Assembly (NCBI GenBank): GCA_902604065.1
Contig: CACKXF010000005.1
Coordinates: 1-52,697 of the forward strand
DNA length: 52,697 nt
Source: an uncultured Pelagibacteraceae bacterium
GTDB taxonomy: Bacteria > Pseudomonadota > Alphaproteobacteria > Pelagibacterales > Pelagibacteraceae
Direction of reading: 5' to 3'
Shown here: piece by piece, positions 1-52,697 of the stretch
Layout of the letters: every line of letters begins with the position of its first letter
Position numbering within the stretch: position 1 is the first letter of the stretch
Program-made: the position numbers and the translations under genes
The notes under the pieces: model-generated
What the model saw: only the letters and a program-made list of their open reading frames with translations
Told to the model about the DNA's origin: nothing
The model's database searches: none

Positions 1-1
1 T

Positions 2-1819
2 TATGTAGGAATGTTAATATCTGTAAAAGCAAACGTTAGAACAGCTGAGGCTTCAAGAAAAAGCTTACAATCTGGTTTAAACATTGCATTTAAATCGGGA
101 GCCATAACAGGATTATTAGTTGCAGGACTAGCTTTATTAGCTATATCAATTTACTATTTAACTTTATTAAGTTTAAATGCTGAAAGTAGAGATATTATTA
201 ACGCATTGGTAGCCTTGGGCTTTGGTGCTTCATTAATATCTATTTTTGCGAGATTAGGTGGGGGAATATTTACAAAGGGTGCTGACGTTGGTGCAGACTT
301 AGTAGGTAAAGTTGAGGCCGGTATACCTGAGGATGACCCTCGTAACCCTGCAGTAATTGCAGATAACGTAGGAGATAACGTTGGTGATTGCGCAGGAATG
401 GCTGCAGATCTTTTTGAAACTTATGCTGTAACTATTGTTGCTACTATGGTTTTAGCTTCTATATTTTTTCCAAATGTTCAAAATATGATGGTTTATCCTT
501 TAGCAATTGGAGGCTCTTGCATAATTACATCGATTATTGGAACATGGTTTGTAAAATTAGGTAAAAGTAAAAATATAATGGGCGCTTTATATAAAGGCTT
601 TATAGCTACTTCTGTTTTATCACTTCTTATTCTTTATCCTTTAACTGATGCAACGATTGGACTAAATAATTTTTACAAATACTCTGATATTAACTTTACT
701 GGTTTTGACTTATATCTTTGTGCGGTGAGTGGACTAATTATAACAGGATTTATTATTTGGATTACAGAATATTACACTGGAACAAATTTTAGACCTGTAA
801 AAAGCGTTGCTCAATCGTCAACTACTGGTCATGGTACAAATGTAATTCAAGGTTTGGCAATTTCAATGGAAGCGACTGCTATACCGGCATTGATTATTGT
901 AATTGGAATATTAACGACTTTTAATTTAGCTGGATTGTTTGGTATAGCAATAGCAGTTACTTCAATGTTAGCTTTAACTGGAATGGTTGTTGCCTTAGAT
1001 GCTTACGGTCCTGTTACTGATAATGCTGGAGGTATAGCAGAAATGGCTAAATTACCTAAGAGTGTGAGAAAAACTACAGATGCTTTAGATGCAGTGGGTA
1101 ACACTACTAAAGCTGTTACCAAAGGTTATGCAATTGGTTCCGCTGGGTTAGGTGCTTTAGTTTTATTTGCAGCTTACACCGAAGATATAAAATATTATGC
1201 TCAAGACAAAACTTCCACATTATATAATTTAGAAGTAAGTTTTGATTTATCAAATCCATATGTTGTTATTGGTCTTTTAATTGGAGGATTATTACCTTAT
1301 CTTTTTGGCTCTATGGGTATGCAAGCGGTAGGAAGGGCAGGCGGTGCAGTAGTTATTGAAGTTAGAAGGCAGTTTAAAAAGATACCCGGTATTATGAAAG
1401 GAAAAAGAAAACCTGATTATGGAAGATTAGTAGATCTATTAACTAAAGCGGCAATTAAAGAAATGATTATACCATCAATGTTGCCAGTCCTTTCTCCTAT
1501 ATTTCTTTACTTAATAATTTTATTCATAGCTGGAAAAGTTGCTGCTTTAGCTTCAGTAGGCGCAATGTTGCTTGGTGTTATAGTTACAGGATTATTTGTA
1601 GCCATATCAATGACTGCTGGCGGCGGAGCTTGGGATAATGCAAAAAAATATATTGAAGACGGTAATTATGGTGGAAAAGGTTCAGAGGCTCATAAAGCAG
1701 CTGTTACCGGCGATACAGTAGGTGATCCTTATAAAGACACTGCAGGACCGGCAGTAAACCCTATGATAAAAATTACAAATATAGTTGCACTTTTATTGCT
1801 ATCAGTAATAGCTCATTAA
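2..1819 (+). CDS. hppA: Membrane proton-translocating pyrophosphatase, 5' partial
   Basis: Integral-membrane pyrophosphatase that couples PPi hydrolysis to ion pumping across the inner membrane. The reading frame is open from the window edge, so the N-terminal helices are missing; about 605 of the family's roughly 700 residues are present. The acidic PPi/Mg site [12 protein letters not shown] follows the EDDPRNP stretch, and the C-terminal [17 protein letters not shown] motif is intact. The [10 protein letters not shown] segment carries Lys where K+-dependent enzymes have Ala, which in this family marks the K+-independent proton-pumping type. Multiple hydrophobic helices run throughout. It overlaps the convergent bamE by 4 bp. 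Identity is certain; ion specificity is inferred from one motif. Confidence 0.96.
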
Positions 1820-2298
1820 AATTTTCTCTTACCATACATTTTTTGCTTAACACTTTGTAAAAATTTAGTAACGAAACTTCCCCTCGTTACAGGATTATCA
1901 GTTTTCATTTCTGAATATGCAATTTTTTTCATATCATTTTTATTATAAAATTCTTTATTTTCAACTACTCCTAATTTGTTAAACCTAATTACTAAAACAT
2001 TATTTTCAATTAGTTTATTATCTTTCATGTTAAACATAGATCCAGTGGTAATTTTTCTATCAAAATAAAACCATAAATTTTCATCATCTATAGATTTTGT
2101 ATGAGGATTTCCTATTAGATTTATCACATCATTTTTGTTGGTCTTACTTAAAAATATCTCTTTTGAACGATTTTCTAAGAAGTTTATACCGTGACCTTTT
2201 ACAGGATCTTTTAGTTGACAATTAGATAATATGATTAATATTAAAAATAATGTCGAAATATAAATATGTTTAATTTTAAGTATAAAAAGCATGACCAT
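1816..2298 (-). CDS. bamE: BamE/SmpA-OmlA family outer-membrane assembly lipoprotein
   Basis: Predicted small lipoprotein of the BAM complex, which inserts beta-barrel proteins in the outer membrane. A hydrophobic signal segment ends in a lipobox-like ILSNC (Cys about residue 27; Asn just before the Cys is unusual). The mature part has the family pattern: a [16 protein letters not shown] segment, then LWFYFD and a conserved VLVIRFN strand. Its 5' end overlaps the divergent CBP3-like gene by 33 bp, an arrangement of these two genes common in alphaproteobacteria. Met1 or Met3 could be the start; no later Met would keep the signal peptide. It overlaps hppA by 4 bp at its 3' end. Confidence 0.82.
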
Positions 2299-2778
2299 AT
2301 ATTTAATAATTTAGTACAATTATCACGAAACATCTTCTTTTACAAAGATATTCATTTAGAAGATAAACTAGAAAATAGAGTTGCTTTAATATTTGCTCAT
2401 TTATCTATTATTATTAACATTCTGAATAAAAATGAAAAATTTAAGAAATATTCCCAAGAACTATACGATAATGTTTTTTATAACATAGAAAATAATTTAA
2501 GAGAGCTTGGACATGGAGATGTTACTGTTAACAAAAAAATGAAGCTGTTTAACAGAATGTTCCACGATATGCTTGTAAAAATTATCGTTAAGAAAAGTGA
2601 TATTTTAATAGAAAGCAAAGTAATTTCAAAATTCTTATTTAAACGCGACGAAAACATAGAAATTGACGAAAAACTGTCAATATATTTCAAAAAATATTAC
2701 AATTATTGCTTTGATAAAGTAAACGAAAATATGATAAAAGACATTGATAAATTTAATTTTAATTATGGCTGTACCTAA
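2266..2778 (+). CDS. Ubiquinol-cytochrome c chaperone (CBP3/UQCC1-like)
   Basis: Assembly chaperone family for the cytochrome bc1 complex. The protein is 170 residues with the diagnostic central block [18 protein letters not shown] followed by a helical FNRMFHDML segment. It lies divergent to bamE, as in many alphaproteobacteria. The last 14 bases overlap the start of rpmF, so the two are probably translationally coupled. In many relatives a DUF177 (YceD-like) gene sits between this gene and rpmF; there is no room for one here. Function is from the family; nothing in the sequence tests it. Confidence 0.8.
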
Positions 2779-2938
2779 ACGAAAAACATCTGTTTCTAGA
2801 AGAAACAAAAGAAGATCTCACCATAAAATCAACAGCCCTAATGTTGTTGAAGATAAAAAATCTGGTGAATATCGACTATCTCATCACATTGATTTAAAGA
2901 CCGGTTTTTATAACGGAAAAAAAATTTTAGATATTTAA
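2765..2938 (+). CDS. rpmF: 50S ribosomal protein L32
   Basis: A 57-residue basic large-subunit protein starting [20 protein letters not shown], the classical L32 N-terminus. The ATG used here is internal to a longer open frame; the extra seven upstream residues do not resemble L32, so the later start is preferred. The zinc-binding cysteines found in some L32 proteins are absent (C-minus type). It overlaps the CBP3-like gene by 14 bp and is followed after 7 bp by plsX, the usual rpmF-plsX pairing. Confidence 0.95.
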
Positions 2939-2945
2939 TTAAATC

Positions 2946-3983
2946 ATGAACAAAAAAATTACTATTGCCATAGACGCAATGGGTGGGGAAAATTCTCCTT
3001 ATAAAAACATTAAAGGTATTTCATTATTTTATGAAAAAAATAAAGATAAAGATGATTATTATTTTAATATTTATGGAGATGAAAAAAAAATAAAAACAGA
3101 GCTAAATAAATACAAGATTTCAGATAAAATATTTCAGATTTTTCATACATCTTCAGTTGTATCTGATAATGAGACACCTTTGACAGCTGTAAAGTCATCT
3201 AAAAATAGTAGTATGTGGAGTTGTGTAAATTCACAAAAAATTTTTAAAAGTAATATTTCATTATCAGCAGGAAATACTGGAGTTCTTTTAGTTATATCTC
3301 GAATGATATTAAAAACAATCAATGGTGTCAGTAAACCTGCATTGGCCGGATTATGGCCCAATAAATCAGGTATGAATATTGTTTTAGATTTAGGTGCCAA
3401 TATAGAGTGTGACGAGAAAAATCTTGTAGAATTTGCTGAAATGGGATCTGCACTCTATAAGTCTTTATTTGAAAATGATAAACCCAAAGTAGCTTTGTTA
3501 AATATTGGATCAGAAGAAATTAAAGGAACTGATATAATCAAAAAAGCTCACAGTGAGCTTAAAGAAATATCAAAAAAAGGAGGATTTGACTTTAACGGTT
3601 ATATAGAAGGAAATAAAATAACAGATGGAAATAGCAATGTAATTGTAACAGACGGTTTTACAGGTAATATAGCCTTAAAAACAGCCGAAGGAACAGCTAA
3701 ATTTATTACTGATAATTTAAAAAAATATCTAACAGAAAATATTTTATCAAAAATTTCAATTGTTTTTTCATATTTTAGTCTTAAAAAATTCAAAGACAAA
3801 TTAGATCCGAGGAAATTTAATGGGGCAATTTTTTTAGGCCTAAATGGTCCAGTTGTTAAAAGTCATGGTTCAACTGATGCTATAGGATTTTATCACTCTA
3901 TTGATTTATGTTATAAGATTGTAAGAGGCAACTTAATGAGCCAAATCAAAGATAATCTTAGCCATCTAAATGACTCTGAATAA
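2946..3983 (+). CDS. plsX: Phosphate acyltransferase PlsX
   Basis: Converts acyl-ACP plus phosphate to acyl-phosphate, the first step of the PlsX/PlsY route to phosphatidic acid. The 345 residues open with ITIAIDAMGGENSP, and contain the LSAGNTGVLL motif and the conserved LLNIGSEEIKG and DGFTGNIALKTAEG blocks, all hallmark PlsX segments. The length is normal. Its 3' end overlaps ihfA by 14 bp. In most alphaproteobacteria fabH lies between plsX and ihfA; it is absent here. Confidence 0.96.
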   Translation: MNKKITIAIDAMGGENSPYKNIKGISLFYEKNKDKDDYYFNIYGDEKKIKTELNKYKISDKIFQIFHTSSVVSDNETPLTAVKSSKNSSMWSCVNSQKIFKSNISLSAGNTGVLLVISRMILKTINGVSKPALAGLWPNKSGMNIVLDLGANIECDEKNLVEFAEMGSALYKSLFENDKPKVALLNIGSEEIKGTDIIKKAHSELKEISKKGGFDFNGYIEGNKITDGNSNVIVTDGFTGNIALKTAEGTAKFITDNLKKYLTENILSKISIVFSYFSLKKFKDKLDPRKFNGAIFLGLNGPVVKSHGSTDAIGFYHSIDLCYKIVRGNLMSQIKDNLSHLNDSE

Positions 3984-4275
3984 AAACAACAATACTAATA
4001 AAGAAATTATTGTAAAAGATATTAATACAACAATAGGAACATCAAGAAAAAATATACAAAAAATCACAAAACATATAATTGATATAATTATAGAAATAAT
4101 GCTTAAAGAAAATAAGATAAATATTACAAATTTTGGAAAATTTTCTATTAAAGAGAAGAAAGAAAGAATTGGTAGAAATCCTATTACTGGGAAAAATTAT
4201 AAAATAACCAAAAGAAATGTTGTACAATTTAAAATATCTAAATTTTTAAGCAAAAAACTTAATAACTTATATTAA
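3970..4275 (+). CDS. ihfA: Integration host factor alpha subunit (HU/IHF family)
   Basis: Small DNA-bending protein. The C-terminal half has the HU/IHF arm signature: NFGKFSIKEKKERIGRNP followed by TGKNYKITKRNVVQFK, including the RNP proline that intercalates into DNA. At 101 residues it is normal for IhfA. Position downstream of plsX and upstream of a merR-type gene matches alphaproteobacterial ihfA. The start overlaps plsX by 14 bp, and the stop shares one base with the next start, so the three are probably co-translated. A generic HU assignment is the alternative. Confidence 0.85.
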   Translation: MTLNKNNNTNKEIIVKDINTTIGTSRKNIQKITKHIIDIIIEIMLKENKINITNFGKFSIKEKKERIGRNPITGKNYKITKRNVVQFKISKFLSKKLNNLY

Positions 4276-4640
4276 TGAAAAAAAAATTAATTAATATTAC
4301 TGAACTTGCTCATTTAATTGGTCTTGTTAATGAAAAAAATAAAGCAGCAAATCACACAATAAGATATTGGGAAAAGGAATTTTCTATTATTAAACCAATT
4401 ATTTTAGATGGAAATAGAAGATTTTATGATAATAAACAAATTGAAAACATAAAATACATTAAATATTTGTTGAAAGACAAAGGGTTAACGATTAAAGGGG
4501 TAAAGAAAATCCTTAGTAGTAATAAAAAAGTTGACGTTAGCAATCAAAGTAATATAGAAAGACAATATTTAAAAAATAAAATTAAAATTAAATCTAAAAA
4601 CATACTAAATAGAATTAAGAGATTAAACAGACATGGCTAA
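4275..4640 (+). CDS. MerR-family transcriptional regulator
   Basis: A 121-residue protein with an N-terminal winged helix-turn-helix of MerR type: ITELAHLIG, then the conserved HTIRYWEKEF helix, the GNRRFYDNKQIENIKYIKYL block and LTIKGVKKIL. The C-terminus is a lysine-rich helix with no recognisable effector domain or metal-binding cysteines. It sits directly after ihfA, the location of an uncharacterised MerR gene in many alphaproteobacteria. The regulated target cannot be told from sequence. It overlaps rpmG by 8 bp. Confidence 0.88.
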   Translation: MKKKLINITELAHLIGLVNEKNKAANHTIRYWEKEFSIIKPIILDGNRRFYDNKQIENIKYIKYLLKDKGLTIKGVKKILSSNKKVDVSNQSNIERQYLKNKIKIKSKNILNRIKRLNRHG

Positions 4641-4824
4641 AAAAACTCATTTAAAAGTTAGAATGGTTCCGGAGAGTAAAACTGATAGTGCTTTTGTATA
4701 CTATGCAAAAAAACCAACTAAAGGAGAAAAAGCCAAAATTAAATTAAAAATTAGAAAATATAATCCAAATACTAGAAAGCATGAATTTTTTGTGGAAAAA
4801 AAACTCCCACCACACAGCAAATAA
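4633..4824 (+). CDS. rpmG: 50S ribosomal protein L33
   Basis: A 63-residue basic protein starting MAKKTHLKVRMVPES, with the L33-like segments KLKIRKYNPNTRKHEFFVEKK. It is the cysteine-free (C-minus) form and slightly longer than the usual 50-55 residues, with an insertion around KKPTKGEKAK. The stop codon abuts the stop of the convergent chorismate mutase gene with no intervening base, leaving no separate terminator. Confidence 0.88.
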   Translation: MAKKTHLKVRMVPESKTDSAFVYYAKKPTKGEKAKIKLKIRKYNPNTRKHEFFVEKKLPPHSK

Positions 4825-5103
4825 TTACTTTTTAAAATTTCTAAACTCGTAATTTATGAATGCTTGAATCATTGATTTCCATATTTTATTAGTAATTTTT
4901 ATATCAATTTTTTTCTTTTTAGATTTTTTTCTAATATTAGATAATATTTTTTTTATTCTTTTTTTATCAATAATTTCTTTCTTATGTTGTTTTGTTTTTA
5001 AAACTTGATTTACTAAAAGTGTTCTTTTTTTTATCAAGATTAAAAATTTGTCATCAAGTTTATCTAGTTTTTCTCTGATTTTTAATAGTTTATAATTTAT
5101 CAT
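4825..5103 (-). CDS. aroQ: Chorismate mutase, AroQ class
   Basis: Small all-helical chorismate mutase converting chorismate to prephenate for phenylalanine/tyrosine synthesis. In 92 residues it shows the AroQ pattern LLKIREKLDKLDDKFLILIKKR (active-site Arg about residue 9), a Lys around 39, and the third helix IWKSMIQAFINYE. It stands alone rather than fused to prephenate dehydratase. It ends exactly against rpmG. The divergent neighbour ctaA starts about 50 bp away in a short shared upstream region. Confidence 0.8.
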   Translation of the reverse strand: MINYKLLKIREKLDKLDDKFLILIKKRTLLVNQVLKTKQHKKEIIDKKRIKKILSNIRKKSKKKKIDIKITNKIWKSMIQAFINYEFRNFKK

Positions 5104-5154
5104 AGCGACATTTATATTATATGAGATTTTGAAGATAAATTATATAAATAATAA

Positions 5155-6171
5155 ATGTTATTCGTTAATAAAAATTATGAAAAATTATTATTGATTTGGT
5201 TATTACTATCCATTTCTTTAATCTTTTTAATGATAATAGTTGGTGGACTTACAAGATTAACTAATTCAGGATTATCTATTACACAATGGGAATTATTTAC
5301 AGGAATATTTCCTCCATTAAATGAACAGGGGTGGATTAATTATTTTAATTTATATAAAAAAATTCCTCAATTCGAAATTTTAAATTCAGATATGACGATG
5401 AATGAGTTTAAAGTAATATTTTACTGGGAATATTTTCATAGATTGTTGGGTAGATTCATAGGAATATTTTTTCTTATTCCTCTTATCTATTTTTCAATAA
5501 AGAAAATAATTAAAAAGAAATTATTAATTAAATTTTACTTTGTTTTTTTTCTAATAGTTTTTCAAGGTATAATAGGATGGTATATGGTAGAAAGTGGACT
5601 TATTAATAATACAACAGTAAGTCATTATAGACTTTCTTTACATTTGATTATGGCTTTTTTAATTATATCTATTTTGTACTGGAGTTATCTAAATATTCTA
5701 AATACAAAAGATAAATTATTTTTTAACTCTAAAAATAAATTATTAAAATTTCTTTTTTTTTTAATTTTAACTCAAATAGTTTTTGGTGCATTTGTATCGG
5801 GTTTAGATGCTGGTATGATATATCAAACATGGCCAAAAATGAACATGAGCTATCTACCTGATGATATTGAATTTAGACGTTTAGAAATAATCTCGATTTT
5901 TAACGAACAAAGTATTGTTCAGTTAATTCATAGATGTATGGCTTATTTTATATTTTTTATAGTTTTATTTCTTGGTGTAAAAATGTATTTGATAGAAAAA
6001 CAGTTGTATTTAAGAAGTTATTTAATCTTATTATTTGTCATTCTAAGTCAGATTTTCTTGGGCATTTTTACTCTTACTAGTGGATTGAATGTTTATTTGG
6101 CGTCAATGCATCAAATAACAAGTATAATATTAGTTTTTGTTGTTTTAAATTTAAATCATAAATTTTCTTAA
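5155..6171 (+). CDS. ctaA: Heme A synthase (CtaA/COX15)
   Basis: Inner-membrane enzyme oxidising the C8 methyl of heme O to give heme A for aa3-type cytochrome oxidase. The 338 residues contain about eight hydrophobic helices and the family signature VGGLTRLTNSGLSITQWE near the N-terminus. The heme-ligand and active-site histidines are visible: His95 in EYFHRLLGR, His157/163 in SHYRLSLH, His259 in LIHR and His319 in ASMHQ. The length and conserved GLDAG loop fit the type 2 alphaproteobacterial form. Confidence 0.95.
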   Translation: MLFVNKNYEKLLLIWLLLSISLIFLMIIVGGLTRLTNSGLSITQWELFTGIFPPLNEQGWINYFNLYKKIPQFEILNSDMTMNEFKVIFYWEYFHRLLGRFIGIFFLIPLIYFSIKKIIKKKLLIKFYFVFFLIVFQGIIGWYMVESGLINNTTVSHYRLSLHLIMAFLIISILYWSYLNILNTKDKLFFNSKNKLLKFLFFLILTQIVFGAFVSGLDAGMIYQTWPKMNMSYLPDDIEFRRLEIISIFNEQSIVQLIHRCMAYFIFFIVLFLGVKMYLIEKQLYLRSYLILLFVILSQIFLGIFTLTSGLNVYLASMHQITSIILVFVVLNLNHKFS

Positions 6172-6220
6172 ATTAATTGACTTTTGCTTTTTTTATTAGT
6201 AGTTATCGCGTTAATTTATT

Positions 6221-6682
6221 ATGACACCTTTTATAAAAAAAAAAGAAATAAAACAAAATTGGTATTTAGTAAGTGCTGAAAATGCTGCTGTTGGTAGGCT
6301 TGCCGCTTTCATTTCTACTGTTTTAAGAGGCAAAAATAAATCTACATATAATCCTCATATGGATAACGGAGATTTTGTTGTTGTTACAAACATTAATAAA
6401 ATAAAATTTACCGGTAAAAAATTTACTAATAAAAAATATTATAGACACACAGGACATCCTGGGGGTATCAAAGAAACAAGACCAATTACACTAAAAGAAA
6501 AAAATAAAACTCATGAGATTTTAAAATTAGCTGTTAAAAGAATGTTACCAGGTGGTCCATTAGCTAAAAAACAATTAACTAAATTAAAAATATATGACGG
6601 TGAAAAACATCCTCATGCTAATCAAAACCCAGAATTTGTTGATTTTGGAAAATTAAATAAAAAAAATATAGTTAAAAATTAA
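6221..6682 (+). CDS. rplM: 50S ribosomal protein L13
   Basis: Large-subunit assembly protein of 153 residues. It has the conserved NWYLVSAENAAVGRLA start, the YRHTGHPGGIK segment and the KRMLPGGPLAKKQL signature. It is followed by rpsI with a one-base overlap of stop and start, the near-universal L13-S9 pair. The 49 bp before it hold no promoter I can defend. Confidence 0.98.
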   Translation: MTPFIKKKEIKQNWYLVSAENAAVGRLAAFISTVLRGKNKSTYNPHMDNGDFVVVTNINKIKFTGKKFTNKKYYRHTGHPGGIKETRPITLKEKNKTHEILKLAVKRMLPGGPLAKKQLTKLKIYDGEKHPHANQNPEFVDFGKLNKKNIVKN

Positions 6683-7122
6683 TGGAACAAACAAACATAG
6701 AAAAAAGTAAAATTAAGAGACTAAAATTAGATTTTAAAGATAGTAAATATTCCACAGGTAGAAGAAAAAGGTCCATCGCTAAAGTATGGGTTAAAAAAGG
6801 ATCAGGCAAAATATATGTGAATGGAAAACATATGATAGATTATTTTAAAAGGCCTGTTCATCAATTAATTGTGACAAGACCTTTAGAAATTACAAATGTA
6901 TTGAATAATTATGATGTTAAATGTTCGGTTACCGGTGGGGGTCTATCTGGTCAAGCAGGAGCTATAATATTAGGAATCTCCAGGGCCTTAATCTCACATG
7001 ATGAAAATTTAAAAAAAGAATTAAAAAAAGACAAACTAACCACAAGAGACTCAAGAGTTGTTGAGAGAAAAAAATACGGTCACAGAAAAGCCAGAAGAAG
7101 CTTTCAATTCTCTAAAAGATAA
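6682..7122 (+). CDS. rpsI: 30S ribosomal protein S9
   Basis: Small-subunit protein of 146 residues with an N-terminal charged extension, then YSTGRRKRSIAKVWVKKGSG, the GGGLSGQAGAI block and the terminal KARRSFQFSKR tail that reaches the ribosomal P site. Coupled to rplM by a TAATG junction. Confidence 0.98.
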   Translation: MEQTNIEKSKIKRLKLDFKDSKYSTGRRKRSIAKVWVKKGSGKIYVNGKHMIDYFKRPVHQLIVTRPLEITNVLNNYDVKCSVTGGGLSGQAGAIILGISRALISHDENLKKELKKDKLTTRDSRVVERKKYGHRKARRSFQFSKR

Positions 7123-7166
7123 ATCATTTAAATTTAAAATTTTATTATTAGTGATATAACATCATA

Positions 7167-8198
7167 ATGATAAAAAATAGATTAAATTCAGTTATAATTG
7201 GTGCGACTGGTTACGTTGGTCTCGATCTGGTAAATATTTTATCAAAACATCCAAATATAAAAATTAAACATCTTTGCTCTCAAAAAAATTTAGGTAAAAG
7301 AATTAATTCTTTTGATAATAGAATTAAAAAAAAATTACCTAAATTAAGTAATATTAATAAAGTTGACTGGAAAAACTTAGATATAGTATTCTTATCTTTG
7401 CCTAATGGTGAAGCTCAAAAATTAATCAATAAATTATTTTTTAAGTATAAAAACTTAAAGTTTATTGATTTATCAGCAGATTTTAGAATTACAGATCTTA
7501 ATCTATACAAAAAATATTATGGTAAAAAACACTTTGCAAATAAATTAATTAAAAAATCTTTATATTCAATTACTGAGCTTAGTTTAACAAAACTTAAAAA
7601 ATTTAGAATAATAGCTAATCCGGGTTGCTATCCAACATCTATTCAAATTCCTCTCATACCTCTTCTTAAAAAAAAAATGATAGAACCATACAATATTATT
7701 ATTGACTCGAAGTCTGGTTATTCTGGGGCAGGTAAAAAATATAAACTTAAATTTTCATATAAAAACTTTGAATTATCCACTTATGGATATGCAGCTAATA
7801 AACATAGACATGAAGCAGAGCTAGATCAAGAATTAAAAAAGATTAATAAAAATATTAAATTTATTTTTAACCCACATTTAATACCTACTTTTAGAGGTAT
7901 ACTCTCTTCTATTTATCTAGTTAAAAAGAATAATAGCTCTATTGATTTAATTATCAATGAATTAAAAAAAACTTATAAAAAAAGTAGCTTTGTAAAAATA
8001 AAAAAAAAAAATTCACCTTTAGGAACTGGAGATGTAATTCACACAAATAATTGTGAAATATCCGTTTGTCAATCTAAGGAAAAAAATAAAATTATAATTT
8101 TTTCAGCGATAGATAATTTAATTAAGGGAGCTGCTGGTCAAGCTGTGCAAAATATGAATGTTATGTACGGTTTGAAAGAGTCAAAAGGTATAAAATGA
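7167..8198 (+). CDS. argC: N-acetyl-gamma-glutamyl-phosphate reductase
   Basis: NADPH-dependent reductase of arginine synthesis that forms N-acetylglutamate semialdehyde. It has an N-terminal nucleotide-binding motif IGATGYVGLD, the catalytic Cys at about residue 154 in NPGCYPTS, and a downstream KSGYSGAGKK substrate segment. The 343-residue length is normal. It begins an apparent train argC-lipoprotein-hom-glpX-recJ in which all junctions are overlaps or at most 5 bp. Confidence 0.96.
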   Translation: MIKNRLNSVIIGATGYVGLDLVNILSKHPNIKIKHLCSQKNLGKRINSFDNRIKKKLPKLSNINKVDWKNLDIVFLSLPNGEAQKLINKLFFKYKNLKFIDLSADFRITDLNLYKKYYGKKHFANKLIKKSLYSITELSLTKLKKFRIIANPGCYPTSIQIPLIPLLKKKMIEPYNIIIDSKSGYSGAGKKYKLKFSYKNFELSTYGYAANKHRHEAELDQELKKINKNIKFIFNPHLIPTFRGILSSIYLVKKNNSSIDLIINELKKTYKKSSFVKIKKKNSPLGTGDVIHTNNCEISVCQSKEKNKIIIFSAIDNLIKGAAGQAVQNMNVMYGLKESKGIK

Positions 8199-8692
8199 TA
8201 AAGTTTCTTATAATACTCTTTTTTTTAATAAGTTCTTGCGTAAAACCAAAGACTGTTCTTATTTGCGGTGACCATGAATGTATTAATAAAAAAGAAGCAA
8301 AACAATACTTTGAGGATAACTTAACCTTAGAAGTTAAAGTAATTTCAAAGAAAAAAGAAGTTTCATATGATCTTGTAGATTTAAATATAAATAATAATCA
8401 AAAAAATATTCAAATTAAAGAAAAAAAAACAAGCAAAATAGTTAAAAAACTATCTAAAGAACAAATAAAAATTAAAAAAAAAGAAATAAGAGAAAGAACC
8501 AAAAAAAATAATGATAAAAAAGAAAAAGTAATTATAAAAAAAAAGGAAATCGTTAAATTAAAGACTAAAAAACAGCAGAACTTTAATGATATTTGTCTTA
8601 AACTTGAAAAATGTGATATTGATAATATAGCAAGTTATTTAATTAAAATAAGTAATGAAAAAAATTATCCAAATATTTCATTAAGAGAATAA
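8195..8692 (+). CDS. Lysine-rich putative lipoprotein of unknown function
   Basis: I do not recognise a named family. The first 14 residues are hydrophobic and end in LISSC, a good lipobox with the lipidated Cys at residue 15. A short segment ICGDHECINKKEAKQYF follows (two Cys five residues apart), then a long, highly charged Lys/Glu stretch (about residues 60-130) likely to form an extended helix or coiled coil, and a C-terminal segment with another Cys pair (CLKLEKC). Overlapping argC by 4 bp and lying 5 bp before hom, it is probably co-expressed with amino-acid genes, but this does not define its role. Confidence 0.7.
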   Translation: MIKFLIILFFLISSCVKPKTVLICGDHECINKKEAKQYFEDNLTLEVKVISKKKEVSYDLVDLNINNNQKNIQIKEKKTSKIVKKLSKEQIKIKKKEIRERTKKNNDKKEKVIIKKKEIVKLKTKKQQNFNDICLKLEKCDIDNIASYLIKISNEKNYPNISLRE

Positions 8693-8697
8693 GAATT

Positions 8698-9984
8698 ATG
8701 AAAACATATAACATTGCAATAGTTGGACTAGGTAATATTGGGTCGTATTTATTTAATTTTTTAACAAAAAATAAAAACTATTTATGTAATAAAAATAATT
8801 CAAATTTTAATATCTCATATGTATCAGCTAGAAGTTTTAAAAAAAAAAGAAGTATAAATTTTAAAAAAAAAATATGGATTAAGAATTGTTTAAAATTAGT
8901 TAAAAAAAAAGATGTTGATATCATAATCGAACTTGTTGGAGGATCGGAAGGAGTAGCAAAAAAACTAGTATTTTCTGCTTTAAAAAACAAAAAACACGTT
9001 GTAACAGCTAATAAAGCTTTAATATCTAAATACGGAGATGAACTTTCCAAGATTGCTGAGAAAAATAGGGTAAATTTAGAATATGAGGCAGCTGTTTGCG
9101 GCGGGGTTCCTATAATACGATCAATTAAAGAGGGTCTAATTGCTAACAAAATAAATCGATTACATGGAATATTTAATGGAACTTCTAATTATATTTTGTC
9201 TAGCATGGACAAAGACAAAACAACTTTTAAAGAAACACTTAATAAATCTATAAATTTAGGTTATGCGGAGTCAAATCCTAAATCCGATATAAATGGTGAT
9301 GATGTTGCTTCAAAAGTTCAAATTTTATCGTGCTTAAGCTTTAGTTCTTTTATAAATACTAATATTCATGTTGAGGGAATTAAAAATATAGACAGCAAAG
9401 ATATATTTAATGCTGATAAACTTGGTTACAAAATAAAATTGTTAGGATTTTCTGAAATACAGAATAATAAAATTTATCAAAGAGTTCATCCAACTTTAGT
9501 TAAAAAAACTTCATATATTGCTAGTGTTGATGGTGTTTTAAACGCTGTTATTATAGACGGTAAACCTATCGGCAAAAACGTTATTCAAGGTGAAGGCGCT
9601 GGTCCATCTGCTACTACTTCAGCTTTAGTATCAGATATATCTTCAATATTAAGAGGAAATATAAAATATCCTTTTGCTATAGCCAGCTCCAAAAGAAAAA
9701 AATATTTAAGTGGCAAAATTTCAGAATTATTTTTTTCTTCTTACATTAGACTTAATGTTAAAGATAAATACGGTGTTTTGTCAGATATTACTAAAATATT
9801 TTCTGAATATAAAGTATCAATAAAAAGAGTGATACAAAATCCTGATAAAATAAAAAAAAACTCATCCATTGTTATAATTACCCATAAATCTAAAGATGAA
9901 TATATTCAAAAAACATTGAAAACTTTATCTAAAAAGCTTTATGTAATTGAAAAACCTAAATTATTAAGAATTGAAAATAGTTAA
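8698..9984 (+). CDS. hom: Homoserine dehydrogenase
   Basis: Reduces aspartate semialdehyde to homoserine for threonine and methionine. N-terminal Rossmann motif IVGLGNIGSYL, the VTANKALIS and YEAAVCGGVPII blocks, the FNGTSNYILSSM motif, and the GYAESNPKSDINGDD substrate loop are all present. The C-terminal ~80 residues (NVKDKYGVLSDITKIF) form an ACT domain, usual for threonine feedback. 428 residues, normal. The stop shares a base with the start of glpX. Confidence 0.96.
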   Translation: MKTYNIAIVGLGNIGSYLFNFLTKNKNYLCNKNNSNFNISYVSARSFKKKRSINFKKKIWIKNCLKLVKKKDVDIIIELVGGSEGVAKKLVFSALKNKKHVVTANKALISKYGDELSKIAEKNRVNLEYEAAVCGGVPIIRSIKEGLIANKINRLHGIFNGTSNYILSSMDKDKTTFKETLNKSINLGYAESNPKSDINGDDVASKVQILSCLSFSSFINTNIHVEGIKNIDSKDIFNADKLGYKIKLLGFSEIQNNKIYQRVHPTLVKKTSYIASVDGVLNAVIIDGKPIGKNVIQGEGAGPSATTSALVSDISSILRGNIKYPFAIASSKRKKYLSGKISELFFSSYIRLNVKDKYGVLSDITKIFSEYKVSIKRVIQNPDKIKKNSSIVIITHKSKDEYIQKTLKTLSKKLYVIEKPKLLRIENS

Positions 9985-10926
9985 TGTCAATTAAAAAAGA
10001 CTATTTAAATGAATTTATTAATGCAACTGAGCAAGCTGCAATAGGCGCATATCCATTTATCGGAAAGGGAGATAAAATAGCAGCTGATCAAGGCTCTGTA
10101 GATAAAATGAGAAGTAGATTAAATTTGATAGATATGATTGGTGAAGTGGTAATAGGCGAGGGGGAAATGGATGAGGCTCCTATGTTGTATATAGGAGAAA
10201 AAGTTGGGACAAACAAAGGTCAAAAATTAGATATCGCATTAGATCCTTTAGAAGGAACAAATTTTGTAGCTAACAATTTAGCAAATTCTTTTTCAATGTT
10301 AGCCGTTTCTGAAAAGGGAAATCTATTTTCAGCTCCTGATACTTACATGGAAAAAATATCTATTGGAAAAAATCTTCCCAAAAATTTATTAGATCTTGAT
10401 AATAGTGTTAAAAAAAATATAAAATTATTATCTGAAGCTAAAAGTAAAAAAACTGAAAACATAACAGCTTGTATTTTAAATCGACCTAGACACGAGAAAA
10501 TAATCAAAGATTTGGAGAGTCTTAACGTAAAAATAAAGTTTATTACTGATGGCGATGTATCCGGAGCAATCTCTGTTGCAGACCCTGATTCTAATATTGA
10601 TATTTATTTAGGTATTGGTGGAGGTCCAGAAGGAGTACTAGCCGCTGCAGCCCTATCATGTATGGGCGGTCAAATTCAAACCCGATTAGTTTTAAATAAA
10701 AATGAGGAAATAAGAGCTAAAAAATTAGGCATTAAAGAACTTGATAAAAAATATAATATCGACGATATGGTAAAAGGAGATGTAATTTTTTTGTGCATCT
10801 GCCATAACCAATGGCGACATAGTTGATGGTGTTAAAGATTTAAAAAATAAATTTGAAGTTTCAACTTTTGCACTACATAAACACGAAAAATTAAGTAAAA
10901 AAATAAAAAACTATCATCCTAAATGA
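9984..10926 (+). CDS. glpX: Class II fructose-1,6-bisphosphatase, frameshifted near the 3' end
   Basis: Gluconeogenic phosphatase. The motifs GEGEMDEAPML, DPLEGTN and DGDVSGAI are intact. The frame from 9984 runs to 10828 but derails after GDVIF at a run of seven T (10786-10792): it reads LCICHNQW and then stops. Removing one T restores FCASAITNGDIVDG and a normal C-terminus ending NYHPK at 10926, giving 313 residues and an ATGA overlap with recJ, which is the expected architecture. This is a one-base insertion in a homopolymer: a sequencing error, a recent mutation, or a slippage-tolerant site. Confidence 0.9.
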
Positions 10927-12686
10927 GTGCCTTATCATTAAGTGGAAAAAATTGGATCTACAAAAAATTTGATCAAAACTATGTTGATTTCGTTAAAGAA
11001 AATTATTCACTTGATGAAATAACAGCTAGACTTTTATCAATAAGAAATATTGATAAAAAAAATATTCAATCATTTCTTAAACCTTCAATTAAAAATCTCG
11101 TTCCTAATCCTATGATCTTAAAAGATATGGATAAGACCATCACTAGAATATTAAAATCAATTAAGAATAAAGAAAAAATAGGTATTTTTGGTGATTATGA
11201 TGTAGATGGAGCTAGTTCTACAGCTTTATTAGGCAACTACTTTAGAAATATTAATCAAGAATTTGAAATATATATACCTGATAGAAAATCAGAAGGATAC
11301 GGTCCATCAAAAATCGGTTTCCAAAAATTGTTAGATAAAAATGTCAATTTAATTATAACAGTCGATTGTGGTACAATGTCATATGAACCTATTGATTTTG
11401 CTTTAAATAAAAAAGTTGATGTAATAGTGTTAGATCATCACCAATCTGAGCTAAGTTTACCAAATGCTTTTTCCATAATAAATCCTAATCGTTTTGATGA
11501 TAGCTCAGACTTAAATCATCTTTGTGCCGCTGGAGTTTGTTTTATGACTTTAATTTCTTTAAATTCTAGTTTGAGAAAAATAAATTGGTTTACAGAAAAC
11601 GATCTTACCGAACCAAACTTGTTAGAATATTTAGACTTAGTTTCTTTAGGAACAATTTGTGATGTTGTCCCATTGATTGGTCTGAATAGAGCTTTTGTTA
11701 AACAAGGATTAAAAGTCGTTAATCAAAGAAAAAACTTAGGTTTAAAGACATTAATAGATGTATGTAAAATTAATAATCAAGCTTCCACTTATCATCTTGG
11801 TTATATAATAGGACCTAGAATAAATGCAGGTGGACGAGTTGGAAAATGTTCACATGGCGCTCAATTATTGATTAACAAGAGTCCAAAAGAAAGTTTTAAA
11901 CTTGCTAATGAATTAGAATATTTTAATTCAGAAAGAAAAAAAATTGAAGATAAATTATTAAATATTGTCCTAAATACAATTGATAAAAATATTAATGATC
12001 CAGTTTTAATTCTACAAGGCAATGATTGGCATGAAGGTATTATTGGTATTATTGCCTCACGTATAAAAGATAGATTTAATAAACCAACAATTATTATATC
12101 TTTCAATAACAGCATTGGTAAAGCTTCAGCAAGATCTATAGTTGGTTTTGATATTGGATCAGTATTGCTATCTGCGGTTCAAGATAAAATACTAATTAAG
12201 GGAGGAGGTCATAAAATGGCAGGTGGTTTCTCAATTCATGAAAAAAATATTGAAAAATTTAAAGAATTTGTGTTTAAGAGATTTTATGCCTCAATTAAAA
12301 ATAACAATAATAAAAATATTTATTATTTAGATGGTATGATCTCTTCTTCAGCATTAAATTATGAATTTTTTAAAAAAATTGAAGTTTTGTCTCCATTTGG
12401 ATCGGGTAATCCAGAGCCAAAGTTTTTATTAGAAAGTGTTAGAACTATAAAATCTCAAATTGTAGGAGACAAACACATAAAATCAATATTATCTTCGAAA
12501 GATGGATCTACAATTAAAACCATATCATTTAACTCTAGGGAAACTGATTTAGGTCAATTTTTGCTCAACAATAAGAGAAATACCTTCAACATTGCTGGAA
12601 AATTGAGTTTAAATGAGTGGAAAGGTGAAAAAAATGTAGAGTTTATTATCGATGATATTTCTGTTAATAAAGCTAAAAATAATTAA
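10923..12686 (+). CDS. recJ: Single-stranded-DNA exonuclease RecJ
   Basis: 5'-3' ssDNA exonuclease of recombination and mismatch repair. It has the DHH phosphoesterase motifs GDYDVDG (about residue 90), VDCGT, LDHHQSE (about residue 170) and the C-terminal DHHA1 signature GGGHKMAGG. 587 residues, typical for alphaproteobacterial RecJ. Its ATG overlaps the restored glpX stop. The stop codon is immediately followed by the first base of tRNA-Glu. Confidence 0.96.
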   Translation: MSALSLSGKNWIYKKFDQNYVDFVKENYSLDEITARLLSIRNIDKKNIQSFLKPSIKNLVPNPMILKDMDKTITRILKSIKNKEKIGIFGDYDVDGASSTALLGNYFRNINQEFEIYIPDRKSEGYGPSKIGFQKLLDKNVNLIITVDCGTMSYEPIDFALNKKVDVIVLDHHQSELSLPNAFSIINPNRFDDSSDLNHLCAAGVCFMTLISLNSSLRKINWFTENDLTEPNLLEYLDLVSLGTICDVVPLIGLNRAFVKQGLKVVNQRKNLGLKTLIDVCKINNQASTYHLGYIIGPRINAGGRVGKCSHGAQLLINKSPKESFKLANELEYFNSERKKIEDKLLNIVLNTIDKNINDPVLILQGNDWHEGIIGIIASRIKDRFNKPTIIISFNNSIGKASARSIVGFDIGSVLLSAVQDKILIKGGGHKMAGGFSIHEKNIEKFKEFVFKRFYASIKNNNNKNIYYLDGMISSSALNYEFFKKIEVLSPFGSGNPEPKFLLESVRTIKSQIVGDKHIKSILSSKDGSTIKTISFNSRETDLGQFLLNNKRNTFNIAGKLSLNEWKGEKNVEFIIDDISVNKAKNN

Positions 12687-12761
12687 GGTCCCATCGTCTA
12701 TCGGTTAGGACACATGGTTTTCATCCATGAAAGAGGGGTTCGATTCCCCTTGGGACCGCCA
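12687..12761 (+). tRNA. tRNA-Glu (anticodon TTC)
   Basis: A 75-nt cloverleaf with a GGTCCCA/TGGGACC acceptor stem, an anticodon stem CATGG/CCATG around loop TTTTCAT (anticodon TTC), a T-arm GAGGGGTTCGATTCCCCTT and an encoded CCA. It begins at the base after the recJ stop codon with no visible own promoter, so it may be cut out of the recJ transcript. Confidence 0.97.
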
Positions 12762-12795
12762 TAATTAGATTATTTTATTTTGTTATAAAAATACT

Positions 12796-14235
12796 ATGTA
12801 CGAAAGATTTGGACAATTTATAAATGGCAAATGGCAAGGTTCTTCTAGTAACGAAACTTATGATGTAATAAATCCTGCTACAGAAGAACTAATAGGAAAA
12901 GCATCTAAAGCTAATAATAATGATATTCAGTTAGCAATTAAATCAGCAGAAAAAGGCTTAGAAATATGGAAAAATACTTCACCGTGGGAGAGATCAAAAA
13001 TTATAAGAAAAATATCTGAGTTAATAAGAAGTAAATCAGATATTTTATCTAAATGGTTAACTTTAGAAGTTGGTAAACCAATAACAGAATCTCCTGGGGA
13101 AGTGAGCGGTGCTGCTGATATTTTTGAATGGAACTCAGAAGAAACAAAAAGAATTTTCGGAGAGATTAATCAAAGTAGATTCTCAAATACAAGAGTACAC
13201 GTATATTATCAACCTGTTGGAGTTGTAGCGGCGTTAGTGCCATGGAACTTTCCAATAGTCTTAGCCTCTAGGAAAATTTCAACTGCTTTAGCTGCTGGTT
13301 GTTCTGTAATTGTTAAGCCTGATGTAATTACTCCCGGAAGTGTTATGGAACTTGTTGATATTTGTAATGAAGCAGGTGTACCACCTGGCGTAGTAAATTT
13401 ATTATCTGGAGACCCTGCAGAAGTTTCATCCGAATTAATAAAATCAAGTATTATAAAAAAAATATCTATTACAGGCTCTACTAGAGTAGGAAAACTTATT
13501 TTGAAACAAGCTGCTGATAAAGTTCAAAGAGTTACTATGGAGTTAAGTGGTCACTCACCATTCATAGTTTTTGATGATGTCGACTTAAATACAGTTACTG
13601 ATATGGCTATTTCTGCAAAATTTAGAAATAATGGTCAAGTTTGTATTTCTCCAAGTAGATTTTACATACATGAAAATAAAAAAAAAGATTTTACTGACTT
13701 AATGATTAAAAAAACCAAAAAACTAAAAGTTGGTAATGGTATGGACAAAAATATTTCTTTAGGTCCAATGACAACTAAACAAAGACTAGATGGAATTGAA
13801 AAACTTGTTGAAAAAACAAAAAAAGAAGGCGCTAAAGTTTTATTAGGTGGAAGACGACCGCAAGGCTTTAACAAAGGTTTTTTTTATGAACCAACTATTT
13901 TTGATAATGTAAAAGATAATTTTACAATCATGAAAGAAGAACCTTTTGGTCCTTTGGTGCCTATACTTACATTCAAAGATTTTGATGAAGTAATACAAAG
14001 AGCTAATGATAATGACCTTGGTTTATGCAGTTATATTTATACAAATAATTTAGAGAAGGCTCATCGTGCATCTGAATTAATGGAAACAGGTTGTGTAGCT
14101 GTAAATACGTCTGTCGTTGCAGTTGCAGAGGCACCTTTCGGTGGAATTAAACAAACTGGTTATGGTAGAGAAGGTGGTTCTATGGCGATAAAAGACTATC
14201 TAAATGTGAAATATACCCACCTAGGCATTAAATAG
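12796..14235 (+). CDS. NAD(P)-dependent aldehyde dehydrogenase (succinate-semialdehyde dehydrogenase-like)
   Basis: Soluble aldehyde dehydrogenase of 479 residues. N-terminal INGKWQ, the cofactor motif VPWNFPIVLASRK, the GSTRVGK turn, the general-base Glu in TMELSGHSP, the nucleophile Cys in NGQVCISPSR and the EPFGPLVP segment are all present. The overall pattern resembles the GabD-type branch, but substrates of this superfamily cannot be fixed from sequence. It starts 34 bp after tRNA-Glu and 8 bp before the GIY-YIG gene. Acetaldehyde from DMSP breakdown is a conceivable substrate, but it is not in that operon. Confidence 0.9.
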   Translation: MYERFGQFINGKWQGSSSNETYDVINPATEELIGKASKANNNDIQLAIKSAEKGLEIWKNTSPWERSKIIRKISELIRSKSDILSKWLTLEVGKPITESPGEVSGAADIFEWNSEETKRIFGEINQSRFSNTRVHVYYQPVGVVAALVPWNFPIVLASRKISTALAAGCSVIVKPDVITPGSVMELVDICNEAGVPPGVVNLLSGDPAEVSSELIKSSIIKKISITGSTRVGKLILKQAADKVQRVTMELSGHSPFIVFDDVDLNTVTDMAISAKFRNNGQVCISPSRFYIHENKKKDFTDLMIKKTKKLKVGNGMDKNISLGPMTTKQRLDGIEKLVEKTKKEGAKVLLGGRRPQGFNKGFFYEPTIFDNVKDNFTIMKEEPFGPLVPILTFKDFDEVIQRANDNDLGLCSYIYTNNLEKAHRASELMETGCVAVNTSVVAVAEAPFGGIKQTGYGREGGSMAIKDYLNVKYTHLGIK

Positions 14236-14243
14236 TCCTATCT

Positions 14244-14489
14244 ATGAGCTTTTATGTTTATATGCTCAAATCATTAAATAAAAAGTGTGTTACTTACGTT
14301 GGCTATACGAATAATTTATCAAATAGAATCAAGCTACATAATTCAGGAAAAGGAGCTAAATTTACTAGAGGAAGAAAATGGAAGTTAATTTATAAAGAAA
14401 AATTCAGTACAAAAAATCAAGCAATTTCGAGAGAATATTATATAAAGAATAATAGGACATTAAGAAATTATATTAAAAATAAAACATGA
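14244..14489 (+). CDS. GIY-YIG domain protein (YhbQ/UPF0213-like)
   Basis: An 81-residue single-domain member of the GIY-YIG nuclease superfamily. FYVYMLKS gives the first motif strand and TYVGYTNNLSNRIKLHN the second, with the conserved Arg; GAKFTRGRKWKLIYKEKF and a Glu in AISREYYIK complete the core. Such stand-alone proteins are common in bacteria, and their DNA substrate is mostly undefined. It overlaps the following glycosyltransferase start by 4 bp. Confidence 0.9.
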   Translation: MSFYVYMLKSLNKKCVTYVGYTNNLSNRIKLHNSGKGAKFTRGRKWKLIYKEKFSTKNQAISREYYIKNNRTLRNYIKNKT

Positions 14490-15052
14490 AAATATCAATC
14501 TTACTACCTTATAAAGAAAATTTTTCTCCCTTTTACCCTGGTGCTGTTTCTCTATTTGTTAAAGACACTACAAATTTAAGTAAATATAAAAAAGATATTA
14601 TTGTTTTTGGTAATACAAGTTATAAAAAAAAATTTAATATTAAATATTTTAACATTAGCTTGTCTAATTTTAAATTCGCTAGTAAAAGCAAACAATATGT
14701 TAATAAATTTATTGAAATTGAAAAGAAAAATCCTTCTGATTTAATAGAAGTTCACAACAGACCAAATTATTTATCTGATATAGTTAAGATATTAGGAAAA
14801 AAGAATTTAGTTTTATATTTCCATAATGATCCGCTCACTATGACAGGTTCAAAATCCATTAACGAAAGAAAATTTCTACTAAAATTTTGTTATAAAATTA
14901 TTTTTAATAGCAACTGGTCTAAAAAAAGATTTTTGGAAGGTATGCATAATAAATTTGTAAATAGTGACAAATTAATTGTTGTTTTTCAATCCGCAAGAAA
15001 ATTATCAGTTAATTTAAAAGCGAAAAAAAAAACAAATTACTTTTGTTGGTAA
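14486..15052 (+). CDS. GT4-like glycosyltransferase, N-terminal half (frameshifted)
   Basis: N-terminal Rossmann half of a GT-B glycosyltransferase, probably for surface polysaccharide: a start MKISILLPYKENFSP, then EVHNRPNYL, LVLYFHNDPL and IIFNSNWSKKRFLEG typical of GT4 acceptor-side domains. The frame breaks at a ten-A run (15023-15032) and terminates 20 bases later. The next frame immediately reads ITFVGKLNKSKGYDIF, the usual beginning of the nucleotide-sugar domain, so a single missing A would rejoin them. Either a broken gene, a sequencing error, or a homopolymer on/off switch. Confidence 0.8.
   Translation: MKISILLPYKENFSPFYPGAVSLFVKDTTNLSKYKKDIIVFGNTSYKKKFNIKYFNISLSNFKFASKSKQYVNKFIEIEKKNPSDLIEVHNRPNYLSDIVKILGKKNLVLYFHNDPLTMTGSKSINERKFLLKFCYKIIFNSNWSKKRFLEGMHNKFVNSDKLIVVFQSARKLSVNLKAKKKTNYFCW
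15023..15032 (+). repeat. A10 homopolymer tract inside the GT4 gene
   Basis: Ten consecutive A between GCG and CAA. With ten A the glycosyltransferase reads into a stop; with nine it is open through both halves. Poly(A) runs of this length can slip during replication or transcription. Confidence 0.9.
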
Positions 15053-15533
15053 ACTTAACAAGTCTAAAGGGTACGATATTTTTGGTAATGCAGTTTTAAA
15101 GATATTAAACAAATATCCTGATTGGAGCTCAAATGTTGTCGGCGATGAACAAAGAGATAAAATTGATTTTAAACATAAAAATTTAAGAAATTATGGGTTT
15201 ATTTCTCATAGTAAAGTTTTAAGTATTTATAAGAGATCCAGTATTGCAGTTGTTTGTTCGAGATGGGAGGAGCCATTTGGAAGAACTAGTTTAGAAGCTT
15301 CTTCAGCAGGTTGTGCTGTAATAATAAGTGATAGAGGAGGCTTACCTGAGACGATTACTAATGGTTTAATTTTAAAAAGTCTTACAGTCAAAACTTTAAT
15401 CAAGTATATAGATTTTCTTATAAAGAATCCAAAAAAAAGATTAGATTATCAATCTAAATCTATTAAGAATTTTTACTTAACTCACAGTTTTGTATCAAAA
15501 AATATCGACTCTTACAGAGATGAGAAGTTTAAA
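15033..15533 (+). pseudogene. GT4-like glycosyltransferase, C-terminal half (out of frame with its start)
   Basis: Open reading without an ATG, GTG or TTG until 15534. It encodes the donor-binding half of a GT4 enzyme: TFVGKLNKSKGYDIFG, GFISHSKVLSIYKRSSIAVV, then SRWEEPFGRTSLEASSAG with the EPFG..LEA(S) donor-site signature, and ISDRGGLPETI. It is continuous, without a stop, with the downstream glycosyltransferase module, so the intact gene (about 14486-16613) would encode a two-module protein of about 700 residues. Confidence 0.78.
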
Positions 15534-16613
15534 TTGATTAATTTATTTAATATTAGAAAAAACTTATCATTAAGAATTTTGCACGTTACAAATTTTAATG
15601 AACGTCATGATGGAAGATTATTTTTTAATACAGGTAGAAGATTAAATAATGGATTAATTAGATTGGGTCATAGTATTTTAGAATTTAGTGATAGAGATAT
15701 CCAAAAATATTATAAGAATTATAAAGATTTAAACGGTGCTAAAAACTTGAATAATAAATTGAAAAAAACGTGTTACAATTTTAAACCAGATTTAATTATT
15801 TTTGGACACGCTGATCTTGTTTCGCCTGATACCTTAGGTGAATTAAAGGATGATTATCCAAACTTAAAAATGTCTCAATGGTTTTTAGATCCATTAAATA
15901 AAAAAGGACCCGATTTTGAGAGGAATAAAAGTCGTATACTGGATAAAGCAGATTATATGGAAGCTAATTTCCTAACAACAAGTCCGGACGTGCTAAATTT
16001 TTTATCAAGAAAAACCAGAAACTTTTATATTCCAAATCCCTCAGACAGTTCTTTTGAAACATTAAAAAACTATAACAAAAATTGTAATATGGACGTATTT
16101 TTTGCATTAAGTCATGGAGTTCACCGGGGAATACTTAAAATGGGAAAACAAGATGATAGAGCTATTTTTGTTAAAAAACTTATGGAAAAAACTAAAAATG
16201 TTAAATTTGATATCTACGGAATAAATAAAGTTCAACCTATTTGGGCTGATCATTATTTTAAAACAATCTCAAATTCTAAAATGGGCTTAAATTTAAGCAG
16301 AGGAGAACCCATAAAATATTATAGTAGTGATAGAATTACACAAATAATTGGAAACGGTTTAGTAACACTAATTGATGAAAAAACCTGCTATAGAAATTTT
16401 TTTAATAATCAGGAAATGGTTTTTTATAAGAATTTAGAAGATCTTTCTGAAAAAATTATAAAAATATCTCAGGATGAAAAATTAAGAAAGAAAATTGGAC
16501 ACAATGGAAGAAGTAAATATTTAAAATATTTTAATTCAACTTTGGTAGCTGATTACATTATTAAAAAAACTTTTGACATTAATAACAAAAATAAATTTTA
16601 TTGGGAAAAATAA
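15534..16613 (+). CDS. Glycosyltransferase (GT-B, glyco_trans_1-type), apparently the C-terminal module of a fusion
   Basis: About 350 residues beginning LRILHVTNFNERHDGRLFF, with a mid segment ADYMEANFLTTSPDVLNFLS, a linker FYIPNPSD and a C-terminal donor-binding region GLNLSRGEPIKYYSSDR and GLVTLIDEK, resembling spore-maturation/CgeB-like glycosyltransferases. The only conventional start is a TTG without a good ribosome site, and the frame is open upstream through the GT4 half. I therefore prefer one fused gene, broken at the A10 tract. The sugar and acceptor are unknown; neighbours suggest cell-surface glycan. Confidence 0.75.
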   Translation: MINLFNIRKNLSLRILHVTNFNERHDGRLFFNTGRRLNNGLIRLGHSILEFSDRDIQKYYKNYKDLNGAKNLNNKLKKTCYNFKPDLIIFGHADLVSPDTLGELKDDYPNLKMSQWFLDPLNKKGPDFERNKSRILDKADYMEANFLTTSPDVLNFLSRKTRNFYIPNPSDSSFETLKNYNKNCNMDVFFALSHGVHRGILKMGKQDDRAIFVKKLMEKTKNVKFDIYGINKVQPIWADHYFKTISNSKMGLNLSRGEPIKYYSSDRITQIIGNGLVTLIDEKTCYRNFFNNQEMVFYKNLEDLSEKIIKISQDEKLRKKIGHNGRSKYLKYFNSTLVADYIIKKTFDINNKNKFYWEK

Positions 16614-16622
16614 ACTATTTTA

Positions 16623-17507
16623 ATGAACTCTATTTTATTATTTAGAACTGATAGAGTAGGTGACTTTTTACTTTCACTGTCACTGATAAAAATAATAAAG
16701 ACAAACTATCCTAACTCAAAAATTTCCGTAATAGCATCAGAGAAAAATCATCAATATATAAGTTCATTTGAAGAAATTAGTGATGTAATAATTCTAAAAA
16801 ATAATTTTTTTTCAAAAGTTTCTTTAATATTTAAGTTAAGATCAAAAATATTTGATGCCGTCATTGTTCATGATGGGAAAAATAGATCAAGATTTATTTC
16901 TTATTTTCTTAATTATAAAAAAAGAGTCTTATGTTTTACTAATTTAATTGATACTCAAATAGAAATTATTCAAAAGGCCTGTAGAGATCTTAACGTACCT
17001 TATAATATTGATTGTTTAAATTTTATGGATAATAGAGAATACTCGAAACAATTTATTCCTTTTAATAATTATGTGCAATTACACTTAGATGAAAAGTGGA
17101 TTTACAATGAATATATTAAAAAATACGTAAGCATTGAGCCATCATGTGAAGAGTTAATACATTTTATAAATAGGATTATCTCTAAGGATAAAAATATCAT
17201 TATAACAACAGGAAAAATAAAAACAAAACTACTTAATAATATAAAAGATAAGATTGATAAAAATAAAGTTCAAATATTAGAAAATCAAGATTTGTCAGCA
17301 TTGGAAAATATTGTTTTTAATTCAAGTTTACTTATAACTTGTCATGGGTGGATTTCACATATTGCTTCTGCAAAAAGAATTAAACAGATTGACATTATAG
17401 ATGAAAAATATCCTTATAACAAATGGACTAGTCATTTTAGAAATTATAACTATTTATATCGAAAAGAATTTCAGGCTTTATCTGAAGAAATTCTTAAATT
17501 GGTTTAA
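16623..17507 (+). CDS. GT9-family (ADP-heptose:LPS heptosyltransferase-like) glycosyltransferase
   Basis: A 294-residue GT-B enzyme opening ILLFRTDRVGDFLLSLSLIK, the hallmark of GT9 heptosyltransferases, followed by ISVIASEKNHQYI, and late in the protein LLITCHGWISHIASA, the equivalent of the GPSG-H donor-binding segment. Somewhat shorter than usual heptosyltransferases (about 330-350). Part of the glycan block; probably adds a sugar to LPS core or a capsule, but the substrate is unproven. Confidence 0.85.
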   Translation: MNSILLFRTDRVGDFLLSLSLIKIIKTNYPNSKISVIASEKNHQYISSFEEISDVIILKNNFFSKVSLIFKLRSKIFDAVIVHDGKNRSRFISYFLNYKKRVLCFTNLIDTQIEIIQKACRDLNVPYNIDCLNFMDNREYSKQFIPFNNYVQLHLDEKWIYNEYIKKYVSIEPSCEELIHFINRIISKDKNIIITTGKIKTKLLNNIKDKIDKNKVQILENQDLSALENIVFNSSLLITCHGWISHIASAKRIKQIDIIDEKYPYNKWTSHFRNYNYLYRKEFQALSEEILKLV

Positions 17508-17510
17508 AAA

Positions 17511-18221
17511 ATGAAATACTTAAAAAATTATCCCAGTTATTTATTAAGAAAAATTAAATCGAAAAAAATATCTTTTTCCCAAACCGGTTTGGACTTGTTA
17601 TTAACAAATATTTTTAAAGGAATTAAAGAAGGTTTTTATATAGACATTGGTTGTAATCACCCCGTCTACAATAATAATACTTTTCTTTTTCATAAGAGAG
17701 GCTGGAAAGGTCTTAATATTGACTTAGATAAAAGCTCTATTGATTTGTTTAATATTTATAGGAAAAATGATCTTAATATACATGCAGCTTTGTCATCATC
17801 AAATAACACGCGTAAAGTGTACGAATTTCATGCTAAATCGCCTTTGAATACTTTAGATAACAAAGTTGCTAATTATCAAAAGGCTAAAGTAAAAAATACG
17901 TATGAAATAAAAACACAAACATTAAATCAAGTTATTGATGAAAGTGGTATAAATAATAAAAAAATAAATTTTTTATCAATTGATGTGGAAGGTCATGAAC
18001 TTGAAGTGTTAAATGGTTTTAATATAAATCATTATCAACCAGACGTAATTGTTGTTGAATACCTTGATTTAAGTATAAACAAGCTTGAAATTAAAAATTT
18101 AAATATAAATAATGTGTTAAATTCTGAACTTTATAATTATATGATTAATAAAAATTATTCTTTAGTTAATTGGCTCCACTCTGATTTAATATTTATTAAT
18201 AATGAATTTAAAACTAAATAG
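17511..18221 (+). CDS. FkbM-family methyltransferase (copy 1)
   Basis: SAM-dependent O-methyltransferase family often found with polysaccharide genes. The 236 residues contain the SAM motif GFYIDIGCNHPVYNNN, the GLNIDLD acidic loop and the FkbM signature NFLSIDVEGHELEVLNGF, then DVIVVEYLD. It follows the GT9 gene by 3 bp. Its 3' end overlaps the oppositely oriented second FkbM gene by 8 bp. The two share the signature block but otherwise differ, so they are relatives rather than a fresh duplication. Confidence 0.88.
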   Translation: MKYLKNYPSYLLRKIKSKKISFSQTGLDLLLTNIFKGIKEGFYIDIGCNHPVYNNNTFLFHKRGWKGLNIDLDKSSIDLFNIYRKNDLNIHAALSSSNNTRKVYEFHAKSPLNTLDNKVANYQKAKVKNTYEIKTQTLNQVIDESGINNKKINFLSIDVEGHELEVLNGFNINHYQPDVIVVEYLDLSINKLEIKNLNINNVLNSELYNYMINKNYSLVNWLHSDLIFINNEFKTK

Positions 18222-18957
18222 GAAGAAAAAAATAATTATTTTCAAGCTCTTTATTTTCAAGTTTATCACAAGATATTAATTCTTTTTTCTTAACAAAATA
18301 ACAATCGTAACCATATTTCTTTATAAATGATATACTATCTTCAACATTCTTTTTGCTGTGTCTTTTTTCGATCTCTACAAGTAATATTGGTTTATTTTTT
18401 TTAATGGTTTGAGTAGCTCCTTTTATCACTTCAAGCTCATGACCTTCAACATCAATTTTCATAAATTTTATTTTATTCTTTAAATGAATATCATCGAGTT
18501 TCTTAATTTTTACCGGTATCGATTTATAGTTATCAAAAGTTTTAATCGGATGTATCGATGCAGCACCCAACTTAAAGAGTTCCTCAATATTATCTTTAAA
18601 TATAGACTTTGATCTAATTGGTAGTTTTAAAATAACATCTCCGTTTTTATCAGATAATCCAACGTTGTATAAATAAATATTTTTAATTATTTTTTTAAGA
18701 TTTTTTTCTAGGTAGGGATAGAGAAGTGGATTAGGTTCAAAAGAATGGATATTTTTAAAGTGACTAGATAATTTATATGAGTATACACCTCGATAAACAC
18801 CAATATCCAAAGCATCTTTTGAATTATCTGCAAATTTATCAATTATTTGAAGTTCCTTTTCATAACCTTTATTGATAGCTCTTTTTAATCTTTTCTTTAA
18901 TAGGTAACTTTCGGAAAAAAACAGTCTTTTAATTAAAAATTCTATATCTTTTTTCAT
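18214..18957 (-). CDS. FkbM-family methyltransferase (copy 2)
   Basis: A 247-residue FkbM-type enzyme: ALDIGVYRGVYSYKLSS is the SAM-binding loop, IHSFEPNPLLYPYLE the acidic loop, and FMKIDVEGHELEVIKGA the family signature. Its start overlaps the stop of the tyrosine recombinase gene by 4 bp, so recombinase and methyltransferase form a coupled two-gene unit, an unusual pairing. It converges on and overlaps copy 1. Confidence 0.88.
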   Translation of the reverse strand: MKKDIEFLIKRLFFSESYLLKKRLKRAINKGYEKELQIIDKFADNSKDALDIGVYRGVYSYKLSSHFKNIHSFEPNPLLYPYLEKNLKKIIKNIYLYNVGLSDKNGDVILKLPIRSKSIFKDNIEELFKLGAASIHPIKTFDNYKSIPVKIKKLDDIHLKNKIKFMKIDVEGHELEVIKGATQTIKKNKPILLVEIEKRHSKKNVEDSISFIKKYGYDCYFVKKKELISCDKLENKELENNYFFLPI

Positions 18958-19907
18958 ATTTTAACTTTGTTTAGAGCGTTGTTTTTGAATATATTTGCTT
19001 CCTTTATATAACGTCTTACCATTTGTGTGGTTTTATGGCCTGTCATTGCCATTATGCTTCTCTCATCTGCGCCCGCCTCTGCAGCTACAGTAGCAAATCC
19101 AGATCTTAAACTATGACCTGAAAAATTGTTATTTTCTATGCCGGCTAATTTTAAACAATCTTTAATTATAAGAACAACTGATTGATCTGTAAGTCTGTGG
19201 CCTGTTAATGTAGACCCTTTAGCAAATCTTCTAAATATTGGTCCAGTTTTAATTTTTGATATTTTCAACCAATTTTTAAGATTTATAACAGGACAATAAG
19301 TTTCTTTAGTAAAGTAGGGTAGGCCCTTGATCATTCCTTCTCCAAATTGATCAGTTTTAGACCTATTAAGAGCAATTTTAACTCCTTCATCAACGAATTC
19401 AAGATCCTCATGGTCAATAGATATTAATTCAGTTCGTCTAAAACCACCCCCAAATCCAATTAATATCAATGTCTTGTTTCTAAGTTTTACAATTTCCTCA
19501 ATATTTTGTTGATTTATTACATTAATTATATCTTTTAAGTGATTGATTAATATGGGTTTTTTACCTATCTGTTTGCTGCCCTTAATTCTTTTAATTCCCA
19601 TTAAATTCTCAATAATTACAGGATGTTTTGTGTCTAGATAATGCCCTTTTAGCTTATGAACAACTCCAATTGACACCAATCTACGTCTCAAAGTGCTAAT
19701 TTTTGATGTTTTAGATAAGTGAGTAAGGTACAAAGATACTATTTTTGGATCTGTTGGCATTGACTTAAAACCGTGTTTTGAGCAAAAACCTGCAAAATCT
19801 TTAAAATCAGATCTATAAGCTCTTAGAGTATTGTTTGCCTTTGATGTTTTGAGGTTATTTAAAGTTTCCTCATGTAAAGCTTTTATGTCAGTTGTCAGTT
19901 CATTCAT
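18954..19907 (-). CDS. Tyrosine recombinase / phage-type integrase
   Basis: Site-specific recombinase of 317 residues with an N-terminal core-binding (SAM-like) domain (about 5-95) and a C-terminal catalytic domain. The full catalytic set is visible: Arg158 (GFRRTE), Lys184 (RSKTD), His265 and Arg268 (HSLRSG), His291 (TGHKTTQ) and the nucleophile Tyr300 (VRRYI). It is therefore likely active. No adjacent phage or conjugation genes are seen. A near-perfect 14-7-14 inverted repeat lies 3 bp before its start and could be its crossover site or operator. Confidence 0.93.
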   Translation of the reverse strand: MNELTTDIKALHEETLNNLKTSKANNTLRAYRSDFKDFAGFCSKHGFKSMPTDPKIVSLYLTHLSKTSKISTLRRRLVSIGVVHKLKGHYLDTKHPVIIENLMGIKRIKGSKQIGKKPILINHLKDIINVINQQNIEEIVKLRNKTLILIGFGGGFRRTELISIDHEDLEFVDEGVKIALNRSKTDQFGEGMIKGLPYFTKETYCPVINLKNWLKISKIKTGPIFRRFAKGSTLTGHRLTDQSVVLIIKDCLKLAGIENNNFSGHSLRSGFATVAAEAGADERSIMAMTGHKTTQMVRRYIKEANIFKNNALNKVKI

Positions 19908-19910
19908 ATC

Positions 19911-19945
19911 ATTACTAGTGATAACAATTAATTATCATTAGTAAT
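19911..19945. repeat. loxP-like inverted repeat upstream of the recombinase
   Basis: Left arm ATTACTAGTGATAA, spacer CAATTAA, right arm TTATCATTAGTAAT: the arms are inverted copies matching at 13 of 14 positions. The geometry (14-7-14) is that of a tyrosine-recombinase core site. It lies between the recombinase start and the divergent small membrane-protein gene, so it could equally be an operator or an mRNA hairpin over the recombinase ribosome-binding region. Confidence 0.75.
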
Positions 19946-19991
19946 ATAATAACTCATTTTAGATGTCAAGCAAATAAGATAAAATACTTTA

Positions 19992-20156
19992 ATGATTAAA
20001 TATATAATTTTAGGACTATCAATACCAATCGTAGCATTTTTTTTAATGTATCGTTGGGAAAAGCTAAAGAATAAAAGCAGAAACTTAACTTTAACAACAG
20101 GTGTAGCTATTTTAATAGTGGGAATTTTATTAATTATAGCCTTATTAATTGATTAA
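19992..20156 (+). CDS. Small two-helix membrane protein
   Basis: A 54-residue frame starting MIKYIILGLSIPIVAFFLMY, then a basic loop RWEKLKNKSRN and a second hydrophobic helix ending LLIALLID-like. Two predicted transmembrane segments with a positive loop. It is divergent from the recombinase and 3 bp upstream of the cupin gene, which supports expression as its leader partner. No family recognised. Confidence 0.55.
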   Translation: MIKYIILGLSIPIVAFFLMYRWEKLKNKSRNLTLTTGVAILIVGILLIIALLID

Positions 20157-20159
20157 ATC

Positions 20160-20561
20160 ATGTTTGAGAGCAGGAAAAGAATTGTTTTAGATAGAGGACC
20201 TAGTTGGCCAGATTACGATAAAGCAGTGCCATTTATGATAAGATATTATGTTCTATTTCGTAAAAGGCCTAAATGGTTTCCGTTCAATATACTAGTTCAT
20301 AAAATACTTAAAGATGACAATGGCAGTTTACATGATCATTATTGGTCATATATTACAATCATATTAAAAGGTGGTTATTGGGAAACTACGAATAAAGGTA
20401 CTTTTTGGAGAGGTGCTGGATACATTGGTTTTAGAAAAAACACTGATAAACACAGCCTCAAACTGAAAGATAATAAGCCTGCGTGGACTATTATGCTTGT
20501 TGGGCCCCACCACTCTAGTAAAACAAGTTCAAAATATCAAAATGAAGCTGAAAGGCACTAA
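20160..20561 (+). CDS. Cupin-fold protein of unknown function
   Basis: A 133-residue protein with a metal-site pattern of the cupin type: LHDHYWSYITIILKGGYWE (two His plus a later Glu) and a second-strand His in TDKHSLKL, ending LVGPHH. Single conserved-barrel size. The substrate is unknown; similar short cupins occur in phages and islands. Its 3' end overlaps the alkyltransferase start by 20 bp. Confidence 0.65.
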   Translation: MFESRKRIVLDRGPSWPDYDKAVPFMIRYYVLFRKRPKWFPFNILVHKILKDDNGSLHDHYWSYITIILKGGYWETTNKGTFWRGAGYIGFRKNTDKHSLKLKDNKPAWTIMLVGPHHSSKTSSKYQNEAERH

Positions 20562-20817
20562 TTTTCAGATTAAGGTTTGGAGGTATTTGCTTAAAATACC
20601 AAAAGGTAAGGTCAAAACCTATAAACAAGTAGCTATAGCTATAAAAAGCCCCTTCTCAGCTCGTGCTGTAGGCAATGCAGTAGGTAAAAACCCCTATGCT
20701 CCCAAAATACCTTGTCATAGGGTTATAAAGTCAGACGGTTCTCTTGGGGGTTATTCCGGTAAGGGTGGGATCAAAACTAAGAAAAAACTACTAAAAAACG
20801 AGGGTGTAACGCTCTAG
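20542..20817 (+). CDS. ogt: Methylated-DNA--protein-cysteine methyltransferase (MGMT/Ogt C-terminal domain)
   Basis: A 91-residue stand-alone DNA-binding/active-site domain. It holds FQIKVWRYLLKIPKGKVKTY, the helix-turn-helix SARAVGNAVGKNP with the base-flipping Arg, the acceptor Cys in IPCHRV and the downstream GGYSGKGG...LL.NEG. The PCHR Cys is present, so direct alkyl repair is possible, unlike ATL proteins where Trp replaces it. A longer upstream frame exists, but Met at 20542 matches the domain boundary better. Ends CTCTAG at the first copy of an 11-bp repeat. Confidence 0.87.
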   Translation: MKLKGTNFQIKVWRYLLKIPKGKVKTYKQVAIAIKSPFSARAVGNAVGKNPYAPKIPCHRVIKSDGSLGGYSGKGGIKTKKKLLKNEGVTL

Positions 20818-20959
20818 AATTGTTATTTGATAGGCGTTTTAGTATATTTCTCAATTTAAGGTTGTTATATTTACTTATTCGCGGCTCAGTTGTAGCATCT
20901 ACAATAACATCGCAAAAAAAAAGCTATCTATGGCCGTTTAAACACTATATTCCTTTTAC

Positions 20960-21001
20960 GCATTGCTCTAGAATTCGCATTATTAGCGGCTTCTAGAATG
21001 C
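20960..21001. repeat. Strong stem-loop in the spacer
   Basis: GCATT (bulge GCT) CTAGAA TT CGC, loop ATTATTA, GCG GC TTCTAG AATGC: 14 Watson-Crick pairs interrupted by a 3-nt bulge and a small internal loop. An 8-T run begins 14 nt later on the plus strand. It could be a structured RNA or part of an atypical terminator for the ogt transcript. Confidence 0.55.
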
Positions 21002-21143
21002 TTAAAAATCTGTGTTTTTTTTGGTTATTTTTAGGAATAAAACTATTATATATCTTAATATGATACTTATAATTCCTAATAATACCAATGATTCTATAGC
21101 TAATATCGATCTAAGGTAAGTATTATTTACTTATATACTAATA

Positions 21144-21179
21144 AATTACATTAATAACTTATTGTAAGTCATTGTAATT
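21144..21179 (-). terminator. Weak inverted repeat after the AEC transporter gene
   Basis: AATTACA...TGTAATT encloses ACTTA-TTG-TAAGT just past the end of the minus-strand gene train. A+T-rich with no clear T tail, so a terminator role is only a guess. Confidence 0.3.
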
Positions 21180-21180
21180 A

Positions 21181-22077
21181 TTAAAAAAAACGTAAACTTA
21201 TATAAACGATAATTGGAGCAGTAATAAAGGACATTAGAGTCGAAGTAACTATAACACTAGCCACGTTGTCTACTGCCCTCTTTTCTGAATACATTGAGCC
21301 AACTAAGTACGTGAGAACAGCGCTAGGCATTGAAGATTGAATTAGAAGAACACCAGCAGCAAAACCAGTAAGTCCTAAAAATTTAATGAGGGCAAACCCT
21401 ATAATTGGACCAATAATTACTCTTACCGCCCCAAGTATAGATGCATGTGTCCAAGAGATAACTTTTAATTTAGTCAATGCTATACCTAAGGACATTAAAA
21501 CTAAAAATATTGTTGTGTAAGTTAATAAAAATGTAGTGTTCTCAATATAACCTGGAACTTCCCACTCAAAATATAAAAAAATAACTGATAAAATAATTGC
21601 ATAGATAGGTACATTTTTAATAAGTATATCCAAAGAAAAACTTTTCTTTGCCAACAAAACTCCAATAGTAAAGTGAAATAAAATAATAACTGAGGCAATA
21701 GCTGAGGCAACACCCAAACCTTCTGTTCCATAAGCAAAAAGACATATAGGAACTCCCATATTTCCAGTATTCGGCAATATCAAAGGAGGTAATTCTGTAA
21801 TCGCATCTTTTTTAAGAAATAATAAAAACACCACACCTACAACTGCAAAACCACAAATAATTATTACAGCATAAATGAAATATTCGGTAAAAATATCTAA
21901 TGTTACACCTGTTGTGGTAATTGTATAAAAAATCATAGCCGGTGTACCAATATTTCCCGCAAAATTAGTTATAAATGTAGTATCGAATTTTGGATCTTTT
22001 TTTCCAAGATAATAACCCACCCCTATTACAAAAAAGACAGGAAATAAAACATCAATTAGTTTAAAATAGAGCTCCAT
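21181..22077 (-). CDS. AEC-family (auxin efflux carrier-like) transporter
   Basis: Integral-membrane permease of 298 residues with about ten hydrophobic helices. The N-terminal YYLGKKDPKF and TFITNFAGNIGTPAMIF segments and the internal LPNTGNMGVPI motif are characteristic of the AEC/membrane transport family. It is the last gene of the minus-strand train that includes the DMSP genes, sharing one base with the SbmA-like gene upstream. Members export or import organic acids; the substrate here is unknown. Confidence 0.87.
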   Translation of the reverse strand: MELYFKLIDVLFPVFFVIGVGYYLGKKDPKFDTTFITNFAGNIGTPAMIFYTITTTGVTLDIFTEYFIYAVIIICGFAVVGVVFLLFLKKDAITELPPLILPNTGNMGVPICLFAYGTEGLGVASAIASVIILFHFTIGVLLAKKSFSLDILIKNVPIYAIILSVIFLYFEWEVPGYIENTTFLLTYTTIFLVLMSLGIALTKLKVISWTHASILGAVRVIIGPIIGFALIKFLGLTGFAAGVLLIQSSMPSAVLTYLVGSMYSEKRAVDNVASVIVTSTLMSFITAPIIVYISLRFF

Positions 22078-23081
22078 TAAGCTCTTACATCAGATTTTCG
22101 AGGTTTTCTCAACTTGTTTCCAAAATTAATTGCAGTCTCAAATTCATTAAGACGTTTATATATAGATCTTAATTCAGTTATTCTTGTCCAATTTTGCAGA
22201 AATAAAGAGAAACTACTTTGAACTTCTCTAAAAGCTGAAGAAGTTTGAATTAAAACTCCTAAGGTCATTGCACCAGTAAATAATCCTGGTCCCATTAAAA
22301 GATAAGGAACTATAATCATTGTTTGGTTGTACATGATAATCCAAAGGTCAAAATAACCGTAATGTAAAAATAATCTATGATAATTAAATTTTATCCCAGT
22401 AAATAGTTGAAATATTGTTGGTGCTTGAACATAGTTTTTTCTATCATCTTCTCCATAAACAAGCTCTTTTCTGAATGCTGCTTCCACTTTTTGATTATTA
22501 TACTCTAGACCAGGTAGCTTAATTCCAACCAACCAACTTATTACTAAACCACCTAAACTTGCAGTTAAAGAAACCCAAACCAGAGAGCCAGTAATATCTT
22601 TAAAGAATGGTATTACTACACTTGAAGACAAACCCCATAAAATTGGTATAAAAGCTATCAATAGCATTATGGCTCTAACAATTTGCAAACCTAAACTCTC
22701 AACAATTTTAGCAAAATTCATAGCGTCTTCCTGAATTCTTTGTGAGGCACCTTCAACTTTTGCATCTACTGCTCTCCAATAAGGCATATAAGAGAATGTC
22801 ATTGCTTCTCTCCATCTAAAAGCCCAGAGACGGGTAAAATAATTCGTTATTGTATAAATAATTACGTAGGGAATAGCTAACTTCATAAATAGATAGATAC
22901 CATCGTAAAATTCTGACAATTCACGTTCTGGCGCTTTTTGCAAGAGGTCGTAAAAGCCCTTATACCATTCGTTTATTTTTACATCTATATAGGTTTGAGC
23001 CAACAAAGATAAGATTATGAAGGCGAAGCCACCCCATGACCATAATAACCACTTCTTATCTGTAAAAAAACTTCGCCACAT
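22077..23081 (-). CDS. SbmA/BacA-like membrane transporter
   Basis: A 334-residue protein resembling the transmembrane domain of SbmA/BacA peptide-uptake proteins: WSWGGFAFIILSLLAQTYIDV, NEWYKGFYDLLQ, then LWAFRWREAMTFSYMPYW and EGASQRIQEDAMNFA, a distinctive SbmA block. No ATP-binding domain is attached or adjacent, as expected for this proton-driven group. Family members import peptides and peptide-like antibiotics. It lies 2 bp downstream of the NDUFS4-like gene. Confidence 0.85.
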   Translation of the reverse strand: MWRSFFTDKKWLLWSWGGFAFIILSLLAQTYIDVKINEWYKGFYDLLQKAPERELSEFYDGIYLFMKLAIPYVIIYTITNYFTRLWAFRWREAMTFSYMPYWRAVDAKVEGASQRIQEDAMNFAKIVESLGLQIVRAIMLLIAFIPILWGLSSSVVIPFFKDITGSLVWVSLTASLGGLVISWLVGIKLPGLEYNNQKVEAAFRKELVYGEDDRKNYVQAPTIFQLFTGIKFNYHRLFLHYGYFDLWIIMYNQTMIIVPYLLMGPGLFTGAMTLGVLIQTSSAFREVQSSFSLFLQNWTRITELRSIYKRLNEFETAINFGNKLRKPRKSDVRA

Positions 23082-23083
23082 AA

Positions 23084-23368
23084 TTAATTATTTGTAAAAT
23101 TTTCCGCATAAGATTTAATCACAATCCTTTTTTTATTTGGTTCAATCAATTTATAATTAATATTGTTATCTTTTGCGTATTCTATAGCTTTTTCTTTAGT
23201 TGAAAATTCAAGCTTTACTTCACCCAAAGTATCATTAGAAGACTCCCAACCCATTAAAGTACTTACAGAAGTATCCTTTGACTCAAATTCTAAAAGCCAT
23301 ATATCTTCTTTGCCCAACCCAGATTGAGTTGCAGTTTTTGATGGTATATATATTTTTGCTTTTTTCAT
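23084..23368 (-). CDS. NDUFS4-like (ETC complex I) accessory subunit
   Basis: A 94-residue protein with the family core AKIYIPSKTATQSGLGKEDI, the central LMGWESSNDTLGEVKL and the C-terminal IKSYAENFTNN: the alphaproteobacterial homologue of the mitochondrial 18-kDa complex I subunit. It is encoded away from any nuo operon, 1 bp after dmdA. Role from family knowledge: stabilises NADH:quinone oxidoreductase. Confidence 0.9.
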   Translation of the reverse strand: MKKAKIYIPSKTATQSGLGKEDIWLLEFESKDTSVSTLMGWESSNDTLGEVKLEFSTKEKAIEYAKDNNINYKLIEPNKKRIVIKSYAENFTNN

Positions 23369-23369
23369 A

Positions 23370-24476
23370 TTAAACTATTGGTAAATCGCAAATTTCGCCA
23401 TTTACCGATTTATTATTTATATTAATACTAAAATTCTTTTTTGTGTTAAAATAGTCTTTTTTTATCATAGCTATACCAATTATTTTTTTAAATGTTGGAG
23501 AAAAAGCTGCAGATCTTAAATCTCCAATTATTTCCTTATTAATATTAAGTAATTCCAAATCGTTTAAATTTATTGTATCTGAATTAATCTTTACTCCCAT
23601 TAGTTTTCTTTTGATACCTTTATCCCAAATCCTTTTTAAACTATTTTTTCCTAAAAACTCAATATCAGAATTTAAATGAACTAGTTTCTCAAAACCACAC
23701 TCAAAAGGATTATCGCTTATAAGCATGTCGTTTCCATATGACAATAAGCCTCCTTCAATTCTTTCTGCATGATTTGGTGCACCAGGTTTAATATTGTATT
23801 TTTTTCCAATCTCAAAGAGATGATCATATAATTCTAATCCAGCTTTAATGTTATCTACATGGATTTCATAGCCACCTTGTTTTGAAAATCCAGATCTTGA
23901 GATAAGGAATTTATTATTTTGAAACTTATAAAAACTATATTTAAAAAATTTTAGATTTGTAATTTCATTTCCAAATACTTCTTCCATCAATTTAAATGAC
24001 TTAGGACCTTGTACAGCCATAGTATCAATATTTGCTTCAAAAATTTTAACGTTAAAATTTTTTCCAGCCGCTATACCCTTTGCATATAACAGCACATCGG
24101 AGTCAGCTATACACACTCTCCAAATATTATCCTCCAATTTATAAATTAACGGATCATTAATCATGCCGCCATTAGCGTCGATTAAGGGAACATAATAACA
24201 GTTGCCTACTTTTGTTTTAGATAGATCCCTGCATGTCATTAATTGTACAAGCTGATGCGCATCTTTACCTGAAATTTCAATTTCTCTTTGAACTGAAACA
24301 TCCCAAACTTGAACATCTTTTTTTAAATGTAAGTATTCTTCATCAACGTTAGAAAATGTAGTAGGTAATAACATATGATTGTATACCGTGTAACTTTTAA
24401 CACCCTGCTCTTCTATTTTTTTTGTAAAAGGTGTAGACCTTATTCTTCGTGATTTACTAATGTAAAAATTCTTCAT
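23370..24476 (-). CDS. dmdA: DMSP demethylase
   Basis: Tetrahydrofolate-dependent demethylase that converts DMSP to methylmercaptopropionate and methyl-THF. It belongs to the GcvT (aminomethyltransferase) fold, but has features of the DmdA clade: RRIRSTPFT near the start, SYTVYNHMLLPT (28-39), VWDVSVQRE (58-66), the MTCRDLS block, GFSKQGGYEIH (196-206) and ERIEGGLLSYGND (239-251). The length of 368 matches DmdA. Co-transcription with dmdB and dmdC argues against a glycine-cleavage role. It overlaps the alpha/beta-hydrolase gene by 4 bp. Confidence 0.88.
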   Translation of the reverse strand: MKNFYISKSRRIRSTPFTKKIEEQGVKSYTVYNHMLLPTTFSNVDEEYLHLKKDVQVWDVSVQREIEISGKDAHQLVQLMTCRDLSKTKVGNCYYVPLIDANGGMINDPLIYKLEDNIWRVCIADSDVLLYAKGIAAGKNFNVKIFEANIDTMAVQGPKSFKLMEEVFGNEITNLKFFKYSFYKFQNNKFLISRSGFSKQGGYEIHVDNIKAGLELYDHLFEIGKKYNIKPGAPNHAERIEGGLLSYGNDMLISDNPFECGFEKLVHLNSDIEFLGKNSLKRIWDKGIKRKLMGVKINSDTINLNDLELLNINKEIIGDLRSAAFSPTFKKIIGIAMIKKDYFNTKKNFSININNKSVNGEICDLPIV

Positions 24477-25249
24477 TTGTTTAAAAATTCTAATATTTTT
24501 TCTCTCATCTCAAACGCATTTTCTAAAATTATCATATGACCACAATTTTTAATTACATGAACTTTAGACTTGTTAATCATTTTTGCAAATTTTTCTCCTG
24601 ATTCTAGTCTAACCATCTTATCAAGATCCCCAAAAATAAAAAACGTTGGACATGTTATACTTTTTACCGCATCAACACCATTTTTGTAGTTATTACAAGC
24701 AATCAAATCTACAGCTAGAACCTCTCTTACCTCCCTAGAGGAATTAAGTATTTTTTGTAATGGATTGCCCCCAATAAATTGTTTTGAAGATCCATATCCC
24801 CATTTCATCATCAAATTTAGAGCTTCCATATCACCAGATAAAGCTAGTTCAATTAAACTTTTGTTAACAGGTATAGAATAAGACCCTGCAATAAAAACTA
24901 TTTTTTCAATTTTTTTTGGAAAATTTTTTGCAAATTCAAGAGCCTCTAAACATCCTTGAGAGTGTGCAACCAATATAGATTTTTCAATACCAACGTGATC
25001 AATAAAATCATTTATCCAATTTGATATTTCTTCAATTGATTTTAAACAAGGCCCTTCGGAATTACCATGTCCTGGAAGATCTAAAGTAAAAACATTAAAA
25101 CCTTTGTCAGCTAAAAATTGATCAGTTAAAGACCAGACAACATGAGATTGGCCACTACCATGTAATAGAATGATAGTTGGTTTTTTTTTATCAAAAGGAT
25201 GCCCAACATCATTTGAAAATATTTTTTTCTTTTTAATTTCTGTAATCAA
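24473..25249 (-). CDS. Alpha/beta-fold hydrolase
   Basis: A 258-residue serine hydrolase: oxyanion motif LLHGSGQSHVVW, LDLPGHGNS, nucleophile elbow VAHSQG (Ser97), an acid in FGDLDKMV and a His in NCGHMIIL. The fold is typical of esterases, lactonases or thioesterases; the substrate cannot be read from sequence. Sitting between dmdA and the crotonase, it is a candidate for acting on a DMSP-derived thioester or ester, but that is inference from position only. Confidence 0.88.
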   Translation of the reverse strand: MITEIKKKKIFSNDVGHPFDKKKPTIILLHGSGQSHVVWSLTDQFLADKGFNVFTLDLPGHGNSEGPCLKSIEEISNWINDFIDHVGIEKSILVAHSQGCLEALEFAKNFPKKIEKIVFIAGSYSIPVNKSLIELALSGDMEALNLMMKWGYGSSKQFIGGNPLQKILNSSREVREVLAVDLIACNNYKNGVDAVKSITCPTFFIFGDLDKMVRLESGEKFAKMINKSKVHVIKNCGHMIILENAFEMREKILEFLNK

Positions 25250-25269
25250 TTCAAAACCTTTATTAAAAA

Positions 25270-26079
25270 TTATTTATCTTTCCAATTAGGTTCTCTTTTA
25301 TCAATAAAAGCATCGATACCCTCTTTTGCATCCAGTTTAAGCATATTTTGAACCATTACCTTTGATGCATAATCATAAGCATCGGAAAGCTTCATGTCTA
25401 ATTGCTTATAAAAAGCTTCTTTACCAATTTTTAAAGTTACTGAGGATTTTTTCGAAATTTTTTGAGCTTTATTTAATACAAAATCTTTTAGTCTATTTAT
25501 TTCAATAACATCATTAATTAAACCAATTTTAGCAGCCTTATCTGAAGCAATTAATTCTCCAGTTAAAAGCATCTCCATAGAATGTTTGTTGGATAAGTTT
25601 CTCGAAATAGCAACCATGGGTGTAGAACAAAATAATCCTATGTTTACCCCAGGTGTTGCAAATTTAGCTGAACTACTTGCGTATGCTAAATCACAACTTG
25701 CAACTAATTGACACCCAGCGGCTGTAGCTGTTCCTTCAACTTCTGCAATTATTGGTTTTGGACATTTAATAATTGTTTGCATCATCTTTGAGCATTTTTT
25801 CATTATCTTTAAAAAATATTTTTTTCCTTTATCTGCACCTTTTCTTGCAGCTTTTAATTCTTTTAAATCATGTCCAGATGAAAATGTTGACCCCTCTCCT
25901 GAAATTATTATTACTCTTACATTTTTATTAAGACTTGCCTTGTCTAAAGCATTTTGCATTAAATCCATCATATTTTCAGAAAGAGCATTTAGATTCTCTG
26001 GGCTATTTAAGTTAAAACGCATTACTCCATTTTCGTTTAAATAAGTTTCTAAAACTTTGCTATTTTTTCTATAATTCAT
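25270..26079 (-). CDS. Enoyl-CoA hydratase/isomerase-family protein with altered active site
   Basis: Crotonase-fold protein of 269 residues. The oxyanion-hole segment FSSGHDLKEL, VEGTATAAGCQLVASCDLA and FATPGVNIGLFCSTP are intact, but the two catalytic glutamates of true hydratases fall on Gln (AAGCQL instead of GGGCEL) and Gly (TPGV instead of QPEI). The sequence resembles the ECHDC3-type branch rather than classical hydratases. It occupies the place in the operon expected for DmdD (methylthioacryloyl-CoA hydratase), but hydratase activity is doubtful on these residues. Confidence 0.85.
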   Translation of the reverse strand: MNYRKNSKVLETYLNENGVMRFNLNSPENLNALSENMMDLMQNALDKASLNKNVRVIIISGEGSTFSSGHDLKELKAARKGADKGKKYFLKIMKKCSKMMQTIIKCPKPIIAEVEGTATAAGCQLVASCDLAYASSSAKFATPGVNIGLFCSTPMVAISRNLSNKHSMEMLLTGELIASDKAAKIGLINDVIEINRLKDFVLNKAQKISKKSSVTLKIGKEAFYKQLDMKLSDAYDYASKVMVQNMLKLDAKEGIDAFIDKREPNWKDK

Positions 26080-26082
26080 ATG

Positions 26083-26532
26083 TTAATTAATCTTGACCTT
26101 TACTTCATCTGACAAAGAGTTAGCTATAAAGCAATATCGATGAGCTCTCTCTTGTACCTCTTTCATTTTGTTATCATCTACAGAAAATTCTTTTGAAAAT
26201 ACTATCTTTGGATTTAATTCAATATTTGTTACTGACATTTTACCTTTGGAATTTTTTCCTAAAGTAGCTATTGCATTATCTGTATATCCCGATACTGGCC
26301 AATTCATTTTGGCAGCAAGAGCTAAAAATGTCATCATATGACAACTACTTAAAGCTGCTGCAAGGGCTTGTTCAGGATTACTATTTTGTTTATTTCCGTT
26401 CCAATCTGGAGCTGCATCACCATTAATAACAATTTCATCGTTAAATTCTATTTGATGTTTATTCGAATATTTTCCAGGTAATAATACTCCACTATCAAGA
26501 CTCCACTTAAGATTAATTGAAATTTTTGTCAT
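26083..26532 (-). CDS. OsmC-family peroxiredoxin-like protein
   Basis: 149 residues with the OsmC/Ohr fold pattern; the two redox cysteines appear in LSSCHMMTFLALA and AHRYCFIANSL. The family reduces organic hydroperoxides. It lies 3 bp upstream of the crotonase gene and 13 bp downstream of dmdB on the same strand, so it is likely made together with the DMSP enzymes, possibly to handle reactive sulfur or lipid peroxides (inference). Confidence 0.88.
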   Translation of the reverse strand: MTKISINLKWSLDSGVLLPGKYSNKHQIEFNDEIVINGDAAPDWNGNKQNSNPEQALAAALSSCHMMTFLALAAKMNWPVSGYTDNAIATLGKNSKGKMSVTNIELNPKIVFSKEFSVDDNKMKEVQERAHRYCFIANSLSDEVKVKIN

Positions 26533-26545
26533 TATTATAATTAAT

Positions 26546-28174
26546 TTAGATTAACTCTTTAGCTTTTTTTCTTAATTCAAATTTTTGTATCTTTCCTGTA
26601 GAAGTTTTTGGCAGATCACAAAATGCAACTTTTTTTGGAACTTTAAATCCTGCTAAAGTTTCTTTACAAAAAGAGATTAATTCTTTTTCTGTAACTGGTT
26701 TATCCTTAACCATTTCTATGAATGCACAAGGAACCTCACCCCACTTCTCATCTGGTTTAGCAACAACAGCCGCTATAGATACGGATGGATGTTTTGCTAA
26801 GGTGTTTTCAATTTCAATAGACGAAATATTTTCACCTCCAGAAATAATTATGTCTTTTGATCTATCTTGAATTTTTACATAACCATCGGGATGCATTACT
26901 GCTAAATCTCCGGTGTGAAACCAACCGCCCTTCATAGCTTTGTCAGTTGCGTCTTTGTCCTTAAAATATCCTTTCATTACCACATTACCTTTGATCATTA
27001 TTTCACCAATAGATTTACCATCTTTAGGTACTTCTTTCATAGTTTCAGGATCCATTATAGCAACACCTTCTGTATTTGGATATCGAACTCCTTGTCTAGC
27101 TTTAATTTCATTTTGTTTTTCTTCATTCAACTGATCCCAAGACTCATTCCAAGCACATTGAGTTACGTGACCGTATGTTTCTGTTAACCCATAAACATGC
27201 ATAACTTCAAAACCAAGACTTTTCATTTTTTTGAAAATAATACTTGGAGGTGGCGCACCGGCGGTTAAAACATAAACTTTTTGTTTTAATTTTTTTCTAT
27301 CTTTTTCAGGAGCACCCGTAATCATATTTAAAATTATAGGAGCACCTCCAAAATGTGTAACATTGTATTTGTCTATTAACTCAAAAATTTTTTTAACGTC
27401 AATATTTCTCAAACAAATTGTTCGACCTATTAACATCGGTACAGTCCATGGATAACCCCATCCATTACAATGAAACATAGGTACAATAGTTAAAAAATTT
27501 AATCTATTGGTCATGTTCCATGCAGTAGCACTACCAGTAGACATTAAGTATGAACCTCTATGGTGATATACTACTCCTTTAGGATTTCCTGTTGTACCTG
27601 AAGTGTAACTTAATGAAAGAGCCTGCCATTCATCCTCGGGCATTTTCCATTGATATTTCTCATCACCAGTTTCTAGAAATTCCTCATATTCTCTATCACC
27701 AATTTTTTCGCACTTTGACTGATCTGCAAACTTATCACTTATATCGATAATGGCTATCTTTCTCTTAATAGTGCTTAAAGCTTTTTTTACTTCAATATGA
27801 AGTTGGCGATCCACAACTAATACTTTTGCTTCTGCATGTTCCAAAATATATGAAATCGTTTTTGCATCTAACCGAATATTAATAGTATTAAGCACTGCTC
27901 CTGTCATGGGCACAGAATAATGTGCTTCAAATATTTCAGGTGTATTAAAAGCTAAAAAAGAAACAGTGTCCCCTTTTTTTATACCAATTTTTGTAAGCGC
28001 ACTGGCAAATTTTACACATCTTTTATAAACTTCTGACCATGTGTAATTTCTATCCTCATAAATTACTGCTTCATAATTTGGGTAAATTTCTTTTGCTCTA
28101 ACTAAGAAAGTAAGTGGTGTTAAGGGAACGAAATTAGCTTTATTTTTCTCTAAATTTTTTTCGTATACACTCAT
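26546..28174 (-). CDS. dmdB: 3-methylmercaptopropionyl-CoA ligase
   Basis: AMP-forming acyl-CoA synthetase that activates methylmercaptopropionate. The 542 residues contain the phosphate loop YTSGTTGNPKG (190-200), the substrate-pocket motif FHCNGWGYPWT (His235, Trp239; this His/Trp pair is typical of DmdB), HVYGLTETYG, GWFHTGDLA and the terminal catalytic lysine segment PKTSTGKIQK. Short-chain fatty-acid ligases share much of this, so the dmdB call rests on the pocket motif plus position next to dmdC and dmdA. Confidence 0.86.
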   Translation of the reverse strand: MSVYEKNLEKNKANFVPLTPLTFLVRAKEIYPNYEAVIYEDRNYTWSEVYKRCVKFASALTKIGIKKGDTVSFLAFNTPEIFEAHYSVPMTGAVLNTINIRLDAKTISYILEHAEAKVLVVDRQLHIEVKKALSTIKRKIAIIDISDKFADQSKCEKIGDREYEEFLETGDEKYQWKMPEDEWQALSLSYTSGTTGNPKGVVYHHRGSYLMSTGSATAWNMTNRLNFLTIVPMFHCNGWGYPWTVPMLIGRTICLRNIDVKKIFELIDKYNVTHFGGAPIILNMITGAPEKDRKKLKQKVYVLTAGAPPPSIIFKKMKSLGFEVMHVYGLTETYGHVTQCAWNESWDQLNEEKQNEIKARQGVRYPNTEGVAIMDPETMKEVPKDGKSIGEIMIKGNVVMKGYFKDKDATDKAMKGGWFHTGDLAVMHPDGYVKIQDRSKDIIISGGENISSIEIENTLAKHPSVSIAAVVAKPDEKWGEVPCAFIEMVKDKPVTEKELISFCKETLAGFKVPKKVAFCDLPKTSTGKIQKFELRKKAKELI

Positions 28175-28176
28175 TT

Positions 28177-29937
28177 TCAGTTAAATTTAGCTTTCATCAA
28201 GCTTTCACTGCCAGCTATTGCTGAATGATAATGACTGTCTATTCTAGGTAGAATTTTATCAAAAAAGTATTTTGCAGTATTAATTTTTTCTTCATAAAAG
28301 TTTTTATTTTTACTTGAATTATCAAAACTTACTTTGGTCATTTTAAGCCAAGAAAAACCTAATCCAACATAACCAAGTACCTTCAAAAAGTCATTACATG
28401 ACGCGCTAACATCATCTTTTTGATTTTTTAACTTGTCGTCTAACCATTTAGAAAAATCTAATAAAAGTTTTATCTTTTCTTTAAGAATGTTGGATAGTCT
28501 TTTTAATTCAACATTATCATTATAATTTTTAATTTCATTTTGAAGTAAAGATATAAATTTTTCCAATGTTCGATTAGTTAGTACTTTTCTGAATACTAAA
28601 TCAATTGCTTGCACAGAATTTGTTCCTTCATAAATTGGTGTAATTCTATTGTCTCTGTAAAGTTGTTCTATACCCTGATCTCTTGTATAGCCATAACCAC
28701 CAAAAATTTGTATTGCTTCATTTGTTATCTCCATACCCATATCCGAAAAAAAAGATTTAATTACAGGAGTCATTAGGGAGACTATTTCATCAGCTTCTTT
28801 TCTAACATTTTCATTTGAATGATTTAAACTTACATCAACTTGTTGGGACAACCAGAAAGCCAAAGATCTTTGACCTTCAATTATTGATTTCATATTCATT
28901 AAACTTCTTCTGATATCTGCGTGTTTGATTATTAAATCTGTTTCACCATTTTTGTTATTGTTGGATTTTCCTTGTTTTCTTTCTCTAGTGTAAGCAAGTG
29001 AATTTTGATAGGCCGTTTCAGCAATACCTAGTCCTTGTATACCAACTATAATTCTCTCTAAATTCATCATTGTAAACATTGAACTTAATCCTTTATTTTC
29101 TTTACCAATTAAAAAGCCTTTGGCATTATCAAAGTTAAGAACACAAGTTGGTGAACCTTTTATTCCCATTTTAGATTCAATAGATAATGTGCTAACACCA
29201 TTTCTAGATCCAACAGAACCATTTTCATTTACATTGAACTTTGGAACTAAAAATAAGCTTATTCCTTTAGTGCCAGCAGGTGCGCCTGGAATTTTTGCTA
29301 AAACCAAATGTATAATGTTTTCTGTGAGATCGTGATCGCCGGACGTAATAAAAATTTTTTGTCCTGTTAGAGAAAATGAACCATCAGAGTTTTTAATTGC
29401 TTTTGTCTTAATCAAACCTAAGTCAGTACCACATTGAGACTCTGTTAAGCACATAGTTCCACTCCATTTACCTTCAACTATTTTTGGTAAAAATTTGTCT
29501 TTAATTTTTTGATCAGCATGATGAAGGATGCAATTGTAAGCCCCAATACTTAACTCACTGTATAATTTAAATGATAGACTTGATGAAGATAACATTTCTT
29601 CGAAGAAAGTACTCACAGTTTTAGGCATTCCTTGACCACCATATTTTGGATCACATGATAAGGACGTCCACCCATCGGTAATGAATTTTTTATAGGCTTC
29701 TTTATAACCTGGTGGAGATCTTACTATTCCATTTTCATAAACGCATGGACTGTCATCACCTATTTTAGCTAATGGATGAACAATTTCTTGATTAATTTTT
29801 GCTGCTTGATCTAAAACATCTTTAACTAAATCAGAACTAATTTCTTTAAATTTATCAATCTCTTTATAATTCTTATTATCTTTAAGATTGTCAAAAAGAA
29901 ACATCATGTCTTCAACTGGAGCATTATATGTTGTCAT
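28177..29937 (-). CDS. dmdC: 3-methylmercaptopropionyl-CoA dehydrogenase
   Basis: Acyl-CoA-dehydrogenase-family flavoprotein oxidising MMPA-CoA to methylthioacryloyl-CoA. Its 586 residues are the long form used by DmdC (ordinary acyl-CoA dehydrogenases are about 380). Visible: MCLTESQCGTDLG (FAD/substrate loop), GQKIFITSGDHD, FGGYGYTRDQGIEQLYRD and the catalytic Glu in TPIYEGTNSVQ, then an additional C-terminal domain. It lies 2 bp upstream of dmdB and abuts the FadB-like gene. Confidence 0.86.
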   Translation of the reverse strand: MTTYNAPVEDMMFLFDNLKDNKNYKEIDKFKEISSDLVKDVLDQAAKINQEIVHPLAKIGDDSPCVYENGIVRSPPGYKEAYKKFITDGWTSLSCDPKYGGQGMPKTVSTFFEEMLSSSSLSFKLYSELSIGAYNCILHHADQKIKDKFLPKIVEGKWSGTMCLTESQCGTDLGLIKTKAIKNSDGSFSLTGQKIFITSGDHDLTENIIHLVLAKIPGAPAGTKGISLFLVPKFNVNENGSVGSRNGVSTLSIESKMGIKGSPTCVLNFDNAKGFLIGKENKGLSSMFTMMNLERIIVGIQGLGIAETAYQNSLAYTRERKQGKSNNNKNGETDLIIKHADIRRSLMNMKSIIEGQRSLAFWLSQQVDVSLNHSNENVRKEADEIVSLMTPVIKSFFSDMGMEITNEAIQIFGGYGYTRDQGIEQLYRDNRITPIYEGTNSVQAIDLVFRKVLTNRTLEKFISLLQNEIKNYNDNVELKRLSNILKEKIKLLLDFSKWLDDKLKNQKDDVSASCNDFLKVLGYVGLGFSWLKMTKVSFDNSSKNKNFYEEKINTAKYFFDKILPRIDSHYHSAIAGSESLMKAKFN

Positions 29938-32160
29938 TTAGTTAATTAATGGTTTTCCTGTTTTTAATGTATGAACAATTCTTTCTTGAGTTTTTTTATT
30001 TTCTACTAATTTCATAAAGCTGTTTAGTTCTAATTTATACATTTGTTCTTCTGTAACCTCTTTATTTAAATCTGTATCCCCACCACTTAAAACATATGCT
30101 AATTCTTTACCAACTTCCATACCGTGATCTAGAATCTTTTTATCATTATATAATGTCTCAAGTATTTTGTGCATTTTTTCTCTAACATTTTTGCCTGATA
30201 ATTTAAACTTGCACTCTTTAGATGGAGACATATCTACATTATTATTGAGTAATTTTCTTGCCGCAGGCAATAGTTCATTTCGATTAATTATAACATTGTG
30301 ATTTTTATCGAGAAATAACAAAGGTTTTGCCTCTTGAGGCGAAGAAGCAGTTTTAGCATAACCAATTATATCAAAGACTTTCAAAGGTGCATAGTCTGGA
30401 TCTGTTTTAGACTCATTAGTTTGGCACCATCTCCAAAGAAGTTCTTTGCAACCACCGCCAGCAGGGACTAAACCAACAATAGTTTCTACTAAACCCATTA
30501 CTATATTGGTATGTGTAACTACATAATTACTTTGTAACACAACTTCTTCCCCGCCACCTAGGGCTAAACCAGATGGAGCAGATATAACTGGGTGTTTGCA
30601 ATATTTGATATGTTTGCAAGTTTCTTGAAAATTTTTAATAAATTTTTCAACAGACTTCGTGTCATTATTATTAATAAATTCCATTACATAATTAAGATTC
30701 ACACCTGCCGAAAATTGCATACTTTCATTTATAATGATTAGTGGTTTATCTGTAGCCTTTTTCAAGGCATCCATAGAGTCGTTATCTAAAGCGTTTGCTT
30801 TAGTGTTGAATTCAACAATATTAAAATCTTTAAATCTAAAAATTTCTGCTGAATCATTTTTGTCTAACTTAATTACGTTTTTTTTAATTTTTCCAAGTGT
30901 TTGCAAATCGGTATATTTTTGTCTCTCATCATAAAAACTATCTGCTTTTTTTTCTTTTAAACTTTTTAAAAATTTATTATTGTTAATGTCACCCATTTTT
31001 GAAAAGAAATTTTTAAGTCCTATTGATTCTAACATTTCAAATGGCCCCATAGACCAATTAAATCCTAGTCTCAAAGCTTCGTCTATGTCATTATATTCAT
31101 CAGTAATGGCTGGTACCAGCGAAGATGAGTATAAAATAATTTTAGATATTACTGACCACGCATATTTACCATACTTGTCATCTCTATTAACTAATTCTAA
31201 AAGGTTAATCTTATCAATTTTTAAATCTATCTTTTTAACTTGAGAGTATGTATTTTTGTTTAAGTCAAGAGCTTCTAATAGTTTTTTATTCTCAAACTTA
31301 TTCATTCTATAAAAACCACCCTTACCTTTTCTACCTGTGTAACCGGTTTCAATTAGCTTTTTAATAATTGGCAAACCAGAAACGACTTTTTGAAATTCGT
31401 CTTCTTTAGGTAATTCTTTTTGAAAACTTTTAAGAACATCTGACATTAGATCAATACCAATTAAATCATACAAAGCAAAAACTCCCGTTTTAGGAATACC
31501 CATAGGTCTACCAAATACAGCGTCAGCTTCTTCAATGGAAAGTTTCATGTTAACTGCTTCGGTCATTGCTACTTGCATAGCATACACCCCTATTCTGTTA
31601 CCTAAGAAACCAGGAGTGTCACCACAAATAATCACGCCTTTACCTAATTTTTCTTCACAAAAATCTTTTAAATAATTAATTTTATTTTGATCATTTAACT
31701 TATCTCTGACTATTTCCAGTAACCCCATATATCTAACTGGATTAAAAAAGTGAGTAATGCAAAAATCTTTTTTATCCTCAGCTTTTAATTTTTCTGATAG
31801 TACTTTTAAAGGAATAGTTGATGTATTTGATGAAATAATTGAGTCTTTTTTTCTTTTATCAAATATTTTTTTATAAATATCGTGTTTGATATCAATTCTT
31901 TCTACAACCGCTTCTATAATCCAATCCGCATCAGAAACGTTATCAAAATCATCAGCAATATTACCAACCTTCAAGCTTTTAATTTTGTTTTTTTCAAACA
32001 ACAAAGGTGGTCTAGATTTTAAAATTCTTTCTTTAGCTTTTTCAGAAATTTCAGTTTTTAAATCTAATAAAATAACTGGTATATTAGCATTACATAAATG
32101 AGCAGCTATTCCACTCCCCATCGTTCCTGATCCTATTACAACTACCTTTTTAATATTCAT
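29938..32160 (-). CDS. FadB-like 3-hydroxyacyl-CoA dehydrogenase/enoyl-CoA hydratase
   Basis: A 740-residue multifunctional beta-oxidation-type protein. The order is reversed from E. coli FadB: an N-terminal NAD-binding dehydrogenase (VVVIGSGTMGSGIAAHL, then SSNTSTIPL and CITHFFNPVRYMGLLE), a second dehydrogenase repeat, and a C-terminal crotonase domain from about residue 440. The crotonase part keeps both catalytic Glu equivalents (ALGGGEE and GLVETIVGLVPAGGG). The start used is Met at 32160; an earlier in-frame Met would translate through tRNA-Pro. It heads the DMSP gene train. Confidence 0.88.
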   Translation of the reverse strand: MNIKKVVVIGSGTMGSGIAAHLCNANIPVILLDLKTEISEKAKERILKSRPPLLFEKNKIKSLKVGNIADDFDNVSDADWIIEAVVERIDIKHDIYKKIFDKRKKDSIISSNTSTIPLKVLSEKLKAEDKKDFCITHFFNPVRYMGLLEIVRDKLNDQNKINYLKDFCEEKLGKGVIICGDTPGFLGNRIGVYAMQVAMTEAVNMKLSIEEADAVFGRPMGIPKTGVFALYDLIGIDLMSDVLKSFQKELPKEDEFQKVVSGLPIIKKLIETGYTGRKGKGGFYRMNKFENKKLLEALDLNKNTYSQVKKIDLKIDKINLLELVNRDDKYGKYAWSVISKIILYSSSLVPAITDEYNDIDEALRLGFNWSMGPFEMLESIGLKNFFSKMGDINNNKFLKSLKEKKADSFYDERQKYTDLQTLGKIKKNVIKLDKNDSAEIFRFKDFNIVEFNTKANALDNDSMDALKKATDKPLIIINESMQFSAGVNLNYVMEFINNNDTKSVEKFIKNFQETCKHIKYCKHPVISAPSGLALGGGEEVVLQSNYVVTHTNIVMGLVETIVGLVPAGGGCKELLWRWCQTNESKTDPDYAPLKVFDIIGYAKTASSPQEAKPLLFLDKNHNVIINRNELLPAARKLLNNNVDMSPSKECKFKLSGKNVREKMHKILETLYNDKKILDHGMEVGKELAYVLSGGDTDLNKEVTEEQMYKLELNSFMKLVENKKTQERIVHTLKTGKPLIN

Positions 32161-32167
32161 ATGATTT

Positions 32168-32244
32168 TGGTCGGAGCGGAAGGATTTGAACCTTCGACCC
32201 CCTGGTCCCAAACCAGGTGCGCTACCAGGCTGCGCTACGCTCCG
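32168..32244 (-). tRNA. tRNA-Pro (anticodon TGG)
   Basis: 77-nt cloverleaf with a CGGAGCG/CGCTCCG acceptor stem, anticodon stem CCTGG/CCAGG around loop TTTGGGA (anticodon TGG), and encoded CCA. Its 3' CCA is only 7 bases before the start codon of the FadB-like gene on the same strand, so tRNA processing would yield a nearly leaderless mRNA for the DMSP operon. Confidence 0.97.
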
Positions 32245-32254
32245 AAAGTCTATT

Positions 32255-32283
32255 TATATAGGTTATATATGACTTTTTGGCAA
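32255..32283 (-). promoter_or_regulatory. Candidate sigma-70 promoter for tRNA-Pro and the DMSP operon
   Basis: On the minus strand TTGCCA (5 of 6 to the -35 consensus) is followed after 17 bases by TATATA; a 5-of-6 TATAAA lies at 19 bases. The box ends 10 bases before the first base of tRNA-Pro. A+T richness makes chance hits common. Confidence 0.45.
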
Positions 32284-32320
32284 TTGAAAGATTATTGTTA
32301 TATTAGTAAAAAATAACTAA

Positions 32321-33493
32321 ATGATCCAATATATTTCAAAACCTTTTAAATATTTCTTTAAACTAGAGTCAGCATCAGGACTGGTTCTTCTTTTTGCAGC
32401 GGTGATTGCCTTGTTTATTAGTAATAGTAGTTTAGGTGAAAATTATTTTAATATTTTAGAAAGCTATTTTACACTTGGAACGAAAGAATTTGGATTAAAA
32501 TTAAGTGTTCTTCATTGGATTAACGATGTTTTGATGGCTGTCTTTTTTTTCTTAGTATCTTTAGAAATTAAAAGAGAATTTGTTAAAGGTGAGCTATCAA
32601 ATCCAAAACAAGCAATGTTACCAATTGTTGGAGCTGTTGGTGGAATGGTTGTTCCAGCTGCAATTTATATAATAATTAATATAGATGACAGCACAAGACT
32701 AAACGGTTGGGCGATACCTTCAGCTACTGATATCGCCTTTTCATTAGGTGTTTTATCATTACTTGGGAAAAGAGTTCCTATATCTTTAAAAGTTTTTTTA
32801 ACAGCTTTAGCAATTATTGATGACCTTGGCGCAATAGTAATTATAGCTTTCTTTTACTCAGGCAATATACAAGCAACCTATCTAGTACTAATGGCGGTAG
32901 CAATGTTATTACTAATAATTTTTAACAGATTAAATATAAGATCATTCATTCCTTATTTAATAGTTGGAATATTTTTGTGGGAATTTACGCATCAATCAGG
33001 TATTCATGCTACGATTGCGGGAGTATTATTAGCTCTAACTATACCTCACGATATTAAAAAAGAGAAAAATTCATTATTATTAAAATTAGAACATGCTATC
33101 TCTCCCTATGTAGCATTTGGAATTATGCCAATTTTTGCTTTTGCAAATGCAGGCGTGTCTTTGGAGGGATTGTCGTTTGCAACATTGTTAAATCCAGTGC
33201 CTTTAGGAATAGTTTGTGGACTATTTTTTGGAAAACAAATCGGAGTGTTTTTATTTTCTTACTTGTCTATTTACTTTAAATTCGCAGATAAGCCAAACAA
33301 CTCAAACTGGATGTCACTTTATGCAGTCTCGATATTAACTGGTATTGGTTTTACAATGAGTTTATTTGTAGGTAATCTTGCTTTCGCAAATAACTTAGAA
33401 TTTAGTGACGGTGTAAAAATTGGAGTATTAGCAGGTTCACTGTTGTCTACATTATGTGGTTACTTCTTATTACTATTCTCTAGTAAAAAATGA
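32321..33493 (+). CDS. nhaA: Na+/H+ antiporter NhaA
   Basis: Inner-membrane antiporter extruding Na+ in exchange for H+. 390 residues with about twelve helices. Key segments are VSLEIKREFVKGELSNP, the IPSATDIAFSLGVLSL motif and the ion-binding pair in LAIIDDLGAIVIIA. It is divergent to tRNA-Pro/DMSP operon and overlaps the Fe-S scaffold gene by 4 bp (ATGA). Confidence 0.96.
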   Translation: MIQYISKPFKYFFKLESASGLVLLFAAVIALFISNSSLGENYFNILESYFTLGTKEFGLKLSVLHWINDVLMAVFFFLVSLEIKREFVKGELSNPKQAMLPIVGAVGGMVVPAAIYIIINIDDSTRLNGWAIPSATDIAFSLGVLSLLGKRVPISLKVFLTALAIIDDLGAIVIIAFFYSGNIQATYLVLMAVAMLLLIIFNRLNIRSFIPYLIVGIFLWEFTHQSGIHATIAGVLLALTIPHDIKKEKNSLLLKLEHAISPYVAFGIMPIFAFANAGVSLEGLSFATLLNPVPLGIVCGLFFGKQIGVFLFSYLSIYFKFADKPNNSNWMSLYAVSILTGIGFTMSLFVGNLAFANNLEFSDGVKIGVLAGSLLSTLCGYFLLLFSSKK

Positions 33494-33876
33494 TTGATAA
33501 TAGATTATTGAAAATTGCATCAAACACTAAATTTTATGGTTTAAAGAATAATTATACCTATAAAACTAATCTAAAAAATTCTACATGTGGCGACAAAATA
33601 TCCATAGAAATTACTTTAAAAAAAAATACTATACAAGAATTGAGATACGAAACTGAATCATGTATTTTTTGTCAAGCTTCTGCAAGCATATTAGCTAATA
33701 TAGCTAAAAATACAAACTTCAGTGAATTAAAAACAAATTTAAGGAAATATTTAAATCTAAGTAAAAAGGCTCCAAAAAAATTTAATAATTTAACTTATTT
33801 GTTGAAAGAAAAATATATGAGCAGAAAAGATTGTATACTTTTGCCTTTTAAAGCTTTTTATAAAGCAATTAAATAA
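33490..33876 (+). CDS. NifU/SufU-like iron-sulfur cluster scaffold
   Basis: A 128-residue protein related to IscU/SufU: the cluster ligands appear as STCGDKISIEI (Cys-Gly-Asp), ESCIFCQASASILA and SRKDCILLPFKAF. The Asp and three ligand cysteines of the scaffold family are present. It is coupled to nhaA and 1 bp from the peroxidase gene, away from any visible suf operon. A sulfur-transfer role of SufE type is less likely given the CGD motif. Confidence 0.82.
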   Translation: MIDNRLLKIASNTKFYGLKNNYTYKTNLKNSTCGDKISIEITLKKNTIQELRYETESCIFCQASASILANIAKNTNFSELKTNLRKYLNLSKKAPKKFNNLTYLLKEKYMSRKDCILLPFKAFYKAIK

Positions 33877-33877
33877 T

Positions 33878-34420
33878 ATGATCAGAAAAATAATATTTAT
33901 TATTATGATTTTAAGTTTTTTCTCTAATTTATCAGCAGATTACCACAAACTAGCATATGATTTTAAATTTAAAGGACTGGACGGAAATCAAATTAATTTG
34001 AGGGATTATAATGATAAAGTTATTGTTGTAGTCAACGTTGCTAGTAGATGTGGTTATACACCTCAATATTCTGATTTACAGAAGTTATCGAAAGATTATA
34101 AAAATGAAGTTGTAGTGATTGGTGTACCTACAAATAATTTTAAGCAAGAACCAAAAAATAATACTGAAATAAAGAAATTCTGTGAGGCAAATTTTGGCAT
34201 AACTTTTCCAATGTCTGAAAAAACTGATGTTATAGGAAATAACGCTCATCCCTTTTTTAAATGGGCCAAAAAAAACCATGGTATTGCAGCGATTCCAAAA
34301 TGGAATTTTCATAAAATTATTATTGGAAAAGATGGTAAAGTAGCTGATACTTTTGCTTCTTTTACTAAACCTAACTCAAAAAAATTCTTAAAAATAATTA
34401 AAAAAGAAATTAAAAGTTAA
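33878..34420 (+). CDS. Glutathione peroxidase-family protein, exported
   Basis: Thiol peroxidase of 180 residues with an N-terminal signal segment ending about residue 20 (SNLSADYHK), so probably periplasmic. Active site: Cys58 in NVASRCGYTPQY (Cys rather than selenocysteine), and the WNFHKIII Trp-Asn segment. The VGVPTNNFKQEPKNNTEIKKF block is family standard. Its 3' end overlaps the convergent MBL gene by 11 bp. Confidence 0.92.
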   Translation: MIRKIIFIIMILSFFSNLSADYHKLAYDFKFKGLDGNQINLRDYNDKVIVVVNVASRCGYTPQYSDLQKLSKDYKNEVVVIGVPTNNFKQEPKNNTEIKKFCEANFGITFPMSEKTDVIGNNAHPFFKWAKKNHGIAAIPKWNFHKIIIGKDGKVADTFASFTKPNSKKFLKIIKKEIKS

Positions 34421-35180
34421 AAGACAAACCATCATAAGCCGGAGTAATGTTTTTTGGCAACTTTTTCTTTAAACTTTGATAATCAAGATCCACATGTAAA
34501 TTAGTTAAAATTGTTTTTTTTGCAGATAGTTTTTTTGCAATTCTAATAGTTTCATCGAAATGAAAGTGTGAAGGATGAGGATTTTTTCTCAGACAATCTA
34601 TAACAAGATAATCTAAATTTTTAAATAAATTAAAAGACTTTTTAGGAATTTTATTACAATCGCTTAAGTAAGCAATTTTTTTAAAAATAAAGCCATTAGC
34701 TTTAATCATTCCATGCTGAAGTTCAATTGCCCTAATTTTTAACATTTTATTATTCTTTCTAATAGTAAATTGCTCATTAAACGTATTAGAACTCATAATT
34801 GGTTTGTAACCAGACCTTGGAGAAAAACAAAAAGTATATTTTTGTCTTAATAATTCTATTGTGCGTTTACTACCATATACAGGAATTTTTTTTTTATTTT
34901 TCCAAAAAAAAGGTCTTAACTCAAATATTCCTACAGTTTGATCTGCATGTTCATGAGTATAAATAACAGCATCTATATTTTTAATTTTATTTTTTCTAAT
35001 TTGTTCTTTGATATCTGGTGAAGTGTCAATAAGTATTGAAATGTTTTGATAAAAAATATGTGCACAGCACCTAGTTCTTATGTTCTTTTTATTTTTTTTA
35101 TTCAAATTACCCCAATGATTTGTAATCCAAGGTGCGCCTAATGAACTTCCACAGCCTAATATAGTAAACTTATTTTTCAA
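34410..35180 (-). CDS. Metallo-beta-lactamase-fold hydrolase (PhnP-like)
   Basis: 256 residues starting ILGCGSSLGAPW, a PhnP/RNase Z-like opening. The metal motif is THEHADQTVG: His-x-His-x-Asp present, with Gln where the third His of HxHxDH usually is, a variant seen in alphaproteobacterial relatives. ELQHGMIKANG, YLSDCNKIP and HPSHFHFDE supply further ligands. Likely phosphodiesterase; exact substrate unknown. Last gene of the metG cluster, overlapping tatD by 4 bp. Confidence 0.87.
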   Translation of the reverse strand: MKNKFTILGCGSSLGAPWITNHWGNLNKKNKKNIRTRCCAHIFYQNISILIDTSPDIKEQIRKNKIKNIDAVIYTHEHADQTVGIFELRPFFWKNKKKIPVYGSKRTIELLRQKYTFCFSPRSGYKPIMSSNTFNEQFTIRKNNKMLKIRAIELQHGMIKANGFIFKKIAYLSDCNKIPKKSFNLFKNLDYLVIDCLRKNPHPSHFHFDETIRIAKKLSAKKTILTNLHVDLDYQSLKKKLPKNITPAYDGLSFNF

Positions 35181-35953
35181 ATCAATTTACCAAATAGGTT
35201 AAAAAAATTATTTGTTGTATTTGCGCATAAGTCATTAAAATTAATTTCTTTCAGTTTTGAAAGATATTTAGCAGTATGAACGACATTTGATGGCTCATTA
35301 GATTTTCCTCTTAATGGTTCAGGAGATAAATATGGAGAGTCTGTTTCAATTAATATTTTGTTTAGTGGTATTGATTTAAAAGTTTCTTTTAATTCGTTTG
35401 TTTTTTTAAATGTTATAATTCCACTCGCTGAAAAATAGGCATTCAATTTTAAAAGTTTTTGAGCAAATTCTTTTGTCCCTGTAAAACAGTGCATTAATAT
35501 CTTTAAATCATTTATTTTTGAATACTTAGCTAGAATTTCATAAGTAAGGTCTTCTGCATCTCTTGAGTGAACTATAAGCGGTAGATTACTTTCTATGGAA
35601 GCTTTGATATGTTCCTCAAATAGTTTTATCTGTTGATTTTTATCAGAGTGATTATAATAAAAATCTAAACCTGTTTCCCCTATTCCAATTATCTTTTTAC
35701 TAATTTTAACCCTCTTTAATATTGTGTCTTTATTAATTTCATTATGGTTTTTAGCTTCATGAGGATGAATTCCGTATGTACCGTAAACATTACTGAATTT
35801 TTTAATTATATTTAAAATAACATCATATTTATTATCACTAACAGATATTGTAAGCATAAATTTTACATTAGAATCCTTAGCTCTTTTAATTACCTCTTCT
35901 AAGTTAGAAAACATTGGTTCATAATCTAAATGGCAGTGTGAATCTATTATCAT
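35177..35953 (-). CDS. tatD: TatD-family deoxyribonuclease
   Basis: TIM-barrel metal-dependent hydrolase of 258 residues. N-terminal SHCHLDYEP gives the His-x-His pair; GIGETGLDFYY, LIVHSRDAE, LMHCFTG and the terminal IETDSPYLSPEPLRGKSNEP are the other metal-site blocks. It shares one base with the metG stop. Standard alphaproteobacterial neighbour of metG and the MBL gene. Confidence 0.95.
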   Translation of the reverse strand: MIIDSHCHLDYEPMFSNLEEVIKRAKDSNVKFMLTISVSDNKYDVILNIIKKFSNVYGTYGIHPHEAKNHNEINKDTILKRVKISKKIIGIGETGLDFYYNHSDKNQQIKLFEEHIKASIESNLPLIVHSRDAEDLTYEILAKYSKINDLKILMHCFTGTKEFAQKLLKLNAYFSASGIITFKKTNELKETFKSIPLNKILIETDSPYLSPEPLRGKSNEPSNVVHTAKYLSKLKEINFNDLCANTTNNFFNLFGKLI

Positions 35954-37488
35954 TATTCTACTTTCCTGAATAAAATTTCTATGTTTCCCAACTCTTTATC
36001 ATGATTTAAATTATTGTTTTTATTTATTTCAGAAATAATTCTTAAATTTTTATCCACATTGATGATATCAAGAATCTTATTAGCGCTATCAGGTATAATT
36101 GGCAATAAAAGAATACTTATATTTTTAATTTGTTCAACAATTGAGTGTAAAACAGAATACATTTTCTTAGTATCAGTTTTTTTCAGTGACCACGGTTCAG
36201 AATCATTAAAGTATTTGTTTGAATCAAAAGAGTGTTCGATAACTTGTTTTATGTAATTATTGAGATCTTGCCTATTTATAAGTTCATTAAGTTTTTGAAC
36301 ATTGTTTTTGAGTTTATTAGTTAATGCTTTGTCATTTTTAGAAAAATCATTACTTTTGGGTATTTTATTTTCACAATTTTTTTTTATGAAGGAAAATACT
36401 CTTTGACATAAATTACCGTAATTATTTGCCAAATCATTATTTATACAATTTTTTAAATTTTCTAATGATATATTTCCATCATTTCCTAATGATACTTCTT
36501 TAATTAAATAGTATCTTAGTTGATCAATTCCATATTTTTCGATTATATCTATTGGATCAAGAATATTGCCTAAGGACTTAGACATTTTTTTTTCATCTGA
36601 AAGTATCCATCCATGTCCAAAAATTCTTTTAGGCAAAGGTAGTTTAGCCGCCATCAAAAAAGCTGGCCAGTAAATTGCATGAAATCTTAATATATCTTTA
36701 CCAATAATATGTAGATCCGCGGGCCAAAATTCTTTATATAAATCTGATGAAGTGTCCGGATAATTAATTGCACTCAAATAATTTGTAAGTGCATCTAACC
36801 AAACATAGATAACATGTTTCTTATTTTTCGGCACTGGTATGCCCCAAGAGAAAGACGTTCTACTTACAGATAAATCCTTTAGTCCTTTTTCTACAAATTT
36901 TACAACTTCATTATTTCTAGAAACTGGAAGAATAAAACCAGGGTTAGACTTATAATGCTCCAATAATTTTTTTGACCAACTTGAAAGTTTAAAAAAATAA
37001 GACTCTTCCTCTACCCATTCAACTTTAGATCCGGATACTATCGATACTTTACAATTATTTTTATCTTCAATTTCATCACTATCATAATAAGCCTCATCAG
37101 ATACCGAATACCATCCTTTATATTTATCTAAATAAATATCTCCTGACTCAACAAGTTTATTCCACAAATCTTCAACTGAATTATAATGTCTTTTTTCTGT
37201 TGTTCTAATAAAATCATTATTGGAAAGATTTAAAATTTTAGTAAGTTCTTTAAATTTTTTAGATAACTCATCACAAAATATTTGAGTTTTTTTTTTATTT
37301 TTTTCAGCTTCTCTTTGTATTTTTAAACCATGTTCATCAGTGCCAGTTAAAAAATAAACTTTATAACCTTCTAGTCTTTTATAACGGGCAATTACATCAG
37401 CTATTATACTTGAATAAGCATGACCCATGTGCGGTTTTCCAGAAGGATAATAAATAGGTGTAGTAATGTAATAGTTTTTAGTTTTCAT
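35953..37488 (-). CDS. metG: Methionyl-tRNA synthetase
   Basis: 511-residue class I synthetase. HIGH-type motif PHMGHAY (about 18-24), FLTGTDEHGLK, and the KMSKS motif in KKMSKSLGN (about 299). The region WYSVSDEAYYDSDE..VEWVEEESYFF lacks the zinc-knot cysteines of E. coli MetG, as in the shorter alphaproteobacterial type, and there is no C-terminal EMAP/tRNA-binding domain. Overlaps holB by 4 bp. Confidence 0.97.
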   Translation of the reverse strand: MKTKNYYITTPIYYPSGKPHMGHAYSSIIADVIARYKRLEGYKVYFLTGTDEHGLKIQREAEKNKKKTQIFCDELSKKFKELTKILNLSNNDFIRTTEKRHYNSVEDLWNKLVESGDIYLDKYKGWYSVSDEAYYDSDEIEDKNNCKVSIVSGSKVEWVEEESYFFKLSSWSKKLLEHYKSNPGFILPVSRNNEVVKFVEKGLKDLSVSRTSFSWGIPVPKNKKHVIYVWLDALTNYLSAINYPDTSSDLYKEFWPADLHIIGKDILRFHAIYWPAFLMAAKLPLPKRIFGHGWILSDEKKMSKSLGNILDPIDIIEKYGIDQLRYYLIKEVSLGNDGNISLENLKNCINNDLANNYGNLCQRVFSFIKKNCENKIPKSNDFSKNDKALTNKLKNNVQKLNELINRQDLNNYIKQVIEHSFDSNKYFNDSEPWSLKKTDTKKMYSVLHSIVEQIKNISILLLPIIPDSANKILDIINVDKNLRIISEINKNNNLNHDKELGNIEILFRKVE

Positions 37489-38375
37489 TTAACAATTTGT
37501 TCAATTTGATAAAAAATATTTGAAGTGTTTAAATTGATATTATTTAAATTAACTATTTTTTTTATTATTTCAGTTCTGTCTTGAAGAAATTCGTCTTTAA
37601 ACGTTTCATTTTTATATCTATCATAAAAATGTTGATTCACTAAAAAAATAGCAAAATTTAGGTAATTATAATTTCTTTTTTTTTGATAATTTTTGAATAA
37701 TTTATCAATATTTTTTAATAAACCATCTTCATAATTAATTTTATCATTTAAACATATATTGTTAAATTTGAGGAAATCGCCTGGGGTTAAATTAGTTTTT
37801 TTGAAGTTTATTTTGCATTCAATTTGATTACTTGAAATTAATTTTTCAATTACTTGAATATTTTCATTTTGATTTGTAAATATTTTAAATTCTATACATC
37901 TCGATCTAATTGTTTCAAGTACAGGTTTATTCTTATTATTAATCAAAATAAAATTATTAAAAATTGTAGGTTCTTCTATAATTTTTAATAAAGCATTACA
38001 GCAATTGATATTAAATAATTCAATATCGTCAAAAATAATAAATCTAATTTGATTATCGATAGTAGATTTTTGTAAAACAGTTCGTAAATTTCTTATATTG
38101 TCTATCTTGATTAAATTATCTTCACCTGAAAAGTACATTATATTTAAATATGAGGTTTCTTTAGGAGAAATAAATAATTTGCTATTTTTATTGATTTGAT
38201 TTTCTTTTTCAATATAATTTTCTTTATCAAAGTAGTTTGATAAAATATGGTGTATTAGTGTAAATTTTCCTATACCTTTTTTCCCACTTATCATGGATAC
38301 TTTTGGAAATAAATCTGCTCTTAACAATTTAGTTAATTCATCAAAATGTCTATTTAAACCTATCAGCTTTTGCAT
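37485..38375 (-). CDS. holB: DNA polymerase III delta' subunit
   Basis: Clamp-loader subunit of 296 residues, quite diverged. A degenerate P-loop SGKKGIGKFTL (31-40, Phe in the usual Ser/Thr position), IIFDDIELFNINCCNALLKIIEEP (sensor-like core of delta' in two parts) and TIRSRCIEFK support the call. No zinc cysteines. Position between tmk and metG is the conserved site of holB. Confidence 0.85.
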   Translation of the reverse strand: MQKLIGLNRHFDELTKLLRADLFPKVSMISGKKGIGKFTLIHHILSNYFDKENYIEKENQINKNSKLFISPKETSYLNIMYFSGEDNLIKIDNIRNLRTVLQKSTIDNQIRFIIFDDIELFNINCCNALLKIIEEPTIFNNFILINNKNKPVLETIRSRCIEFKIFTNQNENIQVIEKLISSNQIECKINFKKTNLTPGDFLKFNNICLNDKINYEDGLLKNIDKLFKNYQKKRNYNYLNFAIFLVNQHFYDRYKNETFKDEFLQDRTEIIKKIVNLNNINLNTSNIFYQIEQIVK

Positions 38376-38376
38376 T

Positions 38377-39024
38377 TTAGATATTTAGTTTTTTTTTAAT
38401 TATTTTTTGTATTTTTTTTTCTAGATTTTTATCATTTTTAGAAGCTTCTAGAACGATATAATTATTTTTATTTTTTGCTAATTTTAAAAATGAATTTTGA
38501 GCTTTCAAATAGAATTTTGAAGGAAAATTATCATATCTGTTTCTTGTTCGTCTTTTTCTAAGTCTATCCTGAAATGATTTTTTTGTAACTTTAAGGATAA
38601 GCGTTAAATCTGGCTTAAGTTTTCTTAATATTTGCTTGTGAATATTTCTGATAAATTGAAAAGGGACTTTTTTGCCTAAGACTTGATACGCTATTGTTGA
38701 GTCTACGAATCTGTCACAAATTACAATTTTTTTCTTTTTTAAAGAAGGTTGAATCTTATTAGTAACATGTTCATTTCGAGCTGCCATGTATAATAAAGTA
38801 TCTGTAAATTTATCAAATTTTATTTTTTTGTTTTTTTCAAAATAATCTTTTAAAATGACTTTTCTTATTATTTCAGCACCTGGGGTGCCGCCTGGCTCTC
38901 GTGTTAATACAGTCTGAATTTTGTTCTTTCTAAAAAAATTATATAATCTTTTAGCTTGGTATGACTTACCGCTACCTTCTATACCTTCAAAAACTATAAA
39001 AAAGGGTTTTTTTTTAAACATCAC
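38377..39024 (-). CDS. tmk: Thymidylate kinase
   Basis: Phosphorylates dTMP to dTDP. 215 residues with the P-loop FEGIEGSGKS (about 12-21), the TREPGGTPGAE motif that binds substrate, and the CDRFVDSTIAYQ block. It overlaps dacC by 11 bp and lies 1 bp upstream of holB. Confidence 0.96.
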   Translation of the reverse strand: MMFKKKPFFIVFEGIEGSGKSYQAKRLYNFFRKNKIQTVLTREPGGTPGAEIIRKVILKDYFEKNKKIKFDKFTDTLLYMAARNEHVTNKIQPSLKKKKIVICDRFVDSTIAYQVLGKKVPFQFIRNIHKQILRKLKPDLTLILKVTKKSFQDRLRKRRTRNRYDNFPSKFYLKAQNSFLKLAKNKNNYIVLEASKNDKNLEKKIQKIIKKKLNI

Positions 39025-40165
39025 CCCAAATTAAAAAGTTAATTGACATAAAAAGACTTTTGAAAAAATTAACTTTTTCTACTTCGTTAGATGCAAAGAC
39101 AGGGGTTTTTTTAACTAACTTATCTTTTATAAATATTTCTAAGGTTGCAATTTGACTATCTTTAGATACCGGTGCTTTAATTGGTCCTTCATATTTTAAA
39201 AAAACTTTAAGATTTCTTGCTTCTTTTTTTTTTAATGTAATAAAAATATTTTCTTTAGTCATTCCCTTTATTTCGTTATCTTTACCAAGCCAAGATTTTA
39301 CAGGAAAAATTGTTTCATTCATCTTTGATACTTGAAAAGTGTCAGTGTTCCTAAAGCCCCAACTCAATAATTTAAATGAACCACTTGATCTAGAATTCTT
39401 TGTTTGAAAACCACTTGCTACTGCAATTAATCGTCTTTGATCTCTTTTCATTGTGCTTGCCAAAGAATATTTTTCAACTGCTAGGTAACCTGTTTTTATA
39501 CCATCAACTCCAACTTTTTTATAAAGCAAAGGATTTCTATTTCCTTGTGTAATCGGGTCTCCACCAGTTCTGTCCCAAGTAAAAGTCGTTTCTTTAAACC
39601 ATTCGTAATATTCAGGATGTGTTTCTATCAAGTATTTAGACATAATCGCTATATCTCTAACTGTAGAATAATTGTCAGGATTATTAATGCCTGATGCATT
39701 GGCAAAATTAGAATTAGTCATACCTAACTCACTTGCTTTTTCATTCATAATTTCAGCAAAATTTTCTTCTGAACCAGCTACTCCCTCTGCAATAGCAACA
39801 CATGCATCATTGCCAGATGCAATGATTATACCCTTTAGTAAGTTTTCTACAGAAACCTCATCATTAATCATTAAAAACATTGAAGAATAACCACTTTGTG
39901 ACATTCTCCAAGCTTTTTCAGAAATTAAAAATTTATCATCAAGATTAATTTTTTGGTCTTTTATTAAATCAAAAAGAACTATTGAAGTCATAATTTTTGT
40001 CATTGATGCAGGATAAATACTCATATCAGGCTCTAATTCAAAGAGTATTTCCTCAGAGTCATAATCAATTAAAATTGCTGTTTTAACATCAATTTTAGGA
40101 TTCGCTATTAATGCTGAATTAAAAATAAAAAATATTAAGTTTATTATAATAATTATTCTAGTCAT
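39014..40165 (-). CDS. dacC: D-alanyl-D-alanine carboxypeptidase (PBP5/6 family)
   Basis: Periplasmic peptidoglycan carboxypeptidase, 383 residues. N-terminal signal segment, then the acyl-enzyme Ser in ASMTK (Ser54-Lys57), SGN at 117-119, and KTG at 224-226, all in order. A beta-rich C-terminal domain follows and the last residues include a hydrophobic amphipathic tail for membrane attachment. Overlaps rlpA by 8 bp. Confidence 0.94.
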   Translation of the reverse strand: MTRIIIIINLIFFIFNSALIANPKIDVKTAILIDYDSEEILFELEPDMSIYPASMTKIMTSIVLFDLIKDQKINLDDKFLISEKAWRMSQSGYSSMFLMINDEVSVENLLKGIIIASGNDACVAIAEGVAGSEENFAEIMNEKASELGMTNSNFANASGINNPDNYSTVRDIAIMSKYLIETHPEYYEWFKETTFTWDRTGGDPITQGNRNPLLYKKVGVDGIKTGYLAVEKYSLASTMKRDQRRLIAVASGFQTKNSRSSGSFKLLSWGFRNTDTFQVSKMNETIFPVKSWLGKDNEIKGMTKENIFITLKKKEARNLKVFLKYEGPIKAPVSKDSQIATLEIFIKDKLVKKTPVFASNEVEKVNFFKSLFMSINFLIWGDV

Positions 40166-40892
40166 TTAGTTTAACATCAATTTCTTCAAAATTTATTTGT
40201 TGTAATGCAATGTAATCATTTTTAATCTTTTTAATAGTCTTATATGGACCAAGAAATACCTCATAATTGTGTTCCTTTCTTTTAAAAATTGATATTTTTT
40301 TATCTCGAAGCAATAGCGAGTCTTTTTTTACTTTTTTAACTAAATTTTTGGCGGAATCTAGTGAATAGAAATTACCTAGAATTATAGTAAATTTCTGTTT
40401 TTTAATTTTTTTTTTTTCTTTTTTTTTACTTATATTACTAATACTTACTTTCTCAACTGGAGCACTACTATGAATTTGTTTTTCCTCATCAAAAATATCA
40501 GCTTTTTTAGCAATAAATGATTTATTTTTTTTGATTTCTTCAATTTCGACGTAAGGAATATCAAAATTCAAATCTAACTTTTGTGCCACTGACTTTGTAA
40601 CCAAAATATTATAAAAGTTAGGGTAGTCTAATTTATATTCGTTTTTTGCTATTATATTTTTACCACTAACAGGATTTGATATTTTTATCAATGTGCCTCT
40701 TTTTAAAGTATGATGACCAATTATAAAATTATCAGAATTAATTTTTTTTTTAATAATTTTATTTTCGTAATCTTTAATGTCGTATATATATGCGAAGCCT
40801 TTTGAACTAAAACTATTTTTCTTATAATTACTAGAACTTATTGAAGAACATGAAAATAGAAAAAAAGTAATTAAAATTATTTTAAATTTCAT
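40158..40892 (-). CDS. rlpA: RlpA-like lipoprotein with SPOR domain
   Basis: 244 residues. Lipobox FFLFSCSS near residue 15. A central double-psi barrel-like part (HHTLKRGTLIKISNPVSGK) is followed by a Lys-rich linker, and a C-terminal SPOR-like repeat (FTIILGNFYSLDSAKNL ... YEVFLGPY) that binds denuded septal peptidoglycan. RlpA family members are lytic transglycosylases or structural septal proteins. The gene order mltB-rlpA-dacC fits. The barrel is diverged, so catalytic competence is uncertain. Confidence 0.82.
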   Translation of the reverse strand: MKFKIILITFFLFSCSSISSSNYKKNSFSSKGFAYIYDIKDYENKIIKKKINSDNFIIGHHTLKRGTLIKISNPVSGKNIIAKNEYKLDYPNFYNILVTKSVAQKLDLNFDIPYVEIEEIKKNKSFIAKKADIFDEEKQIHSSAPVEKVSISNISKKKEKKKIKKQKFTIILGNFYSLDSAKNLVKKVKKDSLLLRDKKISIFKRKEHNYEVFLGPYKTIKKIKNDYIALQQINFEEIDVKLND

Positions 40893-41901
40893 TTTTCAAT
40901 TTATCCTTTAGGGTGCACACTGCTAATGCGAATCTTAACGATCTATTCCATTTTAAAATTAATTCATAATTATCAAAAACTAAAAATGCAGGTTTCAAAT
41001 TATTAGCACCAGGAATTATATCTTTATCAGGTGTAATAATAGCAGCTGTCAAATTTTCATAGTTACTATAATCTATTGATGTACTAAAATATTTTTTAAA
41101 AAACTTAACTTTTTTTTTGTGTGTAAGTTTTTTTGCAGACGTATTTAAATATTTTTTAGGAATATTCTTATTTAATTTTATCTTAACGAAACAAGGTTGA
41201 TTTAACTTCCAGCCTATCTTTTTTATATAATTTGCTGCAGATGCGAAAGAATCTTCTATGTTTTTAAGTTCTATATTAGAATTCTTATTATAATCAATGG
41301 CGTAATTTTTTATAGTCGATGGCATAAATTGAAAATTTCCAAAAGCTCCAGCCCAAGAACCATAAAGAATATCTTTTTCAATAACATCATTGTCAATAAG
41401 TTTAAGTAAAGTTAATAATTCATGAGTGAAAAATTCACTTCTTCTTTTATCAAAACTTAAAGTTGCCAAAGAAGATAAAATATCCATTTTACCTAAATAA
41501 TTACCAAAATTAGTTTCTATTCCCATGAGTGCGAGAAGCAGTTCTTTTTCAACTAAAAAATTATCTTCTATTTTATTGATAAATTTTTTTTCTTTTTTGT
41601 AAAGAGCCAATCCTTTTTTAACCTTATCAAAACTTGATCTTTTTTTAATATATGTTTTAGTGTCTTCATAAAATTCTGGCTGATATCTGTCATACTCAAT
41701 TACTTTAGGTAAAAATTTAACATCAATGAGTGTCTCGTTAACAGTTTCTTTTGAAATTCCTTGAGCAATAGCTTTTAATTTAAAATCTTTGAGCCATACT
41801 TCAAAATTATTCTCTTGAGCAAATAGGCTACTTTTTAAACTAATAAAATAAAGGATAAAAATTATTTTAATTAAGATTTTAGCCATTTTTTTAATTATCA
41901 T
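40882..41901 (-). CDS. mltB: Lytic murein transglycosylase (MltB family)
   Basis: 339 residues with a signal segment (first ~28). The catalytic Glu129 sits in LMGIETNFGNYLG, followed by SSLATLSFDKRRSEFF and the SWAGAFGNFQFMPSTI motif of MltB enzymes. No lipobox Cys, so a soluble or signal-anchored periplasmic form. Start overlaps nothing; 88 bp spacer to tRNA-Ser on the other strand. Confidence 0.93.
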   Translation of the reverse strand: MIIKKMAKILIKIIFILYFISLKSSLFAQENNFEVWLKDFKLKAIAQGISKETVNETLIDVKFLPKVIEYDRYQPEFYEDTKTYIKKRSSFDKVKKGLALYKKEKKFINKIEDNFLVEKELLLALMGIETNFGNYLGKMDILSSLATLSFDKRRSEFFTHELLTLLKLIDNDVIEKDILYGSWAGAFGNFQFMPSTIKNYAIDYNKNSNIELKNIEDSFASAANYIKKIGWKLNQPCFVKIKLNKNIPKKYLNTSAKKLTHKKKVKFFKKYFSTSIDYSNYENLTAAIITPDKDIIPGANNLKPAFLVFDNYELILKWNRSLRFALAVCTLKDKLKNEI

Positions 41902-41989
41902 AAATATTTTATTTAAACTAGTGTATGAACATCAAATAACTTTATTGTTATTTTTTACCAATATAGTATTAGTTTTATCAGTTTTTAAT

Positions 41990-42079
41990 GGAGAGGTGGC
42001 TGAGCGGTTGAAAGCACTGGTCTTGAAAACCAGCAACGGGGCAACTCGTTCGTGGGTTCGAATCCCACCCTCTCCGCCA
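41990..42079 (+). tRNA. tRNA-Ser (anticodon TGA)
   Basis: 90-nt class II tRNA: GGAGAGG/CCTCTCC acceptor, anticodon stem CTGGT/ACCAG around CTTGAAA (anticodon TGA), long variable arm and encoded CCA. Its last base abuts the stop codon of the oppositely oriented sdhE. Confidence 0.97.
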
Positions 42080-42334
42080 TCAAATTTTAAATTCATAAAA
42101 TAATTTAACAACTTCATTGTCTTTAATTTTATTATGTTTATTTTTTTTTTGATAATAATCATAGATAATATCGTCTTCTAAATTTAAAAAATAATAAAGA
42201 TCTAATAATTGTTGTTCGTTAAAAGTATTTACATACTTATCAACAAAATTACTCAGCAATAAATCCATTTCTTTAGTGCCTCTATAATTTGCCCTATAAA
42301 TAATTTTTTTTCTTAAAGATTCTAATTCACTCAT
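42080..42334 (-). CDS. sdhE: Succinate dehydrogenase assembly factor SdhE
   Basis: 84 residues with the flavinylation motif RGTKE (RGxxE, Arg18-Glu22) and the helical block LLLSNFVDKYV, then LLDLYYFLNLEDDIIYDYY. It promotes FAD attachment to SdhA. It is followed on the other strand by recG divergently, as in many alphaproteobacteria. Confidence 0.93.
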   Translation of the reverse strand: MSELESLRKKIIYRANYRGTKEMDLLLSNFVDKYVNTFNEQQLLDLYYFLNLEDDIIYDYYQKKNKHNKIKDNEVVKLFYEFKI

Positions 42335-42363
42335 AAAATAATTAATAATATATATATTATTCT

Positions 42364-44418
42364 ATGGGAAATTTAAAAAATAAGGAGATAATTTTTAAAA
42401 AAATTACTTATTTAAAGGGTGTTGGAAAGAAACTCGCTAAATATTTAAGTGGGAAAAAAATTGAAAAAATTAACGATCTATTATGGGACCTTCCATATTC
42501 TTCAACAGATAGATCATTGCTTACTAAAACAAATAATCTCATTCCGGGGACAATTTCATCAATTAAAGTCGAAGTATTAAAGTATTCTTTTCCTAGAATT
42601 AGAAATTTACCAAATAAAGTTTTATGTCAAGATGATAAAGGTAAAATTGAAATAGTTTTTTTTAACAGTAGAGAAAATTATATAAAAGCAGTTTTGCCTT
42701 TAAAAAAATGGGTTTTAATAAGTGGTAAGGTCAGCTCTTATAATAAGAAGTATCAGATTGCTAATCCTGAATACATATCGTCTCCGGACAAAACTGATTT
42801 TGTATTAAAAAATATACCGAAATATTCACTTACAGATGGGCTAAATGAAAAGTCTTATAGAAAAATAGTTGATCAAGTAATTAATAATCTTCCTGAATTA
42901 GATGAGTGGCATCCACATGAAGTAATAAAAAAGTTTAAGTTTAGTACCTGGAAAGACTCTATAATAAATATTCATGAACCTGAAAACATTAATAATAAAG
43001 ATAATAAATTTCTCAAAAGATTAGCCTTTGATGAGATATGTTCAAACATGATTGTCATGTCCAAAAATAGAACAAAAATTAAAAAAAATAAAAAAGAAAA
43101 AAAATATTTCAAAAATGAACTGTCAAATAAAGTTATTAAAAACTTTAAGTTCAATCTAACAAAAGATCAGGTTAACGTTATAAACGAGATTAATGTAGAT
43201 TTAGCATCTAATAAAAAAATGTTTAGAATATTACAGGGAGATGTTGGTTCTGGAAAAACTGTAGTTTCAATTATTACTTCAGCCAATGTCATAGATAGCG
43301 GCTTTCAAGCTGCAATCATGGCTCCCACTGATATATTGGCGAAACAACATTATAATTTAGCTATAAACTTGTTTAATAACACGCATGTTAAAGTTGAATA
43401 TTTGAGCGGTAAAACTGAAACTAAAATTAAAAATGAAATTTTAAAAAAACTTAAAGATGGAAAAATTGATTTGCTAATAGGTACTCATTCTTTATTTCAA
43501 AAAAAAATATCATTTAAAAAACTAGGGTACATAATAATTGACGAACAACATAAATTCGGTGTTAAACAAAGAATGATGTTTGCAGAAAAAGGTGGTTTAA
43601 ACTGTGATGTATTACTAATGTCTGCAACACCAATTCCTCGAACAATGGTATTAACTATTTATGGAGATATGGATGTTTCAAAAATATTACAGAAACCCAA
43701 TAAAAGAAAGTCAATTTTAACTTATTCAAAGCCAGAGAATAAGATAGATGAAATTATCAATATAATAAAAAATAATATTAAATTAAATAATCAAGTTTTT
43801 TGGGTATGCCCTTTAATAAAAGAGTCAAAAATTTTAGATTTTTCATCAACAATAAGCAGATATGAATGGTTAAAAAAAAAATTTCCTAATGAAGTTAGTA
43901 TTATGCACGGTAAGTTAACAAAAGACGAAAAGAATAAAATTCTAAATAATTTTTTAGAAAAAAAAGTTAAAATACTGGTTTCAACAACTGTAATAGAAGT
44001 GGGTATTGATTTTCCTAATGCAAATCTAATTATAATTGAAAATGCAAATAAATTTGGACTAGCTCAATTACATCAATTAAGAGGTAGAGTTGGAAGAGGA
44101 AATGAACAAGGTATTTGTATTCTTTTGTTTAAAAAAAATCTTTCCAAAAATAGTATTAATAGAATAAAAATTTTAAAAAAATCTAATGATGGTTTTTTTA
44201 TAGCTGAAGAAGATATGAAAATGAGAGGGTTTGGTGATATGGTAGGTTTTCAGCAAAGTGGTGAAAAATACTTCAAATTAGCGGACCCAATTAGAGATAT
44301 TGAGTTATTTAATTATGCAGAAAATTACATAAAAAATTTAAAAGAAAATGATTTTAAAAAATATGATTATTTACTTAAATTATTTGATAAGGCTGAAATT
44401 ATTTACACCGAGGACTAG
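42364..44418 (+). CDS. recG: ATP-dependent DNA helicase RecG
   Basis: 684-residue branch-migration helicase. An N-terminal wedge/OB domain is followed by helicase motifs: Walker A QGDVGSGKT, APTDILAKQH, DEQHKFGVKQR (motif II), SATPIPRT (III), and IEVGIDFPNA, HQLRGRVGRG. The C-terminal MRGFGDMVGFQQSG block is RecG-specific. Normal length. Overlaps DUF502 gene by 4 bp. Confidence 0.97.
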   Translation: MGNLKNKEIIFKKITYLKGVGKKLAKYLSGKKIEKINDLLWDLPYSSTDRSLLTKTNNLIPGTISSIKVEVLKYSFPRIRNLPNKVLCQDDKGKIEIVFFNSRENYIKAVLPLKKWVLISGKVSSYNKKYQIANPEYISSPDKTDFVLKNIPKYSLTDGLNEKSYRKIVDQVINNLPELDEWHPHEVIKKFKFSTWKDSIINIHEPENINNKDNKFLKRLAFDEICSNMIVMSKNRTKIKKNKKEKKYFKNELSNKVIKNFKFNLTKDQVNVINEINVDLASNKKMFRILQGDVGSGKTVVSIITSANVIDSGFQAAIMAPTDILAKQHYNLAINLFNNTHVKVEYLSGKTETKIKNEILKKLKDGKIDLLIGTHSLFQKKISFKKLGYIIIDEQHKFGVKQRMMFAEKGGLNCDVLLMSATPIPRTMVLTIYGDMDVSKILQKPNKRKSILTYSKPENKIDEIINIIKNNIKLNNQVFWVCPLIKESKILDFSSTISRYEWLKKKFPNEVSIMHGKLTKDEKNKILNNFLEKKVKILVSTTVIEVGIDFPNANLIIIENANKFGLAQLHQLRGRVGRGNEQGICILLFKKNLSKNSINRIKILKKSNDGFFIAEEDMKMRGFGDMVGFQQSGEKYFKLADPIRDIELFNYAENYIKNLKENDFKKYDYLLKLFDKAEIIYTED

Positions 44419-45029
44419 TCTATATCAGAGGTGCCGGCTGATACTATAAATTTTGAGGCTTGTTCAAAACTAATGTCGAGGAAAATTAAGTTTTTTTTTG
44501 GCACCATGAGCAAAAAACCACTTGTAGGATTAGGTGTTGTTGGAACAAAAACATTGACGAGATCATTTCCAATTTTATCATTTATAATGCCTTTATTTTC
44601 TTTAGTGGCAAAACCTACTGCCCAAACATCTTTCTTTGGATATTCTAGAAGGACTACACTTTTTTGCTTATTATCTGACTTTGTTAAACTTTCTGTCATT
44701 TGTCCAATGGCTGAATAAATGGTTCTTAAAATTGGAATTTTCTTTAACAGTCTATTAATTAGTTCAATAATCTTTTTTCCCAAAAAGGATAAAGATAGCC
44801 AGCCTATAAAAGTTATAACAATTATAGCAATAAATATTTCAATGCCTGGTATTTCAAAATTTAGATAATTATTGGGATTGAGTTCTTTAGGTAAAATCTT
44901 TGAAGATATTTTTATAATAAAAATAGAGAGATATAATGTTATACCTATTGGAATAAGAACTACAGCTCCAGCAAAGAAATAGTTTCTTAATCTAGATAAA
45001 AATGATGATTTTTTGGTATTTTGAGCCAT
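44415..45029 (-). CDS. DUF502 family membrane protein
   Basis: 204 residues with two N-terminal hydrophobic helices (FAGAVVLIPIGITLYLS and FIAIIVITFIGWLSLSF) and the conserved tail IPILRTIYSAIGQM...VVLLEYPKKD and PTTPNPTSGFLLMV, the DUF502 signature. Function unknown; convergent with recG and overlapping it by 4 bp. Confidence 0.9.
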   Translation of the reverse strand: MAQNTKKSSFLSRLRNYFFAGAVVLIPIGITLYLSIFIIKISSKILPKELNPNNYLNFEIPGIEIFIAIIVITFIGWLSLSFLGKKIIELINRLLKKIPILRTIYSAIGQMTESLTKSDNKQKSVVLLEYPKKDVWAVGFATKENKGIINDKIGNDLVNVFVPTTPNPTSGFLLMVPKKNLIFLDISFEQASKFIVSAGTSDID

Positions 45030-45104
45030 TAGTTATAACTTGAATATATTATAAAAATTAAAATTAATATAAAAATTGCAATTAGTAATTTATTATTTAA
45101 AATC

Positions 45105-45950
45105 ATGAGTCTTATGAAACATACCATAAATAGAAGAAAATTTCTTGGCTTATTTGGCTGTAGTTGTTGTTCAATAATTTTACCTTCATGTGCAACTGTG
45201 CCAATTACTGAAAGAAGACAGCTTAGTATTATTCCAGAAACTACTATAAATCGTCAAGCTGCTGCTGCATATGAACAATTTAAAAGTAAAGCTAAGTTAA
45301 TAACTAAAGGATCACAATTAAAAGAAGTTATAGATATAGGAAAAAAAATAGAAACTTCTGTTACCGCTTTTTTTTCAAATAGAGGAGAAAAAGATCCAAC
45401 TCGTACTTTTGGTTGGGATTATGTTCTAGTAGATAATGACAAAATTGTTAATGCGTGGTGTATGCCAGGCGGAAAAATAGCTGTTTATACTGGATTACTT
45501 AAAGTTACAAAAAATATTAATGCTCTTTCAATTGTGATGGGACATGAAATAGCACATGCTGTAGCTAGACATTCAGTAGAAAGAGCTAGCCAAGCTATGA
45601 CTGTAAACTTGGGAACGCAAGTTGCTGACATTTTTTTAGGTGGAGCCATTAATCGAACTAGAAGCACGGTAGGTCAAAATACAGGGCTAGATATATTCCA
45701 ACTGGGTATTATGAATCCATTTGGCAGAAAACAAGAAACAGAGGCTGATTACTTAGGTTTAATTTTTTCATCTCTAGCTGGTTACGATATAAGAGAGTCT
45801 GTAAATCTATGGAAAAGAATGGCTGAGAAAAATAAAGGCAAAGAACCACCAATGTTTCTAAGCACACACCCTTCAAGTAAAAAGAGAATAGAAAACTTAA
45901 ATAAATGGATAACTGAAGTGATGATTAAGTATCCACCAATATCAGCTTAG
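45105..45950 (+). CDS. M48-family metalloprotease, lipoprotein/Tat-like signal
   Basis: 281 residues. The N-terminus NRRKFLGLFGC followed by IILPSC resembles a twin-arginine signal with a lipobox, so an exported anchored protease is likely. Zinc site GHEIAH (His147, Glu148, His151) and the third ligand in KQETEADYLGL. A conserved ending LSTHPSSKKRI matches BepA/LoiP-like M48 enzymes that degrade misfolded outer-membrane proteins. Confidence 0.93.
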   Translation: MSLMKHTINRRKFLGLFGCSCCSIILPSCATVPITERRQLSIIPETTINRQAAAAYEQFKSKAKLITKGSQLKEVIDIGKKIETSVTAFFSNRGEKDPTRTFGWDYVLVDNDKIVNAWCMPGGKIAVYTGLLKVTKNINALSIVMGHEIAHAVARHSVERASQAMTVNLGTQVADIFLGGAINRTRSTVGQNTGLDIFQLGIMNPFGRKQETEADYLGLIFSSLAGYDIRESVNLWKRMAEKNKGKEPPMFLSTHPSSKKRIENLNKWITEVMIKYPPISA

Positions 45951-45959
45951 TGCTGAAAG

Positions 45960-46035
45960 TGGTGAGCCCTGATGGACTCGAACCATCGACACCCTCCTTA
46001 AAAGGGAGGTGCTCTACCAACTGAGCTAAGGGCCC
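45960..46035 (-). tRNA. tRNA-Lys (anticodon TTT)
   Basis: 76-nt cloverleaf: GGGCCCT/AGGGCTC acceptor, anticodon stem CCTCC/GGAGG around CTTTTAA (anticodon TTT), T-arm GATGGTTCGAGTCCATC and encoded CCA. Confidence 0.97.
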
Positions 46036-46083
46036 AAAGAGTAGTCCTTTTACATATAAATAATCAAAATTTCAATAAATTAA

Positions 46084-47199
46084 TTAATTAAATAATTTAA
46101 TGTATTTATTATAAAACTTTGTGAATGTGCGACTCTTAATACTTATTCTAATTTCCTTCATAAATTGTTGATAAAAACTGATGTTATGCAAAGAAATAAT
46201 CATGGAGGCTAATAGTTCATTAGTTTTTATAAGGTGATTTAAGTAGCTTTTTGAATATAAATTCAAATTTTTAACCATACATTTCTTATCTAGCGGAGAT
46301 TTATCATTTTTATAAATTGAATTTTTCAAGTTTACTTTTCCTTCCCAAGTGAATGCTAATCCAGTTCTACCTGATCTCGTTGGCATAACACAGTCAAACA
46401 TATCTATACCTTCATTTACTGCACCCAAAATATCTGATGGAGTGCCAGCCCCCATTAGATATCTTGGTTTCTCTAGCGGCATAAATTTTGTTATATTCTT
46501 TAAAGTTTCAAACATTTCATCCTGTGTTTCTCCAACAGCTAAGCCACCAACAGCATATCCATCAAAACCAATATCGGTAAGTTTTTGTAAACTCTCTACC
46601 CTTAAATCTTGATTTAAACCTCCTTGTATTATTCCAAATAGAGCCTTTTTTTTATTATTTCCAAATTCAATTTTACATCTTTTGGCCCAGTTGGTTGATG
46701 TATTAATAGCCTGACGTAATATATTTTTATCATTTGTCATTTTTGGACACTCATCTAAAACCATTAATATATCGGAATTAATTGATTTTTGTATTTGAAT
46801 ACTTTTTTCTGGGCTAAGAATTATTTTCTTTCCATCAATATGAGATTGAAATATTGCACCAATTTTTTTATCAATTTTATTTAATTTAGAAAGTGACATA
46901 ATTTGAAATCCACCTGAATCTGTCAATATCGGTTTGTTCCAATTCATATACTTGTGTAAACCATTAAATTTATTTAAAGTGCTCATACCTGGTCTAAGCA
47001 TCAAATGATACGTGTTACCTAATATAATTTGAGTGCCAGTTTTATCTAAATCATCAACAAAAACACCTTTAACTGTACCTTGTGTACCTACAGGCATAAA
47101 AGCAGGTGTATCAATAACACCTCTAGGAGTTACAATTTTTCCTAGTCTTGTTTTTTTAAAGTTTGAAATAACTTTAAAAGAAAAGTTTTTTTTAGACAT
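46084..47199 (-). CDS. tgt: tRNA-guanine transglycosylase, zinc site degenerate
   Basis: Swaps guanine-34 for preQ1 in GUN tRNAs. 371 residues with TDSGGFQIMSL, VLDECPK, GGLAVGETQDEM and the nucleophile region MFDCVMPTRSGRTG intact. The C-terminal zinc site, usually C-x-C-x2-C then His, reads DKKCMVKNLNLYSK here: only the first Cys and the later His (SLHNIS) remain. So the fold is catalytic-like but the structural zinc site is largely lost. queA, often adjacent, is not here. Confidence 0.92.
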   Translation of the reverse strand: MSKKNFSFKVISNFKKTRLGKIVTPRGVIDTPAFMPVGTQGTVKGVFVDDLDKTGTQIILGNTYHLMLRPGMSTLNKFNGLHKYMNWNKPILTDSGGFQIMSLSKLNKIDKKIGAIFQSHIDGKKIILSPEKSIQIQKSINSDILMVLDECPKMTNDKNILRQAINTSTNWAKRCKIEFGNNKKKALFGIIQGGLNQDLRVESLQKLTDIGFDGYAVGGLAVGETQDEMFETLKNITKFMPLEKPRYLMGAGTPSDILGAVNEGIDMFDCVMPTRSGRTGLAFTWEGKVNLKNSIYKNDKSPLDKKCMVKNLNLYSKSYLNHLIKTNELLASMIISLHNISFYQQFMKEIRISIKSRTFTKFYNKYIKLFN

Positions 47200-47210
47200 T
47201 AAAACTTATT

Positions 47211-47753
47211 TTACTTCAGACTTATAATCAAATCTGGGTCTTTTACCGATCCATTAGGTCCATCACCTTTTTTTATCATATCTACGAATTCCATACCTTT
47301 AATAACTTTTCCAAATACAGAATATTGTCTATCTAGATGTGGAGCAGGTTCAAAGCAGATAAAAAATTGACTATTAGCACTATTTGGATCTGATGATCTT
47401 GCAGCAGATAATACACCTCTATCATGAGGTATATCTGAAAACTCTGCTTTTAAATCAGGTAATTCAGAACCGCCAGTACCAGCAAGATTTAAATTAAAAT
47501 CTTTTGATTTAGAATTACCAAATTTAACATCTCCTGTTTGAGCCATAAATCCCTCAATAACTCTATGAAAAACTACTCCATTATATTTGCCTTCTTGTGC
47601 TAATTTTTTAAATCTTTTTACATGATTAGGCGCTACATCATTATAAAGTTCAATTTCTACTTTACCATTCTTAAGTTCTAATATCATTTTATCCTCCGAA
47701 TATAGTTGTTGAAATGAAAAAAAGAATACTATTATAAAAATAATTTTTTTCAT
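47211..47753 (-). CDS. Cyclophilin-type peptidyl-prolyl isomerase, exported
   Basis: 180 residues with a clear signal peptide (first ~19, ending LYSE). Core cyclophilin blocks: VVFHRVIEGFMAQTGD, SANSQFFICFEPAPHLD and YSVFGKVI. Likely periplasmic folding catalyst. Start overlaps the coaD stop by 4 bp. Confidence 0.94.
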   Translation of the reverse strand: MKKIIFIIVFFFSFQQLYSEDKMILELKNGKVEIELYNDVAPNHVKRFKKLAQEGKYNGVVFHRVIEGFMAQTGDVKFGNSKSKDFNLNLAGTGGSELPDLKAEFSDIPHDRGVLSAARSSDPNSANSQFFICFEPAPHLDRQYSVFGKVIKGMEFVDMIKKGDGPNGSVKDPDLIISLK

Positions 47754-48241
47754 TCAAGTTTGTTTTTAAGCTTTTTAACTACTGATTTTGTTAAAAATTT
47801 ATTTATATTACCATTTAATTTAGCTATTTCTTTTACAAATTTTGAAGATATAATTTGATTTTCAACATCAGACATTAAAAAAATTGTTTCAATTTTATCA
47901 TTTAGTTTTTTGTTCATTCCCGCTAATTGAAATTCATATTCAAAATCAGAGACAGCTCTTAATCCTCTGATAATAAATGTAGATTTATATTTTTTACATA
48001 AATCAATTGTTAATATATCAAAAGATACAACTATTAATTTTTTCCTATTTAATTTTAAATCTTTAAATAAAGACTCTTGAATTAATTCTATTCTCTCCTC
48101 TACAGAAAAAAGGTAATTTTTGTTAATATTTTCTGTTGTGGCAATTATAACTTTGTCAAAAATTTTTAACGATTTTTTAATTAAATCAATGTGTCCAAGT
48201 GTTATTGGGTCGAATGTACCTGGATAAATAGCTGTTCTCAT
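47750..48241 (-). CDS. coaD: Phosphopantetheine adenylyltransferase
   Basis: CoA-synthesis enzyme, 163 residues. YPGTFDPITLGHIDLI holds the nucleotidyltransferase (T/H)xGH motif, then RGLRAVSDFEYEFQLAGMN and ISSKFVKEIA. It lies 2 bp downstream of the gyrA stop, a usual alphaproteobacterial order. Confidence 0.97.
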   Translation of the reverse strand: MRTAIYPGTFDPITLGHIDLIKKSLKIFDKVIIATTENINKNYLFSVEERIELIQESLFKDLKLNRKKLIVVSFDILTIDLCKKYKSTFIIRGLRAVSDFEYEFQLAGMNKKLNDKIETIFLMSDVENQIISSKFVKEIAKLNGNINKFLTKSVVKKLKNKLE

Positions 48242-48243
48242 AA

Positions 48244-48816
48244 TTATTGTATATTATCATCTATTTTAATTACTGAGACAACCTTTTCTTCACCCTTAAG
48301 TTTTTTAATTCTTACGCCCTGAGTATTTCTTCCTGCAATTCTTATTTCCTTTACGGCACATCTCATAATACTGCCTTTATCGGTCGAAAGAATTATTTCA
48401 TCCTCTTCACCAACAATTAAGCTTGAGGCAATATTTCCGTTTCTAGAGGAATTCACTATACCTATTATTCCCTTACCTCCTCGATTTGTTACTCTATAAT
48501 CAAAAATTGAACTTCTTTTTCCATACCCCTTTTCGGAAACTGAAAGAATAAATTTATCCAAACCTTTTTTTATTTTTTTGTCCTTTTTAATTGTTTGATT
48601 GTCTATTTTAGTCTTTTCTAAAATAGATAAAGATATAATTTCATCTCCATCTGCTAAATGCATGCCTCTTATTCCCTTTGAAGACCTGCCTTTAAACAAT
48701 CTTAATTTTTTAGACATAAATCTTATACACTTACCAAATTTAGTACTTAATAATATATCTTGATCATCTGTGCATATTTTTACACTAACTATTTTATCAT
48801 TTTCAGAAAGTTTCAT
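48244..48816 (-). pseudogene. gyrA: DNA gyrase subunit A, C-terminal fragment (after in-frame stop)
   Basis: Residues from MKLSENDKIVSV onward, the last beta-pinwheel blades of GyrA (RSSKGIRGMHLADGDEIIS, RGGKGIIGI, NTQGVRI). It is in the same frame as the upstream 631-residue piece. The 35 codons between (NEWKNLKVIFVTSKGNVRK and on) also read as normal GyrA, so only the TAA separates them. No in-frame start precedes the Met at 48816, so an independent product would lack a blade's edge. Confidence 0.88.
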
Positions 48817-48921
48817 CGCTATTTTTCCTGATGCATTTATATTATTAAAATCCTCTAATGAATTTTTTCTTACATTACCCTTAGAAGTTACAAATATAAC
48901 CTTTAAATTTTTCCACTCATT

Positions 48922-50817
48922 TTAATCTTCTGGCAATGGCATAATCGAACTTATTGACTGGTGATTTTTTAATGGCAAAAGATTGAAGATAGATTTACCT
49001 TTTGAAGCAGCCGTACCTTCTTGTATTTTATAAGCTTTTATCTTGTAAACCAAACCTTCTGTAGAAAAAAATAACATAGGTGTATGAGTATTAGCTGTGA
49101 ATATTTGTACTACAAAATCTTCGTCTCTAGTTGTTATGCCTGTTTTACCTGTACCTCCTCTTTTTTGAATCTTTAACGAAGTTAAAGGACTTCTTTTTAT
49201 ATAGCCTTTATTAGTAATATTTATAACTACTGATTCTTTTTGAATAGTTTCTTCGATATTATAATTTAAAACAGCATCAATAATTTTAGTTCTTCTTGGA
49301 ACAGAAAATTTATCTTTAATATTTATTAATTCATTTTTGATCAATTTGTATAATTCTTTTTTTGAATTAATTAGTTTGTTTAATTCGATAATTAACTTTG
49401 AGAGACTATTAATTTCGTTTTCAATTTCACTAATGCCAAAAGCTGTTAATTTTTGAAGTTTTAATTCTAAAATAGCAGAAACTTGTTTTTCTGATAGTGA
49501 ATATGAAATAATATTTTTCTTTTTTTCTATTAGGGAAATAAGTTTGGTACTTTTTTTTACTTTCCATTTTTTTTCTAAAAGATTTTTTTTAGCAACTTGA
49601 TTATTTTTAGAATTTTTTATAATCTTTATTATTTGGTCAATATTTTCTACAGCAGTAGCGAGACCAATTAAAATATGTGCACGGTCCTCTGCTTTTTTTA
49701 AATCAAATTTTATTCTTTTTAAGACCGTTTCTTCTCTAAATTTTAAAAATTCGTGAATAAAGTCTTTAAGATTTAATATTTTAGGTTTGTTGTCAACAAG
49801 TGCTAAAGTGTTAAATCCAAAAGAACTTTCAATATTAGTAAGTTTGTACAATTGTCTTCTAACGGTTTCAGGCTCCACACCTCTTCTTAGTTCTATAACA
49901 ATACGAATACCTTCTCTATTTGACTCATCTCTTATATCACTTATTCCCTCAATTTTTTTGTCTCTCGCTAGTAAAGCTATTTTCTCATTCAAAACAGACT
50001 TGTTTATTTGGTAAGGAATAGATTTAATAATTAATATTGCTCTTCCATTCTTTTTTTCTTCGAATTCGATCTCTCCTCTAATTTTGAACGATCCTCTTCC
50101 TTTATTATATCCTTGTTTAATAAAATCTTTTCCAATAATTAAACCACCAGTTGGGAAGTCTGGGCCTGGAATAAATTTCATCAATTGAGAAATTGTAATA
50201 CTTTGATTATCAATAAAGGCGTTAGTAGCATCAATTACTTCACCCAAGTTGTGAGGTGGTATACTAGTTGCCATACCAACTGCAATACCGCCAGCCCCAT
50301 TGACTAATAAATTTGGAAATTGGGAAGGAAGAACGGTAGGTTCTTTTTCTGTTTCATCATAATTGTTTCTATAAGATACGGTGTTTTTTTCTAAATCCTC
50401 GGTAAGAAATTGAGAGATTTTTCCTAATTTTGTTTCAGTATATCTCATGGCTGCAGGAGGATCGCCATCAATAGAACCAAAGTTACCTTGACCATTTAAT
50501 AATGGTAGGCTCATAGAAAACTCTTGTACTAATCTTACCAGGGCGTCGTATACCGCTTGATCTCCATGTGGATGATATTTACCAATAACATCTCCAACTA
50601 TTCTTGCGGATTTCCTAAAATTTTTTGACCAATCATATCCACCTTTATACATTGCATAAATAATTCTTCTATGAACAGGCTTTAACCCATCTCTCGCATC
50701 TGGAAGTGCCCTACTGACTATTACGCTCATTGCATAAGATAAGTAAGAACTACTCATCTCATTTTTAACAAATATCGGTTTATAAGAATCTTTATATTTT
50801 ACGTTAGATTTTTCCAT
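48922..50817 (-). CDS. gyrA: DNA gyrase subunit A, N-terminal part ending at an in-frame TAA
   Basis: Type II topoisomerase subunit. The breakage-reunion domain is complete: catalytic Tyr126 in [13 protein letters not shown]-type [14 protein letters not shown] (Gln at the E. coli Ser83 position), and [12 protein letters not shown] coiled-coil region and the first CTD blades with a GyrA-box-like QKRGGTG follow. Translation ends at LPED-TAA. The same frame continues for 225 codons of GyrA; GAA to TAA is a single base change. Full length would be about 857 residues. Likely an assembly error or real nonsense in an essential gene. Confidence 0.93.
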
Positions 50818-50821
50818 AAGT

Positions 50822-51280
50822 TTAAAATGGAATTTCGTCGTCTAAATCTTTTTGATCTTGATTTAAATTATCATCAGGCAAGGAACTTTTATTTTCTGAA
50901 ACAAGGTTGTTATTTTCACTTTTGTTACGTCCATCAAGCATTGTCAAATTAGAATTATAGCCTTGTAAAACAACTTCTGTAGAATATTTATCTTGTCCTG
51001 TACTTTCGTCTTTCCATTTCCTTGTAGTTAATTGTCCCTCTACATAAACGTTAGCACCTTTTTTTAAATATTGTTGAACTACACCAACTAAACCTTCGTT
51101 AAAAATTACAATTCTATGCCATTCTGTTTTCTCTTTTTTTTCACCTGAATTTTTGTCTTTCCACGACTGACTGGTTGCAATACTTAACCTTGCGACGTTT
51201 TTACCGTTAACCATTTGTTTAATCTCAGGATCTGCCCCTAATCTTCCTATTAATTGAACTTTATTAAGACTTCCTGCCAT
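50822..51280 (-). CDS. ssb: Single-stranded DNA-binding protein
   Basis: 152 residues. OB-fold start [15 protein letters not shown], then [26 protein letters not shown], a disordered Asn/Asp-rich tail and the terminal DDEIPF tip that recruits partners. It lies 4 bp upstream of gyrA and divergent from uvrA across a 101-bp spacer where no LexA box of the GTTC-N7-GTTC type was seen. Confidence 0.97.
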
Positions 51281-51381
51281 ATATATTTTTTGAATACTTG
51301 ATGATTTATAATTATATTATTAAATTAGTATATCATATTTATATATAATTTATAAGCTCATAATTTAATGTGTTAACAAAA

Positions 51382-52697
51382 ATGCTTAAAAAAATCGTTA
51401 TAAAAGGCGCTAAAGAACATAACTTAAAAAACATTTCTTTAGAAATACCAAAAGACAAATTAATTGTTATTACCGGTCTATCTGGATCTGGGAAGTCATC
51501 TTTGGCATTTGACACTATCTATGCAGAAGGCCAAAGAAGATATGTTGAAAGCTTATCAGCTTACGCTAGACAATTTTTAGATAAAATGAAAAAACCTAAC
51601 GTAGACTTCATAGAAGGATTAAGTCCAGCAATCTCAATTGAACAAAAAAATACATCAAAAAACCCAAGATCTACTGTGGCTACAGTTACAGAAATTTATG
51701 ACTATATGCGTGTACTTTTTGCTAGAGCTGGAGTTCCATACTCTCCATTTACTGGAAAACCTATAGTTTCTCAATCAGTTAGTGAAATGGTAGATAAAAT
51801 CAAAAAATTACCAAAAAGTAGCACTATCTATTTACTTTCTCCAATAGTGAGAGGAAGAAAAGGTGAATATAAAAAAGAAATATTAAATTTTAAAAAAAGA
51901 GGTTTTCAAAAAATTAAAGTTGATGGGAAATATTACAATATTGATGATTTTCCAAATTTAAATAAGAAGTTAAAACACGATATTTCAATAATTGTTGATA
52001 GACTTGTTATTAATTCTTCTGTGGGAAATAGATTAGCAGATAGTGTTGAAACAGCACTCAATTTGTCTAATGGATTACTTATAGTAGAGCATGAAAATGA
52101 GAGCCTTCCAAAAAAATATCGAAAAATTGAGTCAATATTATTTTCTTCAAAATTTTCTTGTCCTGAAAGTGGTTTTACAATAGAGGAAATAGAACCAAGA
52201 TTGTTTTCTTTTAACTCTCCTTATGGTGCATGTGAAGAATGTGAAGGTATAGGAAGTAATCTAAATGTAGATCCAAACTTAGTTATACCCGACGAAAATA
52301 AATCACTTCAAGACGGAGCTATACTTCCATGGTCAAAATCAACAAGCTTGTATTATCCTCAAACCTTATCCTCTTTAGCTAAACATTATAAATTTTCTTT
52401 AAATGATAAATGGAAAAAAATACCCAAAAAGATTCAAGACATTATTCTTTACGGATCTGATGAGGAAGAAATAAAATTTTCATATGATGATAACTATGAA
52501 GCTTATACAACAAAAAAAACTTTCGAAGGTGTCGTAAATAATTTAGAAAGAAGATTTCTTGAAACAGATAGTGATTGGAAGAGAGAAGAAATTTCTCAAT
52601 ACCAATCTGAGTCTAATTGTGAAAAATGTAAAGGTTTAAGGTTAAAAGAAGAAGCTTTATGTGTAAAAATTAACTCTTTAAACATAAGTGAAATTAC
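51382..52697 (+). CDS. uvrA: UvrABC excision nuclease subunit A, 3' partial
   Basis: Damage-recognition ATPase of nucleotide excision repair. The first ~438 residues are visible: Walker [11 protein letters not shown], then [29 protein letters not shown], and the zinc-finger region [16 protein letters not shown]...CEECEGIG in which the second Cys is Ser, a variant I associate with alphaproteobacterial UvrA. The gene runs off the window with [12 protein letters not shown] still in frame. Divergent from ssb, a common pairing. Confidence 0.97.

Follow-up and report, generated by a model that had tools for sequence, protein, structure and literature searches.

A probable dif site beside a single Cre-like recombinase gene at the replication terminus of SAR11 chromosomes

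What is the role of a loxP-like inverted repeat that lies directly ahead of a tyrosine recombinase gene in an uncultured SAR11 bacterium? In a 2009 survey, no dif/Xer system was reported for Pelagibacter, and SAR11 was cited as a free-living bacterium without one, genome streamlining having removed a non-vital system (PMC2731167). Kono 2011 leaves Pelagibacter unnamed in its main text and calls alternative machinery an interesting research area (PMC3025954). Our full-text literature search for dif/Xer or dimer resolution in Pelagibacter or SAR11 and for dif in pelagiphages, which left subscription papers mostly outside, returned no paper describing such a system by its title or the opening of its abstract. 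The comparisons below indicate that the repeat is very probably the dif site of the SAR11 chromosome and the adjacent gene its sole Xer-type recombinase, the two forming a Cre-like system in place of XerCD/dif (Table 1).

Anatomy and conservation of the palindrome

The window, that is the whole stretch of DNA analyzed (52,697 nucleotides), is contig 5 of an 872-kb genome assembly that is 75% complete. On the forward strand the palindrome reads ATTACTAGTGATAA-CAATTAA-TTATCATTAGTAAT. The 14-7-14 repeat that the sequence-only reading had described beside the recombinase start is confirmed, with arms agreeing at 13 of 14 positions and a gap of 3 bp (19908-19910) to the recombinase ATG (19907-19905, minus strand). 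Its size, with two arms around a short central region, fits the general dif/Xer expectation of about 28-35 bp. It is the sole 14-7-14 repeat in the whole window at 13/14 or better, and shuffled windows (n = 60) contained a mean of 0.12 such repeats; because of this chance expectation the palindrome by itself is weak evidence, and the case must therefore rest on comparison. When spacers of 5-9 bp were allowed, the window contained four matches, two of them being one locus, versus 0.5 in shuffles. Two other 13/14 inverted repeats with 6-8 bp spacers, at 13010-13045 and 37955-37990 of the window, are perhaps terminator hairpins.

Table 1 Features of the locus in window coordinates
Feature	Position	Strand	Description
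dif-like site	19911..19945	.	14-bp arms and 7-bp spacer; in gene direction ATTACTAATGATAA-TTAATTG-TTATCACTAGTAAT
Recombinase gene	18954..19907	-	Single Xer-type / Cre-like tyrosine recombinase, 317 aa
-35 box	19964..19969	-	Conserved TTGACA of the recombinase promoter
Putative replication terminus	18172..19945	.	Cumulative GC-skew maximum at 18172, coding-strand switch at 18215

In SAR11 relatives, GATAA-N7-TTATC was found directly upstream of the recombinase gene in 131 of 131 loci (L001-L131; 70 distinct 45-mers), a set that includes the window twice and some genomes present in both collections. The spacer was TTAATTG in 106 loci, TTAATGG in 21, TTTATTG in two, and TTAATCG and TTATTTG in one each, and this tally indicates that the spacer asymmetry and polarity are maintained. 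The outer arms fall into two types, for which we use our own labels: "alpha" (ATTACTAAY...AATAGTAAT, with variants) in relatives at ≥69% recombinase identity and "beta" (TTTCC...GGAAA) in a divergent subclade at 57-64% identity, both arms switching jointly. Of 499 named relatives of the recombinase, 80 loci at 81-98% identity were used, and all of these are titled Pelagibacteraceae or Pelagibacterales (SAR11).

The site is close to single-copy. A search for a partner site in the window's own genome, with up to 3 mismatches permitted, returned one copy. Across the genus, 118 of 169 mostly incomplete genomes contained the core with at most one mismatch (12 of the 14 genomes with ≥90% completeness), and only 2 of these 118 had a second copy, each with 1 mismatch; the reversed control pattern matched in 4 of 169. 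Incompleteness likely explains the genomes without the core; 47 of those 51 also contained no PF00589 match. The other four are G093, which has another spacer, G012 and G111, in which the gene begins at a contig end, and G222, whose PF00589-matching ORF (458 aa) is of another kind. Two genomes of 93% completeness, G094 and G220, had neither the core nor any PF00589 match; the terminus may be missing from these assemblies, or the loss may be genuine. The core of G028 is on one contig and a fragment of its recombinase gene on another, and the 1-mismatch core of G024, which comes without a recombinase gene, is chance-like when compared with the reversed control.

A TTGAC -35 box stands at a near-fixed distance in all 131 loci (identical in 126), so the palindrome overlaps the recombinase promoter, and the -10 element presumably must overlap the palindrome edge. 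Since the site covers the promoter of the recombinase gene, recombinase bound there probably also represses its own transcription, and to this extent the autoregulatory operator that the sequence-only reading had offered as its second option is probably real. As the sole role it is disfavored. A palindrome at which the recombinase or another dimeric protein only represses its own promoter, with the recombinase acting elsewhere, would account for the near-fixed -35 box and for the coverage of the -10/start region, but it leaves unexplained the conserved asymmetric spacer, the terminus position, the absence of XerCD and dif from the same genus, the plasmid sites several hundred bp from their gene and the sites on phage contigs that gave no match to the gene; we therefore regard an operator-only function as improbable.

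Terminus position and the Xer complement of the order

The GC skew of the window changes from plus to minus at the recombinase gene, and in 10 of 10 sequences examined, one of them a closed chromosome, the cumulative GC-skew maximum was located 0.7-2.1 kb from the site. In nine hand-picked contigs of 53-400 kb (the window and eight others, with further long contigs such as those of G116, G093 and G060 left out), the skew maximum was 748-1950 bp from the site in 9/9, and the coding-strand maximum was at 927-1718 bp. The closed 1.21-Mb genome G603, from another genus of Pelagibacteraceae, encodes a recombinase of 56% identity and carries the site TTATTCCGATAATTAATTGTTATCGGAAGTA at 773,634, and the skew maximum of its contiguous 480-1040 kb is at 771,546. 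Between about 180 kb and this maximum its skew is mostly positive, and past it mostly negative, which places the inferred origin roughly opposite the site, an approximate placement that draws on 760 kb of sequence. The effects of GC skew and gene orientation are confounded, and the third-codon-position skew maximum, at 66 bp from the site in G034, 27 kb in G021 and 18 kb in the window, agrees closely with the site in one of the three sequences computed.

The genus also differs from another family of its order in its recombinases. Of 91 genus genomes, 65 matched PF00589, 59 of them once and six twice, and none of the matches listed there was XerC/XerD-like; the four second matches among those listed come from ORFs of 348-464 aa and score 82-87 bits. 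The other family searched (f2, n = 53) mostly has both XerC- and XerD-like recombinases, with at least two matches in 38 genomes, one in 13 and none in two, and its XerC/XerD-like matches among those listed scored 133-164 bits, with a few more at 82-99. In all 150 genomes searched, a PF00589 match was present in 23 of the 23 that are ≥90% complete. A match to the canonical alphaproteobacterial dif pattern occurs in 28 of the 53 genomes of f2 and in 9 of 15 from elsewhere in the class, versus 1 of 106 genus genomes (with a mismatch), which is chance level given a reversed control of 2 of 106. FtsK-gamma was detected in 116 of 150 genomes of all families, including the window's own genome. A KOPS-like search gave many G-rich words biased relative to the site, none of them prominent; the candidate GGGNAGGG, oriented 17 to 1 towards the site, was rejected as it ranks 35th of 56 control words by count. 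As a separate observation, G204 has a second integrase-like match, a 472-aa ORF about 4-5 kb from its dif-like site (L354, G204:C14:6000-16000).

Recombinase family and plasmid relatives

The residues R157, K184, H265, R268, H291 and Y300, which we take to be catalytic from the tyrosine recombinase family motif, are invariant across 37 aligned SAR11 sequences; in a 16-row alignment with plasmid relatives, R157 is nearly invariant and the other five remain invariant. The window recombinase scored 71.4 bits against PF00589 and fell far below the equivalog cut-offs of the XerD (73.7 bits versus 329.6), XerC (62.4 versus 335.15) and XerS (33 versus 267) models. A family profile built from 16 members, six of Pelagibacteraceae and ten of plasmids, matched Cre best among solved structures (99.6 bits, E 1.8e-27), followed by XerD (68.1) and XerH (38.6). 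This lead holds only for the family profile: with the window sequence alone as the query, XerD (30.0 bits) is slightly above Cre (26.7). The predicted structure of the recombinase had a pLDDT of 46. Membership in the XerCD-like group, first suggested by the resemblance of the inner TAA...TTA to canonical dif, was rejected by the family scores together with the tree described below.

In a plasmid collection, 4,205 records matched the recombinase; the best are mostly annotated 'site-specific integrase' and belong to plasmids of Bacillota, Bacteroidota, Chlamydiota and Pseudomonadota. Of the 25 plasmid matches listed, 12 were used (L363-L374; 34-42% identity), and together with 29 genome loci (G603 and L376-L403) they gave a set of 41 homologue loci at 28-56% identity. 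The pattern [9 bp]GATAA-N6-8-TTATC[9 bp], with a threshold chosen after viewing the 12 plasmids, reached that threshold in 26 of 41 loci versus 1 of 820 shuffles. These 26 are nine from the plasmid set of 12, 16 from the 28 genome loci other than G603, and G603 itself, and all of the matches lie upstream of the gene within about 1 kb, in some plasmids several hundred bp away from it. The site of a Mesobacillus plasmid, TTAACTAACGATAA-TATATAG-TTATCAATAGTCAG, is nearly identical to the SAR11 alpha site. More broadly, this widespread plasmid-type recombinase family has the GATAA-N6-8-TTATC palindrome upstream in 25 of 40 loci when G603 is set aside.

In a tree of 39 rows, which includes 14 of the 28 other genome loci and no Cre row, all SAR11 rows cluster together (87/100, 86% of bootstrap trees), surrounded by homologues from plasmids and genomes. 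The arm types are on separate branches (alpha 90/78; beta with G603 97/92), and the XerC/XerD-like rows of f2, three of four of them incomplete, are separated at 100/100. The SAR11 module thus appears, by sequence affinity, to derive from a plasmid multimer-resolution recombinase with a nearby site; because the tree has long branches, as the tool warned, and several open forks, we infer the direction of transfer rather than read it from the topology. The same relatives, at 34-42% identity and in the same part of the tree, would also suit a module for plasmid resolution that entered once close to the terminus and persists for some other purpose, playing no part in the resolution of chromosome dimers. 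We consider this highly improbable: G603, at 56% identity and from another genus, still has the site and gene at the skew switch, and a further tyrosine recombinase is not seen in most genus genomes.

Gene neighborhoods bear on the remaining alternative. All labels of neighboring genes were assigned by eye. Among 56 full-length named loci, the recombinase was present in 56, an AEC-transporter-like gene in 55 and an MGMT-like gene in 45, with an adjacent FkbM-like gene in six and a cupin-like gene in five; these counts indicate that the gene and the site travel together and their immediate neighbors change. Neither a second att copy nor element boundaries were found in the own genome, the genus genomes or the neighborhood comparison. 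An attachment or inversion site of a mobile element with the adjacent gene as its integrase, to which the tyrosine recombinase beside an inverted-repeat core site, the PHROG integrase matches of the window recombinase and the surface-sugar-like genes (by eye) on one side would all be suited, is the least probable reading, as there is no second site in the own genome or, essentially, in the genus, the gene and site are kept as neighbors change, and the position is terminal and the recombinase essentially the sole one of the genus. The suggestion of the sequence-only reading that the region may invert, excise or integrate accordingly found no support in the 75%-complete genome or in the roughly one copy per genome at the terminus, and an inversion or excision element was rejected; the absent partner site does not refute a dif site, because the partner of dif is the copy on the sister chromosome. 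Elsewhere in the window, a small ORF resembling a GIY-YIG nuclease-type protein was seen at 14244-14489 between aldehyde dehydrogenase-like and sugar-transfer-like genes (all by eye).

Proposed mechanism, pelagiphage sites and significance

Identification of the palindrome as dif draws on its anatomy, its conservation, the joint arm difference between subclades, the near single copy and the terminus position, together with the lack of XerC/XerD-like matches, a canonical dif that is not above chance, the presence of FtsK-gamma and the upstream core of the plasmid relatives. The option that the recombinase acts here on a core site of its own, with two protomers flanking a 7-bp crossover region, is the best-supported part of the sequence-only reading, at the level of sequence comparison, and its likening of the site to loxP is apt given the profile match to Cre. 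In the mechanism that we propose, binding, cleavage, dimer resolution, FtsK control, autorepression and the direction of transfer are all inferred. Two recombinase protomers would bind the arms of one site; in a chromosome dimer, FtsK would presumably bring the two site copies to one another at the division septum, the copies would synapse, and strand exchange within the 7-bp spacer would yield monomers.

Several known systems share parts of this arrangement. Cre of the phage-plasmid P1 is a single recombinase that resolves plasmid dimers at an inverted-repeat site, loxP, and it is the best structure match of the SAR11/plasmid family profile; the loxP spacer has 8 bp versus 7 bp in SAR11, and the SAR11 site is chromosomal and at the terminus. 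XerC/XerD-dif is alike in the proposed role, the presence of FtsK-gamma and the inner TAA...TTA geometry, but has two recombinases instead of one and a center of 6 bp instead of 7 bp. The nearest precedent, likened by description, is XerL/dif of Legionellales, a lineage that had also been described as lacking dif/Xer; it likewise has a single recombinase, long symmetric arms and a dif close to the GC-skew maximum. It differs in that dif and xerL are >400 kb apart in L. pneumophila, whereas the SAR11 site and gene are adjacent and share a promoter region (PMC9765430). In XerS/difSL and XerH/difH a single recombinase gene likewise adjoins its dif, with a central region of 11 bp in difSL versus 7 bp in the SAR11 site (PMC5357621). 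The SAR11 protein is distant from XerS by the model score given above, and XerH matched the family profile weakly in comparison with Cre.

IMG/VR contigs also contain the core, 29 in number with several near-copies among them; by eye, it is flanked by alpha- or beta-type letters on both sides in 19, on one side in three and on neither in seven. Exact alpha arms with a 6-8 bp gap were present in 37 contigs and exact beta arms in 23 (phage-site loci are among L225-L253 and L284-L340 for IMG/VR, and in cultured HTVC035P, HTVC100P, HTVC106P and Greip). Phage sites are often tandem, one alpha and one beta, with variable spacers of 6-8 bp. In nine contigs examined ORF by ORF, the site occupies the gap that precedes the large terminase gene and its short upstream gene, and a small-terminase-like gene (labels by eye) adjoins it where covered. 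A pelagiphage-type large terminase was found in 44 of 86 distinct contigs, and tblastn found the recombinase in 0 of these 86, the loci often being only part of a contig. A scan of viral contigs yielded one weak relative (41 residues, L132), and phage records gave 20 recombinase matches, of which the top one shares 26% identity across 91% of the protein. At L229 (7240-7256), the host core and spacer come with other outer arms, which look symmetric by eye and may represent a third type.

Twelve cultured pelagiphages were compared near the terminase with six shuffles each, whose maxima were 20/28 and 15/20. HTVC100P (27/28), HTVC035P (26/28 and 18/20), Greip (25/28) and HTVC106P (18/20) were clearly above the shuffles; HTVC024P, Lederberg, HTVC034P and Skadi-3 were borderline; HTVC204P, HTVC028P, HTVC203P and HTVC010P had no arm match clearly above shuffles (HTVC010P 15/20 versus at most 14); and two non-SAR11 control phages were negative. 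All 37 contigs with exact alpha arms, and 22 of the 23 with exact beta arms, have a spacer unlike that of the host, so recombination between phage copies fits better than integration at the host dif, which is disfavored as the general use of the phage sites. A prophage at the host dif found no support either: among 169 host genomes, only two have an HTVC106P-type terminase, and the loci concerned have no dif-like site. According to a review, HTVC010P has proteins in common with a cluster of SAR11 prophages (PMC10533544). Phages might use the host recombinase for multimer resolution or, where the spacer matches, for integration. The balance tips only slightly towards the full scenario, in which SAR11 swapped XerCD/dif for a captured plasmid Cre/lox-like module whose arms diversified alongside the enzyme, and arms of pelagiphages of the HTVC106P/HTVC010P kind recruit the host recombinase onto phage DNA; the pelagiphage part is the least certain of the whole account.

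If the proposal is correct, the dif/Xer function of SAR11 would have been replaced, not lost, by a plasmid-type single-recombinase module, and a very abundant ocean bacterium would rely on one enzyme of plasmid type where other bacteria usually have a pair. This would be a visible case of a plasmid maintenance system assuming chromosome maintenance, and would tie a short motif to the SAR11 replication terminus as one half of a testable two-part system, and it may offer a function for the intergenic palindromes of pelagiphages.
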